DNA of 64,000 nt from Roseimicrobium gellanilyticum (GTDB taxonomy: Bacteria; Verrucomicrobiota; Verrucomicrobiia; Verrucomicrobiales; Verrucomicrobiaceae): NCBI RefSeq assembly GCF_003315205.1, contig NZ_QNRR01000001.1:868001-932000 (forward strand), in the 5' to 3' direction. Of the stretch, positions 1-64,000 are shown one piece after another. The notes under the pieces are model-generated. The model saw only the letters and a program-made list of their open reading frames with translations, was not told the DNA's origin and made no database searches. Each line of letters opens with the position of its first letter. The first letter of the stretch is position 1. Position numbers and translations under genes: made by a program.

Positions 1-656
1 CCTCTGGAAGTCAAGGGGGGCAACCATCCGGGCAACAGCAAGGCCAGGGACAGGGCCAAGGTCAAAGTCCCGGTGGCCAGCAGGGCATGGCTCAGGGTGG
101 GCAGGGGCAGGGGCAGGGCCAAGGACAGGGAACTCAGGGGCAGCAACCTGGGGACGGACAGCGAGGTGAGGGCGGTCAGCTTGCGCAAGGCGGGAATCGT
201 GCCGGTGGTGCGCGTCGCGGAAACACGGAAGGCAGTACCTCCGGTGGAGGAGGGGAAGGCGGACCGGGAGGAGATGGTGGCTGGTTCTTCGATGGTGCTG
301 CTGAAACCGACAATGACAGCACGTTGACGGGTTCCAACTTCGGCGACTGGACAGATCGCCTTCGCAAGGTGGAGGAGGCGTTGGAGGACCAGGAACTCAG
401 AAACCAAGCTGCCGGGGTCCTTGAAAACGCCCGGCAGATCCGCATGGATAATCGTCGCAATGATATGCCGCCTCAGAGTGATCTGGTGCAGATGAAGGTG
501 CTGCAACCACTGGCGGAGTTGCGCGATCGTGTGTCGGAGGAGCTTGCGAAGCGCGAGTCCGCCAACCCCTTGGCGCCGCTGGATCGGGATCCTGTGCCAC
601 ATCGCTACCGCGAGCTGGTACGTCGTTATTATCGGGAACTGGGAGGGGGCCAGTGA
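1..656 (+). CDS. C-terminal part of a Gln/Gly-rich protein (5' end outside window)
   Basis: The reading frame is already open at the left edge, so this is the end of a longer protein. The first ~60 visible residues are low-complexity Gln/Gly (GQGQGQ repeats), followed by a Gly-rich acidic patch. A folded, charged helical region of about 120 residues follows, containing WTDRLRKVEEAL and LQPLAELRDRVSEELAKR. The gene is followed after about 57 bp by a vWA-type membrane protein and then a caspase-fold protein. This resembles the large vWA gene neighbourhoods of Verrucomicrobia and Planctomycetes, so a membrane or envelope role is likely. The family is not recognised with certainty and no catalytic motif is visible. 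Confidence 0.75.
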   Translation, partial: SGSQGGQPSGQQQGQGQGQGQSPGGQQGMAQGGQGQGQGQGQGTQGQQPGDGQRGEGGQLAQGGNRAGGARRGNTEGSTSGGGGEGGPGGDGGWFFDGAAETDNDSTLTGSNFGDWTDRLRKVEEALEDQELRNQAAGVLENARQIRMDNRRNDMPPQSDLVQMKVLQPLAELRDRVSEELAKRESANPLAPLDRDPVPHRYRELVRRYYRELGGGQ

Positions 657-713
657 GGAGAGCAATGCAGATGAGCAAGAGCAAGTCAATGAACCGGGGA
701 GGCTGTGGGAACC

Positions 714-3092
714 ATGGTTGAGGAGTGGTTCTGGCAGAGCGCCACGGGTTCATGGCCGAAGATCGCGATCGCTCTCAGCGTGGCGGCTCTAGGGGTGTTG
801 TGGATTGCTTATCGCGGCGTGACGGGGCGTGCCTGGCGCAGGGAGGCGGCCATCCTTTGCAAGGTGCTGGTGTTTGCCCTGCTGTTGCTCATGCTCATGG
901 AGCCGATGGCCATGACCCGGGTGCCGAAGCCGGGGCAGAATGATGTGCTCATCCTCGCAGACGACTCTGCCAGCCTTGCTCTTCTCGACAGCACCACCGG
1001 AAAACCGGCAGGTGAACCGGTAAAGAAGGCTCTGCATCGAGATGCGTCGTGGATAAGAGAGGTGGAGAAGACTTTCCGGACGCATGCCTATTCATTTGAT
1101 GATCGGCTGCACGAGCGCACTCAGCTGGATGCCTTGAAGTTTGCGAGCATGCGTTCCGCGCTGGCTGGCAGTCTGGAGAGCCTACAGCAGCGATATCTGA
1201 GACAGCCGGTTGCCGCCGTGCTGCTCTTCACGGATGGCAATGCCACTGATGCGGCGAAGCTGGAGGAGATGATGGCGAATTCCAAGGCGTCCGCTCCCAT
1301 CTTTCCTGTTGTGACGGGCGTGCGTGAGGTATCGAGTGATCTGGCCTTGAAGAGCGTGGACGTCACGCAGACCCCCTTCGAAGATTCACCCGTAGCCGTC
1401 ACTGCGAAGATTGCCGCCGCCGGCCTTGGTGATACCGGTGTCTCCCTCGTGATTCAGGATGAGGCCGGCAAGGTGGTGAAGACGGAGAATCACAAGCTGG
1501 CCAAGGCCCAGACGGAGCACACGTTCCAGACCCGCTTCCGACCGGAGAAGATGGGTATCTCCTTCTTCAAGGTGTCCGTGGTGAAGGATCAGGCGGTGTC
1601 GCATCTGACGGATCCCGCGAAACTGAAGGAAGTGTCCGCCGAGGCCACGATGGAAAACAACCAGCGCTTCCTCGCGATTGACCGGCGTAGCGGGCCCTAT
1701 CGTGTGTTGTATGTGAGTGGCCGGCCGAATTGGGAGTACAAGTTTCTACGCCGCTCGCTGGAACCGGATGATGAAGTGAAGCTCGCGGCGCTCATTCGCA
1801 TGGCCAAGCGCGAGCCGAAATTCCAATGGCGGGGCAGGGAAGGGGAGACGAGCAATCCGCTTTTCCGTGGATTCAAATCGAACGAGCCTGAGGAGGCGCA
1901 ACGCTATGACCAGCCGGTGCTGAAGCGGCTGAATGTGATGGATGCGTCTGAGCTCGCGGACGGCTTTCCCAAGACGCCCGAAGAACTTTTTGGAAAATTC
2001 CGTGCGGTGGTCCTGGATGATGTGGAGGCGGAGTTCTTCACGCGCGAGCAGCTTGATCTGCTGGAGCGTTTTGTGAGTGTGCGCGGTGGGTCGCTGGTGA
2101 TGCTCGGTGGGCAGGAGTCCTTCCGGTTGGGCGGCTATGAGCACACGCCTGTGGGACGCATGCTCCCGGTGTATCTGGATCGGACTGGTGATGTGAGTCC
2201 TGCTGAGGAGGCGAAATTCAATCTTACGCGTGAGGGCTGGCTGGAGCCATGGATGCGCCTGCGCAACACGGAGCCGGAGGAGGAGTCGCGGATGGCATCC
2301 ATGCCTGCCTTCTATTCTGTGAATCAGAGTACGGCCATCAAACCTGGTGCCTCCATCCTCGCCACGGTTACGGATGCGCGAAGGAAGTCTCATCCTGCGA
2401 TGGTTGTGCAACGGTATGGCAATGGTCGTGTGGCTGCGGTGACGGTAGGCGACATGTGGCGCTGGGGTTTGAATGACCCGGCATCGCAAGCGGACATGGC
2501 GAAATCATGGAGGCAACTCTTCCGCTGGCTCGTGGTGGATGTTCCAGATCGCGTGGATATGCAGCTCAGCATCACACCTTCTGGTTCGCATGAGCTGGTG
2601 AAGCCGCAGGTGCGTGTGCGTGATCTCGCGTTCCGCCCGCAGGATGATGCCACGGTGAGCATCGAGATTCAGGAGCCGGATGGCGGGCGCATCTCTCAAG
2701 GGGCAGAGCCCGCGATGACAGAAGCGGGACTCTTTGAGATGTCTGCACATGCAGGTGCCCAAGGTGCCTACCGCGTGAAAGCCACGGTGAAGGACAGTGC
2801 CGGCGCGGTAGTCGGCGAAAGCAATTCGGGATGGGCGCTCAATCCAGCTGCGGAGGAGTTTGCGTCTCTGTTGCCGAATCGCCCGCTGCTGGAACGTCTC
2901 GCGGCCTGGAGCGGCGGGCGTGTGCTGACGGTGGATGAACTGGGCTCGTGGGCCTCGGAGCTTTCAGAGATCAAGATGCCCGTCATGGAAACGCGCACGG
3001 AACCTCTGTGGCATCGCTGGTGGGTGCTGGTGCTGCTGGTTGGGCTGTTGGGTACGGAGTGGTGGCTGAGAAGGAGGCAGGGATGGAGATGA
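714..3092 (+). CDS. vWA / glutamine-amidotransferase-like membrane protein
   Basis: A 792-residue integral membrane protein of unknown precise function. Two N-terminal hydrophobic helices (about residues 15-35 and 46-65) are followed by a von Willebrand A-like domain with a MIDAS-type DDSAS motif and the later strand AAVLLFTDGNATD. The middle contains a class-I-amidotransferase-like fold (VLYVSGRPNWEYKFLRRSL, then FVSVRGGSLVMLGGQESF), which lacks an obvious catalytic Cys. The C-terminus is a membrane helix (WWVLVLLVGLLGTEWW) with a basic tail, so the bulk should face the periplasm. The ATG at 714 is preferred to the GTG at 705 because GGGGAGG at 696-702 lies 11 bp from the ATG but only 2 bp from the GTG. 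The stop overlaps the start of the next gene, which suggests co-translation. Confidence 0.85.
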   Translation: MVEEWFWQSATGSWPKIAIALSVAALGVLWIAYRGVTGRAWRREAAILCKVLVFALLLLMLMEPMAMTRVPKPGQNDVLILADDSASLALLDSTTGKPAGEPVKKALHRDASWIREVEKTFRTHAYSFDDRLHERTQLDALKFASMRSALAGSLESLQQRYLRQPVAAVLLFTDGNATDAAKLEEMMANSKASAPIFPVVTGVREVSSDLALKSVDVTQTPFEDSPVAVTAKIAAAGLGDTGVSLVIQDEAGKVVKTENHKLAKAQTEHTFQTRFRPEKMGISFFKVSVVKDQAVSHLTDPAKLKEVSAEATMENNQRFLAIDRRSGPYRVLYVSGRPNWEYKFLRRSLEPDDEVKLAALIRMAKREPKFQWRGREGETSNPLFRGFKSNEPEEAQRYDQPVLKRLNVMDASELADGFPKTPEELFGKFRAVVLDDVEAEFFTREQLDLLERFVSVRGGSLVMLGGQESFRLGGYEHTPVGRMLPVYLDRTGDVSPAEEAKFNLTREGWLEPWMRLRNTEPEEESRMASMPAFYSVNQSTAIKPGASILATVTDARRKSHPAMVVQRYGNGRVAAVTVGDMWRWGLNDPASQADMAKSWRQLFRWLVVDVPDRVDMQLSITPSGSHELVKPQVRVRDLAFRPQDDATVSIEIQEPDGGRISQGAEPAMTEAGLFEMSAHAGAQGAYRVKATVKDSAGAVVGESNSGWALNPAAEEFASLLPNRPLLERLAAWSGGRVLTVDELGSWASELSEIKMPVMETRTEPLWHRWWVLVLLVGLLGTEWWLRRRQGWR

Positions 3093-4132
3093 GAAAGAAC
3101 AGGGACAAGGGAAAAGGGACAAGGGATAGGATGGGTACCATTGGTGCCTGCCTTGTAACGGTGTGCGCCCTGTTGGGAGTGGTATCGCCCTTGATTGCGC
3201 AGACGAAGCAGGAACCTGAAGCACGGGAATTGCGGGTGCTGATCGTGATGGGCGCGCAGGGAACAGAGGAGTACGGGAAACGCTACCGCGAAGAAGTGCA
3301 GCTTTGGGAAGATGCGTGCAAAAAGGCGGGGGTGGAGGCGCAGACGATTGGTGTGGCTGCTGAGCAGAAGGAGAAGCCGGATGCCATGCTGCTGCAGGAA
3401 ACGCTGAAGGCGCTTTCTGCAAAGCCCACGCAGCCGCTGTGGCTGGTGCTGATCGGGCATGGGACGTTTGATGGTCGCGATGCCCGCTTCAATCTGCGAG
3501 GGCCGGACATCATGGCGCCTGAACTGGCGGGTTGGTTGAAGCCCTTCAGCGGGCAGGTGGCCTGCATCCAGACGGCGTCGGCGAGTGCGCCGTTTCTGAA
3601 GGCGCTTGCGGGGCCGAATCGAGTGCTCATCAGCGCGACCAAAAGTGCGGATGAGGTCTTCTACACACGATTCGGGCAGTTCTTTGTGAAAGCTATCGGC
3701 GGTTCAGAGGAGGCGGATTTGGATCGCGATCATCAAGTGTCCCTGCTGGAAGCATTCCTGTGGTCGTCAAAGCAGGTGGATCGATTTTTTGAGACAGAGC
3801 AGCGCCTCGCCACAGAGCATGCGTTGATTGAAGACAATGGCGACGGGATCGGTACGCGTGCGCAAGCGTTTCTAGGCGTGCGTCTCGCGGAAGCACCTCC
3901 CGAGGGCAAAACGGCAGAAGGGTTGGTTGCGCGTCAATGGGCGCTGCTGCTGAGTGATGCTGATGCACAGCTGACCGATACGCAGCGGACGAAACGTGAT
4001 GCGCTGGAACGTGAAGTGGAAGCGCTGAAAGGGAAGCGCAAGGAACTGGGAGACGAGGCCTACTACACCAAACTCGAAGCACTGATGCTGGAGATATCAC
4101 GCATCTACGAGTCGCCGGACAAGGACACGTAG
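3083..4132 (+). CDS. secreted caspase-fold (C13-like) protein, probably lacking the catalytic Cys
   Basis: A 349-residue protein with a signal peptide (GACLVTVCALLGVVSPLIAQ, about residues 21-40). Its clan-CD layout is recognisable: a strand ending in LVLIGHGTFDGRDA with the expected His at about 126, then a strand VACIQTASASAPF at 159-171. The residue after the acidic/Asn position, normally Cys, is Ala or Ser here. A Ca2+-binding-like loop follows at 212-223 (DLDRDHQVSLLE, residues spaced as D-x-D-x-D), then EDNGDGIGT near 250. The start chosen has AAGGAGG at 3071-3077 upstream and overlaps the preceding gene by 10 bp. It is probably a partner of the vWA protein. Proteolytic activity is doubtful. 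Confidence 0.75.
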   Translation: MEMRKNRDKGKGTRDRMGTIGACLVTVCALLGVVSPLIAQTKQEPEARELRVLIVMGAQGTEEYGKRYREEVQLWEDACKKAGVEAQTIGVAAEQKEKPDAMLLQETLKALSAKPTQPLWLVLIGHGTFDGRDARFNLRGPDIMAPELAGWLKPFSGQVACIQTASASAPFLKALAGPNRVLISATKSADEVFYTRFGQFFVKAIGGSEEADLDRDHQVSLLEAFLWSSKQVDRFFETEQRLATEHALIEDNGDGIGTRAQAFLGVRLAEAPPEGKTAEGLVARQWALLLSDADAQLTDTQRTKRDALEREVEALKGKRKELGDEAYYTKLEALMLEISRIYESPDKDT

Positions 4133-4134
4133 AT

Positions 4135-4164
4135 CGCCGCTCTTTGCTTCCTGCAGGAGCGGCG
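4135..4164. terminator. hairpin between convergent genes
   Basis: A perfect 8-bp stem CGCCGCTC / GAGCGGCG (4135-4142 and 4157-4164) with a 14-nt loop lies in the 44-bp gap between two converging genes. It has no strong T-run, so it may act as a weak bidirectional terminator. Confidence 0.5.
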
Positions 4165-4176
4165 CAGTGAAAATCC

Positions 4177-6480
4177 TCACTGTATCACCTGGGCCGTTTC
4201 CCCTTTGGCTGGCATTGGCGTATGCTCCAGCTTGGCGAGGGCTTCCTTTACCAGCGATGCAGTGAGGGGCATGTCTGGATTGAGCTTGATAGGCTTATTT
4301 TGACCAGGAACATACAAGAGCCTTAGAGGAACGTAAGTGACCTTCAGCTTGGCCAGAGCCTGTTCGATCCTCGGATCAGGTTGCGTCCAGTCTGCGCGAA
4401 GCACTTCCACCTCGTGTTTGCGGAACTCATGTTGAAGAGAGCGGTCCTTGTATACATGCTGTTCCTGTTGAGCGGCCGCAGCCCACTGCGCGGTGAATTC
4501 TACGAAGACAGGCACCTTTTTGGAGCGCAATTCATCGACTGCCTCTGGAGCCCATGTCTTCCAGTCGAGCGAGGCTTGCGCTTTATCGCCTTTGATTGGC
4601 TTCGGCGCATGCTCCAGTTTGGCAAGTGCTTCCCTCACCAGTGAAGGAGTGTACGGGACGTCTGGATCAATGATCACCGGATCTTTTTGGCCAGGTATGT
4701 ACAGGACGTTGACCGGGATGGCGGACTTTTTGAGAAGAGCGAGTGCGTCCTCAATGCGGACATCTGGAGTGGTCCAGTCGGCACGGAGCAGTTCCACACC
4801 ATACTTGCGGAAGTCTGCTTGCAAGGCCTGGTTCTTGTACACCCACTTGTTGGCCTGGCAGGTGGCGCACCAGCGGGCGGTGAAGTCCACGAAGACGGGG
4901 ACGTTCTTTGCGCGCAGATCATCCACGAGCTCAGGTGACCACTCCTTCCACATGCCGTCCTTGGGACGTGGATAGGCCATCCAGAAACCAAAGACAAAGA
5001 CGAGCACGGTGAAGATGATGGCTTTCACCCTCGTTTTGGCGGGTTTGTCCGGCGTGAACCACCGGCCATAGATCCAGCAGGCGGCAGCAATGAAGACGAG
5101 CCCGATGAGGAGATCGCGCTGGCTGTATTCACCAATCAGGCCCATGAGCGACCAGGTGAAGTAGGCGGCGGCGGCAAGCATGAGGAAGGCCATGGCCTGC
5201 TTGAAGCTCTCCATCCAGGCGCCGGGGCGTGGCAATACGCGCAAGAGCCTGGGGAAGAAAGCCAGCACCAAAAATGGAAAGGCCAATCCCAAGGCGATGA
5301 CCGTGAAGAACACGAGCGAGGGCCATAAACTCAGACCAAGCGCGAACGTCAAGGCTCCCGCAAGGAAGGGCGCGGCACAAGGAGTGGCCACCAATGTCGC
5401 GAGGAGGCCCGTGAAGAACGAGCCCTTCAATCCCGACTTGCCGGTGAGTTCCATGCCCACGCCGGTGGTGGAGGTGCCCACCTCAAACACACCGGCCATG
5501 TTCAGACCGAAGATGAAGATGATGAGTACTACGATGAAGGAGAACCAGGGTGATTGAAGCTGGAATCCCCACGCAAGCTGCTCGCCGGCAGCACGCAGTC
5601 CCTGAAGCACGGCCACCAGCACCCAGAAGGAAATCAGGATGCCGAAAGTATAGGCAAGGCCATGGGCCAGCACACGTCTTGGATCTTCACCGCTTTGATG
5701 GACGATGCTGGTGACCTTGATGCCCAGTACCGGGAAGACGCATGGCATGATGTTCAGGATCAAACCACCCAAAAAGGCGAACAACAGCTGCTTGAAGATG
5801 TCGCCCACGGACATGTCGGAAAAGGACGTCCCGTCGCTGGCCTTGCTCTCCGTGGGTGTCGTGCCGTTGGTGGCATTGCTTTTCTCAGGCGTGGTCGATG
5901 TGGAGTCTCCCGCAGAAGCCGCCGCAGCAAACACGGAAGCTTGCGCAGCATCTGTCACTGCGGCATCCGCCACCGGCAGGGTGAGGGAGATTTGAAGCGT
6001 CGTGGGCTGGCAGGTTTGTGGATCACATACCAGAGCTTTCACTTCGCCTTCGAGCTTCACCTGCTCACCTGGCTTGATACCCGCAGGAGCGGTCAACCTG
6101 GCCGGAAGGTAGACAGTGTCTGAATAGCCTTGAGTCTTGGTGCCTCCAGTGGACTCGGTTTCATGGGTAGGAGGCCAGGGGAGGTCCTCGGCTTTCCAGC
6201 CTTCCGGAAGTTTCCAGTCGATTGTAGTGGGCAGGCCCGTGGCATCCGGTGGCAGGGTCTTGCCATAGGTGTGGTAGGTCGGCGCGTGCTGCAGCTTTAC
6301 TGCAACCCGGAAAGTGCCGCCGGGAGCGATGCTACTATGCTCAGATACCAATGAGGCGGTGACCGGCTCTTTCTTGCCTGCGGTGCCGGGCTTGAGCCCG
6401 GGGAGGTCGATGCCCTGGGCCATGATGGCGGCGGGCAGGAGCATGAGAAGTGCGAGAGAACGTAGCAGCGGACGAATCAT
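4177..6480 (-). CDS. dsbD: thiol:disulfide interchange protein DsbD with duplicated thioredoxin domain
   Basis: A 767-residue inner-membrane electron carrier that passes reducing power from cytoplasmic thioredoxin to periplasmic thiols. In order: a signal peptide; a DsbD-alpha-like domain with the Cys pair LVCDPQTCQP; an eight-helix membrane core with the two expected Cys-Pro motifs (NIMPCVFP and VATPCAAPF); and two successive thioredoxin-like domains of about 128 and 130 residues. The first (about 510-637) has an intact WCATCQ motif. The second (about 638-767) is clearly a copy (FVEFTAQW, HVYKD, EVLRADWTQPD, REALAKLEH-like end), but CATC is replaced by AAAA. The start MIRPLLRS gives a good signal peptide. 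Longer starts would run into the neighbouring CDGSH gene. Confidence 0.93.
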   Translation of the reverse strand: MIRPLLRSLALLMLLPAAIMAQGIDLPGLKPGTAGKKEPVTASLVSEHSSIAPGGTFRVAVKLQHAPTYHTYGKTLPPDATGLPTTIDWKLPEGWKAEDLPWPPTHETESTGGTKTQGYSDTVYLPARLTAPAGIKPGEQVKLEGEVKALVCDPQTCQPTTLQISLTLPVADAAVTDAAQASVFAAAASAGDSTSTTPEKSNATNGTTPTESKASDGTSFSDMSVGDIFKQLLFAFLGGLILNIMPCVFPVLGIKVTSIVHQSGEDPRRVLAHGLAYTFGILISFWVLVAVLQGLRAAGEQLAWGFQLQSPWFSFIVVLIIFIFGLNMAGVFEVGTSTTGVGMELTGKSGLKGSFFTGLLATLVATPCAAPFLAGALTFALGLSLWPSLVFFTVIALGLAFPFLVLAFFPRLLRVLPRPGAWMESFKQAMAFLMLAAAAYFTWSLMGLIGEYSQRDLLIGLVFIAAACWIYGRWFTPDKPAKTRVKAIIFTVLVFVFGFWMAYPRPKDGMWKEWSPELVDDLRAKNVPVFVDFTARWCATCQANKWVYKNQALQADFRKYGVELLRADWTTPDVRIEDALALLKKSAIPVNVLYIPGQKDPVIIDPDVPYTPSLVREALAKLEHAPKPIKGDKAQASLDWKTWAPEAVDELRSKKVPVFVEFTAQWAAAAQQEQHVYKDRSLQHEFRKHEVEVLRADWTQPDPRIEQALAKLKVTYVPLRLLYVPGQNKPIKLNPDMPLTASLVKEALAKLEHTPMPAKGETAQVIQ

Positions 6481-6551
6481 GGCAGAGGGAGCAGCAGTGG
6501 TGACGTGACGATGCGAAGAACAAGAGAAAGCATGACCGGAACTCACGCACC

Positions 6552-6812
6552 TCAGGAATCCTGAGGCGGCAGGTCGTTGTGGGACCCATCGCAATACGGT
6601 GGATTCTTTGTGTGCTTGCAGTTGCAGAGCCACACGCGGCGCTTTTCCGTGAGGGTGAATTTCAAAGGGGCGATGCCGGTCCCCTTGTGCGAGCCATCGC
6701 ACAGGGGTTGATGCCCTGAGCGACCACAACGACACCACCAGTGCACTCCGGCTTCGAGTTCCAGAGTCACGGGCATGGGTGAGGATGTTTGCGGTGTTGG
6801 CACGGGATTCAT
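6552..6812 (-). CDS. CDGSH iron-sulfur protein with two [2Fe-2S] motifs
   Basis: An 86-residue protein with two consecutive CDGSH motifs: WCRCGRSGHQPLCDGSH and LCNCKHTKNPPYCDGSH. Each carries the three Cys and one His that bind a [2Fe-2S] cluster, as in mitoNEET/Miner2-type proteins. It is a small soluble protein, probably in redox or Fe-S transfer. It lies 71 bp upstream of dsbD on the same strand, so co-transcription with this redox gene is possible. The ATG at 6812 is chosen because GGGAG lies 8 bp upstream. An earlier TTG at 6827 is also in frame. Confidence 0.88.
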   Translation of the reverse strand: MNPVPTPQTSSPMPVTLELEAGVHWWCRCGRSGHQPLCDGSHKGTGIAPLKFTLTEKRRVWLCNCKHTKNPPYCDGSHNDLPPQDS

Positions 6813-6869
6813 CTCCATCACTCCCAAAGGGTTCGATTGATGCGCGCCCGTGGATGTTTTGGATTCACC

Positions 6870-7916
6870 TCACACGGTATTTGGGATGCCTGCCACCTCG
6901 GCAATCAGCTTGGGACCGCGGTAGACGAGGCCACTGTAGACCTGCACGAGGGAAGCGCCCGCTTGCAGCTTCGCCTCGGCATCCATCTCGCCCATAATGC
7001 CGCCAACGCCGATGATGGGTGGTGGCGCTCCTTTGGCCTCACTCTTCAGGGCAAGAGCGAGGGTGGCAATCACGGCAGTGGACTGCCGCATGAGCGGCTT
7101 CCCGCTCAGGCCGCCAGCTTCTTTCCAAAGCTTGTTCTTTTTCACCCCTTCGCGGTCGATGGTGGTGTTTGTTGCGATGACACCTTCCATGCCCAGCTCT
7201 GCGAAGACCCTGGCGAGGACCTCGATTTGTTCTTCACCGAGGTCAGGGGCGATCTTCACCAGCAGGGGGCGATGCACGCCATGTGTCGTGGCCAGGCGCG
7301 CCTGCTCTTCTTTGAGTGTGCCGAGGAGACGGCGGATGGGCTCCTCCGCTTGCAGGTCGCGGAGACCCTTGGTGTTGGGAGACGAGATGTTCACCGCAAT
7401 GTAGTCCGCCACCTGGTAGGCCTTGCGCAGGCAGGTGAGGTAGTCATCCGCTGCGTTCTCCAGTGGTGTGTCGAAGTTCTTGCCGATGTTCACTCCGATG
7501 ATGCCGGTGCTCGTGCGCCGCTCCAGGCGATGCACAGCTTCATCGATGCCTGGGTTGTTGAAACCCATGCGGTTGATGATGCCCTCCTGTTCCACCAGGC
7601 GGAAGAGGCGGGGAGTGGGATTGCCGGGTTGCGGGCGAGGAGTGAGGGTGCCTACCTCCACATGGCCGAATCCCAAGGCGCTCCAGGCATCCACGGCAGA
7701 GGCAGACTTGTCCATCCCGGCGGCGAGGCCCACGCAGTTGGGAAATTTGAGGCCCATCACCGTGCGGGCTTTGGAGGGAGCAGGTTCCGGATCGGGCAAC
7801 ATGCCCAGCAGATGGCTGGCGCGCAGCAGCTTCACAGTCCATTCATGAGCCGTCTCTGCATCCAGTTGAAACAGGAGAGGACGGAGAATGGGGTAGAGGC
7901 GGTGAATGAGGGGCAT
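6870..7916 (-). CDS. pyrD: dihydroorotate dehydrogenase (quinone), class 2
   Basis: A 348-residue FMN enzyme oxidising dihydroorotate to orotate in pyrimidine synthesis and passing electrons to quinone. Class 2 features are visible. An amphipathic N-terminal extension (LIHRLYPILRPLLFQLDAE) inserts in the membrane and is followed by GLAAGMDKSA. RMGFNNPG comes next, then the catalytic Ser region NISSPNTKGL. The phosphate-binding end is IIGVGGIM and LVQVYSGLVYRGP. Its length fits the family. It stands 57 bp upstream of the CDGSH gene on the same strand. Confidence 0.96.
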   Translation of the reverse strand: MPLIHRLYPILRPLLFQLDAETAHEWTVKLLRASHLLGMLPDPEPAPSKARTVMGLKFPNCVGLAAGMDKSASAVDAWSALGFGHVEVGTLTPRPQPGNPTPRLFRLVEQEGIINRMGFNNPGIDEAVHRLERRTSTGIIGVNIGKNFDTPLENAADDYLTCLRKAYQVADYIAVNISSPNTKGLRDLQAEEPIRRLLGTLKEEQARLATTHGVHRPLLVKIAPDLGEEQIEVLARVFAELGMEGVIATNTTIDREGVKKNKLWKEAGGLSGKPLMRQSTAVIATLALALKSEAKGAPPPIIGVGGIMGEMDAEAKLQAGASLVQVYSGLVYRGPKLIAEVAGIPNTV

Positions 7917-8166
7917 GTGCCCCTTGAATTAGCGCTTGCGCAACCACCGGGCAAGACCGGGTTTCTGCGGGTTTACATCGTAGAGTCCGCCCATTTCACT
8001 TAAGAAGGCAGTTCCGGGACATTTTGATTGCGAATGGCCCCAGCATTGAGCATCCCTTCTTTTCAGGAATCACGATGTCATGTGACTCCTGTGCGGGCCA
8101 GTAGAGGCGTGGCCGATTTCCCAAGGAGCCGTGGACCATTTTGGATTTTCTGTGCGTACTTTTCTC

Positions 8167-10740
8167 ATGACATTTCAGGCATTTCTTCGGCGGATCCGTC
8201 AACCCCTCGCCATCGGCGCATTTTGCATGGCGCCGGTGTTTCTGGGAGCGGCCACGATGAAGGAATTCAAACCACTGCACATCAATTGTGGTGGAGGCAA
8301 CATCACCGACAAGAAGAACGGCATCGTCTGGATCTCGGACAAGGGCTACATCGTCAAAGGAAAGAAGTACCGCTTCAACACCGAGCCGGAGACAAAGAAC
8401 GTCCCAGGAGCGCCGCCGGCGGATGTGTATGAGTCCGTGCGCCGCGCGAATGTGACCTACCGCTTCCGCAAGCTGGATGATGGCATGTACAAGCTGCGCA
8501 TGCACTTCATGGACGGCAAGAAGGTCGCGAAGCGCAGCATGGACTTCTATGTGGATGGCGCGCACCTGGTACAGAATCTCAGTGTGCGTGAAGCAGCAGG
8601 CGGCGTGAATCGTGCCTATGTCTTCGAGGCGATCGTGGAGGTGAAGGGCGGCAAGGGAATGGAGATTCGCGGCACCCGAGGCCATGGTGATGATGTCTTC
8701 ATCAGTGCGCTGGAGATCCTGCCTGCGCCTGTGGGCAGTGTGGCGACGCGACCTGCGGACACCTCGCCTCACTCGCCTGCAGACATGGCACAGCAGCTCC
8801 GTGAGTTTGCCGGTGGACACGTGCGTCTCGTATGGTCGCGTACTGAGGTGGAAGAGGACTTCTACGTCGCGCTGAATGACAGCCAGCTCATGGGCTATGA
8901 CACTGAGGATGGCAAGGGTGAGCGGATCATCCTTCAGGGCTCCGGCAGCTACGCGATGCCCACACTGACTCCGGACGGGAAGGGTGTGGTCTTCACGGAT
9001 CAGCGGCAGCACAAGTGCTTCGTGATCGGCTTTGATGGGACAGGCCTGCGTGAAATCGCGCCGGGCTATGCCTCCGATGTGTGGCAGGACCCTGCTACGG
9101 GACGCACCTGGGTGTACGTGCGCACGGGCTGGCGCGATCCGAAGTCTCCCATGGTGCGCTATGACTTGAAGGACCCCAGCCAGCATGAGGAAGTGTGGTC
9201 GAAGTCCGCCACAGGACAGCCGCAGATCTCGTACTTCCAGCTCTCTGGCGATGGCCGCCTGGCGGCGGATGGCTTCCCCTGGCCGCAGTGCGGTGTGGCG
9301 GATTTGAAGAGCGGTGACTTCAACATCACTGCGAAGGGCTGCTGGCCGGGCGTGGCACCGGATGACAGTCACCGCTCGTTTGTCTTCACGGGACAGCACA
9401 CCTCGATTCAGTTTTTTGATGAACCGGGTTCCAATGCCCGCCTGGTGAATCTCGCCACGGTGCCGGGCTGGATTGGCCGCAAGCTCTATCATCCACGCTG
9501 GACCAATGATGTGCACTACATCACGGCGACTGCACCGCAGTGGATGCCGGAGACGGAACTGTATCTTGGGAGGTTCGACTCGAATTTTACGCGGATCGAC
9601 AACTGGTTCCGAATCACTTACAACAACACGTCGGACTTCTTTGGAGATGCCTGGTTTGAAAATGCCAGCATGCACAAGCCGCAGCCGGGCATACCACAGG
9701 TGACGCCTCCTCCTGCGCCGGTGGTGACAGTCGCGGCACCCGCACAGGCACAGGTGCCCGGCCTCGTCTTCCTGTGGGAGAACGAGCGTGCGAAGAATGC
9801 CATCCTTGATGACCAGGGAAACATCATCCGGCGCTGGACCGCGAAGTATGAAGGCGGGACGCGGCCCAATCGTTGGTTCGGCGCGGATCTGCGCAACGGG
9901 TCGCTGGTGCCGGATGAGGATGCCGCAAGTGTGATCGCGCAGGGGATCCAGAAGAGCGGGCAGTTCACCCTGAGTGTGGATGTCTCGCACTTCCTCAGCG
10001 CACCGAAAGAGCACTCCATCATCGCGTTCCTTGGATCTGCGGATGGGAAGTCCGGTCTGATGCTTGAGCATGATGAACAGGGCTTTGGCGTCCGCATGAG
10101 CATCGACTCCAGCGCGCCGACACGCTTGTCGCTGGGCCAGGGTCGGGAAGGGGAGCATCACCAGTTGGTGGTCGCGTACTCGGATGGGAAGCTCGTTGGT
10201 TACGACAATGGTGTGGAGAAGGCTTCCACGAAGGTTGCTGCAAATGTGAGCCGGTGGAATCCGGGCGTGCTGCTCTTCGGCCGCGCGCCTGGAGGCGCAT
10301 CCCCATGGACGGGCTCACTGGAGAATGCCCGCGTATACGATCGGGGGCTCACGTTGGCGGAGGTGCAAACGAAGTATGGCCAGGCCGCCAACCTCTGGAA
10401 GTCGCGCCAGCAGGCGCAACGTGTGGTCGTGGAGGCGGAACTGCTGCAGGCATCTGAACCAGATGATCCGGTGACCATTGCGCCGTACATGCGCAGCCTT
10501 GGAGAGAATGTGTATCGTGTGACGAAGGTGGTCTCCGGTGAACTGGAGGCAAAAGAGATCGTGGCCCTGCAGTGGGTCATCCTTGGTGGGAAAGTTCTTC
10601 CATCGGCAGAGCGTGAGGAAGGCAAGACCTACACGCTCGTATTAGAACCGGCGGACGTGCATCCACAGCTTGCGGGTGAGCATCGCTCCTCGGACATCTT
10701 TGAGCCGGAGATGCCGGTGTTTTATGATGTAGGTAGCTGA
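8167..10740 (+). CDS. secreted malectin - propeller-like - LamG protein
   Basis: An 857-residue exported protein. A signal peptide (RRIRQPLAIGAFCMAPVFLGAA) leads into a malectin-like carbohydrate-binding domain of about 150 residues (PLHINCGGGN, then TYRFRKLDDGMYKLRMHF, ending in DDVFISALEILPAP). The middle has TolB/WD-like repeats (YAMPTLTPDGKGVVFTD, SYFQLSGDGRLAADGFP). The C-terminal third is a LamG/concanavalin-A-like domain (FTLSVDVSHFL, GSLENARVYDRGLTLAEV) followed by a short beta-rich tail. This is typical of surface polysaccharide-binding proteins of these bacteria. A GTG at 8131 in the same frame is an alternative start; neither start has a convincing ribosome-binding site. Confidence 0.8.
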   Translation: MTFQAFLRRIRQPLAIGAFCMAPVFLGAATMKEFKPLHINCGGGNITDKKNGIVWISDKGYIVKGKKYRFNTEPETKNVPGAPPADVYESVRRANVTYRFRKLDDGMYKLRMHFMDGKKVAKRSMDFYVDGAHLVQNLSVREAAGGVNRAYVFEAIVEVKGGKGMEIRGTRGHGDDVFISALEILPAPVGSVATRPADTSPHSPADMAQQLREFAGGHVRLVWSRTEVEEDFYVALNDSQLMGYDTEDGKGERIILQGSGSYAMPTLTPDGKGVVFTDQRQHKCFVIGFDGTGLREIAPGYASDVWQDPATGRTWVYVRTGWRDPKSPMVRYDLKDPSQHEEVWSKSATGQPQISYFQLSGDGRLAADGFPWPQCGVADLKSGDFNITAKGCWPGVAPDDSHRSFVFTGQHTSIQFFDEPGSNARLVNLATVPGWIGRKLYHPRWTNDVHYITATAPQWMPETELYLGRFDSNFTRIDNWFRITYNNTSDFFGDAWFENASMHKPQPGIPQVTPPPAPVVTVAAPAQAQVPGLVFLWENERAKNAILDDQGNIIRRWTAKYEGGTRPNRWFGADLRNGSLVPDEDAASVIAQGIQKSGQFTLSVDVSHFLSAPKEHSIIAFLGSADGKSGLMLEHDEQGFGVRMSIDSSAPTRLSLGQGREGEHHQLVVAYSDGKLVGYDNGVEKASTKVAANVSRWNPGVLLFGRAPGGASPWTGSLENARVYDRGLTLAEVQTKYGQAANLWKSRQQAQRVVVEAELLQASEPDDPVTIAPYMRSLGENVYRVTKVVSGELEAKEIVALQWVILGGKVLPSAEREEGKTYTLVLEPADVHPQLAGEHRSSDIFEPEMPVFYDVGS

Positions 10741-10749
10741 CGTGCAAGA

Positions 10750-10768
10750 GCCTTCACCCTGTGAAGGC
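10750..10768. terminator. short hairpin between convergent genes
   Basis: A perfect 8-bp stem GCCTTCAC / GTGAAGGC with a 3-nt loop lies directly after the stop of the malectin gene and before the convergent lipoprotein gene. It has no T-run, so its function as a terminator is inferred. Confidence 0.45.
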
Positions 10769-10788
10769 CTCGCGCGTGGGGAGAAAAG

Positions 10789-11241
10789 CTATTGGTCCTC
10801 GAACCTCAGGATTAACTGTATCCGGCCATACTCCCACGACTTTCTACCGGGTAGTTCGATCAAGGGGTGAAGGGCCACGCGGGAGCTGTAGACCAGCCGG
10901 GGAGAGCCATGCAGGACCAATCTGTCCTGGTGAACTTCATCAATGCCCCAGCCCCCGACAATCACTTCGGTGACCTTTGGTCCCTCCGGCACGAGCGCGT
11001 AGTGACGAATGATGGCGGCCTCTACCGCGGCCTCGACTTGGGGCTCCATCGGTTCGCCCAGTTTGATCTTGTACAGGCCACGCCAGTCCTTGGGAACGGA
11101 GATGACAAGCGGGTTGGTCTTTTGAGGCGAGGGGACAATGCTGACACAGGCCGCCAGGTTGAGGACGGAGACAATCACCGCGAAGGTCAGGGCGATGCGT
11201 TGTACTGGACGGGCAAGCGTTGGAAATGATGCCACATTCAT
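10789..11241 (-). CDS. lipoprotein, paralogue of the neighbouring gene
   Basis: A 150-residue protein with a lipoprotein signal ending in the lipobox LAAC. The mature part shares blocks with the gene just upstream: KDWRGLYKIK, AAVEAAIIRHYA, GPKVTEVIV and a final RLQLILRF-like strand. It has no catalytic motif and no family I recognise. It lies 33 bp downstream of the paralogue's stop side on the same strand, so the two are probably one operon of tandem duplicates. Confidence 0.75.
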   Translation of the reverse strand: MNVASFPTLARPVQRIALTFAVIVSVLNLAACVSIVPSPQKTNPLVISVPKDWRGLYKIKLGEPMEPQVEAAVEAAIIRHYALVPEGPKVTEVIVGGWGIDEVHQDRLVLHGSPRLVYSSRVALHPLIELPGRKSWEYGRIQLILRFEDQ

Positions 11242-11274
11242 GATGCGTGGAACTGAAGGTAGGAGAAGGTCAGG

Positions 11275-11703
11275 CTAGTCCTTGAATCTCAAGGTCAGGA
11301 CCAACTCGCCGAACTTGGTGACCCGATTGCCAGGAATCCTGATGTTCAGTGGGTCCACTGCCACACGAGGGCTTGAGACGAGGTTGGGATATCCCTCCAA
11401 CACGATCTTTTCAGCGCTCTCTTCCGTCACAGCCCAGTCGGGAATGATGACTTGGGTCACCCGCGGACCATAGGGCATTTGCGCATAGTACCGGATGATG
11501 GCGGCCTCCACCGCGGCGTTCGCTTCTGTGCTCGTGTTTTCATCAGCCTCCACCTTGTACATGCCACGCCAGTCCTTTGGGAGAGTGATGTCCATCTGGG
11601 AGACTATTTGAGGTGGTGCCACCACGCTCACGCAACTTGGCATCACCATGGCAAGGATGGCCGGCAGAAGCAGCCGCAGGGTTCTGGAGAGTGGCGTTGT
11701 CAT
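11275..11703 (-). CDS. lipoprotein, paralogue of the neighbouring gene
   Basis: A 142-residue lipoprotein (lipobox MPSC near residue 24). It matches the downstream gene along its length: KDWRGMYKVE, AAVEAAIIRYYA, GPRVTQVII and LVLTLRFKD. Function is unknown; both are predicted to be lipid-anchored in the envelope. An in-frame GTG at 11727 would add eight residues, but the ATG at 11703 gives the cleaner signal peptide. Confidence 0.75.
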   Translation of the reverse strand: MTTPLSRTLRLLLPAILAMVMPSCVSVVAPPQIVSQMDITLPKDWRGMYKVEADENTSTEANAAVEAAIIRYYAQMPYGPRVTQVIIPDWAVTEESAEKIVLEGYPNLVSSPRVAVDPLNIRIPGNRVTKFGELVLTLRFKD

Positions 11704-11811
11704 GAGTACAGTTTTGGAGAAACGCACGCTGGCCCCGGGCTATTGCGGCGAGTGCTGTGCCCCTTCGACTCGGGGATTCTCGGCTTTATTCGAAGCGGAT
11801 GTGGAAGCACA

Positions 11812-12369
11812 TCACTTTTCGAAATCAGAGGGGGTGAATGAAAACATCACTGCGTCGTGTGGTGTGTCCTGGATGACGAGGCGATTTCGAAGAATGCCCT
11901 CCCAAGCAGCCCCGGCCTTCTCCGCGACCCGCTGGCTGGGAAGATTTCCGGTAGCAGCGACGATCTCCACCCGCTGGAGCCTGAGATCACGAAAGGCGAA
12001 CTCGGCAAGCAGGCGTGTCGCGCGGGTGGCATAGCCCTTGTTCGTCTGGCTGGTGCGGATCCAGTATCCCAAGTTTGCGAAAGGATGGGCATCATGCAGG
12101 CTGTTAATCCCGCCACTGCCCAGTTGCTGGCCGGCGACTGTTCTGATGACGAACTCAAATTGCCTGCCTGCATCCCATTGGGAGACAGCGAAGGACACCC
12201 AGCCTTGGGTTTCATGAATCCCATATCCCGGGTGACACCACGGCATCCACGGATGGATCTCGGCAATCGACTCCGAGGCTCCAGCAAAGACATCCTCCAC
12301 GTCCTCGTGGCGATAGCGGTGGAGGGTGATGACTCCGTCGGTGAGGGTGTCGCGCGGGGAGGTGTTCAT
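11812..12369 (-). CDS. GNAT-family N-acetyltransferase (RimJ/RimL-like)
   Basis: A 185-residue acetyl-CoA-dependent acetyltransferase of the ribosomal-protein-serine type. Typical blocks are ITLHRYRHEDVEDVFAGASES at the start, FEFVIRTVAGQQLGSGGI, LGYWIRTSQTNKGYATRAT (acetyl-CoA pyrophosphate-binding motif A) and LQRVEIVAATGNLPSQRVAEKAG near the end. The substrate cannot be told. The start MNTSPRD is used because upstream codons do not resemble the family. Confidence 0.88.
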   Translation of the reverse strand: MNTSPRDTLTDGVITLHRYRHEDVEDVFAGASESIAEIHPWMPWCHPGYGIHETQGWVSFAVSQWDAGRQFEFVIRTVAGQQLGSGGINSLHDAHPFANLGYWIRTSQTNKGYATRATRLLAEFAFRDLRLQRVEIVAATGNLPSQRVAEKAGAAWEGILRNRLVIQDTPHDAVMFSFTPSDFEK

Positions 12370-12493
12370 GACATGGGATTGATGGAGAAAAGATCGTCGG
12401 CGACCCCGTGTCAATCCTGGTTGACGTTCGTGTGGGTTCTTTGACAATGGTGGCTGCGCGCCACGTTTGGAACTCCAGACTTTACCTACTCCT

Positions 12494-14314
12494 ATGCGTT
12501 GTCTGTCCTTGTCGTTTGTTTCCTCCTCTTGTGTTGCTGCTCTGCTGGCAGTGGCGATTGAGTCCAATGCCTCCGCCCAATTGCCGGTGCCCATTCCCGG
12601 AAAGGCTCTTAAGGAGGTGGTGAAAATCGTGCCGCTTGGGCTGCTGCCGGCTTCGACCTCCACGACACCTGGCGAGCCGGCGCCTATTGAGGGAGGATTC
12701 ACCATCATGGTGATGCCGGACACGCAATACTACTCGCAGCAGTATCCGGACACCTTCCACAAGCAGACACAGTGGATCGCGGACACGGCAGCGAAGTACA
12801 ATACGGTTTTCGTCGCGCACTTGGGGGACATCACCGAGACCGCTGCCGATGCGGAGTGGAAAGTGGCGCAGGCGGCCTTTGCCCGGCTGGATGGGAAGCT
12901 GCCGTACCTGCCCACTCCGGGGAATCACGACTACGGCGGTCGTCTCCAGGTGCAGACGCATCGCTCTCCCTATACGAACTTCTTCCCCGTAGCCGGCTTC
13001 CAGAAGATGGCGACCTTCGGTGGTACGTATGACAAGGAACCGGAGAAGAGCGACAACCAATACCACCGCGTCACTGTGGGTGGCCGGAAGTGGATGGTGA
13101 TCGCGCTGGAGTATGCGCCACGCACGGATGTGCTGCGCTGGGCTGGCGACGTGTGCCGGGCGAATCCAGAGCACTCGGTGATCATCACCACGCATGCCTA
13201 CCTGGATCCCCGCACGAACCGTCGTTTTCCGGGAGCCCTTGCCGAAGCGAAAAAAGAGAAGAAGCCGGATGAGGGGGTGAAGCCGGCCAAAGAACGTCCC
13301 GATCTCAATCAAGGCGAGGACATGTGGCAGAAGCTGGTGTCCAAGCATGGCAACATCGCGCTGGTGCTATGTGGTCACGCGTCCTACACGGCACATGTCA
13401 CCAGCACAGGAGAGGCTGGCAATACGGTTCACGAAGTGGTGGTGGACTACCAGCGGGATGTGAATGGCGGCGACGGCTGGATGCGCTTGCTGCAGTTCCT
13501 GCCGGACGGCAAGACGGTTCGTACACGCGACTATTCCCCAACGCTGAACCTCACCTGCACCATGTCGGACCGTTGCTATGACATGGTGTTCGAGTTGCCG
13601 AAGGCGCCGACTGGCTCTGCGGTTTCGGTATTGGCGGCAGCAGCCCTCCAGGTCACGGCAGCAGCCCCGGCGGCACCTGCATCGACCAAGGAAAAGCCCA
13701 AGGCCAGTGCCAATCCAGTGATGGATCCCATCAAGGATGTGCCAGGGCTGCCTCGAGTGCTGCTCATCGGGGATTCCATCTCCATTGGTTACACCATGCC
13801 CGTGAGGAAGTTGCTGGAGGGCAAGGCGAACGTGCATCGCATTCCGACGAATGGCGGTCCGACAAAGAACGGCATTGCCAACATCGACAAGTGGCTGGGC
13901 AACGGGAAGTGGGACGTGATCCACTTTAACTGGGGCATTCATGACCTGAAGTACATGCCGGACGGCAAGCGTCAGGTGGAGCCCGAGGACTATGAGAAGA
14001 ATCTGCGCGCTTTGGTGAAGAAGATGAAGTCCAAAGGCACGAAACTCATCTGGGCCACCACCACGCCGATTCCGGATGGGGAATTGAATCCACCACGCCG
14101 CTTTGGCCAGGTGAAGGAGTACAATGAAATCGCTGCGCGTGTGATGCAGGATGAAGGCGTGGTGGTGGATGATCTCAACGCCTGGATCACGCCCGACCTG
14201 GCCAAGCTGCAGAATCCGAAGGACGTGCACTACAATGCCGCGGGCTCTGACAGGCTCGGCGAGAAGGTGGCCGAGGAAATCACCAAGGCGCTGCCAGCTT
14301 CCAACAGGAGGTAG
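12494..14314 (+). CDS. secreted metallophosphoesterase - SGNH hydrolase fusion
   Basis: A 606-residue exported protein with two enzymatic halves. After the signal peptide comes a calcineurin-like metallophosphoesterase domain (MPDTQYYSQQYP, AHLGDITE, GNHDYGG, then ITTHAYLD and LCGHAS), with the metal-binding Asp, His and Asn residues visible. An Ala/Pro-rich linker near residue 390 leads to an SGNH (GDSL-like) hydrolase domain. Block I is LLIGDSISIGYT, block III is HFNWGIHDL with His in place of the usual Asn, and block V is DVHYNAAG with Asp and His. The start at 12494 gives a standard signal peptide. Twenty-six bp downstream is a sulfatase gene, so the pair probably acts on sulfated or esterified polysaccharide outside the cell. 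Confidence 0.88.
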   Translation: MRCLSLSFVSSSCVAALLAVAIESNASAQLPVPIPGKALKEVVKIVPLGLLPASTSTTPGEPAPIEGGFTIMVMPDTQYYSQQYPDTFHKQTQWIADTAAKYNTVFVAHLGDITETAADAEWKVAQAAFARLDGKLPYLPTPGNHDYGGRLQVQTHRSPYTNFFPVAGFQKMATFGGTYDKEPEKSDNQYHRVTVGGRKWMVIALEYAPRTDVLRWAGDVCRANPEHSVIITTHAYLDPRTNRRFPGALAEAKKEKKPDEGVKPAKERPDLNQGEDMWQKLVSKHGNIALVLCGHASYTAHVTSTGEAGNTVHEVVVDYQRDVNGGDGWMRLLQFLPDGKTVRTRDYSPTLNLTCTMSDRCYDMVFELPKAPTGSAVSVLAAAALQVTAAAPAAPASTKEKPKASANPVMDPIKDVPGLPRVLLIGDSISIGYTMPVRKLLEGKANVHRIPTNGGPTKNGIANIDKWLGNGKWDVIHFNWGIHDLKYMPDGKRQVEPEDYEKNLRALVKKMKSKGTKLIWATTTPIPDGELNPPRRFGQVKEYNEIAARVMQDEGVVVDDLNAWITPDLAKLQNPKDVHYNAAGSDRLGEKVAEEITKALPASNRR

Positions 14315-14340
14315 GCGGGCGGATTGACTTCTGCGGCAGG

Positions 14341-15717
14341 ATGCGCTCGCTCCTCACACTTCTTTGTTCGCTGATGGCTTCAAGCTGGGTCTTTTCGGCC
14401 CAGCCCCCCAACATCGTCTTCATCATGGCGGACGACCTCGGGTGGCGGGATGTGGGGTGCTATGGGAACACCTTCGTCGAGACGCCGCATCTGGATCGGC
14501 TTGCGAAGGATGGCATGCGATTCACCAAGGCGCTGCAGCAGACGGTCTGCTCGCCCACGCGGGTGGCGGTGCTCACGGGGATGCACCCGGTGCGCACGGG
14601 CATCACGGACTATCTTGGGCCGGAAGCGGGTGCGCTGTTTTTGGATCCCAAGGTGGATACCATCAATGAGCGGCTGAAGGCAGTGGGATACCGTAGCGGG
14701 CTCGTGGGGAAGTGGCACCTCACCGGCAATTACGAAGCGGCGAAGGGTTCGCCGGACAAGCATGGGTGGGACGAAGTCATCGCCTCGGAGAACAACTACA
14801 TCGGGGGTGGAAGCTACTTCCACCCGTACAAACATATTGCTGGATTGCCAGCGAAGCTCGGAGAAGGGGAGTATCTCACGGATCGACTGAACGCGGAGGC
14901 GTGTGACTTCATCGCAAGGAACAAGGAGAAGCCCTTCTTCCTGTACCTTTCGCACTACGCGGTGCACACGCGGCTCGCGGCGAAGCCTGACCGGCTGGCG
15001 AAATATCAGGAGAAACTTGCGGCGTTGTCACCGGATGAGGCTGCGAAGGTTGTCACGAAGCCCGCGCTGGCTGCCATGATGGATAGCGTGGATGAAGGCG
15101 TGGGGATGATTCGGGCGACATTGACGAAGCTGGGCCTGGACAAGAACACGCTCGTCATTTTCACCAGCGACAACGGAGGGGAATCCGTGCGCGGAACCAA
15201 GGACGGCAAGCTTGTGCCCGGGGTCACCAGCGTGGCGCCGCTGCGAGCCGGAAAGTCCCATCTGTATGAGGGAGGCCTGCGTGTGCCGCTCATCGTTTCA
15301 TGGCCCGGAGTGACGCCACCTGGCTCGGTGTGTGACGAGCCGGTGAATGGATTGGATTGGTATCCTACGCTGCTGGACGTGGCGGGAGTGAAGTCTAAAA
15401 GTTCCCAGCCCATGGATGGCGTGGATATTGTGGCTCTTCTCCGGAATACCCAGGAGAAGCGCGAGGGCGCCATGTATTGGCACTACCCGCTTGCGAAGCC
15501 ACACTTCCTTGGTGGACGCAGCGCCGGAGCGATGCGGGATGGGGATTGGAAGCTGATTGAGTTCTTCGACACCGGTGATCTGGAACTCTACAACCTCGCG
15601 ACGGATGAAGGGGAACAGAAGAACCTCGCGAAGGTGATGCCAGAGAAGGTCGCGGCCATGCATCAGCAGATGATGGCATGGCGCGGGAGCACGGGGGCGA
15701 AGGTGCCCCCGCGCTGA
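14341..15717 (+). CDS. secreted arylsulfatase-family sulfatase
   Basis: A 458-residue type I sulfatase. The signal peptide (LTLLCSLMASSWVFSA) is followed by NIVFIMADDLGWRDVGCYG with the metal-binding Asp pair. The formylglycine site CSPTR starts at Cys70 and GKWHLTG follows. FTSDNGGES contains the other metal-binding Asp/Asn. The Cys-type active site needs formylglycine-generating enzyme, which is not in this window. The substrate is unknown; the neighbouring fusion protein suggests polysaccharide desulfation. Confidence 0.94.
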   Translation: MRSLLTLLCSLMASSWVFSAQPPNIVFIMADDLGWRDVGCYGNTFVETPHLDRLAKDGMRFTKALQQTVCSPTRVAVLTGMHPVRTGITDYLGPEAGALFLDPKVDTINERLKAVGYRSGLVGKWHLTGNYEAAKGSPDKHGWDEVIASENNYIGGGSYFHPYKHIAGLPAKLGEGEYLTDRLNAEACDFIARNKEKPFFLYLSHYAVHTRLAAKPDRLAKYQEKLAALSPDEAAKVVTKPALAAMMDSVDEGVGMIRATLTKLGLDKNTLVIFTSDNGGESVRGTKDGKLVPGVTSVAPLRAGKSHLYEGGLRVPLIVSWPGVTPPGSVCDEPVNGLDWYPTLLDVAGVKSKSSQPMDGVDIVALLRNTQEKREGAMYWHYPLAKPHFLGGRSAGAMRDGDWKLIEFFDTGDLELYNLATDEGEQKNLAKVMPEKVAAMHQQMMAWRGSTGAKVPPR

Positions 15718-15874
15718 GTCGCTCCGTAGTTACGGGATGCTTGGCGCATGCCGCCAGGCTCGCGTGAGTTCAGCGAAGAATGGCTTCCGCGGGTGCGATG
15801 GTGTTTGCCTCGATTTGGCTTCGGGATGGTGGGGTGGGTTCTTGGTCGTTTTCATAAGGGGGATTGAAATGGCA

Positions 15875-16708
15875 TCAGCCAGCGAGGGCTGCCTGTTGCA
15901 TGGCCGCGAGGGGCATTTCCCGAAGGGTGAGCCAGTCTGTGCGAATCTTGTCCCAGTCCTGTAGGGCCAGGCCGTGGGCGGTGAAGAGGTCGCGGATCTG
16001 TGCTGAGTTCCAGCCCAGCAGGTCTTCCAGGATGGGCACGAGCACGCTGAAGGCGCTGTCGCTTAGAATGGTGCGCTTCGCGATGCGACCGATGCTGATG
16101 GATTCTGATACCGCAATGGTGTGGCCGTCACGGCTGTTCACATGTTGCATCACGTACAGGTCAGAGCTGCCGTCGCCCATGTAGATGGTGCGGTCCGAGG
16201 GCGTCTGCATCTGGCGCTCGAGTTCCTGAAGCACGGCGACCTTGCCGTATCCGGCAGGCACGCGGGTCACAGCGGAGATTTCGCCGGTCTTCTCGTCGTA
16301 TTCGAGCTCGGTGCCGTGGATGCGGTCCGGGGGGACCAGCCCTTCCAACGCGGAGCGGACCACATCGGCAGGTGCGGCAGAGATGACGAAGAACTCGAAC
16401 TGCGCTCCGGGTAGTCCGGCTGCGAGAGTTTGCGTGAAGAGATCCACGTTCTGCTTCAGGCGTACGCGCTTGCCGGCCTCGATGAGGTGTTCGCGTCGCA
16501 CCTCACGGAATTGGGGATCATGGCGGAGCAGGTAGGTCAGCTCGGCACCCTGCTGTACGAGATGGGAGCGGGACAGTCCGGCCACCTTTTGCGCGAAATC
16601 CTTCATGCCCAGCAGTTCACTGAGCACCAGGCCGGAGTCATTGAAACTCAGGGTCTGGTCAAAGTCGCTCGCCACGAGATACGTGGGGTTGAGGTCTGAG
16701 GTTTTCAT
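15875..16708 (-). CDS. HAD-superfamily phosphatase (phosphoserine-phosphatase-like)
   Basis: A 277-residue Mg2+-dependent phosphatase. Motif I is DFDQTLS (nucleophile and acid Asp). Motif II is FFVISAAP. Motif III/IV is [13 protein letters not shown]. The insert after motif I is helical, as in the PSP/YwpJ-type group. The substrate is unknown. It is transcribed divergently from a GntR/LacI-type regulator across 154 bp and is therefore a candidate target of it. Confidence 0.85.
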
Positions 16709-16727
16709 GAGACAAGGATCGCACAGT

Positions 16728-16737
16728 TGATATAGCA
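16728..16737. promoter_or_regulatory. candidate operator, imperfect copy TGATATAGCA
   Basis: This site differs by one base from the perfect palindrome TGATATATCA at the other end of the same divergent intergenic region. It sits about 20 bp upstream of the HAD phosphatase start. Confidence 0.4.
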
Positions 16738-16850
16738 GGCAATCCGCTTGGGTAAGGGCGCCTGGTGTAAGAGTGGTCTATGTAGCTGGTACTCAGTAAA
16801 AAGTGCACATGCTACTCCGGGTGAAAATGACCTTGCCGGTAGTGGCAATC

Positions 16851-16860
16851 TGATATATCA
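16851..16860. promoter_or_regulatory. candidate operator, palindrome TGATATATCA
   Basis: A perfect 10-bp palindrome that ends 2 bp before the regulator's start codon. With the near-identical site 123 bp away it looks like a pair of operators for autoregulation and for control of the divergent HAD gene. Confidence 0.45.
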
Positions 16861-16862
16861 AT

Positions 16863-17987
16863 TTGGCTGTGCCAGCTGTGCTTCCGCTCTCAACTCCGGC
16901 CAAATACCGGCAAGTTTTTGATACTCTTCGCCAGGAGATTCTGACTGGGAAATACCAGCCGGGTCAGCGTCTACCCAGCGAGGCGGAGCTTGTGAAGCGG
17001 TTTGGGGCTTCTCGGATTACGGTTGGACGCGCGGTGCGTGAGCTACAGCAGCGGCGGCTGGTAGATCGCAAGGCGGGCTCGGGTACGTATGTGCGCGGTG
17101 AGAGCGGGCAGGGGATGTCGTTTGGGCTGCTGATCCCCGACTTTGGCCGCACAGAAATCTTTGAGCCGATTTGCCATGGGATGGCGGATGCGCCCCAAGC
17201 CTCCAATCACGTGCTCATCTGGGGGCAGGGGACAGGTATGGCTGTGGCGGGGGACATGAGCAGGCAGGGCCGCGCTTTGCAGCTCTGTCAGCAGTATGTC
17301 TCGCGACGTGTGGCTGGCGTGTTCTTTGCGCCATTGGAGCGCCTGTCGCCCGATGATGACACCAATGTGCGCATCATGGCTGCGTTCGATCAGGCCGGCA
17401 TTCCGGTCGTGTTGATTGACCGCGATCACCTGCCGTACCCCCAGCGCAGCCGCCATGATCTGGTGGGCATCGACAACCGCCGTGCGGGATTCCGCATCAC
17501 TGCGCACCTGCTTGGGCTGGGAGCGCGGCGCATTGCGTTCGTGAGCTATCCTCATTCACCCTCCACCATTGGCGAGAGGCTGGCGGGGTATCGGGAGGCA
17601 TTGCTCATGCGCGGTGTGCTGCCGGAGCCTGAACTGGTGCGTGAGCTGGAGGGTGACTCCGTCGAAGCCGCCACGGAAGTTGCGAAGTCGCTGGAGGTGG
17701 ACGCGATCGTTTGTGGGAATGACCGCACGGCGGGTCGCTTGATGCAGGGGCTGGCGGCATGTGGACGGGGTGTTCCCACGGATGTGCGGCTCGCGGGGAT
17801 CGATGACGTGGGCTACGCCACCTTGTTGCCCGTGCCGCTCACCACGATGCACCAGCCTTGTCGTGAGATTGGCATGGCGGCGATGACGGCCATGCTGGAG
17901 CGAACAGCCCGGCCGGACATGCCCGTGCGTGACATCCTGCTGGAGTGTCCGCTGGTGGTGCGTGAATCGTGTGGGGCGAAGTTGTGA
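16863..17987 (+). CDS. GntR-type regulator with LacI-like sensor domain
   Basis: A 374-residue repressor-type protein. The N-terminal winged helix-turn-helix is of the GntR type (RQVFDTLRQEILTGKYQPGQ, LPSEAELVKRFGASRITVGR, then VDRKAGSGTYV). Residues ~80-370 are a periplasmic-binding-protein fold as in LacI/AraR (FGLLIPDF, GVFFAPLE, IPVVLIDRDH, DAIVCGNDRTA, LAGIDDVGYATLLPVPLTTM). This combination is characteristic of sugar-responsive regulators such as AraR. The start is TTG at 16863, with GTG at 16869 as an alternative. The ligand is unknown. Confidence 0.9.
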   Translation: MAVPAVLPLSTPAKYRQVFDTLRQEILTGKYQPGQRLPSEAELVKRFGASRITVGRAVRELQQRRLVDRKAGSGTYVRGESGQGMSFGLLIPDFGRTEIFEPICHGMADAPQASNHVLIWGQGTGMAVAGDMSRQGRALQLCQQYVSRRVAGVFFAPLERLSPDDDTNVRIMAAFDQAGIPVVLIDRDHLPYPQRSRHDLVGIDNRRAGFRITAHLLGLGARRIAFVSYPHSPSTIGERLAGYREALLMRGVLPEPELVRELEGDSVEAATEVAKSLEVDAIVCGNDRTAGRLMQGLAACGRGVPTDVRLAGIDDVGYATLLPVPLTTMHQPCREIGMAAMTAMLERTARPDMPVRDILLECPLVVRESCGAKL

Positions 17988-18047
17988 AGTCAGCCTCCGC
18001 CCACACGCTGCCTATACAAAGCGGCTGCGCTGGCTAGGGTCGCGCGC

Positions 18048-19031
18048 ATGACGGAATCCTCTCTCTCCTCTTCATCAACAATCCCGGCAGACATCAAGCG
18101 CATTGGCATCCTGGGCGCAGGTCAGATGGGCGCCGCAGCAGCGGTGATGTTTCGCAGGGCTGGATTCGAAGTGAGGCTGTGGGCTCGGCGCGAGGAGAAG
18201 CTTCGTGAATCCAAGGTCGCATTGGACGCCGTGGAGTCTTTCCTGGATGAGCATTTCGGAACCGTAGATGGCAGTGGTGGCGAGTTGCATCTGGAGCCTT
18301 CTCTCGTGGAAGTGGATGCCACGTCGGATGCGGTGTTGGAATGTGTGGTGGAGGACATGGGGGAGAAGATGGATCTCCTGAAACAACTGAAGAGCTGCCG
18401 CCAGCGTGATGCTCTGGTGATGACGTGCACGAGCGCTCTTTGCATCTCGGACATGGCTGCCGGCAGCGGCATGGAACCGGTGCTCGTGGGAGCACATTTC
18501 TGGAATCCACCTCATCTGATTCCGGTGGTGGAGATCATTGGAGGAAAGGACACTCCAGGCATGCAGGTGGAGCGCGCCATGGCTCTGATGAAGAGTGTGG
18601 GCAAGATTCCCGTGAAGTGTGCGGATGTACCTGGCTTCGTGGGGAATCGTCTCATGCATGCCATGTGGCGTGAGGCCCTGGCCATGGTGGATGCCGGGGT
18701 GTGCTCCGCGGAGGACATCGACCGCGTGGTGAAGTGGACCTTTGCCCTGCGCCTGCCTGCGCTGGGGCCGATGGAAAATATCGATCTGGTGGGAGTCGGT
18801 CTCGTGCACCGGGTCGAGTCGTATCTCTTCCCACATCTTGCCACGAATGCCGTGCCCTCGGATGCCCTGAGCTCACGATTGAAAGGCGGTGAGACCGGAA
18901 TGGATGCGGGCCGGGGGTTCTACGATTGGAAGGAGCGCGATGCGAAGGCCACGGTGGTGCTCAGAGATCGTCAAATCGTGAGACAGTTGCAATTCCTCCG
19001 GGAACAGGGCGTTTTTGACAATCCTCAATAG
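18048..19031 (+). CDS. 3-hydroxyacyl-CoA dehydrogenase family protein
   Basis: A 327-residue NAD-dependent dehydrogenase. The Rossmann motif is IGILGAGQMGAA near residue 20. Other blocks are LVGAHFWNPPHLIPVVEII (active-site His with the WNPP-type loop) and VKCADVPGFVGNRLMHAMWREAL. The C-terminal half is the helical dimerisation domain with GRGFYDW. It has a single domain pair, like short-chain HBDH/L-gulonate-type enzymes. No thiolase or hydratase is nearby, so the substrate remains open. Confidence 0.88.
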   Translation: MTESSLSSSSTIPADIKRIGILGAGQMGAAAAVMFRRAGFEVRLWARREEKLRESKVALDAVESFLDEHFGTVDGSGGELHLEPSLVEVDATSDAVLECVVEDMGEKMDLLKQLKSCRQRDALVMTCTSALCISDMAAGSGMEPVLVGAHFWNPPHLIPVVEIIGGKDTPGMQVERAMALMKSVGKIPVKCADVPGFVGNRLMHAMWREALAMVDAGVCSAEDIDRVVKWTFALRLPALGPMENIDLVGVGLVHRVESYLFPHLATNAVPSDALSSRLKGGETGMDAGRGFYDWKERDAKATVVLRDRQIVRQLQFLREQGVFDNPQ

Positions 19032-19043
19032 TTTCACTCCTCC

Positions 19044-20015
19044 ATGCTGAGTTTCTCAAGTTTCATGAACATCATTCCCCGGTTCTTCCTTTCCCTTTCC
19101 ATCATCACGCTGGGCCTGGCCCAGATCAGCGCGCAGGAAGTCGAGCGCATTCGTGATGTCATCTACACAAAGCACGATGGTGTGGCGCTGACCATGGATG
19201 TCTTCAAACCGGAGAAACCGAATGGTGCGGGCATCATCAAGATCATCAGTGGCGGATGGAAGTCGAACCACAAGGGCATCAGCGATGGTGGTTGGCCCCA
19301 GGCGGGATACACGACCTTCGTGGTGGTGCATGGCACGCAGCCGCGTTTCCAGGTGGAGGAAATCGTGGCGGACCTGAATCGCGCGGTGAGATTCATCCGC
19401 GCCAATGCCGCGCAGTACGGTGTGGACCCCAACAAACTTGGCGTCACTGGCAGCAGCGCAGGTGGGCATCTCAGCCTCATGCTGGCGACGCGCGGTGGTG
19501 CTGGCAACCTGAAGGCAGAAGACCCAGTTGACCGTGAAAGCAGCTCGGTGAATGCCGTGGCTTGTTTCTACCCTCCCACGGATTATCTGAACTGGTTCGA
19601 GGATGGCGACAATGCGGTGGGCATTGGCAAACTCGCCGACTATGCGGGTGCCTTCGGTCCGAAATGCTCGACACCTGAAGGCAGGGAGGCCTTGGGGAAG
19701 GATCTCTCACCCATCTACTGGGTGCACAAGGGACAGCCACCCATCTTCATCGTGCATGGTGATGCGGATCCGCAGGTGTCGATCACGCAGGCGCATCGCT
19801 TCTTCAAGAAGTGCGGTGAGGTGGGGACGCCGTGTGAGATCTTCATCCGCGAAGGCGCCGGTCACGGTGGCTGGCAGGAGATGACGGGGGACACCGCACG
19901 CATGACGGAGTGGTTTGATCTCCAGCTTCTGGGCAAGCAGCCGGCCAAGCCTTTCAAGCTGGGTATTTCCTCCGGGCCGAGTACGCCGGTGAAGAAGCCT
20001 GCGGCGACGCGCTGA
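19044..20015 (+). CDS. secreted alpha/beta hydrolase (esterase/lipase-like)
   Basis: A 323-residue exported hydrolase. The signal peptide covers RFFLSLSIITLGLAQISAQ. The nucleophile elbow is GSSAGG, the acid is in VHGDADPQV and the general base in GAGHGGW. The fold resembles BD-FAE/esterase-lipase proteins common in polysaccharide-degrading bacteria. The gene starts 12 bp after the dehydrogenase stop. A second ATG at 19065 is possible. Confidence 0.85.
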   Translation: MLSFSSFMNIIPRFFLSLSIITLGLAQISAQEVERIRDVIYTKHDGVALTMDVFKPEKPNGAGIIKIISGGWKSNHKGISDGGWPQAGYTTFVVVHGTQPRFQVEEIVADLNRAVRFIRANAAQYGVDPNKLGVTGSSAGGHLSLMLATRGGAGNLKAEDPVDRESSSVNAVACFYPPTDYLNWFEDGDNAVGIGKLADYAGAFGPKCSTPEGREALGKDLSPIYWVHKGQPPIFIVHGDADPQVSITQAHRFFKKCGEVGTPCEIFIREGAGHGGWQEMTGDTARMTEWFDLQLLGKQPAKPFKLGISSGPSTPVKKPAATR

Positions 20016-20035
20016 GTCGATTCGTCCGGGGGCAG

Positions 20036-20058
20036 CGGCCGTGCTCAGCCCACGGCCG
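20036..20058. terminator. hairpin between convergent genes
   Basis: A perfect 8-bp stem CGGCCGTG / CACGGCCG with a 7-nt loop. It overlaps the last codons of the TMEM43 gene and lies 20 bp after the esterase stop. It probably serves one or both converging genes. Confidence 0.5.
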
Positions 20059-21187
20059 TCTTACGGTACTTCATGCCCCAGCCAATACCGATCACCGCGA
20101 TGATGAACAGCAGCGCGATGGTGAGCAGCGGACGGTAGGCGAACCATGCAGTGCCGATGACCAGCAAAGAAAGCATCACGGCGAGCACGGCGCTGAAGAG
20201 TGTCACGCCCGTAGACAGCAGCCGGCTGATGAAGGGAACAGCGCGGCCCAAAGAGGCAAGCGGATTGAAGAGGAGTCGGATGCCTACGAAGACAAAAATG
20301 GTTCCCACGAGGCGGATGGCCCAGGTGAAGGCGATGTTCTCTTTCACCGCGCGGTCGAACATGGCATGCGCAGCCACATGTCCGGAGGCTACCAGCTCGA
20401 TGAAGGTGCCTGCTTTGGTGGGATAAGGTGTGATGGAAGTGCCGGACTGGCGTCCGACGATGCTATAGGGACCGGGCTTGAGGATCTGCCACGTCACCTT
20501 GAGGTCACCGATCTGGGGCATCTGCGGATTGGCACCGAAGTATAGGCCTCCATCTTGCAACTGCGGAGGATTGGGTTCCGTGAAGGTGTAGGAGTTTTCG
20601 CCCACTGGCAGCGCAAGGCCCTCGCCGAGCTTCACCACCAGGCCTTCGGGAAGATGAAAGGCGCCGATGGCGGCATCTTTTGCCGTCCAGCTCTCGCCAG
20701 AGAATCGCCAGGTGGTCGGATTCGTGTGATTGAGGGGCTGGTTGAAGGAGGTTGAGTTGATGGGGGTCTCGTCCCAGACTTTGTCGTACGTGTATACCGT
20801 GGTGCCGTTGCGACCGCTTTCATTGCTTTGGTAGGAGGTCTCGGACTTCTCTTTCCACTGGTACATCTGCACCTTGCGCATAAGGCGCAGCGCAGGCTGC
20901 TTGATGCCAAAGGCGAGGTCTTCGAGAGGCGCTTTCGTGACCGCATTGCCGGAGAGATGCACCAGCTTGGAGTCGTTCTGAGCGTCGACCTTCGCAGCGT
21001 CGACAGGGACGACGATGGACACTCCCTCAGCGAGCCCTCGAGCCGTCCGGATGGCCCGGCCTTCGTTCTTCCAGAGCACCACGATGAAAATCAGGAGGAG
21101 CAGCAGACCGATGCCGGAACTGATGAGCGTGGCCTTCACTCCCTGCATCAAGGAGTTGGAGGCGTTGCCGGGAAGAGGTGGTCGCAT
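20045..21187 (-). CDS. TMEM43-family membrane protein
   Basis: A 380-residue membrane protein of the TMEM43 (LUMA) family. One N-terminal helix (LISSGIGLLLLLIFIVVLW) is followed by the conserved NEGRAIRTARGLAEG block. A large extracytoplasmic region contains the usual Tyr/Trp-rich YQWKEKSE segment. Four C-terminal helices close the protein (about residues 290-375). The bacterial function is unknown. The ATG at 21187 is preferred to an upstream TTG at 21217. Confidence 0.88.
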   Translation of the reverse strand: MRPPLPGNASNSLMQGVKATLISSGIGLLLLLIFIVVLWKNEGRAIRTARGLAEGVSIVVPVDAAKVDAQNDSKLVHLSGNAVTKAPLEDLAFGIKQPALRLMRKVQMYQWKEKSETSYQSNESGRNGTTVYTYDKVWDETPINSTSFNQPLNHTNPTTWRFSGESWTAKDAAIGAFHLPEGLVVKLGEGLALPVGENSYTFTEPNPPQLQDGGLYFGANPQMPQIGDLKVTWQILKPGPYSIVGRQSGTSITPYPTKAGTFIELVASGHVAAHAMFDRAVKENIAFTWAIRLVGTIFVFVGIRLLFNPLASLGRAVPFISRLLSTGVTLFSAVLAVMLSLLVIGTAWFAYRPLLTIALLFIIAVIGIGWGMKYRKTAVG

Positions 21188-21250
21188 GGAAAAGGGGGCA
21201 CTGGTAGGTGCGGCCAATCTCTAGCGCTGAATTTTCTCCTCGCAATGTTC

Positions 21251-21664
21251 TCACGCAGGCGAGGTCGTGCCATCCAGCTTTACCGGGAAAAATTCGTGCC
21301 GCTTGAGGAGCGCGACCGCGAGGAGGAACAGGCCAATCGGAAACAACGGCGCACCCCAAATCACACCCTCGACAATGAGAAACCAGAAGAGCCACTTTTC
21401 GCGATAGGAGGTGGCGAGGACAGCAACGCCCATCAGGATGGCTCCGATGGCAGCGATTCCAAGGCCCGCAGCGGTGCTCCACAGCACATGCCCGATGGCT
21501 GCACTCAGTCCGCTGGGGTCCGCCACACCTGCGGTTCCCAGAGTCTCAAAGGCCCTGGTCATCCCGATGACCGTGCTAGCCAGGCCAATCAGTGTGGCCA
21601 GCTGCATCCATGCGCCAGTCTTGGCGAGTCTTCTGCCGGTGACATGGGAACTCGATGTATTCAT
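21251..21664 (-). CDS. small MotA/TolQ/ExbB-like membrane protein
   Basis: A 137-residue protein with about four hydrophobic helices. The segment ATLIGLASTVIGMTRAFETL and the later LSAAIGHVLWSTAAGLGIAA match the conserved C-terminal helices of MotA/TolQ/ExbB proton-channel subunits. The large cytoplasmic domain of true ExbB is absent. No ExbD partner is adjacent. It lies 63 bp upstream of the TMEM43 gene, so the two may be co-transcribed. Function is uncertain. Confidence 0.65.
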   Translation of the reverse strand: MNTSSSHVTGRRLAKTGAWMQLATLIGLASTVIGMTRAFETLGTAGVADPSGLSAAIGHVLWSTAAGLGIAAIGAILMGVAVLATSYREKWLFWFLIVEGVIWGAPLFPIGLFLLAVALLKRHEFFPVKLDGTTSPA

Positions 21665-21791
21665 GGCTTCGCCGAATGATACGATCTTGTGGGCTTGTAG
21701 CGCACGTTTTTTTCCACGATGGGCTGCGTGAGCTTGGTTTCCTGAACCCTCCCTCGCTTGCAATTGGAACCCTTTCCGGCGATGGAGGGCG

Positions 21792-23024
21792 ATGAACCTC
21801 CGAACCCTCATCCTCGGCGTGGCTGCCACGCTGATGCTGGCCAGTTGTACCACGCCCAAGCCGCAGGTGCATGGACCCGTGAATGGCGGTCCCTTCCGCT
21901 TGGGTGTCGACGTGCTCGCGGGAAACAACTGGGATCTGCTGCGTGGCAAGAGAGTCGGCCTGATCTGCAATCAGACGAGCATGACGGCCGGTGGTCTCAC
22001 CACGCGCGCGGCGATGAAACGCGGTGGCGTGAATCTGGTGGCGCTGTATGCGCCGGAGCATGGCATCGATGGCACCATCAAGGCCGGGGTGCATGTGCGG
22101 AATGTGCGTGATCGGCAGACGGGACTGCCGGTGTACTCGCTCTATGGTGACACACGCAAGCCCACGCCTTCCATGCTGGCACCGATCGATGTGCTGGTGT
22201 TTGACCTGCAGGACATCGGCTCGCGCAGCTACACCTACATCTCCACCATGGTGCTGGCGATGGAGGCATGCGGCGAGAACGGGAAGGAATTTGTGGTGCT
22301 GGATCGTCCCAATCCCCTCGGAGGCATCCGTGTTGAGGGACCTCCAGTGGAGTCGCGGTGGAAGTCCTTCGTGAGCCAGGTGAATGTGCCCTACGTCCAC
22401 GGCATGACAGCGGGCGAACTCGCGATGATGACGCTGGGCCAGGGATGGGTGAACCGCCGTCCCGCGCTGCGGGTGGTGAAAATGACAGGCTGGAACCGCG
22501 GCATGCTGTGGGACAACACCGGTCTGCGCTGGCACCGCACCTCGCCGAACATCCCGCACTCCACCTCGCCGGTGTATTACGTGACCACGGGCATCCTCGG
22601 TGGTGCAGCGGCGGTGGACGTGGGCATCGGTACGGAGAATCCCTTCGGCTACGCAGGGGGCAGTGGCGTGAATGGGGCCTCCTTCTGCGGCTACTGCCAG
22701 CGGCTGGGCTTCCCTGGGGTGCGCTTCACCCCGTACAGCAAGAATGGCTTCGGCGGCGCGAGACTGGCCATCGATCCGCGCACCCCGGCAAATCTCACCG
22801 CCCTGGATGTGTACATGCTCGCCGAGCTGAACCGCCAGACGCGGGGTCGCGTGCTGGGCAGGATGTCCGCCTCCCAGATCAACCTTTTCAACAAGGTGTA
22901 CGGCAGCGATTCCCTCCGCCGCGACCTCATGCGCGGGGTGCCACCGCAGCGCATCGTTTCCTCCTGGAAGGGGTTTGAGCAGGGATTCCGCTCCAAACGG
23001 CAGGCGTACCTGATGTATCCCTGA
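21792..23024 (+). CDS. DUF1343 lipoprotein, NamZ-type exo-beta-N-acetylmuramidase
   Basis: A 410-residue predicted lipoprotein (lipobox LASC). The body matches the DUF1343 family, for which NamZ is the characterised muramidase that releases N-acetylmuramic acid from peptidoglycan ends. Typical blocks are GKRVGLICNQTS, YAPEHGIDG, FDLQDIGSRSYTYI, VLDRPNPLGG and GTENPFGYAG. Its length fits the family. It probably acts in cell-wall recycling; the exact substrate is inferred from the family only. Confidence 0.85.
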   Translation: MNLRTLILGVAATLMLASCTTPKPQVHGPVNGGPFRLGVDVLAGNNWDLLRGKRVGLICNQTSMTAGGLTTRAAMKRGGVNLVALYAPEHGIDGTIKAGVHVRNVRDRQTGLPVYSLYGDTRKPTPSMLAPIDVLVFDLQDIGSRSYTYISTMVLAMEACGENGKEFVVLDRPNPLGGIRVEGPPVESRWKSFVSQVNVPYVHGMTAGELAMMTLGQGWVNRRPALRVVKMTGWNRGMLWDNTGLRWHRTSPNIPHSTSPVYYVTTGILGGAAAVDVGIGTENPFGYAGGSGVNGASFCGYCQRLGFPGVRFTPYSKNGFGGARLAIDPRTPANLTALDVYMLAELNRQTRGRVLGRMSASQINLFNKVYGSDSLRRDLMRGVPPQRIVSSWKGFEQGFRSKRQAYLMYP

Positions 23025-23036
23025 CGCAATCTCACC

Positions 23037-23069
23037 AGAGAAACCACTGGACGCCCGGTGGGTTTCTCT
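23037..23069 (+). terminator. hairpin after the DUF1343 gene
   Basis: The outer 9-bp stem AGAGAAACC / GGTTTCTCT continues after a one-base bulge into CACTGG / CCGGTG with one G-T pair. It lies 13 bp after the stop codon. It has no T-run beyond the stem. Confidence 0.5.
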
Positions 23070-23123
23070 GCGACAAATAGGCCAGCAAGGGCCCGGCCCA
23101 TTCATTTTTTCTCAAACTCACTG

Positions 23124-23618
23124 ATGGCAAAGAAAGCAGCAAGCAAGAAGGCCGCCAAGCCGGTGGCGGCGGCTCCCTCCAAATTCGAAGGCGAAGCGAT
23201 GGCAAAGGCCGCCGCGAACTACGCGGATGACAAGAAGGCGGAGGACATCGTGATCATGGACGTGCGCGGCATCTCGCCTGTGACGGACTACTTCGTGATT
23301 TGCAGCGTGACCTCCATGCCGCAATTGCGCGCCGTGCGTGACGAGATCGAGTACCAGTTCAAGACGGAGCACCATGCGCGTCCTCTCGCCGGGGATCGCA
23401 ATCTGGAAAGCCTGTGGCTCATCCTGCACTACGGGGACGTGATGATTCACGTCTTCCACAAGGACAAGCGCGACTTTTACGCGCTCGAGGATCTGTGGAG
23501 CGATGCCCCCGTGGTGTCGTGGAGTCCCACACTTCCTGCTGCCGCGGCGAAGAAGACCACTGCCAAGAAGGCAACAACCAAGAAAGCTGCGAGCAAGAAG
23601 GCGACGAAGGCCAAATGA
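23124..23618 (+). CDS. rsfS: ribosomal silencing factor RsfS with Lys-rich tails
   Basis: A 164-residue protein. The core (about residues 25-130) is RsfS/Iojap, which binds ribosomal protein L14 and blocks subunit joining when nutrients are short: EDIVIMDVRGISPVTDYFVI, then LAGDRNLESLWLILHYGDVM and FYALEDLW. Unusually, both ends carry Lys/Ala-rich, histone-H1-like tracts: AKKAASKKAAKP at the start and repeated AKKATTKKAASKK at the end. The start at 23124 precedes the first tract. The stop overlaps the cinA start by four bases (ATGA). Confidence 0.93.
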   Translation: MAKKAASKKAAKPVAAAPSKFEGEAMAKAAANYADDKKAEDIVIMDVRGISPVTDYFVICSVTSMPQLRAVRDEIEYQFKTEHHARPLAGDRNLESLWLILHYGDVMIHVFHKDKRDFYALEDLWSDAPVVSWSPTLPAAAAKKTTAKKATTKKAASKKATKAK

Positions 23619-24871
23619 AGATTGAGCTCATCAACACCGGCACGGAGCTGCTGATTGGTGACGTGATCAATACCAACGCGGCCTGGCTGGGGCAGAAGCT
23701 CGCCGAGCTGGGCCTCTCCGTGGAGCGTGCTACGGTGGTGCCGGATGGCATGGCCATTCAGGATGCCCTCGGCGAAGCCTGCCGCCGCTCGGATGTGGTG
23801 ATTGTCACGGGTGGGTTGGGACCAACCTCCGATGATGTTTCGAGAGAAGCGGCGTCCGCAGTGCTCGGGCTGGCCATTGATGTCAGTGATGCCGTTCTGA
23901 AGGAGCTGACGGAATTCTTCGCCCAGCGAGGCAAGCCCGTGAATGAACACAACAAGCGGCAGGCCATGGTCCCGCATGGCGGCATCACGCTGCCCAACAA
24001 GCACGGCACGGCGCCGGGTGTGTTTCTTCCCGCGGCGTTGGGGGAAAGCCGGGGGCTCAGCTGCGCCGTGTTTCTCCTTCCAGGGCCTCCTCGCGAGCTC
24101 AAGCCGATGATGGAGCATGAGGTCATTCCCCGGCTGCGCGAGATGCTGCCGGGTGGTGAGGACCGGGTGTGCCGGTATTTCAAGTTCACTGGCCTTGGTG
24201 AGTCAGACATTTCCATGGCGCTTCAGAATGGCCTGGAAGCCATCGGAGGCCTGGAGATTGGCTACTGTCTCGGAAAAGGAGACGTGGACGTACGTCTCAG
24301 CGGACCTGCCGGGGCGATTGAGCGGGCCGGGGTGTTTTGCCGGGAGGCGCTGGGAGAGTATCTCATCTCCGATGATCGCCGCCTGGTCGAGGAGGTGTGT
24401 GTCGCAATGCTCTCGGAACGAGGGCAATGGGTGGCCACGGCTGAGAGCTGTACCGGCGGACGGATCGCTGACCGGCTGACGAATGTGAGCGGTGCCTCGA
24501 GGGTGCTTGGTCACGGCTTTGTAACCTATGCCAACGAGGCAAAAACCCTTCATCTGGGCGTTCCCCCAGAGCTGATCGCGGCTCACGGAGCGGTGAGTGA
24601 GCCAGTGGCGGCCGCGATGGCTGAAGGCTGCCTGCGCGTGAGCGGGGCGGACCATGCCGTGGCGGTGACGGGGATTGCCGGGCCCACAGGCGGTACCCCG
24701 GAGAAGCCCACGGGCACCGTTTTCATCGCACTCGCGTCCAAGGGGCAGCCCGTGGAGGTGCGGAAGCGGTGGTTCAGTGGTGAGCGGGAGCGGTTCAAAA
24801 TCCTCACCAGCCAGACGGCTCTTGACTTTCTGAGGCGCCGCCTCAGCGGGTATGGCTTGCCGATCTCCTGA
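23615..24871 (+). CDS. cinA: CinA-family protein (competence/damage-inducible; NMN amidase domain)
   Basis: A 418-residue two-domain protein. The N-terminal molybdopterin-binding-like domain (IELINTGTELLIGDVINTN, GGLGPTSDD, FLLPGPPRELKPM) is an ADP-ribose pyrophosphatase-type domain. The C-terminal domain (TAESCTGGRIADRLTNVSG, VTGIAGPTGGTPEKPTGTV) is the PncC nicotinamide-mononucleotide amidase type. Together they serve NAD recycling. Translation is coupled to rsfS by the ATGA overlap. Confidence 0.95.
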   Translation: MKIELINTGTELLIGDVINTNAAWLGQKLAELGLSVERATVVPDGMAIQDALGEACRRSDVVIVTGGLGPTSDDVSREAASAVLGLAIDVSDAVLKELTEFFAQRGKPVNEHNKRQAMVPHGGITLPNKHGTAPGVFLPAALGESRGLSCAVFLLPGPPRELKPMMEHEVIPRLREMLPGGEDRVCRYFKFTGLGESDISMALQNGLEAIGGLEIGYCLGKGDVDVRLSGPAGAIERAGVFCREALGEYLISDDRRLVEEVCVAMLSERGQWVATAESCTGGRIADRLTNVSGASRVLGHGFVTYANEAKTLHLGVPPELIAAHGAVSEPVAAAMAEGCLRVSGADHAVAVTGIAGPTGGTPEKPTGTVFIALASKGQPVEVRKRWFSGERERFKILTSQTALDFLRRRLSGYGLPIS

Positions 24872-24922
24872 AGATCTGTCACAGTGTTTTCCCGTATTCT
24901 TGGGAGGATACCCCCGATCCGC

Positions 24923-26980
24923 ATGTCATTCTCCGTGCCCAGCATGAACTTCTGGCGTCCCGTCACACGTGTGGCGGGCTTGAGCCTCGTCCTCATCCTC
25001 TCGTGCGGGTCCCTGACGGCTGACCTGGCCACGGGTGTCTCGAAGAAGGAAAAAGAGAAGGAGCGTCGGGACAAGGACGACAAGAAGCGTCCCGAGCCTG
25101 CCTACCTTCCAGAGGCGCGTCCAGTGGCCATGCGGTTTGTGGCAGGCCAGTCTGTCGACATTGAGTTGAGCGCTGCCTCGGGAACGGTCCGGCAGGTGGA
25201 GTTCCTCATTCGCCAGACGCCCCAGTATGGGACGCTTTCGGCCATCCGGCCCCATGTGTCAGATTCCAGCAAGGCGGTGGTGACCTATACTCACAGCTCG
25301 CCGCAAGCTTCCCTGGCGGATAATTTCACCTTTGCCTGCCGTGTAGCGGACAGTAGCTGGTCAGCTCCTGCCACAGTGACCTTGGTAGGTCAGAGGATGG
25401 AACCTAAAATCGAAGTCATCGAGAACCCCTCCTTCGGAAGAATCTTCGCGGGTGAGGAGAAGCTGTCGAGAGTGACCGTGCGGAACGTGGGCAGTTCGCC
25501 TCTCGAGAAGACGCTGGACTGGCAGGAGCCCTGGTCCGGTCCGGCAACCTTGAGTGTGCCAGTGGGCGCCACTCAGGAGTTCCTGGTAACCTTCCGACCC
25601 ACCAAGGCGGGCGAGTACCGGCAGGACATGGTGATTCAGCCGGGGATCACTTCCAGCCGTGTGATTTTGTATGGGGACAGTGCATTGCCCTTTTCCGTGA
25701 GCCCGAGCCGGCTTCATCTGGACTTCAAGGAAACCACCGGGGAGAGGGCGGCCATGATCTCGCTCGTGAATGCACGGGATGTGGCGGTGAAAGCCGAGGT
25801 GGCACTCCCTCCGGGCCTTCAGGGACCTTCGGTGGTGGAACTGGCGCCTTCTTCCAGAGTCGATGTGCGCCTGTACCTGCCCGAGAATCATGTGGAGAAG
25901 TTCTCCGGTAAGGTGGCCATCAAATCGGGGGATTCATCCACGACGGTGGATATCGATGCCAAGCCCACTCCTGCGACGATGAGAGTTGTCTCTCCCACGG
26001 AGAGCGAGATCGACTTCGGCAGGGTCACTGGCAGGTACAAGCCTACCCGCGAGGTGGTGGTGGAGAATCGTGGTGGTGAATCACTCGTGGTGGAGGCGAA
26101 GGCAATCACCCCCTTCGCATTGGAGGGAGCGGGTGGTGCAGTGACCATCGAGCCCCGCCAGCGCCGTGTCTTCAAGGTATCCTTCCAGACCGACCGTCTC
26201 GGTCCGCAAACCGGGCACGTGGAACTCTTGAGCGGGACTGGCCGCATCCTGGTGCCTCTGAAAGTGGAAGTGGAGGAGGCCAAGGCCTCGGAGACCGTGG
26301 CCTCGGCACAGTCCGGCTCGATGCAGACGCCGGCTACAACGCCGAAGGTGCAGCCTGCCGTATCCGAAGTGCAACCGGCGCGCGTTTCTGCATTTCCGTC
26401 GGCCCCGGTGGCTTCTTCGACCCCTGATACAGAGACGCCCGCCGAAGAGGATGAAGTGGTGCTGCCCAAAAGGACCCGTATGCAATCGGCCATGCTTGCG
26501 CTTCTTGCCACCAGCGGCATGCCATTGCCCAAGGGGTCAATCAATCCTTACCTCGACAAGGTGCGTGGTCTTGGTGTGAATGAGCGTGATTCATCGTCCA
26601 TAACGGTTTCGTGGGAGAAGCCCTCCGTGATGCCTTCCGGCTGGACCGTGGAACTGGCGAGCATGGCCTACAATCAGGAATACAACTCCTTCGTCAAAAT
26701 CTGGACGCGATATCAAAACTGGAAGCCTGCTGAAGTGGGAGATGAAAGGATTGGCATTCGCCTGTTCGCACTGCGACCTGGGGAGCAGTATGAAATGCGC
26801 GTGATGGGCGTGGACCGTGAGGGAAAATTCTCGAAGCCGTCGGATCCCATTCTCACCAGCACGCCGGATTCCTGGCGCGTGCCTGCCTGGGCCTGGCGAT
26901 TGATGATCGTAGGGGCTTTGAGCCTGGTGGGATATGTCTTGTTCCGGATGCGCCGGGGTGACTTCCTCGTCGAGGCCTGA
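24923..26980 (+). CDS. exported ASH/Ig-like and FN3 domain protein with C-terminal anchor
   Basis: A 685-residue envelope protein. The signal region (VAGLSLVLILSCGSLTADL) is followed by a highly charged segment KKEKEKERRDKDDKK. Successive beta-sandwich repeats follow, resembling ASPM-SPD2-Hydin/Ig-like domains (VIENPSFGRIFAGEEKLSRV, then EIDFGRVTGRYKPTREVVVE). A Pro/Ala/Thr linker precedes an FN3 domain (SSSITVSWEKPSV, RPGEQYEMRVMGVDREGKFS), a transmembrane helix (MIVGALSLVGYVLF) and a short basic tail. The start is uncertain: an in-frame GTG at 24884 and an ATG at 24944 are alternatives. Function is unknown; it is likely structural. Confidence 0.75.
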   Translation: MSFSVPSMNFWRPVTRVAGLSLVLILSCGSLTADLATGVSKKEKEKERRDKDDKKRPEPAYLPEARPVAMRFVAGQSVDIELSAASGTVRQVEFLIRQTPQYGTLSAIRPHVSDSSKAVVTYTHSSPQASLADNFTFACRVADSSWSAPATVTLVGQRMEPKIEVIENPSFGRIFAGEEKLSRVTVRNVGSSPLEKTLDWQEPWSGPATLSVPVGATQEFLVTFRPTKAGEYRQDMVIQPGITSSRVILYGDSALPFSVSPSRLHLDFKETTGERAAMISLVNARDVAVKAEVALPPGLQGPSVVELAPSSRVDVRLYLPENHVEKFSGKVAIKSGDSSTTVDIDAKPTPATMRVVSPTESEIDFGRVTGRYKPTREVVVENRGGESLVVEAKAITPFALEGAGGAVTIEPRQRRVFKVSFQTDRLGPQTGHVELLSGTGRILVPLKVEVEEAKASETVASAQSGSMQTPATTPKVQPAVSEVQPARVSAFPSAPVASSTPDTETPAEEDEVVLPKRTRMQSAMLALLATSGMPLPKGSINPYLDKVRGLGVNERDSSSITVSWEKPSVMPSGWTVELASMAYNQEYNSFVKIWTRYQNWKPAEVGDERIGIRLFALRPGEQYEMRVMGVDREGKFSKPSDPILTSTPDSWRVPAWAWRLMIVGALSLVGYVLFRMRRGDFLVEA

Positions 26981-27003
26981 CAATCGTGAGCCTCCGATTG
27001 TCA
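26978..27003 (+). terminator. hairpin overlapping the stop codon
   Basis: A perfect 9-bp stem TGACAATCG / CGATTGTCA with an 8-nt loop. The left arm begins with the TGA stop of the ASH/FN3 gene. No T-run follows. Confidence 0.45.
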
Positions 27004-27078
27004 TCGGATTGCTGAAATTCGTGCGTGACCGGTTGCGCGCAGAGCGCCCATCTCCATGGTGTGCCGCATTGTCTGCCA

Positions 27079-28035
27079 ATGACGCCTCCGCTTCGTTTCC
27101 AGCCCCTGTACCAGACGCGCGTCTGGGGGGGGCGACGGCTGGAGAGTGTGCTGGGACGCGAGCTGCCGGATGCCCAGCCCTACGGGGAAAGCTGGGAGCT
27201 CTGCGATCGCGTGGAGCACCAGAGCCGTGTGATGGGCGGGGTGTACGAGGGGCTGAGTCTGCATGACCTCTGGACGCAGCATCGCGAGAGGGTGTTTGGC
27301 AGACGTTACGTGAATCATCCGGCAGAGCGTTTTCCCATGCTGCTGAAGGTGCTGGATTGTGAGGACGTGCTTTCCCTTCAGGTGCACCCTCCGGCTTCCA
27401 TTGCCGCCAGACTCGGCGGGGAGCCAAAGACGGAGATGTGGTACGTCATGGATGCGAGTCCCCGGGCGACCATCTATGCAGGCCTGCGCGCGGGCGTCAC
27501 TCGCGATGACTTTGTGCGCGCGCTGGACGTAGGACAGGTCGCAGAATTGGTGCACCGGGTCCGTCCACGGAAGGATCAGTTCATGTTCGTGGAGAGCGGT
27601 CGTCTTCACGCACTTGGCGCCGGGCTGATGGTGTATGAAATCCAGCAGAACAGTGACACCACCTACCGCGTCTTTGATTGGAACCGCGTCGGCCTCGATG
27701 GGAAACCGAGGGAACTGCATGTGCCGGCGTCCCTGGCCAGCATCGACTTCGCGGATGTCGAGCCTGCGCTTCAGGAGTCGGGGCCGGAAGGCACTCTTGC
27801 CTCATGTCCCTGGTTCGATGTTTGCACTGCTGACGCCCTCGCGGGCGAAAGTGTGCCCTTGAAAACTCCTGAGGACTTTGTCTGCATTGCGGTGATGGAG
27901 GGCAGTGTCGATCTCGAGGGCGTGGTCGCTGGAAAAGGCTCATTGTTGCTCGTGCCGCCTGTCGATTCTAAAGACCCGCTTCGCGCCGTGACGGCGGTCT
28001 CAGATTCACGTTGGCTGGAGATTCGCCTTCCGTAA
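27079..28035 (+). CDS. manA: mannose-6-phosphate isomerase, type I
   Basis: A 318-residue zinc enzyme interconverting mannose-6-phosphate and fructose-6-phosphate. It is of the short bacterial type. Signature blocks are YQTRVWGGRRLESVLG, GESWELCDR, LSLQVHPP (zinc His), EPKTEMWYVMD, FVESGRLHALGAGLMVYEIQQNSDTTYRV and RELHV. The ATG at 27079 starts directly on the conserved N-terminus. Confidence 0.93.
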   Translation: MTPPLRFQPLYQTRVWGGRRLESVLGRELPDAQPYGESWELCDRVEHQSRVMGGVYEGLSLHDLWTQHRERVFGRRYVNHPAERFPMLLKVLDCEDVLSLQVHPPASIAARLGGEPKTEMWYVMDASPRATIYAGLRAGVTRDDFVRALDVGQVAELVHRVRPRKDQFMFVESGRLHALGAGLMVYEIQQNSDTTYRVFDWNRVGLDGKPRELHVPASLASIDFADVEPALQESGPEGTLASCPWFDVCTADALAGESVPLKTPEDFVCIAVMEGSVDLEGVVAGKGSLLLVPPVDSKDPLRAVTAVSDSRWLEIRLP

Positions 28036-28063
28036 GGTCACTTCTATCCATATATTTTTTTCC

Positions 28064-28615
28064 ATGCTTCAGAAGACTGTCGTACGCCTGATGCTGATGC
28101 TGACCATCGTGTGGTCTGCTGCATGCACTGGCTCAACGACGACCCGGCCTGAAAGGGCGTCACCCGGAGGGGCGGAGGCAGCGGACCTGGGTTTCGAATC
28201 CATCACGCGGCCTGCAGCACAGCATCGGGTAGTGAGAGTGAGCGATGGGGACACTGTCACCCTCGTCTCAGATGGAGTGACCCACAAAGCAAGACTGTCG
28301 GGTATCGACGCGCCTGAAATGAGCCAGGACTATGGAAATGCCGCAAGAGATGCCCTTGCTGCCATGGTGCGGGGTAAGGCGGTTACCTTCACGGACTCAG
28401 GACAGGATCGCTATCAGCGGACCCTTGTGCATCTCTACGTCGATGGAATCGACGTGAACTTGCAGCTGGTCAGGCAGGGCATGGCCTGGCAGTATCGCGC
28501 GTACTCCAATGATCCCGGCCTCGCTGCTGCCGAACAGGAAGCACGCGCAAATCGCCGTGGTCTCTGGGCAAAGCCCAATCCTGTGCCTCCTTGGGATTGG
28601 AGACGCCTGCGTTGA
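28064..28615 (+). CDS. staphylococcal-nuclease-like lipoprotein
   Basis: A 183-residue protein with a lipoprotein signal (WSAAC). The SNase fold is clear: VRVSDGDTVTLVSDG, ARLSGIDAPEMSQDYG (metal and Arg/Glu region), DRYQRTLVHLYVDG with the catalytic Arg, and VNLQLVRQGMAW. It probably degrades nucleic acids at the cell surface or in the periplasm. The leader before the ATG is a T-run with no Shine-Dalgarno. Confidence 0.9.
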   Translation: MLQKTVVRLMLMLTIVWSAACTGSTTTRPERASPGGAEAADLGFESITRPAAQHRVVRVSDGDTVTLVSDGVTHKARLSGIDAPEMSQDYGNAARDALAAMVRGKAVTFTDSGQDRYQRTLVHLYVDGIDVNLQLVRQGMAWQYRAYSNDPGLAAAEQEARANRRGLWAKPNPVPPWDWRRLR

Positions 28616-28645
28616 GTAGCGGCTGGTCCGGAAAGCGAACAGGTG

Positions 28646-28843
28646 CTAGTGATGAACCTCTCCATCGACAGACTGATCGCGCGACATGCGGCGCAACTCA
28701 TCGTAGGCCAGTTTGCGATCTTCGTCGGTGACGCGTGAGTGGCCGTGACGTTTGGCTACCTCCGCTGCCCTCACTTCGATGGGATCAGGGCTGCCGGGTT
28801 TGGGCACAGTATCACGGACAATGGGTTCTGCTTCAGTGCGCAT
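28646..28843 (-). CDS. small hypothetical protein
   Basis: A 65-residue charged protein, MRTEAEPIVRDTV at the start and then a helical part (EVAKRHGHSRVTDEDRKLAYDELRRMS). No family is recognised. A longer version from a GTG at 28918 would add 25 residues including two Cys. It lies between two better genes on the same strand as the DUF4142 gene. It is kept because the helix looks protein-like; it could be spurious. Confidence 0.35.
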   Translation of the reverse strand: MRTEAEPIVRDTVPKPGSPDPIEVRAAEVAKRHGHSRVTDEDRKLAYDELRRMSRDQSVDGEVHH

Positions 28844-28944
28844 GACAAGAATGGGATCAGAGTGGTAAACTTTCTGCCCGGGGCAACTGACGAGCCATGC
28901 GGCTCTCCAATTGCACACCGGGCAGGGTTGGGAATCAGGGTCGG

Positions 28945-29448
28945 TTACTTCTGAAGACGTTTGATGTGCTCCAGGTGTCCTTCAATCGTGGGAAGGTTCT
29001 TGGAGGCGAATGCCTTTACATCACCGTCTTTCGCGTTTTCGGCGGCATCTTTGAAGTTCTTCACAGACTTCTCATGTCCATCCTTCAGAGCTTCGAGGAA
29101 TTGCTTGTCGAACTCTTCACCGCTGTACTTTTCCAGGTCCTTTACCATGTCAGCACCTTTCGGAGCGATGACGGCAGAGAGCTGGGCTCCCTTGTTGCCG
29201 GCAAGCGTTTGCAGTTCGGTGTTGAGCGCGGTGTGGTCCTTGATCATGGTTTCTGCCAGCGCCTTCACTTCAGCACGCGTGGCCTTCTGGGCGCCAAGTT
29301 CCGCGACTTTGACTTCTGTCATTCCGCTCTCGGCAGACATCTTGACGAATTTCTCATCAGATGCATTGAGCGAGCTTGGGTCCTTTGCACTCACGAAGAA
29401 AGCTGCAGCAAGCGATAGGCAGGCGATGGAGATGGCTTTAAGTTTCAT
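28945..29448 (-). CDS. DUF4142 protein, exported
   Basis: A 167-residue protein with a signal peptide (AISIACLSLAAAFFVSA). Two helical DUF4142 (ferritin-like) repeats follow: ASDEKFVKMSAESGMTEVKV and AETMIKDHTALNTELQTLA, then EFDKQFLEALKDGHEKSVKNF. This family is common in soil bacteria, is predicted periplasmic and is often stress-linked. No metal ligand set is established. Confidence 0.88.
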   Translation of the reverse strand: MKLKAISIACLSLAAAFFVSAKDPSSLNASDEKFVKMSAESGMTEVKVAELGAQKATRAEVKALAETMIKDHTALNTELQTLAGNKGAQLSAVIAPKGADMVKDLEKYSGEEFDKQFLEALKDGHEKSVKNFKDAAENAKDGDVKAFASKNLPTIEGHLEHIKRLQK

Positions 29449-29556
29449 GGGATCGTTTTGGTTTGGGTTACCTAGGCGTATCGCGACCTTGCCATGGGGT
29501 GGATGCGTCGCGATGGTAACACTCGTGATTCCGTGAAAGGCATTGTGCACGAGCCT

Positions 29557-29760
29557 TTAAAATGTGGCAGCAGTGAGACCCACGCGGCCACGCTGCAGCA
29601 TGACATCACTCAAGGGGGAGGAGGGATCATCTGATGCACGTGAAGGCTCATCAAAGATGCGCTTCTCATCGCGCTCCATGGCGACGGAACTGGGATATCC
29701 GGTGTCCATGCTGGCACAGCTCACGGCGAGAAATGGAATGGCAAGGAGTAACAGTTTCAT
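29557..29760 (-). CDS. small lipoprotein
   Basis: A 67-residue protein. The signal peptide ends in the lipobox AVSC; the short hydrophilic mature part contains RDEKRIFDEPSRASDDPSSP. No known family. The gene lies upstream of the DUF4142 gene on the same strand, separated by about 108 bp. A GGAG lies about 14 bp from the ATG, further than usual. Confidence 0.55.
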   Translation of the reverse strand: MKLLLLAIPFLAVSCASMDTGYPSSVAMERDEKRIFDEPSRASDDPSSPLSDVMLQRGRVGLTAATF

Positions 29761-29935
29761 AAGGTTGTTGGTTTTCTCCGAATCGGGCAGGATTCCGAAA
29801 TTGGCCGGGAAAAGAATTTTCAACGTGAAGCCAGCCGCAGATGTCGTTGCCGGGTAGTGTCCCAATGGAAAAATGGTGGGGTGAAGGCCGATTGCACGAC
29901 TGGCTGCGAGATCAGGGAAGCGCGGATGACTTTGT

Positions 29936-31234
29936 ATGAGATCAGCCTCCCGACACACCAAAGGTAAAGAACGCTCCTCAAGTGGATCCCACCTCACCAC
30001 GGCACTCGTCAGCGGTCTTGCTGCCACGGTGCTGGCGCGAAACTTCTTTGAGAGTGAAAAGAAGGTCACCCACGCCATCGTCACGGACTATGGGGTGGAG
30101 AGTCCGGTTTTTCGACGTACAATCAGCCACATGCTGGGGCCGCCCTTCGTGGATGGGAATGATGTGCGGATTCTGAATGACGGGGCAGAGATTTTTCCGG
30201 CGATGCTTCATGCCATCAGCCAGGCGAAGCACTCCGTGACGTTTGAAAACTTCGTCTTCACCAGCGGCCGGGTGACACGGCAGTTTGCCGGCGCCTTTGC
30301 GGAGCGCTCGCTTGCCGGGGTGAAGGTGCACGTGCTTCAGGATGCGATGGGCTGCAACTGCATCCACGGAGAAGAGTTTCGCGTGATGAAAAAGGCGGGG
30401 GTTGAGGTGGAGGTCTTTCGCTATTTCAACCTCCGTTTCAACGAGCGCACCCACCGCAAGCTGCTCATCATTGACGGAAAGTCCGGCTTCATTGGCGGAG
30501 TTGGCATTTCTGACGATTGGGATGGCCATGGTGACCGGCCCAACATCTGGAGGGACACCCAATACCATGTGGAAGGTCCCGTGGTGGCGCAGATGCAGCA
30601 GGCTTTCATGGACAACTGGATTCAGACGCGTGCCTGCGTGCTGCATGGAGATCACTACTTCCCACACATTGAGAAGAAGAACGGGATGAACTGTCAGGTG
30701 TTCAAGAGTTCATCCTCGGAAGGGGCGGACAGTGCGCGCCTGCTGTTCCTCTTCGCGATCGCAGCGGCGCGGCGAACGATCCGCATCGCGAATGCATACT
30801 TCATTCCAGATGACCTCACTGTGCAGACGCTGGTGGAGGCGCGGGCTCGCAACGTGGACGTTGAGATCATTGTGCCTGGGGAACACACGGATCGGCAGCT
30901 GGTGCGCAAAGTGGGACGGGCGCGATGGAAGAGAATGATCGAGGCGGGCATCAAGTTTTATGAATTCCAGCCCGCGCGATTCCACCCCAAGTACATGATT
31001 GTGGACGAGTACTTGTCGTGTGTGGGCTCATGCAATCTCGACAACCGGTCCCTGCGCCTGAATGAAGAGGCGAATCTCAACATTCTCGATCGCGATTTTG
31101 CAGCGGAGCACGTGGATATCTTCGAGAGAGACAAGGCCAGGTCACGAAGAGTCGCCCTCCAGGAGTGGCGCTCCCGTCCCCTTGGGGAAAAGGTCGTGGG
31201 ACTGCTGGGATGCGTCTTGCGCTCCCAATTGTAA
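29936..31234 (+). CDS. phospholipase-D-family protein, cardiolipin-synthase-like
   Basis: A 432-residue enzyme with two HKD motifs: HRKLLIIDGKSGFIGG and HPKYMIVDEYLSCVGSCN. Both Lys and Asp are in place, so two phosphatidyl-transfer half-sites are complete. One short hydrophobic stretch lies near the N-terminus (LTTALVSGLAATVL), unlike the two helices of ClsA, so it is nearer to ClsB/ClsC. It probably makes cardiolipin. Its 3' end overlaps the convergent EEP gene by 93 bp. Confidence 0.9.
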   Translation: MRSASRHTKGKERSSSGSHLTTALVSGLAATVLARNFFESEKKVTHAIVTDYGVESPVFRRTISHMLGPPFVDGNDVRILNDGAEIFPAMLHAISQAKHSVTFENFVFTSGRVTRQFAGAFAERSLAGVKVHVLQDAMGCNCIHGEEFRVMKKAGVEVEVFRYFNLRFNERTHRKLLIIDGKSGFIGGVGISDDWDGHGDRPNIWRDTQYHVEGPVVAQMQQAFMDNWIQTRACVLHGDHYFPHIEKKNGMNCQVFKSSSSEGADSARLLFLFAIAAARRTIRIANAYFIPDDLTVQTLVEARARNVDVEIIVPGEHTDRQLVRKVGRARWKRMIEAGIKFYEFQPARFHPKYMIVDEYLSCVGSCNLDNRSLRLNEEANLNILDRDFAAEHVDIFERDKARSRRVALQEWRSRPLGEKVVGLLGCVLRSQL

Positions 31235-32005
31235 CACGGGAACCTGCAGGTCAGCGATCAGTGGAAGATGATCCGAAGCCACGCGTGCAGGAGGCACACG
31301 GCCAATCTCCACGGACTCCACGGATACGTCCGGGGACACGAAGATGTAGTCCAGTCTCAGCAGCGGTAGCCGGGAAGGGAAGGTGGGACGGGCCCGGAAG
31401 AAACTGCCCACGCGCTGTACATCCGTGAGCCTCGCCGAGAGCCTGCGATAGATGCGTGAGACCGGGATGTCATTGAGGTCCCCGCAAAAGATCGCAGGTT
31501 TTCTGCAGTCAGGATGTGACAGCCACTCCTCGCTGAGAAGCGCATCCACCTGATTGCGCCGCTCCCTATTACTCAGTCCGAGATGCGTGTTCATCACCTG
31601 GACCACGGCGTTTCCCTTCTTCACGGTGATCCACAAGGCGCCACGAGGCTCGAAGGCAAGGGGGGAGGCGGCGGTGGGAAGCTTGCCACCTTTGATTAAT
31701 TGGAATGGCCACGGGGTAAGAATGGCGTCCCCGTATTGCTCCTCAGGCAGGGGATGCCACGCGGGGTGAAAATGACCCTGCATGCCGAGATGCTCAGCGA
31801 TGAGGTTCGCCTGATGGCTGCCGCCACTGCGACGTCGTGCAACATCCAGCTCCTGGAGTGCCACAATGTCCGGGCTGTACATGCGGATGACGGTGGCGAT
31901 GCGCTCCACGTCGAGCCGGCCATCCGTGCCCACGCAAGCGTGGACATTGTAGGTCATCACGCGAATCGGGACCGTGCTGGGTGGGTGATGTTTGACGTCA
32001 CTCAT
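31142..32005 (-). CDS. endonuclease/exonuclease/phosphatase family protein
   Basis: A 287-residue EEP-fold hydrolase. Catalytic blocks are VMTYNVHACVG, VALQELDVARR (metal Glu), NTHLGLSN, IFCGDLNDIP and the final SDHLPLIADLQV (Asp-His). It resembles the group often placed next to cardiolipin synthases; the substrate could be a phosphodiester lipid or nucleic acid. Start MSDVKHH at 32005; an ATG at 32017 is also possible. Confidence 0.86.
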   Translation of the reverse strand: MSDVKHHPPSTVPIRVMTYNVHACVGTDGRLDVERIATVIRMYSPDIVALQELDVARRRSGGSHQANLIAEHLGMQGHFHPAWHPLPEEQYGDAILTPWPFQLIKGGKLPTAASPLAFEPRGALWITVKKGNAVVQVMNTHLGLSNRERRNQVDALLSEEWLSHPDCRKPAIFCGDLNDIPVSRIYRRLSARLTDVQRVGSFFRARPTFPSRLPLLRLDYIFVSPDVSVESVEIGRVPPARVASDHLPLIADLQVPVLQLGAQDASQQSHDLFPKGTGAPLLEGDSS

Positions 32006-32098
32006 GCTTGCAACCATGCAACCGGACGAGGCTGGCGATCCATGCACGCGGTGCCGTGGCACGACGCGAATAGGATTTGCTGAACCTGACTTTTTTCC

Positions 32099-32332
32099 AT
32101 GAATACTCCACCTTCCCGCGCCCCGCTCGTGACCACCAGTGCTGAAGAAGCAGCCAACATGATGATGAGTGAAGGCGGACCCGTGAGGTCTGCCGTGCCT
32201 GAGTCACCCAAGGTGAGCACGCACTCTTCATGGTCTGAGATTCAAGTGACGGTTGAACGGCATCCTTTGACGACGCTGGCCGTGGCATTCTCGGTGGGTT
32301 TCCTGGCGGGCATCTGCACCAAGTTCGACTAG
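32099..32332 (+). CDS. small DUF883-like membrane protein
   Basis: A 77-residue protein. The hydrophilic N-terminal 50 residues are followed by VERHPLTTLAVAFSVGFLAG, which matches the C-terminal helix of DUF883/ElaB-type proteins; those dock on the membrane and bind ribosomes. The helical N-terminal part is shorter than in ElaB. A T-run (TTTTTT) rather than a Shine-Dalgarno precedes the ATG. Confidence 0.6.
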   Translation: MNTPPSRAPLVTTSAEEAANMMMSEGGPVRSAVPESPKVSTHSSWSEIQVTVERHPLTTLAVAFSVGFLAGICTKFD

Positions 32333-32333
32333 A

Positions 32334-34556
32334 CTAGACGGCGACCACCGCCGCGACGGACTCCGCCGGGACATTGGTGCTCGCGGGTGCTTCTGCCGGC
32401 GCTGGCGCAGATGCGGGAGTATTCTTCTCCACCGGCTTCGGCTTTGCTACGAAGATGGCGAGTGAGCGCGCCTGAACCTTGAACTTATGAGACTCGCTCA
32501 CGCGGGTCTTTCCGGAGATGTCAGAGGTAGTGGCGCGGGGAGTCCAGAACCGTGCCCCAAAGGTGGGAGGCATCACGCAATTGAGGTCTTCGTGGTGGGC
32601 GTTCATGAGGACAAAGACTGAATCACTGACCCGTGGCTGGCCTTCTTCGTTGAGCTCGTTGAGGCTGTTCCCCGGCAGCAGCATGCCGAAGCACCGCACA
32701 AAGCCTGCGCTCCAGTCCTGGTCGGTCATCTCGCGCCCTTCCACGTTCCACCAGATCACATCCTTGGGCAGTCCTTCAGAGGGTGGCTGGCCGGTGAGGA
32801 AGTTCTTCCTGCGGAGGACGGGTTGCTCGTTGCGGAGGGCAATGAGCGTGGTGACGAACTTTTGGAGCTCCGCTGCATCCTTGTCTTCGTGCCAGGGCAG
32901 CCAGGAAATCTCATTGTCCTGGCAGTAGGCGTTGTTGTTTCCCTTTTGAGTACGCCAGCGTTCGTCGCCAGCAGTGAGCATGGGTGCGCCCTGTGAGAGC
33001 AGTAGAGTGGCCAGGAAGTTGCGAACCTGGCGGCGGCGGAGACGATTGATTTCGGGATCGTCAGTTTCTCCTTCGATACCGCAGTTCCAGCTCGCGTTGT
33101 TGTTGTCACCATCGCGGTTGTCCTCGCCGTTGGCCTCGTTGTGTTTGTTGTCGTAGCTCACGAGATCCCGCACGCAGAATCCATCGTGTGAGGTGATGAA
33201 ATTGACGCTGGCATGCGGATTGCGTCCGCTGTGGTTATACAGGTCTGCGCTGCCAGACAGGCGCGCCGCCAGCTCTCCTGCGTGGCCCATGCCCTTCCAG
33301 AATTGACGCACTTCGTCGCGATAGCGCCCATTCCACTCAGCCCAGCCGGTGGGGAAGTTGCCCACTTGATAACCCCCCATGCTCACGTCCCACGGTTCGG
33401 CAATCAGCTTCACCGTGGAGAGCACGGGATCCTGGCCGATGGCATCGAAGAAGGAGCTGAGCTTGTTCCACCCGTGAAGTTCCCTCGCGAGGGCACTGGC
33501 GAGGTCGAAGCGAAAGCCATCGACATGCATCTCGGTGACCCAATAGCGCAGGCTGTCCATGAGCAGCCGGAGTCCTGCCTGGTGCTGCATGCTCAGCGTG
33601 TTGCCACATCCAGTGAAATCCTCGTAGTAGCGTGGATGCTCCTGTGAGAGGCGGTAGTACGATGCGTTATCGATGCCCCGGTAACACAGCGTGGGTCCGC
33701 ATTGGTTTCCCTCAGCGGTGTGGTTGTAGACCACATCCAGGATCACTTCGATGCCCTCTGCATGGAGCCGCTTCACCATGCCTTTGAATTCATGCATCGC
33801 TTGGTGAGGATCCTTGACCGAAGCGTAGGCGGGCTCAAAGGCAAAGTAGGAGAGGGTGTTGTATCCCCAGTAGTTGGTAAGCCCCTTGTCGATGAGATAG
33901 GAGTCATCCAGGTGATGGTGGACGGGAAGAAGCTCAATGGCAGTGACGCCCAGCGATTTGATGTAGTTCATCGCTTCGTCTGAGGCGAGGCCGGCATAGG
34001 TGCCGCGCAGGTGCTCCGGGATGGTGGGAAACTGCTGGGTGAAGCCCTTCACGTGGAGCTCATAGATGGTCGTGCGGTGCCATGGCGTTTGCGGCGGGCG
34101 ATCGTTGCCCCAGTCGAATCCTGTATCAATCACGGCGCTCAACGGGGCGTACGGTGCGGAGTCGCGCTCGTCAAAGCTGAGGTCCATCGCTTCATGACCG
34201 GTGGTGTAACCAAACAGTTCCGGGCTCCATTTCATGAGCGTCCTGCCCATGGCGCGACCGTAGGGATCCATCAGCACCTTGTTTGAGTTGAAGCGCTGGC
34301 CGTGTTCCGGGGAATACGGGCCATGCACACGGTAGCCATACTTCTGTCCGGGTCTGATTCCGGGCACGAATCCGTGCCACACTTGATTGGTGCACTCTGG
34401 CAGCGTCAGCCGCGTTTCTGTGTCGTCGTCAGCGAAGAGACAAAGTTCGACCTTTGTCGCATTGGCGGAGAAGAGCGCGAAATTCACGCCGTCTGGTTCA
34501 AGAGTGGGACCGAGGGGGACTGGTTTTCCGGGACGGACGATGATAGGGTCGCTCAT
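32334..34556 (-). CDS. glgX: glycogen debranching enzyme GlgX
   Basis: A 740-residue isoamylase-type GH13 enzyme cleaving alpha-1,6 branches of glycogen. The N-terminal CBM48 is PLGPTLEPDGVNFALFSANA. Catalytic blocks are VILDVVYNHTAEGN, HVDGFRFDLASAL (nucleophile Asp), LIAEPWDVSMGGYQVGNFP (acid Glu) and NFITSHDGF (Asp). The last ~40 residues are a Pro/Ala-rich tail outside the fold. It starts at MSDPIIV. No other glg genes are adjacent. Confidence 0.94.
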   Translation of the reverse strand: MSDPIIVRPGKPVPLGPTLEPDGVNFALFSANATKVELCLFADDDTETRLTLPECTNQVWHGFVPGIRPGQKYGYRVHGPYSPEHGQRFNSNKVLMDPYGRAMGRTLMKWSPELFGYTTGHEAMDLSFDERDSAPYAPLSAVIDTGFDWGNDRPPQTPWHRTTIYELHVKGFTQQFPTIPEHLRGTYAGLASDEAMNYIKSLGVTAIELLPVHHHLDDSYLIDKGLTNYWGYNTLSYFAFEPAYASVKDPHQAMHEFKGMVKRLHAEGIEVILDVVYNHTAEGNQCGPTLCYRGIDNASYYRLSQEHPRYYEDFTGCGNTLSMQHQAGLRLLMDSLRYWVTEMHVDGFRFDLASALARELHGWNKLSSFFDAIGQDPVLSTVKLIAEPWDVSMGGYQVGNFPTGWAEWNGRYRDEVRQFWKGMGHAGELAARLSGSADLYNHSGRNPHASVNFITSHDGFCVRDLVSYDNKHNEANGEDNRDGDNNNASWNCGIEGETDDPEINRLRRRQVRNFLATLLLSQGAPMLTAGDERWRTQKGNNNAYCQDNEISWLPWHEDKDAAELQKFVTTLIALRNEQPVLRRKNFLTGQPPSEGLPKDVIWWNVEGREMTDQDWSAGFVRCFGMLLPGNSLNELNEEGQPRVSDSVFVLMNAHHEDLNCVMPPTFGARFWTPRATTSDISGKTRVSESHKFKVQARSLAIFVAKPKPVEKNTPASAPAPAEAPASTNVPAESVAAVVAV

Positions 34557-34750
34557 GGCGGGGTGCTTTTTTGGCGGTAGTTGCATCGCAATCAGCCGTG
34601 CGACCGGTTGTGAAAATCCCGCAACCTGCATGGAGAAATCCGAAGGTGTGCAGTGATGCCAGGGGAACCGGAAAGAATGCTTCGGGCGATTCTTCCCAGA
34701 AGGCACGTGGGAACTCCCGTGTGCCATCCCCCACATCCCCCGAACATTTC

Positions 34751-35143
34751 ATGAAACTCTCTGAATTCCTGAGCCGAAATCTCAAACTGCTGAGTCCAGA
34801 AGACTCAGTGCAGACCGCGGGCAGCCAGATGCGCAAGCACGGTGCGTCCAATATGCCGGTGGCGTCCGAGCGTAAGCTGGTGGGCATGCTGGATCAGCCC
34901 AACCCCGATCTACAGGCCACCCGGTATGGACATGACCCGAAGAAGGTCACCGTCGGAGAAACCATGAGTGAGAACGCGGTATGCTGCCTCGAGGATCAGG
35001 ATCTTGCCTCCGCCCTCCGGGTAATGAATGACCACCACCTCGACTTTCTCCCAATCGTGGACAAGCAGCATTGTGTCTTGGGTGTGGTACACCGTGATGA
35101 ATTGGTGGAGCTGGCGGCCACGCAGGGTGACAGCGGCTTTTAG
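34751..35143 (+). CDS. CBS-pair domain protein
   Basis: A 130-residue soluble protein made of two CBS repeats: SRNLKLLSPEDSVQTAGSQ up to KLVGMLDQP, and VGETMSENAVCCLEDQDLA up to CVLGVVHRDELVEL. The DFLPIVDK strand is typical. Such stand-alone pairs bind adenine nucleotides. The first repeat is shortened and its end is replaced by ATRYGHDPKK. It is divergent from glgX. Confidence 0.85.
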   Translation: MKLSEFLSRNLKLLSPEDSVQTAGSQMRKHGASNMPVASERKLVGMLDQPNPDLQATRYGHDPKKVTVGETMSENAVCCLEDQDLASALRVMNDHHLDFLPIVDKQHCVLGVVHRDELVELAATQGDSGF

Positions 35144-35169
35144 CCTCCGCCCCGCTGAACGGGAGCGAG

Positions 35170-36939
35170 ATGCCACAGGCGGAAGCGTGCTCGGAAGGCC
35201 GCCAGTTTTGCCCAGACACGCGCAAACTATTCATGGCAAACGATCCACAAGGGAAGAAAATGTCCTTGATGCCTGCCACCACACTCTCTCTGCGGCCGTC
35301 CCACCTGAAGAGATACCATACGCTGGTCCGGTTGCTGGCCAAGTATGGCCTGAGCGATCTGGTAAAGAATGCGCCGCTGATTGACGATCCGCTGCCCCAG
35401 CACACGACTCCACTGGTACCTGCGAAGGCTACTGAGCTGGCCCGCGACCTGGAGACCATGGGGCCTGCATTCATCAAATTGGGCCAGCTCCTTTCCACGC
35501 GCGCGGACTTCATTGCCCCGGTCTATGCCGACGCACTCAGCCGCCTGCAGAATCAGGTGGAGCCATTTCCCTATGAGCAGGTCGAGGCCATTGTCAGCGT
35601 GGAGCTGGGAGTGCGTTTGTCGAAGGCGTTTGCGGATTTCGACCCGACGCCCATTGCTGCCGCATCTCTGGGGCAGGTGCATCGTGCTACTCTGAGAAGC
35701 GGGCAGTTGGTGGCCGTGAAGGTCCAGCGTCCCGGGGTGAGGGAGTCTATTGCCGAGGACCTTGAGGTCTTTGCTGAAGTGGCAGGTTTCCTGGATGCAC
35801 ACACAGAACTTGGACGTCGTTATGAGTTCAGCAAGATCATTGAGCAACTCCGCATCTCCTTGATTCATGAGCTCGACTACCGCCAGGAAGCGGAGAACTT
35901 GAAGCTGATGCGCAAGCAGCTTGAGGAATTTTCGATGATCGTGATCCCGGCACCGATTGAGCACTATACGTCCGGTCGGGTGCTCACCATGGAACACATC
36001 AGCGGGCAGAAGGTGACTTCACTGAGTGGACTGGCGCAGATGGAACTGGATGGCCCTGCCCTGGCCGAGGAAGTCTTCCGTGCGTATTTGCACCAGATTC
36101 TGAATGTGGGCCTGTTCCATGCCGATCCCCATCCCGGAAATGTGTTTGTCACCACGGATCACAAGATTGCTCTGTTGGATCTTGGGATGGTGGCGCGCAT
36201 TGGCCCGCAGATGCAGGATCATTTGATCAAGCTCCTGCTGGCCATCAGCGAGGGGCAGTCAGAACGCGCGGCGGAGGTTGCTGAGCGCATGGGAACTCCA
36301 AAGGATTCATTCAAGCCATCCGCGTTTCGTGAGCGGATCGGTGCCCTGGTGAGTGAGCAATACAGCTCAAACCTCAACCGTATCCTCGTGGGAAGAGTGG
36401 TGGTGCAGGTGGCTCAAATCTCTGCGGAGACGGGATTGAGCGTGCCCGGTGAGCTGACCATGCTGGGCAAGACACTGCTGAACCTCGACCGCGTGGGCTT
36501 GGCGCTGTGGCCGGAGTTCAGTCCCAATGAATCCATCCGTCGTAACGTAGCGGACATCATGCACCGCAAAACATTGCAGAGTCTCTCGCCCGCGAATCTC
36601 CTCGGCACCGCGATGGAAGCGAAAGAACTGCTGGAACGGCTGCCCGCGCGGATAAATGCAATTCTTACGCATCTTGCTGAGAACCGTCTACGAGTGGATC
36701 TGAGAGCGGTGGACGAGGGGGAGTTTATTTCCGGTCTCCAAAAAATCGCCAACCGTATCACCCAGGGACTTATCTTCGCTGGCCTGACCGTGAGTGCAGC
36801 GTTGATGATGAGAGTGGATACCGGCTTCAAGATCTTTGGCTACTCTGGTCTGGCATTCTTGTTCTTCATCATCGCGGCCATTGGCGCCATGTGGGTAGCC
36901 ATCGAGATTATGCTGCACGATCGAAGACCCAAGAAGTAG
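35170..36939 (+). CDS. ubiB: UbiB/AarF/ABC1 atypical kinase-like protein
   Basis: A 589-residue membrane-associated ATPase of the UbiB family, needed for quinone biosynthesis or lipid handling. All family motifs are present: GPAFIKLGQLLSTRADFI (KxGQ), AASLGQVHRATL (A-rich loop), VAVKVQRPGV, FHADPHPGNVF and ALLDLGMVARIG. The C-terminus has two helices (LIFAGLTVSAALMMR and LFFIIAAIGAMWVAIEI). The ATG at 35170 has a GGGAG close by. An ATG at 35233 also precedes the domain. Confidence 0.93.
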   Translation: MPQAEACSEGRQFCPDTRKLFMANDPQGKKMSLMPATTLSLRPSHLKRYHTLVRLLAKYGLSDLVKNAPLIDDPLPQHTTPLVPAKATELARDLETMGPAFIKLGQLLSTRADFIAPVYADALSRLQNQVEPFPYEQVEAIVSVELGVRLSKAFADFDPTPIAAASLGQVHRATLRSGQLVAVKVQRPGVRESIAEDLEVFAEVAGFLDAHTELGRRYEFSKIIEQLRISLIHELDYRQEAENLKLMRKQLEEFSMIVIPAPIEHYTSGRVLTMEHISGQKVTSLSGLAQMELDGPALAEEVFRAYLHQILNVGLFHADPHPGNVFVTTDHKIALLDLGMVARIGPQMQDHLIKLLLAISEGQSERAAEVAERMGTPKDSFKPSAFRERIGALVSEQYSSNLNRILVGRVVVQVAQISAETGLSVPGELTMLGKTLLNLDRVGLALWPEFSPNESIRRNVADIMHRKTLQSLSPANLLGTAMEAKELLERLPARINAILTHLAENRLRVDLRAVDEGEFISGLQKIANRITQGLIFAGLTVSAALMMRVDTGFKIFGYSGLAFLFFIIAAIGAMWVAIEIMLHDRRPKK

Positions 36940-37056
36940 CTGGCTGCGGTGGGTGGCTGGTTCAATCCTGACTCGAAATTGCAGGCCTGGATTCCCCGCG
37001 TTGAGCATTGGAAATGCTCTTACAACCACGGCCTCCAGCAACTGCGTATCGATATC

Positions 37057-37530
37057 ATGCTCCCGCCTGGTATGACTGCTTCTTCGCCATCGACTGCCGC
37101 TGCGCCGACACCTTCCCGCCCGCCTGTAACCGGCCGTGCGTGCCGCATTGGCGTGGCGGATGACCACTCCATCATGCGCGCAGTCTATCGCACCTTGCTG
37201 GAGGATGAACCGAAATTCGAACTCGCCTGGAGTGCTGCCACTCTGGATGAAGCGCGCAAACAGATGGAGAAAGACAGGCCGGATCTGCTGATTGTGGATA
37301 TCAACATGCCGGATGGCGACGGCCTCGACTTCGTCCGTGAAACGTTGCCCAAAGCGCCATCCCTGCGTGTGCTGGTGATATCCGCACATGAAGAGCGCGA
37401 GTACCCTGAAATGGCGCGGGACTGCGGCGCACATGGATTCCTGTGCAAGAACAGCACCCCCACCGATGTGCTGGCAGCGCTGGATTTGCTGCGAAGAGGT
37501 GAGTATTCATTTGGGAACTCCTGCTCCTAG
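37057..37530 (+). CDS. stand-alone response-regulator receiver (REC) protein
   Basis: A 157-residue protein. After a Ser/Thr/Pro-rich lead of about 25 residues comes one receiver domain: VADDHSIMRAVYRTLLED (acid pair), LLIVDINMPDGDG (phospho-acceptor Asp), VLVISAHEE (switch Ser) and FLCKNST (Lys). The sequence resembles NarL-type receivers, but it ends just after the domain and has no DNA-binding part, so it is a single-domain output or relay protein. It is followed by two more signalling genes. The start is uncertain (37057 or 37072). Confidence 0.82.
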   Translation: MLPPGMTASSPSTAAAPTPSRPPVTGRACRIGVADDHSIMRAVYRTLLEDEPKFELAWSAATLDEARKQMEKDRPDLLIVDINMPDGDGLDFVRETLPKAPSLRVLVISAHEEREYPEMARDCGAHGFLCKNSTPTDVLAALDLLRRGEYSFGNSCS

Positions 37531-37769
37531 AGGGAGAACTGGTGAACCCGCTGGCACGGACTCGGCGGGAAGGGGTGATGTATTTTTTTACGCGGCGTGG
37601 ATGAACGTCCCATCCGCCGCATGTTGATGCTGCGATAGTTGCATCACCGGGATGCAGATTCCGCCGGTCCACCTTCAGGTGCCCGCGTGCCGTCGTGTCT
37701 GCTTTCTAAATCCATCGTCGCTTGTCCCATGAGGGGCGGGCACGTACACTGGCACTCCCATTCTCAGAA

Positions 37770-38903
37770 ATGTCCCACTCCATCATTCCTCCCACACCGG
37801 CGCTTGTGCTGGTGGTGGATGACCAGCCAAGGAATCTGCAGATGCTGAAGGCCTCCTTGATGAGGGAGGGGTTCCGGGTGGTCGTGGCGGGATCGGGGGA
37901 GGAGGCGCTCGAGATGCTGGAGCGTCAACAGCCGGATCTGATGCTGCTGGATGTGATGATGCCGGGCATGGATGGCTTCGACGTGTGTGCGAAGGTGAAG
38001 TCCAATCCTGCGACACGGGATATCCCCGTCATTTTCCTCACGGGTGAGACCCAGCTCCAGTCGATAAAAAAAGGTTTCGAGGTCGGAGGTGTGGACTATG
38101 TGACCAAGCCCTTCAACCGACAGGAGATGGTGGCCCGTGTGAACACCCACGTAGAGCTTCGCAGGGCGCAGATACGCCACACGGCCACGCTGATGGAGCA
38201 GACGCGGCTCATCAACATCATCGCCCAGCACTGGCTCAAGCCCCTGCAGCGCCTCGTATTCCTCACGTCCCAGACGCGAAACATCTGCCGCTCCGGCACG
38301 AATGGAGGTGAGGCCAATGCAGGCGCTTTTGCCATGGAGGCGGAAGCCACAGCGGTGCAGATGCTCTCTTCGCTGGAGGACTTCCTTCACGAATCTCCCG
38401 GCATGATGACGAATGGCCGGAGCCAACCGGGCAGTATCACCACAGATGATCTCAAGGCCATCATTGAGAACTGGTATGTCACTGCCATCCGCCGGCAGCT
38501 CGACTTCCAGGTGATGACACCTCCCATACCTGTATCCATCGCTGCCAGCGCATTCACGGCCACGCAGATTCTCGATCCCATTCTCGCCAATGCCGTGAAG
38601 GCGGCGAGGGAGCAGGGACGGATCTCCGCACGCGTGCGCCACGTGGGTGGAGAGGTCGTGGTGGAGGTGGAGGATGACGGCCCCGGCTTCTCACGGGAGT
38701 ACCTCAAGCGTCCATTTCAGGCGAATGTGCGAGCCACCGGAGGTTCGCGGGAGCGGCAGCATCTGGGCATCGGTTTGGCGCTTGCCAAGCGGGCTGCGGA
38801 TCGCATTTCCGCCCAGCTTGAACTGGACAACCTCGGCACAGGCGGGGCATTGGTCCGGGTGACTTTCTCCACCGCAAGCCCGCGTTCCAAACAAAATGAC
38901 TGA
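37770..38903 (+). CDS. receiver - histidine-kinase-like protein
   Basis: A 377-residue protein with an N-terminal REC domain (LVVDDQPRNLQML, LLLDVMMPGMDGF with Asp61, then DYVTKPF), a helical dimerisation region and a HATPase. The putative His region is IAQHWLKPLQRL. The ATPase has DPILANAVKAA (N box), VEDDGPGFS (G1) and GIGLALAKR (G2). No DNA-binding part. It overlaps the next gene by 8 bp, so the pair is co-translated. An ATG at 37770 is preferred over an in-frame TTG at 37722. Confidence 0.85.
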   Translation: MSHSIIPPTPALVLVVDDQPRNLQMLKASLMREGFRVVVAGSGEEALEMLERQQPDLMLLDVMMPGMDGFDVCAKVKSNPATRDIPVIFLTGETQLQSIKKGFEVGGVDYVTKPFNRQEMVARVNTHVELRRAQIRHTATLMEQTRLINIIAQHWLKPLQRLVFLTSQTRNICRSGTNGGEANAGAFAMEAEATAVQMLSSLEDFLHESPGMMTNGRSQPGSITTDDLKAIIENWYVTAIRRQLDFQVMTPPIPVSIAASAFTATQILDPILANAVKAAREQGRISARVRHVGGEVVVEVEDDGPGFSREYLKRPFQANVRATGGSRERQHLGIGLALAKRAADRISAQLELDNLGTGGALVRVTFSTASPRSKQND

Positions 38904-39585
38904 CGCTCCCTCCACCACGGACCAAGGCGAGGCTGTGCCGCTGGCCGCCGTCATGGCCTTCCTGAAGCATCACCTGCACGATGTGCGGAACGATCTCAAT
39001 GCACTGAATCTGGAGGCCATGCTGCTGGATGTGTATGTGCCCGGTGGCGAAGGTGCCGAGTCTGTGCAGCGCATTCAGGAGATGCTCCACCATAGCGCTG
39101 CGCGACTGAGCTCGCTTTCCCGGAAGATCTCGGAGATTTCCCCGGGCCAGGAAACACTCGCTGCGCAATTCATCCTCACGAGCTGGCGCGATGAGTGGAA
39201 CTCCTCGGGCGCCTCGCCGGCGATCCTGTGGGAGGCCTCGCAGGTGCAGGCGAATGTGAAGGCGGACCCGGTGCATCTCGCGGAAGTTTTTCGCGAATGG
39301 CTTTCCAATGCGAAGCAATACGCCAGCACCAGTGCCTCGATATCGCTTGCCGAGAATGGCGAAGGTGAGGTCATCTTCCGTCTTAGCGAACCGAAGAGCG
39401 AGCCGGTGGATACGTCAGGATGGGGAGAGCGTCCCTTTGCCAAGCCAAGGCGTGGTTGCTACGGGCTTGGCCTCTGGCGCGTGCACAACCTCGTCCGCGC
39501 GAATCAAGGGTCGTGGAGCCAGCGCTACTCACCGGAAGAAAAAACTCTCGTCAGCGAGCTGCGCATGCCCGTGGCAAAGGTCTGA
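38896..39585 (+). CDS. small histidine kinase-like protein
   Basis: A 229-residue kinase-like protein. A His-box LKHHLHDVRNDLNAL with His28 and the HDxRN pattern lies near the start. It is followed by an ATPase half with REWLSNAKQYA (N box) and GLGLWRVHNLV (G2); the G1 box is poorly conserved. No sensor or membrane segment. It probably exchanges phosphate with the REC proteins upstream. Confidence 0.75.
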   Translation: MTDAPSTTDQGEAVPLAAVMAFLKHHLHDVRNDLNALNLEAMLLDVYVPGGEGAESVQRIQEMLHHSAARLSSLSRKISEISPGQETLAAQFILTSWRDEWNSSGASPAILWEASQVQANVKADPVHLAEVFREWLSNAKQYASTSASISLAENGEGEVIFRLSEPKSEPVDTSGWGERPFAKPRRGCYGLGLWRVHNLVRANQGSWSQRYSPEEKTLVSELRMPVAKV

Positions 39586-39649
39586 GTGGCGCGTGTGCAT
39601 GAGGTGAAGATGCCTCATGAGTCCCGACGATGTATCACTGTAAAAGAGA

Positions 39650-39672
39650 ACGGGAGCCACGATGGCTCCCGT
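39650..39672 (-). terminator. terminator after the sigma-factor gene
   Basis: A perfect 9-bp stem ACGGGAGCC / GGCTCCCGT with a 5-nt loop ACGAT, followed on the - strand by TTCTCTTTTA. It lies 32 bp beyond the sigma-gene stop. It may also serve the convergent kinase gene. Confidence 0.7.
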
Positions 39673-39704
39673 CCTTCTTCAAGCAACTGTGATGGGGGGA
39701 TCGA

Positions 39705-40292
39705 TCAGGCGGCTTCAGCCAGTTCCATCATGCGGCTCAGCTTCTTCACGCCAAGCTCGATGCGCGTCTTGATGGTACCAAGCGGCACCGAGAGGTGGGA
39801 GGCGATTTCACGCTGGCTGAGTCCGTCCACGAAGGTCAGCTTTACAGCAATGCCTTGGTTGGGTGGCAGCTCTTCAATCAGTTCGTTCAGTTCGTGCTGG
39901 CGGATCTCGCGATCCACCACATTCGGGCGATGCTCGGGAAGGTCGGCGGGGGCAGCCTTCTCGAAGCGGGTGGTGGCGGCCTGGTAGGCGAGCTTGCGAC
40001 GCACACGGTCAAGCGCGCGGCGGCGAGCCACGATGATGAGCCAGCCAAGGAGCTGCCCCTTCTCGGAGGAGAAGGAGGAGGCCTGCTGCCACAGTTGCAC
40101 GAAGACATCCTGGAGAACTTCTTCACCATCGGCTTCGTTGTCGAGCACGCGCATAATCACGCTGCGCAGCACCTGGCGGTGGCGGCGGTAGAGGATTTCA
40201 AGCGCTCTGGCGGACCGGTTCTGCGCGACTTCAACCATGAGGTCGGCATCGGAAGGTCCTTCGACAGGGGCGGGAATGGGGTTCTTTTTCAT
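39705..40292 (-). CDS. ECF-type RNA polymerase sigma factor
   Basis: A 195-residue sigma-70-family factor. Region 2 is ALEILYRRHRQVLRSVIMRV then GEEVLQDVFVQLWQQA and GWLIIVARRRALDRVRRK. Region 4 is LNELIEELPPNQGIAVKLTF with GLSQREIASHLSVPLGTIKTRIELGVKKL. No anti-sigma gene is next to it, so control is elsewhere or by the adjacent signalling genes. A longer start (ATG 40340) would add 16 residues. Confidence 0.93.
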   Translation of the reverse strand: MKKNPIPAPVEGPSDADLMVEVAQNRSARALEILYRRHRQVLRSVIMRVLDNEADGEEVLQDVFVQLWQQASSFSSEKGQLLGWLIIVARRRALDRVRRKLAYQAATTRFEKAAPADLPEHRPNVVDREIRQHELNELIEELPPNQGIAVKLTFVDGLSQREIASHLSVPLGTIKTRIELGVKKLSRMMELAEAA

Positions 40293-40518
40293 GAAGGTGA
40301 TGGTGCGTTGTTCAGAAATCCGGGACGTTTTGCTTGGCATCTCTAGTGCAGGGTTTGTGCCTTCGTGCCTGGCATAGTCTCAAGTCATTGGACAAGAGTG
40401 GATTATGAAAAGCGACCATTTGCCCGATGGCGTGCGATTCTGTGCAAAAAGTCTGACTTCCGAGAGGGTTCATGTGCAAAATGCACACTCCGGCACTGCT
40501 TGGCACACCCCACAAAAG

Positions 40519-40548
40519 AGCGCCGTGGGAGAGGCTCCTCACGGCGCT
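40519..40548 (-). terminator. terminator after the low-complexity protein gene
   Basis: A perfect 9-bp stem AGCGCCGTG / CACGGCGCT with a 12-nt loop. On the - strand it is followed by CTTTTGTG, a short T-run, 32 bp beyond the stop codon. Confidence 0.65.
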
Positions 40549-40579
40549 GTAAATGGTGGAAGACGAATGGTTTCTGGAA

Positions 40580-41800
40580 TTAACGCACGGCGCCGCCTCC
40601 GCCTGAGCTGGCCCCGCCACTGCTGCCAGAGGTGCCAGATCCACCGGAACTTCCACTGGTACTGCCGCCGGATGAAGAGGAGCCGCCACTTGTGGTGCTA
40701 CGCGCTCCCGTCGAGGAGGTACCCGTGGAACTGGTGCCACTGGTGGAAGTACCCGTGCCCGTGGTGGCGCGTGCGCCTGTAGCGCCCGAGCCGGTTCTCA
40801 CAGCATTGGGATTCGTTGTATTGCCTGAGGTCGAGGTAGAGGAGGCACTGGTGCCCGTGCCGGTAGTGCTTTGATTCGGCGTGGCTGTGGTGCCGCTGCT
40901 ATTCTGTTGATTTGGCGTCACGGGACGCGGGGTGGTGGTTCGTGCATTGGGGCCTGTGTTCGTGCCAGCACTGTTGAGCTGATTGGGCGTGGCGGTGCTG
41001 GATGCTCCGGTCGCATTGGGGTCAATGTTGGTACCACTCGCGGCACGCTGATTGGGTGTGGCCGTGTTCGTGGTTCCCGTCGTTGTAGTGCCAGTCGTGG
41101 ACTGCTGATTGGTGGCATTCTGCTGTTGGGTGGCCGTGGTCTGATTGTTTTGGGCAGGGGTGGTGGTCTGAGTCTGGCCATCAATAATCACCGTCGAGCC
41201 CAGGGGATCTACGAAGCCACTGTTGGTACCGCTTCCCCTCATGGAGGGAGTGGACCTTTTACCTCGCGTATCCGGAACTTGGGTAAAGGCATCGCTTCCG
41301 CTGGATTGTGTAGCGCTACTGCTGCCACTGGTCTGCGAGGATGAGCCGCTCGGAGCGAGACCCGAGCGGTTTTCGCCGGAGATGTTCGCTGCGGCGCGGG
41401 CGCGATCTGTGGTACTGAACAACGATGGATCGACGGGGACCATGCGTCCATCTGCGGTCATCATCTGGCCTGCGGGTATCAACCACGTCTGGCCATCGAA
41501 GCCAGTGACCATCCCGTTGGGTGCGATGCGAAGGACCTGCTCCTGTGTCACGCGCGTGAGTTCGCCATTCTTGACGACATACACATTGCCATCTCTCATG
41601 ACAAAACCGTTGGGGACAGGAGTGGCCACGGTTGCGGTGGCGGTCGTGGTGGCAGTTGCATCGACCGGAGGTGGTGGTGTTGCCGGCATCGGGGTACCGG
41701 GTGGGGGACTTTGCTGGAAGGGAAGAGCCTGGCCTTGGCTGAGCTGTGGCAGACCCAGGCAGGTGATTGCTGAAAGGACGAGCACTGGAATCGTTTTCAT
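40580..41800 (-). CDS. exported low-complexity (Thr/Ser/Gly/Asn) protein with DUF6799-like domain
   Basis: A 406-residue protein with a signal peptide (TIPVLVLSAITCLGLPQLSQG). Residues ~65-125 form a small beta domain (NGFVMRDGNVYVVKNGELTR, then NGMVTGFDGQTWLIPAGQMM) like the DUF6799 repeat. The remaining two thirds are low complexity: Thr/Gln/Asn stretches with repeated ATPNQ units, ending in a Gly/Ser tail. It is likely a secreted or cell-wall-exposed stalk-like protein. Confidence 0.7.
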   Translation of the reverse strand: MKTIPVLVLSAITCLGLPQLSQGQALPFQQSPPPGTPMPATPPPPVDATATTTATATVATPVPNGFVMRDGNVYVVKNGELTRVTQEQVLRIAPNGMVTGFDGQTWLIPAGQMMTADGRMVPVDPSLFSTTDRARAAANISGENRSGLAPSGSSSQTSGSSSATQSSGSDAFTQVPDTRGKRSTPSMRGSGTNSGFVDPLGSTVIIDGQTQTTTPAQNNQTTATQQQNATNQQSTTGTTTTGTTNTATPNQRAASGTNIDPNATGASSTATPNQLNSAGTNTGPNARTTTPRPVTPNQQNSSGTTATPNQSTTGTGTSASSTSTSGNTTNPNAVRTGSGATGARATTGTGTSTSGTSSTGTSSTGARSTTSGGSSSSGGSTSGSSGGSGTSGSSGGASSGGGGAVR

Positions 41801-42022
41801 GGGGGCAGGGATGAAGGCGGCAAGGCGCAATCACCTTGCGCCGTGCGGGGGTTGTGATTTCCTACCGGACGGGCACAATGCTCATCCCGGTGGCACGAAG
41901 GGAAATGTCCTTCGCACAGGGATCAATTCGCCCCACTACCGGTGAACGCGTTGGTTTTGCTCAAAAGCAACTTCCGCGAAGTCCTGCTCATGAATAATGC
42001 AATGCCGAGATGCAATTGCGGA

Positions 42023-43009
42023 CTACAGCTGGTTCGCAGAGCGTCCCTCCGACTCCAGATCACTGAGATTCTGCAATGTCACCGTCGCGATCTGTTCCAA
42101 TGCTTCCTTGGTGAAAAACGCCTGGTGACCGGTGAGAAGCACGTTGGGGAACGTGGTGAGTCGCATGAAGACATCATCCGGGATGATCTCGTGTGAATGA
42201 TCGCTGAAGAAGAGCTTGTCCTCCTCCTCGTAGACGTCCAGTGCAAGGCCGCCTAGAATGCCACTCTTCAGTGCTGCGATCACGGCAGCGGTATCGATAA
42301 GCGCACCTCGTCCCGTATTGATCAGCAGGAGTCCATGCTTCATGAGCGAGAGGCTTTCTGCGTTGACTAGGTGGCGCGTCTCAGCTGTGAGCGGGCAGTG
42401 AAGGCTGATCACATCACTCTGCGGCAACGCCTCATGAAAGGTCACGTAGGTGACGCCGAGCGCCTCCAGCTCTGGATTGCGATAGGCATCCACCGCGAGA
42501 ATCCGGCAGCCGATGCAGTGCATGATGCGGGCAAAGATGCTGCCAATCTTTCCTGTGCCGACCACGGTTACCGTTTTACCCACCAGGTCGAAGCCCATCA
42601 ATCCAGCGAGTTCAAAGTTACCCTCGCGTACGCGGTTGTACGCTTTGTGAATGCGGCGGTTCAGTGAGAAGAGCAGCGTTGCGGCGAACTCTGCCACGGC
42701 GTGAGGTGAGTAGGCCGGCACACGAACGACGGCGATGCCGCGCTCGCGCGCCCGTGCGATATCCACGTTGTTGTAACCGGCACAGCGCAGTGCAATTGCC
42801 TTCACTCCCAGGTCCGCAAGCGTGTCCACGACCGTGCCGTTCACGAGGTCATTGACAAAAACGCAGACCGCATCGTAGCCCTTCGCCAGGCTGGCGGTGG
42901 TTTCATCGAGCCGCGCCGGGAGGAATCGCAACTTGTGTGCTGCCCCGCCGTTGGCGGCATTCAGGAATTCCTCATCATAGCTTTTGCTGCTGAACACGAC
43001 CGTCTTCAT
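42023..43009 (-). CDS. ldhA: D-lactate dehydrogenase (D-2-hydroxyacid dehydrogenase family)
   Basis: A 328-residue NAD-dependent enzyme reducing pyruvate to D-lactate. Features: LRCAGYNNVDI (substrate Arg), VVGTGKIGSIFARI (nucleotide-binding Gly-rich loop), HCPLTAETRHLVN, INTGRGALIDT and the late GHQAFFTKEAL carrying the catalytic His. Length and motifs fit LdhA rather than phosphoglycerate dehydrogenase. It lies next to the nitrogen island but shows no link to it. Confidence 0.92.
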   Translation of the reverse strand: MKTVVFSSKSYDEEFLNAANGGAAHKLRFLPARLDETTASLAKGYDAVCVFVNDLVNGTVVDTLADLGVKAIALRCAGYNNVDIARARERGIAVVRVPAYSPHAVAEFAATLLFSLNRRIHKAYNRVREGNFELAGLMGFDLVGKTVTVVGTGKIGSIFARIMHCIGCRILAVDAYRNPELEALGVTYVTFHEALPQSDVISLHCPLTAETRHLVNAESLSLMKHGLLLINTGRGALIDTAAVIAALKSGILGGLALDVYEEEDKLFFSDHSHEIIPDDVFMRLTTFPNVLLTGHQAFFTKEALEQIATVTLQNLSDLESEGRSANQL

Positions 43010-43254
43010 GGCGGCATGATAGAGGCTGGTGCGCCGCAGGCGAGGAACATTTGGGCCAGACGAATGGGACCTTTGGGCAATCGCGAACCCATGAATCCCG
43101 GTTCACGCAGGTCCTGAAAATGTCACGGGTTGGTTTCGTTGTGAATTTACATCGAATAACTGCGGGGCGTTTCGTGTTTTTGTGGAGAAAAATATAAAGA
43201 TACATTTTGGGTGCATGCATTGTTGCGACTGCGTGAGTCATACTGGCGCTTCGT

Positions 43255-43269
43255 GCCGGTAATACCGGC
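43255..43269. promoter_or_regulatory. inverted repeat GCCGGT-AAT-ACCGGC
   Basis: A perfect 6-bp inverted repeat with a 3-nt spacer lies 32 bp upstream of the sigma-54 -24 element. It is a candidate activator or repressor site; the binding protein is unknown. Confidence 0.45.
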
Positions 43270-43300
43270 CTTAAAATATTTCCTCAGCGGGCAACATCAG

Positions 43301-43317
43301 TTGGCACCGCTCATGCT
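43301..43317 (+). promoter_or_regulatory. sigma-54 (-24/-12) promoter
   Basis: The sequence TTGGCACCGCTCATGCT matches the sigma-54 consensus TTGGCAC-N5-TTGCW at all positions except one T to A. The spacing of GG and GC is exactly 10 bases. It predicts a transcript start near 43328, with a leader of about 56 nt before the beta-barrel gene. It supports nitrogen-dependent control of the urea-uptake module. There is no experimental evidence in the sequence. Confidence 0.7.
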
Positions 43318-43383
43318 TATCACCCGCTCCAAGCGGCTGGCACAGTCGTCACACGTGAACAACAACCAGAAAGGACTCAACGA

Positions 43384-44211
43384 ATGAAATTCATCTCCCG
43401 AATGAACCCAGGCAAACTTGCAGCAGCAGGGCTGGCGCTCGCCATTGCGGCGCTCATGACTCCTGCGACGGCGACCGCCGGAACGGTCAGTGGTAAAGGC
43501 GTCGCACCGGTCACTCCCCCGGTCGAAGAAAAGCCCTTCATTACCGGTAACCTGTCACTCTTCTATGACACCCATTTCATCTCCTACGGCCAGGACGTCT
43601 GGGGCGTGGGCAACGACTGGGGTGAGTGGTTCTTCCACCCCTCCATGGAACTCGATTTCCAGATCACCGACTCCCTCCAGTTCTATGTGAACGTGTGGGC
43701 TGACGTGAACGACCAGATCGAAGGTGACATCGGCGACTACGTGCAGGAAATCGACGTGAACGTGGGCTTCTACTACACGCTCGACAAGTTCAAGTTCCAG
43801 CTCGGCTACGGCTCCTGGAACTATGCCTCCCAGACTGAGCACATCATTGACGGTAAGGTCACCTACATGGATGGCTTGATCAATCCGTTCGTCGCTGTGC
43901 ACGGCCGCGTGGGCATCGACATCCCCGGATATGACGAAGGCGTGGTGGCCCAGGTCGGTGTGGCTCCCTCCACGGCGCTTGGCCCTGTGACCCTGTCCTT
44001 CCCGATCACCGTGTCCTTTGACACGGACGGCTTCCACGCTGGTGACGGTGGCTTTGCCTACGTCTCCGCTGGTGTGGGCGCTTCCATCCCGATCCACAAG
44101 CAGATCTCGCTGAGCGTCGGCGCGACCTACTACCACACGCAGGACGACGTCATCCCGAACGCGGATGAAGACTTCGTGGTGGGCTCGGCTGGTATCGTCT
44201 TCACGTTCTAA
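43384..44211 (+). CDS. outer-membrane beta-barrel protein
   Basis: A 275-residue exported protein with a signal peptide (KLAAAGLALAIAALMTPATATA). The mature part consists of alternating hydrophobic/polar strands rich in Tyr, Asp and Gly (LDFQITDSLQFYVNVWADV, YYTLDKFKFQLGYGSWNYA) and ends in IVFTF with a C-terminal Phe, as in barrel proteins that use the BAM complex. It stands directly upstream of urtA and behind a sigma-54 promoter, so it may be an outer-membrane channel for urea or related solutes. That role is an inference from location. Confidence 0.75.
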   Translation: MKFISRMNPGKLAAAGLALAIAALMTPATATAGTVSGKGVAPVTPPVEEKPFITGNLSLFYDTHFISYGQDVWGVGNDWGEWFFHPSMELDFQITDSLQFYVNVWADVNDQIEGDIGDYVQEIDVNVGFYYTLDKFKFQLGYGSWNYASQTEHIIDGKVTYMDGLINPFVAVHGRVGIDIPGYDEGVVAQVGVAPSTALGPVTLSFPITVSFDTDGFHAGDGGFAYVSAGVGASIPIHKQISLSVGATYYHTQDDVIPNADEDFVVGSAGIVFTF

Positions 44212-44238
44212 TTCGTGCCTGGTTAGCCATTCAAGTGG

Positions 44239-44276
44239 GCGCGCGCCGACGCCACAAACGCGGCGCGCGCTTTTTT
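44239..44276 (+). terminator. strong intrinsic terminator
   Basis: A 10-bp perfect stem GCGCGCGCCG / CGGCGCGCGC (44239-44248 and 44261-44270) with a 12-nt loop, directly followed by TTTTTT. It separates the barrel gene from urtA by 53 bp, so readthrough from the sigma-54 promoter may be limited. Confidence 0.88.
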
Positions 44277-44296
44277 AGTGCCATCGAAAAATCAGT

Positions 44297-44327
44297 CATT
44301 CACTCATTCATCACATTCAACCATTCA
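44297..44327 (+). promoter_or_regulatory. CATTCA-repeat leader before urtA, no Shine-Dalgarno
   Basis: Four copies of CATTCA occur at 44297, 44305, 44314 and 44322. They end 2 bp before the urtA ATG and the leader is unstructured and purine-poor. It could favour translation without a Shine-Dalgarno, or carry an unrecognised binding site. Confidence 0.4.
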
Positions 44328-44329
44328 TC

Positions 44330-45583
44330 ATGAAACGCCGGTTCTTTAATTCGATGATGGCCGCAGCCCTTGTGGGCTCTGTGGCGCTCCCTGCGCAAGC
44401 CGCCGACACCGTGAAGGTGGGCGTGCTGCACTCCCTGAGTGGCACCATGGCCATCAGTGAGACGTCCCTCCGTGATGTGCTCCTGTTCACGTTCGATGAA
44501 ATCAACGCCGCTGGCGGCGTGATGGGCAAGAAGATTGAGCCCGTGGTGGTGGATGGCGCCTCCAACTGGCCGCTCTTTGCTGAGAAGGCCAAGCAACTCC
44601 TCGAGCAGGACAAGTGTGCGGTCGTTTTCGGCTGCTGGACTTCCGTGAGCCGCAAGTCGGTGCTGCCGGTCTTTGAAAAGAACAACGGTCTCCTCTTCTA
44701 CCCCGTGCAGTACGAAGGTGAGGAAGAATCGCAGAACGTCTGCTACACCGCTGAAGCAGTGAACCAGCAGGCCACTCCCGCCGTGGATTATCTCCTCGAT
44801 CAGGGCATCAAGAAGTTCTACCTCCTGGGCTCCGACTATGTCTATCCCCAGACCACGAACCTCGTGCTTCTGGAGTATCTCCTGAGCAAGGGCGTGCCGC
44901 TCGAAAACATCGGTGGCGGCTATCGCAAGGATGACTCCGGCAAGATCATCTCCGCCGGTAAGTACACCCCCTTCGGTCACACCGACTACCAGCAGATCGT
45001 TGCTGAAATCAAGCAGTTCTCCGCCGGTGGAAACGCCGCGGTAGTGAGCACGCTGAACGGCGACACCAACGTGCCCTTCTTCAAGGAATACGCCGCCGCC
45101 GGCCTCACCGCTGAGGCCTGCCCGGTCGTGTCCTTCTCCATCTCGGAAGATGAGTTCCGTGGTCTCCCCGCTGACAAGCTCGTAGGCCAGCTCGGCTGCT
45201 GGAGCTACTTCCAGTCCATCGACAGCCCTGCGAACAAGAAGTTTGTGGATGGTTTCCAATCCTGGCTGAAGAAGTCCAGCATCACTGGCATCGTGAAGGA
45301 AGGTCGCGTGACCTGCTCCCCGATGGTGCTCTCCTATGACGGCGTGTACCTCTGGAAAGCCTGCGTGGAAAAGGCCGGCAGCTTCGATGTGGACAAGGTG
45401 CGCGAAGCCTGGAAGAGCGGTCTCAGCTTCGAAGGCCCGAATGGCAAGGTCACTTCCCAGAAGAACATGCACATGACCAAGAACGTGTACATCGGCGAAA
45501 CCAAGGCTGATGGCCAGTTCAAGATCCTCAAGGAATTCAAAGAGGTCTACGGCGAGCCCTGGCTGAAGGGCAAGTTCAAATGA
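44330..45583 (+). CDS. urtA: urea ABC transporter, substrate-binding protein UrtA
   Basis: A 417-residue periplasmic binding protein of the branched-chain-amino-acid/amide type. The signal peptide is [16 protein letters not shown]. Typical UrtA blocks are [68 protein letters not shown] and [21 protein letters not shown]. It captures urea (or a short-chain amide) and delivers it to UrtBC. It is the first gene of urtABCDE. Confidence 0.96.
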
Positions 45584-45720
45584 TTTGAGGCTGCTTCGCC
45601 CCGCGAAGTGTGAGCTGGCCGGCGTGCCAGTTCCAAGTGGGGGCGGGTTCAGGAATGAGCCCGCCCCTTCAATCCCTTCAGACGTTATCGCTGCCAGTCA
45701 CATCCATCTTTTCTCTGCAC

Positions 45721-47433
45721 GTGAAAGCTCTCTCCCGCCTGCTCTCACTCACACTTATCTCGGGCCTGTTGTGCTCTGTCTCCCTCCTTGCGGAGACACC
45801 CCGGGAAACCATTGCCAAAGCGGCACTCAACGAAGATTCTGCCAAGAAGCGGGAGATCATCACCACCTTGGTGGGACAGGGGGATGAAGTGATCAAGACC
45901 CTCATGGACGACTGGAAGGCGGACAAACTTTTCATTCATACGACAGCTGCTGGAGAGAAGGTCGTGGTGCGTCTCCAGGATGACAAAGACGACGCGGGCA
46001 CCCAGAGCGCGGTGCGCGTGGATGACGGCGCGACTCTCAAGGATGCCTCCGGAAGTCCGCTTCGCCTTGTGGCAAAAGAACAGAAGGCCGTGGAGCACGA
46101 TCGTGGTCTGCGCAACGCCATGAAGGCCGTACTCGATTTGCTGGATCTCTCGTCACCAGATGCAAAGAAGCGTATCCAGGCAGTGGAGACTCTCGGTGCC
46201 GCGCAGAACGCGGAGAAACTACCCGCGCTCGAGGCCCGTGCGAAGGTGGAACAGGACCCTGAGGTGCTGCGAGAGCTGAAGGAGGCTGCGGCACTCATCA
46301 ACCTCAAGAATTCCTCGGACGATGTGAAGGTGGCCGCACTCAAGGACCTGAAGGAACTGCATGCCTTCTCCAGCTACGACCTCATCAAAGCAACGCTGAA
46401 GGAAGCTGAGACAGCTTCCAAGGCCCCTGTGGTGAGCGCGGCGAAGGATGCGCTAGCCGCCATTGATTCCCATCGGACCTTCGTGGATTTTTTTGGCACG
46501 ATCTTCCGTGGCATCAGCACGGGCAGTATTCTGCTCATCGCTGCGCTTGGGCTCGCCATCACCTTCGGTCTTATGGGCGTGATCAATATGGCACACGGCG
46601 AGATGATTGCCGTGGGCGCCTACACGACCTACATCGTTCAGAATATCTTCGGCGCGGGCGTGACCATTCCACTCTTCGGCCTGTCGCTCGCCATTCCCGG
46701 CATGCATGCCACTGGCGCCTGGTACAACAGCTACTTCCTCTTCGCGATTCCTGCCAGCTTCTTCACCGCAGCCCTGGTGGGCATTGCGCTGGAGCGCGGT
46801 ATCATCCAGTTCCTCTACCGACGTCCGCTGGAGAGCCTGCTGGCCACCTGGGGGGTGTCCCTGCTGTTGCAGCAAGTCTTCCGCCTGACCTTTGGTGCGA
46901 ACAACGTGCAGGTGGGCAGCCCGAGCTGGCTGAGTGGGAACTGGACGATCAGTGACATCATTTTCAACTGGAACCGTGTCTTCGTCATCGGCTTCGCGAT
47001 CTTCATCGTGTTTGGCACCTATCTGGTGCTCACCAAGACTTCGCTGGGTCTCCTGATGCGAGCGGTCATGCAGAACCGCAATATGGCCGCGTGCATGGGC
47101 ATCCGCACCAGCCGGGTGAACATGCTGACCTTTGGCTTCGGGAGCGGTCTGGCTGGACTGGCAGGTGCCTTCCTCAGCCAGATCACCAACACGGGTCCCT
47201 CGCTGGGACAGAGCTACATCGTGGAGTGTTTCATGACGGTGGTCGTCGGCGGAGTGGGGAATATCGCTGGCACGGTCACGAGTGCGGTGGGCATCGGCAT
47301 GGCGGACCAGTCCATCCAGCAGATTTTGCTGAATCCGGTGATGGGCAAGATTCTCGTGCTCGTGGGCATCATCCTCTTCCTGCAGTGGAGACCGGCCGGC
47401 ATCTTCGTCACCCGCAGCCGCTCACTCGACTAG
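45721..47433 (+). CDS. urtB: urea ABC transporter permease UrtB
   Basis: A 570-residue inner-membrane permease. A cleavable-type leader (ALSRLLSLTLISGLLCSVSLLA) and a helical extracytoplasmic extension of about 230 residues precede the canonical permease with 8-9 helices (GISTGSILLIAALGLAITFG, NMAHGEMIAVGAYT, LLMRAVMQNRNMAACMGI). The extension is usual for UrtB. A GTG at 45721 opens the signal peptide. ATG codons further upstream (45655) are in frame but would place non-hydrophobic residues before it. Confidence 0.92.
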   Translation: MKALSRLLSLTLISGLLCSVSLLAETPRETIAKAALNEDSAKKREIITTLVGQGDEVIKTLMDDWKADKLFIHTTAAGEKVVVRLQDDKDDAGTQSAVRVDDGATLKDASGSPLRLVAKEQKAVEHDRGLRNAMKAVLDLLDLSSPDAKKRIQAVETLGAAQNAEKLPALEARAKVEQDPEVLRELKEAAALINLKNSSDDVKVAALKDLKELHAFSSYDLIKATLKEAETASKAPVVSAAKDALAAIDSHRTFVDFFGTIFRGISTGSILLIAALGLAITFGLMGVINMAHGEMIAVGAYTTYIVQNIFGAGVTIPLFGLSLAIPGMHATGAWYNSYFLFAIPASFFTAALVGIALERGIIQFLYRRPLESLLATWGVSLLLQQVFRLTFGANNVQVGSPSWLSGNWTISDIIFNWNRVFVIGFAIFIVFGTYLVLTKTSLGLLMRAVMQNRNMAACMGIRTSRVNMLTFGFGSGLAGLAGAFLSQITNTGPSLGQSYIVECFMTVVVGGVGNIAGTVTSAVGIGMADQSIQQILLNPVMGKILVLVGIILFLQWRPAGIFVTRSRSLD

Positions 47434-47509
47434 TCCTCATTTGCGAGTTGCTGGCACCCTTTTTGCAGACATTCGCTGAATCGCAACGCACTCCACCTGA
47501 CTCCGCCGC

Positions 47510-48676
47510 ATGAGCATGTCTCTCGTAGGTAATAATTTTTTCAACAAACGTCGCACCATTGAGTTTGCCGCTGTGGGCATCATCGGGGTGTTGATGGTTG
47601 TCGTCCTGCCATTGCTGAATTCTCTGAACCTGATGTCCAACTTCTGGCTGGGCGTCATTGGCAAGTACCTTTGCTATGCCATTCTTGCCATCTCCGTGGA
47701 TATGCTGTGGGGCTACATGGGACTGCTGAGCCTGGGGCAGGCGCTCTTTTTTAGCCTCGGAGGGTACATGCTGGGCATGTATCTGATGCGAATGATCGGC
47801 GGTGAGACGATGCCCACCTTCCTGAACATGCAGGGCTACACGGATTGGCCGTGGTTCTTCGGCCCGTTTACAAGCTTTCCATTCGCAATGCTGATGGTGC
47901 TCATCGTTCCCGGAATCGTGGCGCTGGTGTTTGGCTTCCTTGCTTTCCGTTCCCGCATCAAAGGGGTGTACTTCTCCATTCTCACCCAGGCACTCACCTA
48001 TGCCGCGGCGCTGCAGTTCTTCCGCAATGACATGCTCATGGGTGGAAACAATGGCTTCACGGACTTCAAGTTCATCCTGGGACATGACATCCGCAGTGCG
48101 GACACGCAGCGCATTCTCTACATCATCACCGGAGTGGTGCTAATTGGCATCTATGGCATGTGCCGCTGGTTGAATGGCACGAAATTCGGTCTCGTGCAGC
48201 GTGCCATTCGTGACAGTGAAAATCGTGTCCTCTTCTCCGGCTACGCTGCGGCTCACTACAAGCTTTTCATCTTTGTGCTAAGCGCGGTTGTCGCCGCCAT
48301 CGGTGGTGCGCTCTATGTCGCACAGGTGCAGATCATCAATCCCGCGGAGATGCAGGTGGACAAGTCGCTCGATGCCGTGGTCTGGGTGGCGGTCGGTGGA
48401 CGCGGGACGTTGCTCGGGCCCATCATCGGTGCGATCAGTGTGAACGCACTCAAGAGCTGGGCCACGAATGTATTCCCAGATGCGTGGTTGATCATCCTGG
48501 GTGGCCTGTTTGTCCTGGTGGTGTTGTTCATGCCGAAGGGCATTGTGGGCTTGCCGGCCCAGTTGATGGGAGTCTGGAAAAGGTATCAGGCAAAGCGGCC
48601 TGCGGCGGATGAGACGCCCGTGTCCCTCCCTGAAACTTCTACCACCGAATCTTCCGCTTCCTCTCCCGCCAAATGA
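47510..48676 (+). CDS. urtC: urea ABC transporter permease UrtC
   Basis: A 388-residue permease with about ten helices. Family blocks are [70 protein letters not shown] and [20 protein letters not shown]. It pairs with UrtB to form the urea pore. The last ~30 residues are a Ser/Thr/Pro-rich tail. The stop overlaps the urtD start by 4 bp. Confidence 0.95.
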
Positions 48677-49455
48677 GCGCCACGCTGCAACTTGCTGAAC
48701 CGAAACCGTTCCTCCTCGCTGCTGAAGGACTGAACAAGTCCTTCCAGGGATTCCGGGCGATCAAGGATTTATCGTTCTACCTCGACAAGGGTGAGCTTCG
48801 TACGGTCATTGGCCCGAATGGCGCCGGAAAGACCACATTCCTGGACCTCATCACCGGCCGCACCAAGCCAGACACGGGTACGATGCAGTTCGAGAATCGG
48901 GACATTCTCCCGATGAACGAGTATGAGATCTACCGTCTCGGCATTGGTCGCAAGTTTCAGACGCCCACGGTGTACACGGACCATACGGTCTATGAGAATC
49001 TCGTGCTGAGTCTCGAAGGTTCCAGGGGCGTGTGGCGCAGCCTCTTCAGCAAGGTAAAGCCCTCTGAGAAGGACCGCATCTTTGAGATTCTGAACATCAT
49101 CAAGCTCAAGGACAGCGCACAACGTAAAGCGGGTGAGCTGGCCCACGGGCAGAAGCAGTGGTTGGAGATTGGCATGCTGCTGGCCCAGAACGCAAAGCTG
49201 CTTCTCGTGGATGAACCTGCCGCGGGTATGACGGATGAGGAAACGCACCGCACTGGTGAGCTGCTGCTGTCACTGGCGGGTGAGCACACCATTGTGGTCA
49301 TTGAGCATGATATGACCTTTGTGCGCCAGATTGCCAAGGATCGCCGCGTGACGGTGCTGCATCAAGGCACAGTGCTCTGCGAGGGCGCCGTCGACTTTGT
49401 GCAGAACGACGAGCGCGTCATCGAAGTTTATCTCGGCCGCAAATCAAAACAATAG
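48673..49455 (+). CDS. urtD: urea ABC transporter ATPase UrtD
   Basis: A 260-residue ATPase of the LivG type. Walker A is [14 protein letters not shown], the signature region is [17 protein letters not shown] and Walker B is [15 protein letters not shown]. His-loop: [10 protein letters not shown]. It powers uptake with UrtE. It follows urtC with an overlapping ATGA. Confidence 0.95.
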
Positions 49456-49461
49456 TCCTTC

Positions 49462-50163
49462 ATGAACGTACTGGAAGTCAAAGGCCTTGAGGCATCGATT
49501 GGCGGAAGCCGTATCTTGCGCGGGGTGGAGTTTGTGGTGCCGCCGAAGTCCGTCTTCTGCTTGATGGGACGCAACGGGGTAGGGAAGACATCCACGTTGA
49601 AGTCGCTGGTGGGTCTGCTGGGAACCAACGGAGGCAGCATGGTGCTCGATGGAAAGCCGCTCAACGGGTTGTCACCCGAGGATCGTGCACGCATGGGCAT
49701 CGGCTATGTGCCGCAGGGACGTGAAATCTTCCCGCACCTCACCGTGCAGGAGAATCTGGTCATCGGCACCGTGGCGCGTGGCATGAAGCTGAATGGCCAG
49801 CTCGACCGCATCTACACGCTCTTTCCCATCATCAAGGAGTTCCTGCCGCGCAAAGGCGGGATGCTGAGCGGTGGCCAGCAACAGCAGCTCGCGATTGCGC
49901 GCGCCCTGCTCACCAAGCCCAAGCTGCTCATCCTTGATGAACCGACCGAGGGCATCCAACCGAACATCATCGACCAGATCGGTGATGCCATCAAGATGCT
50001 GCGTGAAGAGGGCGAGATGAGCATCCTGCTGGTGGAGCAGTACCTCGACTTCTGCAAAGAACTTGGGGATAACTTTGCCATCCTGGAACGTGGCTCCGTG
50101 GCCGCCGCTGGAGCGATGAAGGAGCTATCCGACCAGATGATTAAAGAATTCCTCACCGTGTGA
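49462..50163 (+). CDS. urtE: urea ABC transporter ATPase UrtE
   Basis: A 233-residue ATPase of the LivF type. Walker A is GRNGVGKTSTLKSL, signature LSGGQQQQLAIARALL, Walker B LLILDEPTEGIQPN. It starts 6 bp after urtD. The stop TGA overlaps a possible GTG of the next gene. Confidence 0.96.
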   Translation: MNVLEVKGLEASIGGSRILRGVEFVVPPKSVFCLMGRNGVGKTSTLKSLVGLLGTNGGSMVLDGKPLNGLSPEDRARMGIGYVPQGREIFPHLTVQENLVIGTVARGMKLNGQLDRIYTLFPIIKEFLPRKGGMLSGGQQQQLAIARALLTKPKLLILDEPTEGIQPNIIDQIGDAIKMLREEGEMSILLVEQYLDFCKELGDNFAILERGSVAAAGAMKELSDQMIKEFLTV

Positions 50164-50237
50164 GCGAAGCGCAGTTGCGCGGCTGCTCATGCCATCCCAA
50201 TTTGGCCAACTCTCTCTCATCCTCTTCCCAAACTCCC

Positions 50238-50852
50238 ATGACCCTGAGAAGACTGTTCCCGAAAACACTGCCCCTGGCCCCACTCCTCCTGGCCACGAGT
50301 GCCTACGCGCATCCCGGCCATCCGCATCCCTTTGAAGAGGTGGATGAGTTCGAGTCACCTGCCGCAGACTTTGCGCAGGCGGTCCTGCATCCCTTCTCTG
50401 GTCTGGACCACCTCCTCGCGGCGGTGATGGTGGGTTGCCTGGCGTACATGATGGGCCGCAAGCTGGGTGCTGTGGCAGCCGCGATGTTCATGGGCAGCCT
50501 CGCCTTGGGCTGGGGGATTGCAAAACTCGGTATGGCTCTCCCGATGATGGAACAGGGACTGGCGCTTTCGGTCGTGGCTGCCGGCTTGATGCTGGTGATG
50601 TATGTGAAGGCTTCGAATACGGTCGGCTTTGGAGTGATTGCCGCACTTGGATTCTGGCATGGCAGTGCGCATGGTGTGGAAATGGCTTCAGTCGCTCCCG
50701 CGGCGGGGCTTGTTGCTGGTACGGGTCTGGCTGTGATGCTTGGCTCGATGGCGGCGATGCTGGCCACGAAGCTGAGTCCTTCCGCCATCAAGTATGCAGG
50801 TGCTGCGGCTGCGGTCGCTGGCGTGGTGATGGTGGTCCAGCGTGTGGCCTGA
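50238..50852 (+). CDS. ureJ: HupE/UreJ-family nickel permease
   Basis: A 204-residue inner-membrane protein with a signal-like first helix and about six further helices. Right after the first helix is the His-rich AHPGHPHPFEE, followed by HPFSGLDHLLAAVMVG, the characteristic HupE/UreJ motif with His and Asp. It would bring Ni2+ for urease. A GTG at 50160 overlapping the urtE stop is an alternative start, but the ATG gives a clean signal. Confidence 0.9.
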   Translation: MTLRRLFPKTLPLAPLLLATSAYAHPGHPHPFEEVDEFESPAADFAQAVLHPFSGLDHLLAAVMVGCLAYMMGRKLGAVAAAMFMGSLALGWGIAKLGMALPMMEQGLALSVVAAGLMLVMYVKASNTVGFGVIAALGFWHGSAHGVEMASVAPAAGLVAGTGLAVMLGSMAAMLATKLSPSAIKYAGAAAAVAGVVMVVQRVA

Positions 50853-50886
50853 CCTGAGGTAGAGCTGAGGCTTCGAATATCCCACC

Positions 50887-51189
50887 ATGCATCTTTCACC
50901 TCGCGAACAGGAAAAGCTTCTTGTGGTTGTAGCGGCGGACCTCGCGCGCAAGCGTCGCGATCGAGGGCTGAAGCTGAACTATCCTGAAACGGTTGCTCTG
51001 ATCACCGCCGAGATCTTCGAAGGCGCGCGTGATGGCAAGAGCGTCTCCGAGCTCATGAGCTACGGCACCACGCTGGTAAAGCGCAGTGAGGTCATGGAAG
51101 GCGTGGCCGAAATGATTCACGACATCCAGGTGGAAGCGACCTTCCCCGATGGCACCAAGCTCGTCACGGTGCACAACCCTGTACGCTAA
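50887..51189 (+). CDS. ureA: urease gamma subunit
   Basis: A 100-residue subunit of the trimeric urease. Blocks are [40 protein letters not shown] and [12 protein letters not shown]. It is a separate gene, not fused to beta as in Helicobacter. Confidence 0.97.
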
Positions 51190-51202
51190 CCAAGCACCAT
51201 CC

Positions 51203-51516
51203 ATGATCCCGGGCGAAATCATCCATCCTCCAGGAAGCGGGGAGCTGTCGGCGAATGTCGGCCTGGCCACGACGACGGTGCTTGTCTCCAACACTGGCGA
51301 CCGACCCATCCAGGTGGGCAGCCACTTCCACTTCTATGAAGTGAATACATCCCTGGAGTTTGACCGCGCCGCGGCCCTTGGCTTTCGCTTGAACATTCCC
51401 GCGGGAACTGCCGTGCGCTTTGAGCCCGGAGATACCCGCGAAGTGGTGCTCGTGGCCTTCGCCGGGAAGCGCGAGATGTACGGACTCAACAACCTTGTGA
51501 ACGGACCACTGCCATC

Positions 51517-51520
<4 letters not shown>
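51203..51520 (+). CDS. ureB: urease beta subunit
   Basis: A 105-residue subunit: [36 protein letters not shown] and [17 protein letters not shown]. It lies 13 bp after ureA and overlaps the ureC start by 4 bp. It forms the ring contacts of the catalytic alpha subunit. Confidence 0.97.
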
Positions 51521-53238
<1,718 letters not shown>

Positions 53239-53240
53239 CA

Positions 53241-53672
53241 ATGCATCTCATTCACCGCATGGCCGCTCCCACCTCCGCGCGGCCAGAGGCTTCTCAGATC
53301 GTCTTGAATGCGGAGAGGTCGATGTTCCTGAAGCGCCGCTGGCGCGGCGTGGCGGATGATGGCCAGGAGTTTGGCTTCGACCTGCAAGAGCGGCTGAAGG
53401 ATGGCTGTGTCATCTTCCAGACGGAGACGGTGGATTACATCATCCGGCAGATTCCGGAACTGGTGTATCAGGTTAAGATGACATCGCCCGAGTTTGCCGC
53501 GCTGGTGGGGTGGAAGGTGGGGAACCTGCACTTCCCAGTGCAGATCACTGCGGAGTGGGTGCGCATCACTCATGACCTGGCCATCAAGCAGCTTTTGGAG
53601 AGGGAAGGCTGGCCATTCGAAGAAGCGACTGTTGTGTTCAACCCCTTGCGCGTGATGCCCCATGCTTCCTGA
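53241..53672 (+). CDS. ureE: urease accessory protein UreE
   Basis: A 143-residue nickel chaperone. Blocks are RRWRGVADDGQEFGFDL, LVYQVKMTSPEFAALVGWKVGN and VRITHDLAIKQLL. The conserved metal-site His is in the GNLHFPVQI strand region. It ends in VMPHAS, without the His-rich tail found in Klebsiella, so nickel storage capacity should be small. It overlaps ureF by 11 bp. Confidence 0.94.
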   Translation: MHLIHRMAAPTSARPEASQIVLNAERSMFLKRRWRGVADDGQEFGFDLQERLKDGCVIFQTETVDYIIRQIPELVYQVKMTSPEFAALVGWKVGNLHFPVQITAEWVRITHDLAIKQLLEREGWPFEEATVVFNPLRVMPHAS

Positions 53673-54336
53673 GTGGCTCCCCTGGCTGTTGCAGGTCAAT
53701 GATTCCCAGTTTCCCTCCGGGTCCTATGCGCACTCGATGGGCCTTGAGGAACTGGTCCAGCGCGGCCTGGTGCCCAAGCCGGACCACGTGGAGAAGTTTC
53801 TGCACGAACAGGTGATTCCCAGTCTGTGTGCGTTTGAGCTGCCCTTCCTCGCACAGGCACATGCCGCAGCCGTGGCGCATGACATTGCCGAGTTGCGCCG
53901 CCTCGATGATGAACTTGATGCGTGGAAGCTGGCGGCGGAACTGCGCCAGGCAAGCCGGCAGATTGGCTCTCGCCGACTCACGCTCACGCGCAAGCTGGAG
54001 GACTCGACCCTCGCTGCGGATTATGCGGCGACGGATGCGCCCTGCCATCATCTCATCGTGTGCGCCATTGAGCTGAAATCCCTTCCCGTGGCGGCGGCGG
54101 CCTGTGCGTATGCGCAGCAGACCGTCAGTGGATATGCCACTTCGGCGATGAAGCTGGTGCGCATGGGGCAGGAGCGCTGCCAGCTGATGGTGCGAGGCGC
54201 GATCGCGGCCCTGGCCCCGAAGCTGGAGACTGCCGTCGAGCTGGTTCCAGAGCGCCGCATCGGCTGGTTTAATCCGCTTCTCGAAATCGCCTCCATGCGT
54301 CATGCTCGGGCGCACGAGCGGCTTTTCATTTCCTAG
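53662..54336 (+). CDS. ureF: urease accessory protein UreF
   Basis: A 224-residue helical protein that forms the UreD-UreF-UreG activation complex. Conserved parts are VNDSQFPSGSYAHSMGLEEL and VSGYATSAMKLVRMGQERCQ, then EIASMRHARAHERLFIS at the C-terminus. It starts inside the end of ureE. Confidence 0.94.
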   Translation: MLPEWLPWLLQVNDSQFPSGSYAHSMGLEELVQRGLVPKPDHVEKFLHEQVIPSLCAFELPFLAQAHAAAVAHDIAELRRLDDELDAWKLAAELRQASRQIGSRRLTLTRKLEDSTLAADYAATDAPCHHLIVCAIELKSLPVAAAACAYAQQTVSGYATSAMKLVRMGQERCQLMVRGAIAALAPKLETAVELVPERRIGWFNPLLEIASMRHARAHERLFIS

Positions 54337-54354
54337 TTTCTGTTTCTGCATCGT

Positions 54355-54984
54355 ATGACCACGAACGCTTCCATCGACAGTGCCCGCCCCATCCGCATCG
54401 GAGTCGGAGGTCCGGTGGGCTCCGGCAAGACCATGTGCGTGCTCCGCCTCTCCCAGTGGCTGAAGGAGGAGTACTCCATGGCGGTGATCACCAATGATAT
54501 CTACACACGGGAGGATGCGGAGTTCCTGCTGCGGCAGAATGTGCTGCCTGCAGACCGCGTCATGGGCGTGGAGACGGGTGGGTGCCCGCACACGGCGATT
54601 CGTGATGACACCAGCATGAACATGGCTGCCGTGGTGGAGCTGGAGAAGCGCCATGCGGACCTGAAGCTCATCCTGATTGAGAGCGGTGGGGACAATCTCT
54701 CTGCCACCTTCTCCCCGGAACTCGTGGACGCGTACATCTATGTGATTGACGTGGCGGAAGGGGACAAGATTCCGCGCAAGGGTGGCCCGGCGATTCGAAC
54801 CAGTGACCTTCTACTGATCAACAAGACTGAGCTGGCTCCCTATGTGGGTGCCGATCTGGATGTGATGGCGCGTGATGCCAAGATCATGCGCGGCGAGCGT
54901 CCCTTCATCTTTGCCGACCTGAAATCAGAGAAGGGCAAGGATGACCTGATTGGTTGGCTGAAGCGGGAGTACCTCTTCGTGTGA
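54355..54984 (+). CDS. ureG: urease accessory GTPase UreG
   Basis: A 209-residue SIMIBI GTPase. The P-loop is GGPVGSGKT. The metal-binding motif is [13 protein letters not shown] (Cys-Pro-His), the Walker B region ESGGDN and the guanine motif LLINKTEL. It delivers Ni2+ to urease with UreDF. Confidence 0.97.
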
Positions 54985-54997
54985 CGCGTCGCGAATC

Positions 54998-55798
54998 ATG
55001 ATTGGCCACCTCAAGCTCGTCTGTTCTCGCCGTGAGGACGGTGTCAGCTATCTGCGGGAGCAGTCGTTCCGCGCGCCTATGCACCTGAGCAAGCCTCACT
55101 TCGATGAAGGCGCGCTGGTGGTGAACCTGGTGAATCCGACAGCGGGCATCTTCGATGATGATGACATCGCGCTGGAGGCGACGGTGGAGGAGGATGCGAG
55201 ACTCGTGCTCACCACACCGGCATCGAGCCGGGTGTTTCGCTCCCGCAAAGGCGATGTGGCGCATGTGACGCAGACGCTGCGCGTGGCAGCGGGCGGTATG
55301 CTGGAGTATTTCCCGGAGCCCTTCATCCCGCATGCGGGAGCACGGTATCACCAGAAGAATGATATCCATTTGGCCGCAGGTGCGTCGTTGTTGTTCTTCG
55401 AGTGGCTCGCGCCGGGACGGGTGACCAGTGGTGAGGTCTTTGAGTTTGATGAACTGCAGTGGGATACGGATGTTTGGTCCGGCGGCGTGCTGGCAGCGCG
55501 TGAGCGGTATACCTTGAGCAGGGTGGGGGATTCGCTGAATTCGTTGCGAATCGTGTCCGAGACGGCGCACTATCTCGGGTGCTTCGTGTTTGGATTGGCG
55601 ACGTTTCCTCAGGCCGAAGTGGAGGCGCTTACGAGTGAGGATGTGTACATCGGTTGTGGACCGCTCGCCGTGGGAGGTGGGTGGACCATCAAGGCTGTGT
55701 GCCGTGATGCCGTGGCAGCGCGAAGGACGATGAAGAGTCTGCGCGAGATGCTGTATGCCGCGATGGAAAAGCCGGCTCCGACGTTGGGGAGGTATTGA
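54998..55798 (+). CDS. ureD: urease accessory protein UreD (UreH)
   Basis: A 266-residue beta-rich scaffold. Typical lines are KPHFDEGALVVNLVNPTAGI, RLVLTTPASSRVFRSRKG and LEYFPEPFIPHAGARYHQKN. It lies last in the cluster; in many bacteria ureD precedes ureA. It starts 13 bp after ureG. Confidence 0.93.
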   Translation: MIGHLKLVCSRREDGVSYLREQSFRAPMHLSKPHFDEGALVVNLVNPTAGIFDDDDIALEATVEEDARLVLTTPASSRVFRSRKGDVAHVTQTLRVAAGGMLEYFPEPFIPHAGARYHQKNDIHLAAGASLLFFEWLAPGRVTSGEVFEFDELQWDTDVWSGGVLAARERYTLSRVGDSLNSLRIVSETAHYLGCFVFGLATFPQAEVEALTSEDVYIGCGPLAVGGGWTIKAVCRDAVAARRTMKSLREMLYAAMEKPAPTLGRY

Positions 55799-56299
55799 GG
55801 AAGGCAACCAAGCAGGTGAGGGAAGGCAGGCGTGTGCCTCTGGTCCATGACGGGGCTCACCTATTGACTGGTAGGGGGCTGCTGCGTCGGCCTCCTAATT
55901 TTGTGGGCGGAGCCGTGCGGAGCTACAGGGCGAAACAATCTGTAGTGTGGGGAGTCTCCCGACGACACTTTCCAGAGCTATCGCATGCCGAGGGGACGGC
56001 TCCTGTCCACAAAGCAGAAGCAACTGGCGGTAGATGGCATTGCTGCGGGGTGAAAGAAAATGGCGTGTCAGGGGTTGGGGAACGAGGCGTTCCCCTTCCT
56101 TGGGCATGGTGCGAAGCCATGGGGGCAGAGTTATCGCGTGGACGGAGGTTGCGGCACGCTAGTTCCACACCGCCTCCGCCCGCCTAGTTAGGAAGCCGAC
56201 GCAGCAGTTCCCTACCGGTGTATCGGCACGCGAAGCCATAGACTAGAGGAATGCTGAAAGGGTGGTTTGCGGACACCGCTAGAAAATCATGTGTTCTCA
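55799..56299. other. 501-bp non-coding region between the urease and carboxylase modules
   Basis: No convincing gene is seen. The region consists mainly of the inverted-repeat element at 55867-56219. The flanks (55799-55866 and 56220-56299) show nothing recognisable. Confidence 0.7.
55867..56219. repeat. inverted-repeat-bounded element, MITE-like
   Basis: The ends 55867-55898 and 56188-56219 are inverted repeats matching at 28 of 32 positions; the pairing continues inward through GGGCGGAG. Inside are stable hairpins: CTACAG/CTGTAG (55923-55945) and GGGGAACG-AGG-CGTTCCCC (56077-56095). No transposase and no obvious target-site duplication. An open frame crosses it but looks non-coding. The element lies exactly between two operons. 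Confidence 0.7.
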
Positions 56300-58123
56300 C
56301 TAACTGCTCCGACCCTTCATCCAGTCCCGCCAGCCACCGAACGAAGTGATTTCTTCTTCGGGGTGCAACGCGATGGACTCGCAGAGGAAGCCGAAAACTT
56401 TGGTGCCGTCTTCGAGCTGTACTTTGCCGAAGCCCAATGGCGGTGGCACTGCGTTCACAAACGAGCCGACGGTGTCCTCGGGCAATTCCCAAACTTCGAG
56501 AGCGATGGCGGTGCCGCCTTCCGTCACCCGGACGAGGCCGGGGCGGTCGGGGATGCTGCCCGCGCCGGGTACGCGATAGAGACGATAGTCCGGGGTAGTG
56601 CTGCCGGTGCGCACCAGGCGCCCACCGCGTGAGGTGAGCTGGTGATTGAGCGGCAGGCCTTCCATGTGCGCGCCGCATACCGCAATCTTCATCCAAGGCT
56701 TTGCGGCCGGCTCCGTGGGTGAAGGGGCTGGGGGAAGAGTGCTGCTGCTCACGGCAAGCTTGCCCACGGGAAGGTCGCTCTTCGCATGCATCGCGGCTGC
56801 GAGCACGGCCAGTCGCTTGTCTTCAAAAGCTGGCGAGAAAAGCGTGATGCCCCACGGCAGTCCATTGCCCAGGAACCCCGCGGGCACTGCCCAAGCGCAG
56901 AGGTCCAGCAGGTTCATGTAGTTCGTGTACTTGCCGAGGTTGGAGTTGAGCTTGATGGGCTCGGCCAGCACTTCGGAGACCTTGTAGATGGTGCCAGCCG
57001 TCGGCGTGATAATCGCGTCCACTTCGGACCACACAGCTTCTGAGGCGCGCTTGAGTTCCGCGAGATGGTACTGTGAGGTGAACGCCGCCACGGCATTCGG
57101 TTTGGCACCACCTTCGATGATTTGCAGCGTGGTGGGATAAAGCGCTTCCGGCGTCTTCTCGATCAAGTCGGGAATCACCGAGTAGCGTTCCGCAACCCAA
57201 GGGCCTTCATAGAGCAGGCGCGCGGCATCGAGGAAGGGTTGCAAGTCGATTTCGCGAATGCGCCAGCCCAAAGACTCTGCGCGGGCGATGGAGGCCTCAT
57301 ACAGTTTCTGCGCATCGGCATCACCAAAGAAGTCACGCTGCTCGGGCTTCGGCACACCGATGACAATGGATGCCGGATCCCATGGCCTTTGCGAGGCCAC
57401 ATAGGGACGCGCATAAGCATCAGCACGATCAAACTCGGAAACCACATCGGCGACTGTCGAAGCATCCGCCACGGAGAGTGCGAAGACAGAGATGCAATCC
57501 AGCGTTCGGCATGCAGGCACGAGACCCGAGGAACTCAGCAGGCCACGGGTGGGTTTCCATCCCACAAGGTTGTTAAACGAAGCTGGCACGCGCCCCGAAC
57601 CTGCCGTGTCCGTGCCGAGGCTGAAGCTCGCCATGCCCAGCGCCACAGCTACCGCAGAGCCGGAGCTGGAGCCACCAGGGATATATTCCGCATTGAATGC
57701 ATTCTGAGGCACGCCATACGGCGAGCGCACGCCGACGAGGCCCGTGGCAAACTGGTCGAGGTTTGTCTTGCCCAGAGGGATGGCTCCCGCAGCAATCAGC
57801 TTCTCCACCACGAAGGCAGATTTCTTCGGCTGGTAGCTATACGTAGGACAAGCGGAAGTGGTGGGCAGGGCATCCCAGTCGATGTTGTCCTTGATGGCAA
57901 AGGGAATGCCATAGAGAGGCAGCGACGCAGGGTCTTGCTTCTCCAGCGCAGTGAGGAGTTCATCCACCACGCTCCAGTCTGGACGGGAGATCCAGATGGC
58001 GGGGTCCGCCTTCTGCGCGAGGTCAAACGCAGCGCGTACGACCTCGCGAGGCGTGGTCTTTCCTGAGCGGTAGTCGGCGAGGAGGGTGGTGAGGGAAAGG
58101 TCCGGAATCGGGGAGGAAGTCAT
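56300..58123 (-). CDS. atzF: allophanate hydrolase
   Basis: A 607-residue amidase-signature enzyme splitting allophanate into ammonia and CO2. The catalytic triad is visible: Lys78 in FAIKDN, the cis-Ser within GGSSSGS (150-156) and the nucleophile Ser176 in DTAGSGR. The C-terminal domain (about residues 480-607; [19 protein letters not shown]) is the AtzF-specific part. The start ATG overlaps the carboxylase stop by 4 bp. It completes the urea/guanidine carboxylase route. Confidence 0.96.
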
Positions 58124-61100
58124 GGAGCAATGGCGAGAAGAGTTTGGCCAGGGGAGACCGACTGGCTCTCTCGTACCAGCACGGAGGATACCAATCCCGC
58201 CACCGGTGTGTGGACGTGGATCTCCATTTTCATCGCTTCCACCAGGGCCACGGTCTGGCCGCTCTCCACGCGGTCGCCCTCGGCCACGAGGAGCTTCCAC
58301 AGGCTGCCATTTACCGGGCTCTGGATGGCCTCATGACCATCTTCGAGCACGAAGTCTGCCGTTTCTTCTATCGGTCCTGTCTCGGAAGCGCTGGCGACAT
58401 TCAAGCCGGCCGCAGCCCAGCGTTGGCGCTCTTCATCGAAGGCCCGTTGCTGCTTCTCCTTGAATTCACGAATGCTGACATCTTCACGGCGCAGGAACTC
58501 ATGATAGTCCGAGAGCTTGAAGGTGGTCTCCTCAATGCGTGGCGTGTAGCGCCCTTGCGGGAAATCCCGGCGAAGCTGCTGCAACTCGTCCGCGCTCACG
58601 AGATAGAAACGCACCTGGTCAAAGAAGCGAAGCAACCATGGCTTGCCTTTCTCAAAGGACTGGGTGACGCGGAAGCGATTCCACATCTGGATGGTGCGCC
58701 CAACGAACTGATAGCCACCGGGACCTTCCATGCCATAGATGCATAGATAAGCGCCGCCGATACCCACGGCATTCTCCGGGGTCCAGGTGCGGGCGGGATT
58801 GTACTTCGTGGTCACCAGACGATGGCGTGGATCCAACGGCGTTGCTACGGGCGCACCCAGGTACACATCACCCAGGCCCATCACGAGGTAGCTGGCACCG
58901 AGCACGATGCGCTGCACTTCATCGAGGGACTCCAGACCATTGATGCGGCGGATGAATTCGATGTTGCTCGGGCACCACGGAGCATCTGGCCGTACGGACT
59001 GCGTGTACTTCTGAATAGCCTCGCGCGTGGCAGGGTCGTCCCATGAGAGGGGCAGGTGGACGATGCGTGAGGGCACCTCCATCTGGTCCATGCTGGGAAG
59101 ATTTTGCCGCACTTCTTCCACAAGATCGATCACGGCGTTGAGCGTGAGATCCTGGTTGTCGAAATGGATCTGCAGCGAGCGAATGCCCGGCGTGAGATCG
59201 AGAATGTCTGGATGGTCCCTGCGCACGAGCGCCAGATAGATGGCGTGCGCCCAGAAGCGAAGCTGGATGTCGAGCACCAGAGGACCAAACTCCACCAGCA
59301 GGTAGCAGTCACCCGAAGGGCGATACACAATCTCCGGCCGATCGCCTTCCGCAGTTATTGTGCGCAGCACAGCGGTGGTGTGGGGGATTTCCTCAGGCTC
59401 CGTGCGACCGGGCTCCACGGGGGATTCCAGCTTCAACGTCGCGATGAGGGTCTCCTGCTGCTCCTGAAGCAAGCGGGCCTCCTCTTCGGCCAGCTTGCAG
59501 AAGCAGACCTTGTCACCGGGTTTCAACTGACCCAGTTTCCAGAGCTCCGCCTGCACAATCACTGCAGGGCAGACGAAGCCGCCAAGACTGGGACCATCGG
59601 GACCAAGAAGAATCGGCATGTCTCCCGTGAAGTCGACCGAGCCCACTCCATACGCATTGTCGTGGATGTTCGAGGGATGCAGGCCCGCTTCGCCACCATC
59701 GGGACGTGCCCACTTGGGTTTCGGGCCAATGAGACGCACACCGGTACGGGCGGAGTTGTAGTGCACTTCCCACTCCGTCGTGAAGAACACTTCCATGTCC
59801 TCCGGCACGAAAAACTCCGGCGCACCATGGGGACCGTAGAGAACCCCGAGATGCCAGAGACGTTCACCTCCGCTGGTGGGGGTATGACGTGAGGCAAGTG
59901 AGAAGAGGTTCGCCAGTGCCTTTGCACGGTTGGAAAGTGCCTCTTCATCCGCGAGAGCTTCTGTCGCCTGGTTGATGCTGCCGAGGGCGAGCACATCGCC
60001 CAGACGCAAAGCACGACCAGCATGCCCGCCGACATTCCCAAGGGTAAAGGTGGATCTGCTGCCGAGATAGAGAGGCACATCAAAACCACCCTGCACGGCG
60101 AGATAAGCACGGCATCCCGCGCCCTTGGCAGCGCCAATCTTGAGCGTCTGACCGGCCTTGATGTCGATGGGCCTCCATGACTCCACCGCAACGCCATCCA
60201 CTTCCACGGGCATGGCAGCCCCGGTAAGGGCGACGCGGGAGTCCGTGTTGAACTTCAGGGTGGGACCGCTCACGGTGATTTCCAGCCCGGCCTTCTCTTC
60301 GTTGTTGCCGACAAGGCGGTTGGCCATGCGAAGCGACAACGGGTCCATGGCTCCTGATGGAGGCACACCGACTTCCCAGTAGCCGAGACGTCCGGGATAG
60401 TCCTGCACCGTCGTCATGGTGCCAGCAGCAAGGACATCCACCGTGCGTGGGCGATAGTCAAAGCCGCCCAAGGCACGCGTGGTCATGCGACCCTCCTTGA
60501 AGAGTTCGCTTTCCGCAATCTGCTTCAGGTAAGCGAGGTTCGTTTCAATGCCTGCGAGACGTGAAGCCTCCAGCGCGGCGATGAGACGGGCGCGAGCGTC
60601 CTCGCGATTCTCCCCGTGAACGATGATTTTCACGAGCAGTGGGTCGTAGAAAGGCGTCACCTCAGTTCCGGCGCTCACCCATCCATCGCAACGCACGTAT
60701 TCCTCCGGCAGGCTCACGTGCGTGAGCACGCCGCAGGAGGGTTGGAAGTCCTTGTTGGGATCCTCCGCATACACGCGGGCCTGCATCGCACAGCCGTAGC
60801 GTGCGATGTAGATGTCCTCGATCTTCATGTCATCACCGGCAGCGATGCGGATCATCCACTCCACGAGGTCGAAACCGGTGACTTCCTCCGTGACGGTGTG
60901 CTCCACCTGCAGACGCGTGTTCACCTCCAGGAAAAAGAACTTCCCGGTATCCGCATCGTACACAAATTCCACGGTGCCGGCGGAGCGGTAGTTCACGGAC
61001 TTCGCGAGGCGTACGGCGGCATCCCAGAGATTGCGGCGTTTCTCGTCGTCGAGTCCTGGTGCGGGCGTTTCCTCGATGACCTTCTGATTGCGGCGTTGCG

Positions 61101-61788
61101 TGGAGCAGTCGCGCTCACCGAGGGCGATGACGCCGCCGAAGCCGTCGCCAAAGATTTGCACCTCGATGTGGCGCGCATTGACCACGAACTTCTCGATGAA
61201 CACGCCACCATCACCGAAGCTCGCGGTGCCCTGGCGTACCACGGATTCGAAGGCGTTCCGCAGAGACTCAGCATCATCGCAACGACGCATGCCGATGCCG
61301 CCGCCGCCAGCGGTGCTCTTGAGCATGACTGGGTAGCCGATGAGTTCCGCCTCATCGATGGCTTCTGCGGCATTGCTCAGCAGCCCTGTGCCGGGTACCA
61401 GAGGTACCTTGCACGCGATGGCATGCTCACGCGCCGTATGTTTCAGGCCAAAGGCACGCATCTGTGCAGGCGTGGGGCCGATGAAGGCCACACCCGACTT
61501 TTCGCAAGCCTCAGCGAAGCCCGCGTTCTCACTGAGCAGACCATAGCCGGGGTGCACGGCCTGCGCACCGCTCTCGGCGATGACCTCCAGCAGTCTTTCT
61601 TGATTGAGGTAACTCGCGGCCACCTGAGCCGGGCCCAGAAGGTAGGCTTCATCCGCCATGGCCACATGCGGAGCATCGCGGTCCGCTTCGGAATACACAG
61701 CGACCGACTTCACGCCCAGCTTCTTGAGCGTGCGAATCACACGGCAGGCGATTTCGCCACGATTGGCGATCAAAACCTTGCTAAACAT
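58120..61788 (-). CDS. uca: biotin-dependent urea (or guanidine) carboxylase
   Basis: A 1222-residue multidomain enzyme. The N-terminal half-kilobase of residues is a biotin carboxylase ([49 protein letters not shown]). The middle is two KipA/KipI-like carboxyltransferase parts ([20 protein letters not shown], then [17 protein letters not shown] and [20 protein letters not shown]). The C-terminus is a biotin carrier with EAMKMEI and the biotinyl Lys at about 1187. The reaction gives allophanate from urea or carboxyguanidine from guanidine. The two UAAP genes beside it favour guanidine. Start MFSKVLI. Confidence 0.95.
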
Positions 61789-61791
61789 AAC

Positions 61792-62445
61792 TCAGTCCCA
61801 GATGAGAACCCTCACCGGCGTCGGGTTGTACGCGTTGCAGGGATTGTTGAGCTGCGGGCAGTTTGAGATGAGACACATCACGTCCATCTCGGCACGCAGT
61901 TCCACGTAGCGATTCGGTCCTGAAATACCGTCGGCAAAGGAAAGTCCGCCGTCGGGGGTCACGGGTACATTCATGAAGAAGTTGATGTTGCAGGTGATGT
62001 CGCGCTTGTTCATGCCGTGGCCCCACTGCTGCACGCCACAGATGAAGCTGTCGCGGCAGGCGTGCATGGGTTCGACATCGAAGGAGTAGCGCATGGTGTT
62101 GCTTTCCCTGGAGCAGGCGCCACCGAGGGTGTCATGCCTCCCGCAGGTATCGGCGACGATGGTCAGCAGGGCATGGCTGCGTGTCGAGTACAGAGTCGTG
62201 CCGGTGGATAAATAAAGATTGTGCCCGCGGCGGATGGTATCGCTGGCGCTGTAGCGATCCAGCGGCTCGTGAAGGTTGTAGAAGAGCGTGTCCGCCGCCT
62301 GATTTCCTTCCACATCAACGATGCGCAGGACCTGGCCTTTCTTCACGGGATGCAGCCAGTGGTCGCCAGCCAGCACGGTATGGTCGTAGGCCGCGCAGGA
62401 AGGGTCGAGAGGGGACTCTTTGAGCAATGAAGTGGAGGCTGCCAT
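61792..62445 (-). CDS. DUF1989 protein, urea carboxylase-associated UAAP2 (carboxyguanidine deiminase family)
   Basis: A 217-residue DUF1989 protein. Typical line: [59 protein letters not shown] and [20 protein letters not shown]. Related proteins UAAP1/UAAP2 form the heteromeric carboxyguanidine deiminase in other bacteria. It starts 3 bp from the carboxylase start region and is transcribed with it. Confidence 0.88.
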
Positions 62446-62450
62446 GGTGC

Positions 62451-63167
62451 TTAGCGGGAGAGCAGGTAGTAGTCGAGGGTGTTGCGGTAGGCGCGCGCAT
62501 TCTCCGGGCGTACCGTCATGGTGGCGTCTTCCATCGTGGGAGTCGCATTGGGGAAGACGCTGAGTTTCACCGGGCGTGGGTCATAGGGCGTGGAGGGGTG
62601 CAGCGGATGCTGGCACGTATTCAGCACCACGAGTGTGTCCATTTCGAAACGCAGATCCACGTGGTCGCCCGCCTTCGAGTGGCCTTCCATGTAGGAGAGA
62701 TTGCCATCCACATCCGCCACCACCTTGCTGAAGAAGTTGATGTTCGGCACGAGGTCACGCTCACCGAGCCCCCACTTGGCGAGCTCAATCAAAAAGCACT
62801 CGCGTCCGTTCCGGTAGAATTCGTTCCGCGCTTCCTGGAAGTTGTGCACGCCGTAGCGTTCCTCCACGAGTTCCGCATCGCTGGTGCCACACACGGTATC
62901 ATGCCAGCCACACGTGTCTCCCGTGATGGAGGCAAAGAGGCGACCCATGTCCGAGTGTATGCCATAAGGCGCGCGAAGGTAGAAGATGTGCTGGCCCTTC
63001 AGCGTGTCCGGCATGTTGTAGCGCTCGTGGCGCTCGGGCGCGTGGTAGAGCAGCATGCCCACATTGGCGCCACCGGTGAGGTCGGTGAGGCGCAGCGTCT
63101 TGCCACGGGAGATGACCCGGGACCACATGCCCGCGCCGGTGAGTTCGATTTCGTAGATGGGTTCCAT
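62451..63167 (-). CDS. DUF1989 protein, urea carboxylase-associated UAAP1 (carboxyguanidine deiminase family)
   Basis: A 238-residue DUF1989 protein. Blocks: [56 protein letters not shown] and [20 protein letters not shown]. Together with UAAP2, 5 bp downstream, it forms a deiminase pair by family knowledge. The Cys and His positions (DTCGWHD, NTCQHPL) are conserved in both genes. Confidence 0.88.
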
Positions 63168-63190
63168 TGAGCGATTGATGATGTCCGGGC

Positions 63191-63664
63191 TCAGGCAGCT
63201 TCGGATTCCACTTCGGGAGATTGAATGGGCGGGAGGATGGTGCGCGAGAGATTGAAGCGACCGCTAAGCACGCCCTTGCAAGCCAGCAGCTCGCTGGCAA
63301 TACGGCGCAAGGTCTTTGCCCTTCCTTGCACCAGGAGCACCTCCATGGTGTGACTGTTCTCCAGCAGCACCTGCAGTGAGCTGATGACCTCTGTGATGTG
63401 CGTGTACTGGATTTCGGAGAGCTGCTGCTTCAGCCCGGGCTTCTTGTGGTCGTAGAGCAGCGTGATGGTGCCGGCCATGAGATGGTCTCCCTTCAGGCTG
63501 TAGTAGTCTGAGATCTGCTGTTGCATCATCTCCGAGATGGCCTGGGAACGGTTCGTGAAGCCACGCTCGTCCATCATCTCCTCGAACTGCTTGTACAGAG
63601 GGACAGGCAGGGAAATGGAGATGCGCTGTACAGGCTCGGGACGAGAGGGGGAGGTTTCCGGCAT
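63191..63664 (-). CDS. NikR-fold regulator without the canonical nickel ligands
   Basis: A 157-residue protein with an RHH DNA-binding domain ([33 protein letters not shown]) and an ACT-like C-terminal domain ([39 protein letters not shown]). The alignment with NikR is clear. However, the four nickel ligands of E. coli NikR (His76, His87, His89, Cys95) appear as Tyr, Gln, Leu and Thr. It is the first gene of the carboxylase operon, so it probably senses a different ligand. A longer form is in frame but has no ribosome-binding site. Confidence 0.85.
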
Positions 63665-63677
63665 GCATGCCGCAGCA

Positions 63678-63693
63678 AGCAGCGGGAATGCCA
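63678..63693 (-). promoter_or_regulatory. weak sigma-54-like site on the - strand
   Basis: On the - strand the sequence TGGCATTCCCGCTGCT has the GG-N10-GC spacing of sigma-54 promoters. The -12 element lies only ~15 bp from the regulator's ATG, so the transcript would be almost leaderless. It may be chance. Confidence 0.35.
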
Positions 63694-63695
63694 CC

Positions 63696-63707
63696 GCGTC
63701 ATACGAA
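63696..63707 (+). repeat. direct repeat copy 1, GCGTCATACGAA
   Basis: The first of two identical 12-mers. The second starts exactly 70 bp later at 63766. Each contains TCATAC, the half-site of NikR operators. See copy 2. Confidence 0.7.
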
Positions 63708-63765
63708 ATTCGCCGCGAGTAATATTCATATGTGGACCGGGTGGGATGAATGTCTCCGTGCCGGC

Positions 63766-63777
63766 GCGTCATACGAA
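63766..63777 (+). repeat. direct repeat copy 2, GCGTCATACGAA
   Basis: Identical to the copy at 63696. The two 70-bp units that start with the repeats also share AATATT and a weaker tail, so the region looks like a decayed tandem duplication. They lie about -80 and -150 relative to the predicted sigma-54 start, a usual position for an upstream activating site. Confidence 0.7.
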
Positions 63778-63819
63778 GTGCCTCAAGAAATATTACGATC
63801 TTTGGGCCGAAGCTGGATT

Positions 63820-63836
63820 TTGGCATGCCCGGTGCT
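63820..63836 (+). promoter_or_regulatory. sigma-54-like promoter for the transporter gene
   Basis: TTGGCATGCCCGGTGCT matches TTGGCAC-N5-TTGCW with C to T and T to G at one position each; the GG-GC spacing of 10 bases is right. Predicted start near 63847, leader of ~30 nt with AAGGAGG at 63864-63870. Confidence 0.6.
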
Positions 63837-63876
63837 GACTTGGAGGGCCTTCACCACCGACCCAAGGAGGATACAC

Positions 63877-64000
63877 ATGCTGAAATTCATCTTGTCCAAG
63901 ACCAAGACCCTTGCCGTGGCCGCGCTTGCAGGCGTTGCCTTCTTTGCCCCCGCGTCGCAGCTCGCTGCCGCTCCATTGAAGATTGGCTACAGTGACTGGC
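63877..64000 (+). CDS. ABC transporter substrate-binding protein, N-terminal part (gene runs off window)
   Basis: Only the first 41 residues are visible. They form a signal peptide (TKTLAVAALAGVAFFAPASQ) and then PLKIGYSDW, the typical first strand of NitT/TauT-type binding proteins found in urea-carboxylase/guanidine regions. AAGGAGG lies 7 bp before the ATG. It probably binds guanidine or urea; the rest lies outside the window. Confidence 0.8.
   Translation, partial: MLKFILSKTKTLAVAALAGVAFFAPASQLAAAPLKIGYSDW

Follow-up and report, generated by a model that had tools for sequence, protein, structure and literature searches.

In the PDI family, a thioredoxin fold that does not catalyse is chained to one that does: PDI has the layout a-b-b'-a', in which neither b domain is redox-active and substrate is bound by b' (PMC3638393 and its reference list). 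The bacterial membrane protein DsbD usually consists of an alpha, a transmembrane (TM) and a single gamma domain, and in E. coli cDsbD it is Asp-455 that raises the pKa of the attacking cysteine (PMC3961690). Here a verrucomicrobial dsbD gene is described whose product carries, behind gamma, a second, gamma-like domain devoid of cysteine. Every part of this protein is known; the combination, i.e., a DsbD with an appended cysteine-free gamma copy, is not in the open literature that was searched (titles and abstracts on tandem thioredoxin domains in DsbD and on DsbD in Verrucomicrobia, subscription journals lying outside the scope), and it is so far found in one genome only.

The gene lies within a window (the whole stretch of DNA that was analysed) of 64,000 nucleotides, and its features, in window coordinates, are as follows.

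4177-6480, minus strand: dsbD, 767 residues with a signal peptide at the N-terminus (open reading frame and translation)
5983-6330, minus strand: alpha domain (Pfam DsbD_N, residues 51-166), with the cysteine pair of CDPQTC
5158-5787, minus strand: transmembrane beta domain (Pfam DsbD_TM, residues 232-441), with two cysteines (in MPCVFP and TPCAAP)
4576-4950, minus strand: copy 1 of the gamma domain, catalytic and thioredoxin-like (Thioredoxin_7; aligned with 41 relatives, all CxTC)
4858-4869, minus strand: CATC active site of copy 1 (translation)
4564-4575, minus strand: short linker, ASLD, joining copies 1 and 2 (a low-confidence junction in the full-length model)
4180-4563, minus strand: copy 2, redox-dead thioredoxin-like domain, 128 residues (640-767), 60% identical to copy 1
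4498-4500, minus strand: glutamate of copy 2 in place of the invariant aspartate six residues ahead of the first cysteine position (Asp-455 of E. coli cDsbD)
4471-4482, minus strand: AAAA replacing CATC in copy 2 (translation)
4321-4335, minus strand: cis-Pro loop of copy 2, in which the family's A-V/I-P-V-N has become Y-V-P-L-R (A77Y, N81R; proline retained)

The ATG of dsbD is at 6480 and its stop codon ends at 4177; mechanical ORF finding lengthens the gene to 6738, and the added part overlaps a neighbouring gene. This neighbour, directly upstream, encodes a double CDGSH-type iron-sulfur protein of 91 residues (6555-6827, minus strand) and sits between dsbD and pyrD (6873-7916, minus strand), the order of the stretch being the same in a congener (G001). 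Convergent with dsbD is an open reading frame of 394 residues (2948-4132, plus strand), which is conserved in the congener and has no Pfam match.

By Pfam the order of domains is DsbD_N, DsbD_TM and two of Thioredoxin_7, and the protein has what defines a DsbD: a cysteine pair in DsbD_N, two cysteines in DsbD_TM, and a C-terminal thioredoxin domain with CxxC. The alpha, transmembrane and copy 1 cysteine pairs are all present, in columns that are invariant across 29 aligned DsbD proteins. Against PRK00293, the NCBIfam model for the named DsbD subfamily, the protein scores 113.7 bits where the cut-off is 330, so that it is a DsbD by its domains and cysteines rather than a member of that curated subfamily; it likewise falls short of the model for the selenoprotein TsoB (NF045694; 166.9 bits, cut-off 805), and the window's dsbD gene contains no in-frame TGA. 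Because all of the relay's cysteine pairs are intact, and in view of what is established for DsbD, the electron relay should be independent of the extra domain: electrons would pass from cytoplasmic thioredoxin to the transmembrane cysteines, on to CATC of gamma, then to CDPQTC of alpha and finally to periplasmic clients, bypassing copy 2.

That the last ~130 residues copy the preceding thioredoxin-like domain, as an earlier note on this DNA had claimed, is borne out by an alignment of the two copies that runs without a gap over 125 residues at 60% identity, and the coordinates that it gave for CATC and AAAA are exact, on the minus strand. Chance similarity is ruled out, a copy 2 query retrieving copy 1 at E = 8.8e-49, as is an assembly duplicate, since the copies match at only 38% of third codon positions. 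Both domains exceed the Pfam cut-off of 27 bits for Thioredoxin_7 (copy 1 at 52.9 and copy 2 at 38.1). Where copy 1 reads TGC GCC ACC TGC, copy 2 reads GCT GCG GCC GCT, and it contains no cysteine, in-frame stop or frameshift. A catalytic thioredoxin-like domain has CxxC or at least one redox-active cysteine or selenocysteine; copy 2 has AAAA, no cysteine and no TGA, so that a migrated cysteine or a selenocysteine is ruled out and, on the reading of its translation, thiol catalysis by copy 2 is excluded. An EcoRI-like GAATTC and a NotI-like GCGGCCGC occur 15 bases apart in copy 2 (4472-4500), GCGGCCGC lying inside the AAAA codons; as a trace of engineering they were rejected and read as a coincidence in GC-rich coding DNA, the flanks aligning to copy 1 throughout.

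The loss extends well past the two cysteines. As a reference, 24 aligned positions that are invariant in 42 catalytic gamma domains were used, at which each catalytic relative departs either once or not at all. Copy 2 differs at seven of the 24 (D22E, C28A, T30A, C31A, N34E, A77Y and N81R, in domain numbering), so that AAAA is merely the centre of a wider active-site change. D22 and Asp-455 of E. coli cDsbD both precede the first cysteine by six residues. Seven of the ten active-site positions (i.e., the Asp26-like position, the W-CxxC-QxN segment and the cis-Pro loop) have changed, versus none of the 14 others (Fisher p = 3.5e-4, somewhat flattered inasmuch as the active-site set was chosen after the changes were seen, though on known thioredoxin anatomy). 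The two former cysteine codons (GCT in copy 2) match TGC at none of their three positions, and A77Y, N34E and N81R each require at least two base changes; the redox centre was therefore probably not lost recently.

The fold appears to have been kept. In an AlphaFold2 model of copy 2 (pLDDT 88.4, pTM 0.82), strands and helices alternate as they do in thioredoxin, although its input comprised 38 relatives, all of them catalytic, and the model leans to their fold. Among PDB entries it is most like the E. coli DsbD C-terminal domains (2fwe/1vrs; Foldseek E 1.6e-6), with 2fwe superposing over 115 residues at an rmsd of 2.3 (VIA-align Z 13.4); after these rank thioredoxins and domains of the PDI family, including two that are redox-inactive, PDILT b' and ERp27. 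The cis-Pro position is retained, and copy 2 as modelled has a thioredoxin fold, in agreement with the earlier description of the domain as redox-dead with its fold preserved. The full-length DsbD model (pLDDT 77.5, pTM 0.49) is too weak to position copy 2 against copy 1.

Within its genome (7.93 Mb, 32 contigs) the tandem occurs once; a scan of genome contigs yielded only distant DsbD proteins with a single domain. The congener G001 (7,957,748 bases in one contig), the single other genome of the genus compared, has the same neighbouring genes on either side but one gamma domain, after which the protein soon ends. All 41 family loci that were read (L010-L050) have one domain each, with CxTC, and no other tandem was seen among 68 family genomes, nor was a copy like copy 2 found among 387 genomes of the order and 387 of the phylum (overlapping samples). 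The earlier note had looked to relatives for the same duplication and AAAA motif and had regarded relatives lacking the domain as telling against its reading; such relatives are what the congener and the other family members turn out to be, and because they have one domain only, AAAA as a conserved motif has no between-species support.

In most genomes with two matches, these belong to different genes, located on other contigs. The exceptions in the order and phylum samples are one genome (G134) with a real tandem, the only one there, and three of genus g40 (G162, G183 and G338), in which a second thioredoxin-like match follows ~0.2 kb downstream of the match that ends a DsbD-sized frame (G162:C41:124541-125381, G183:C48:15605-16439 and G338:C427:3277-4036). 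In these three the second match has its own, shorter frame of 159-202 residues, and such an unfused neighbour gene could show how tandem forms originate.

The age of the duplication was estimated from codon models of three sequences with a shared synonymous clock, the TM region serving for calibration; because the two copies are saturated for synonymous change (dS > 2), both the dates and the values of omega are rough. Copy 1 is 89% identical in protein to the congener's domain versus 60% to copy 2, and four-fold sites with conserved amino acids differ at 28 of 40 when the copies are compared and at 26 of 55 when copy 1 is set against the congener. Duplication before the species split (lnL -2593.8) is favoured over a recent duplication after it (lnL -2597.2, the fit being pushed to the split itself). 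The simplest history is a duplication before or about at the split from the congener, followed by loss in the latter.

Under the model with duplication before the split, a free omega comes to ~0.18 for copy 2, versus a background of 0.044. Relative to this model (lnL -2593.8), making copy 2 neutral since the split gives -2608.0 and since the duplication -2613.6, so that under these clocked models neutrality is rejected by 14-20 log units. An unclocked model of six sequences rejects omega = 1 weakly (2 delta lnL 5.4), and in it copy 2 does not differ from the background; in neutral simulations run to the observed amino-acid divergence, ~5% of runs remained free of stops. The fold of copy 2 is thus probably under purifying selection, though part of this constraint may be older than the loss of the cysteines, the dead domain being known from one species. 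The earlier note's contention that the pattern is unlike random decay is supported by the freedom from stops and frameshifts, by the confinement of the changes to the active site and by the rejection of neutrality.

Computationally, then, the locus exhibits a duplication, the loss of every catalytic residue from one copy, retention of its predicted fold, constraint and a complete main relay. For what copy 2 does, the following sequence of events is proposed, to which we would give about an even chance. The gamma domain would have been duplicated in tandem within the gene, before or about at the split from the congener; the second copy would then have lost its entire redox centre while selection continued to purify its fold; and copy 2 would now be a non-catalytic docking or structural module situated behind gamma, presumably in the periplasm, with a putative docking surface that might hold partners of DsbD or steady the exchange between gamma and alpha. 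A more specific version, namely that DsbD of this lineage has a PDI-style dead gamma copy of its own, to which clients or partners dock and by which it selects or holds its clients, we regard as rather doubtful.

Counting against a role as a module is the fact that the congener does without copy 2 at the syntenic locus, and a harmless domain that merely must fold would give much the same pattern. Hence it is nearly as likely, if still somewhat less than an even bet, that copy 2 is a tolerated relic without a job, its catalysis lost since a further active site was of no use or did harm, and its fold kept only since misfolding would destabilise or misplace DsbD. Such a relic would accord with the domain's absence from the congener and the whole family and with the fact that the positions preserved are those of the fold and include no known functional one; moreover, a new in-frame C-terminal domain can persist without function. 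It accords less well with a constraint that has held for no less than the synonymous distance to the split from the congener, nor has the tail domain been removed here, as a single stop could easily have done--although such a loss may have occurred in the congener.

Whichever role applies, copy 2 might instead have been acquired through recombination, with some other representative of the genus, outside the sample, donating its gamma domain; this concerns its origin, not its function, and can be combined with the other readings. That the copies have diverged further at synonymous sites than the two species have, and that the congener lacks copy 2, is what would be expected of such an acquisition, but in a domain tree copy 2 falls together with copy 1 and the congener's domain (support 97/96), and a C-terminal stretch, SLVxEALAKLEHxPxxxKGxxAQ, is common only to these three among the domains read, so that we hold this origin to be improbable. 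Most improbable is that copy 2 is a regulatory decoy that imitates gamma, binding alpha or a client but passing on no electrons, thereby competing with or shielding gamma and tuning DsbD: the fold and the conserved Trp ahead of the motif are kept, and the reactive residues have given way to alanine and, within the cis-Pro loop, to residues that are bulky or charged, but the cis-Pro loop and motif, which in 1VRS form the face of gamma that contacts alpha, are exactly what changed (A77Y, N81R, N34E), and mimicry of that contact is thereby disfavoured.

A docking or structural module remains the preferred reading, and against it the known systems compare as follows. Like DsbD, the protein has the alpha-TM-gamma order and every catalytic cysteine pair, and both of its C-terminal domains are related to DsbD-gamma; unlike the usual DsbD, it ends in an extra, cysteine-free gamma-like domain. 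Similar in outline is the verrucomicrobial DsbD of G134 (L065), which also has a second C-terminal thioredoxin-like domain without a normal CxxC. That tandem, however, is independent and unrelated: its second domain (G134:C4:175856-176215, in a plus-strand open reading frame of L065 from 1008) is 37% identical to its own first domain and has the motif W-TGA-L-S-A, in which UGA occupies the place of the first cysteine; in other respects its sequence is typical as far as a double stop. Three congeners of G134 have single domains. As far as sequence can tell, this may be a selenocysteine UxxA domain, and perhaps redox-active; the genome has a tRNA-Sec match above the cut-off (59.6 bits), and no clear hairpin was seen just after the TGA.

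Like the redox-inactive b and b' domains of PDI, PDILT and ERp27 (PDILT b' and ERp27 being among its structural matches), copy 2 is a non-catalytic thioredoxin fold chained to a catalytic one; unlike PDI b and b', to which it has no relation in sequence past the fold, it is a copy of its neighbour and belongs to a bacterial membrane protein. The likeness thus lies in the dead fold, the binding of substrates or partners by copy 2 being putative. If the domain has no job, it is a clean case of a domain that has lost its active site and yet is still folded. If it does have a job, it would be a bacterial parallel to PDI, where catalytic and dead thioredoxin domains likewise share one chain, and comparison with a close relative that lacks the duplication would be a direct route to asking what a redox conductor gains from such a dead domain.
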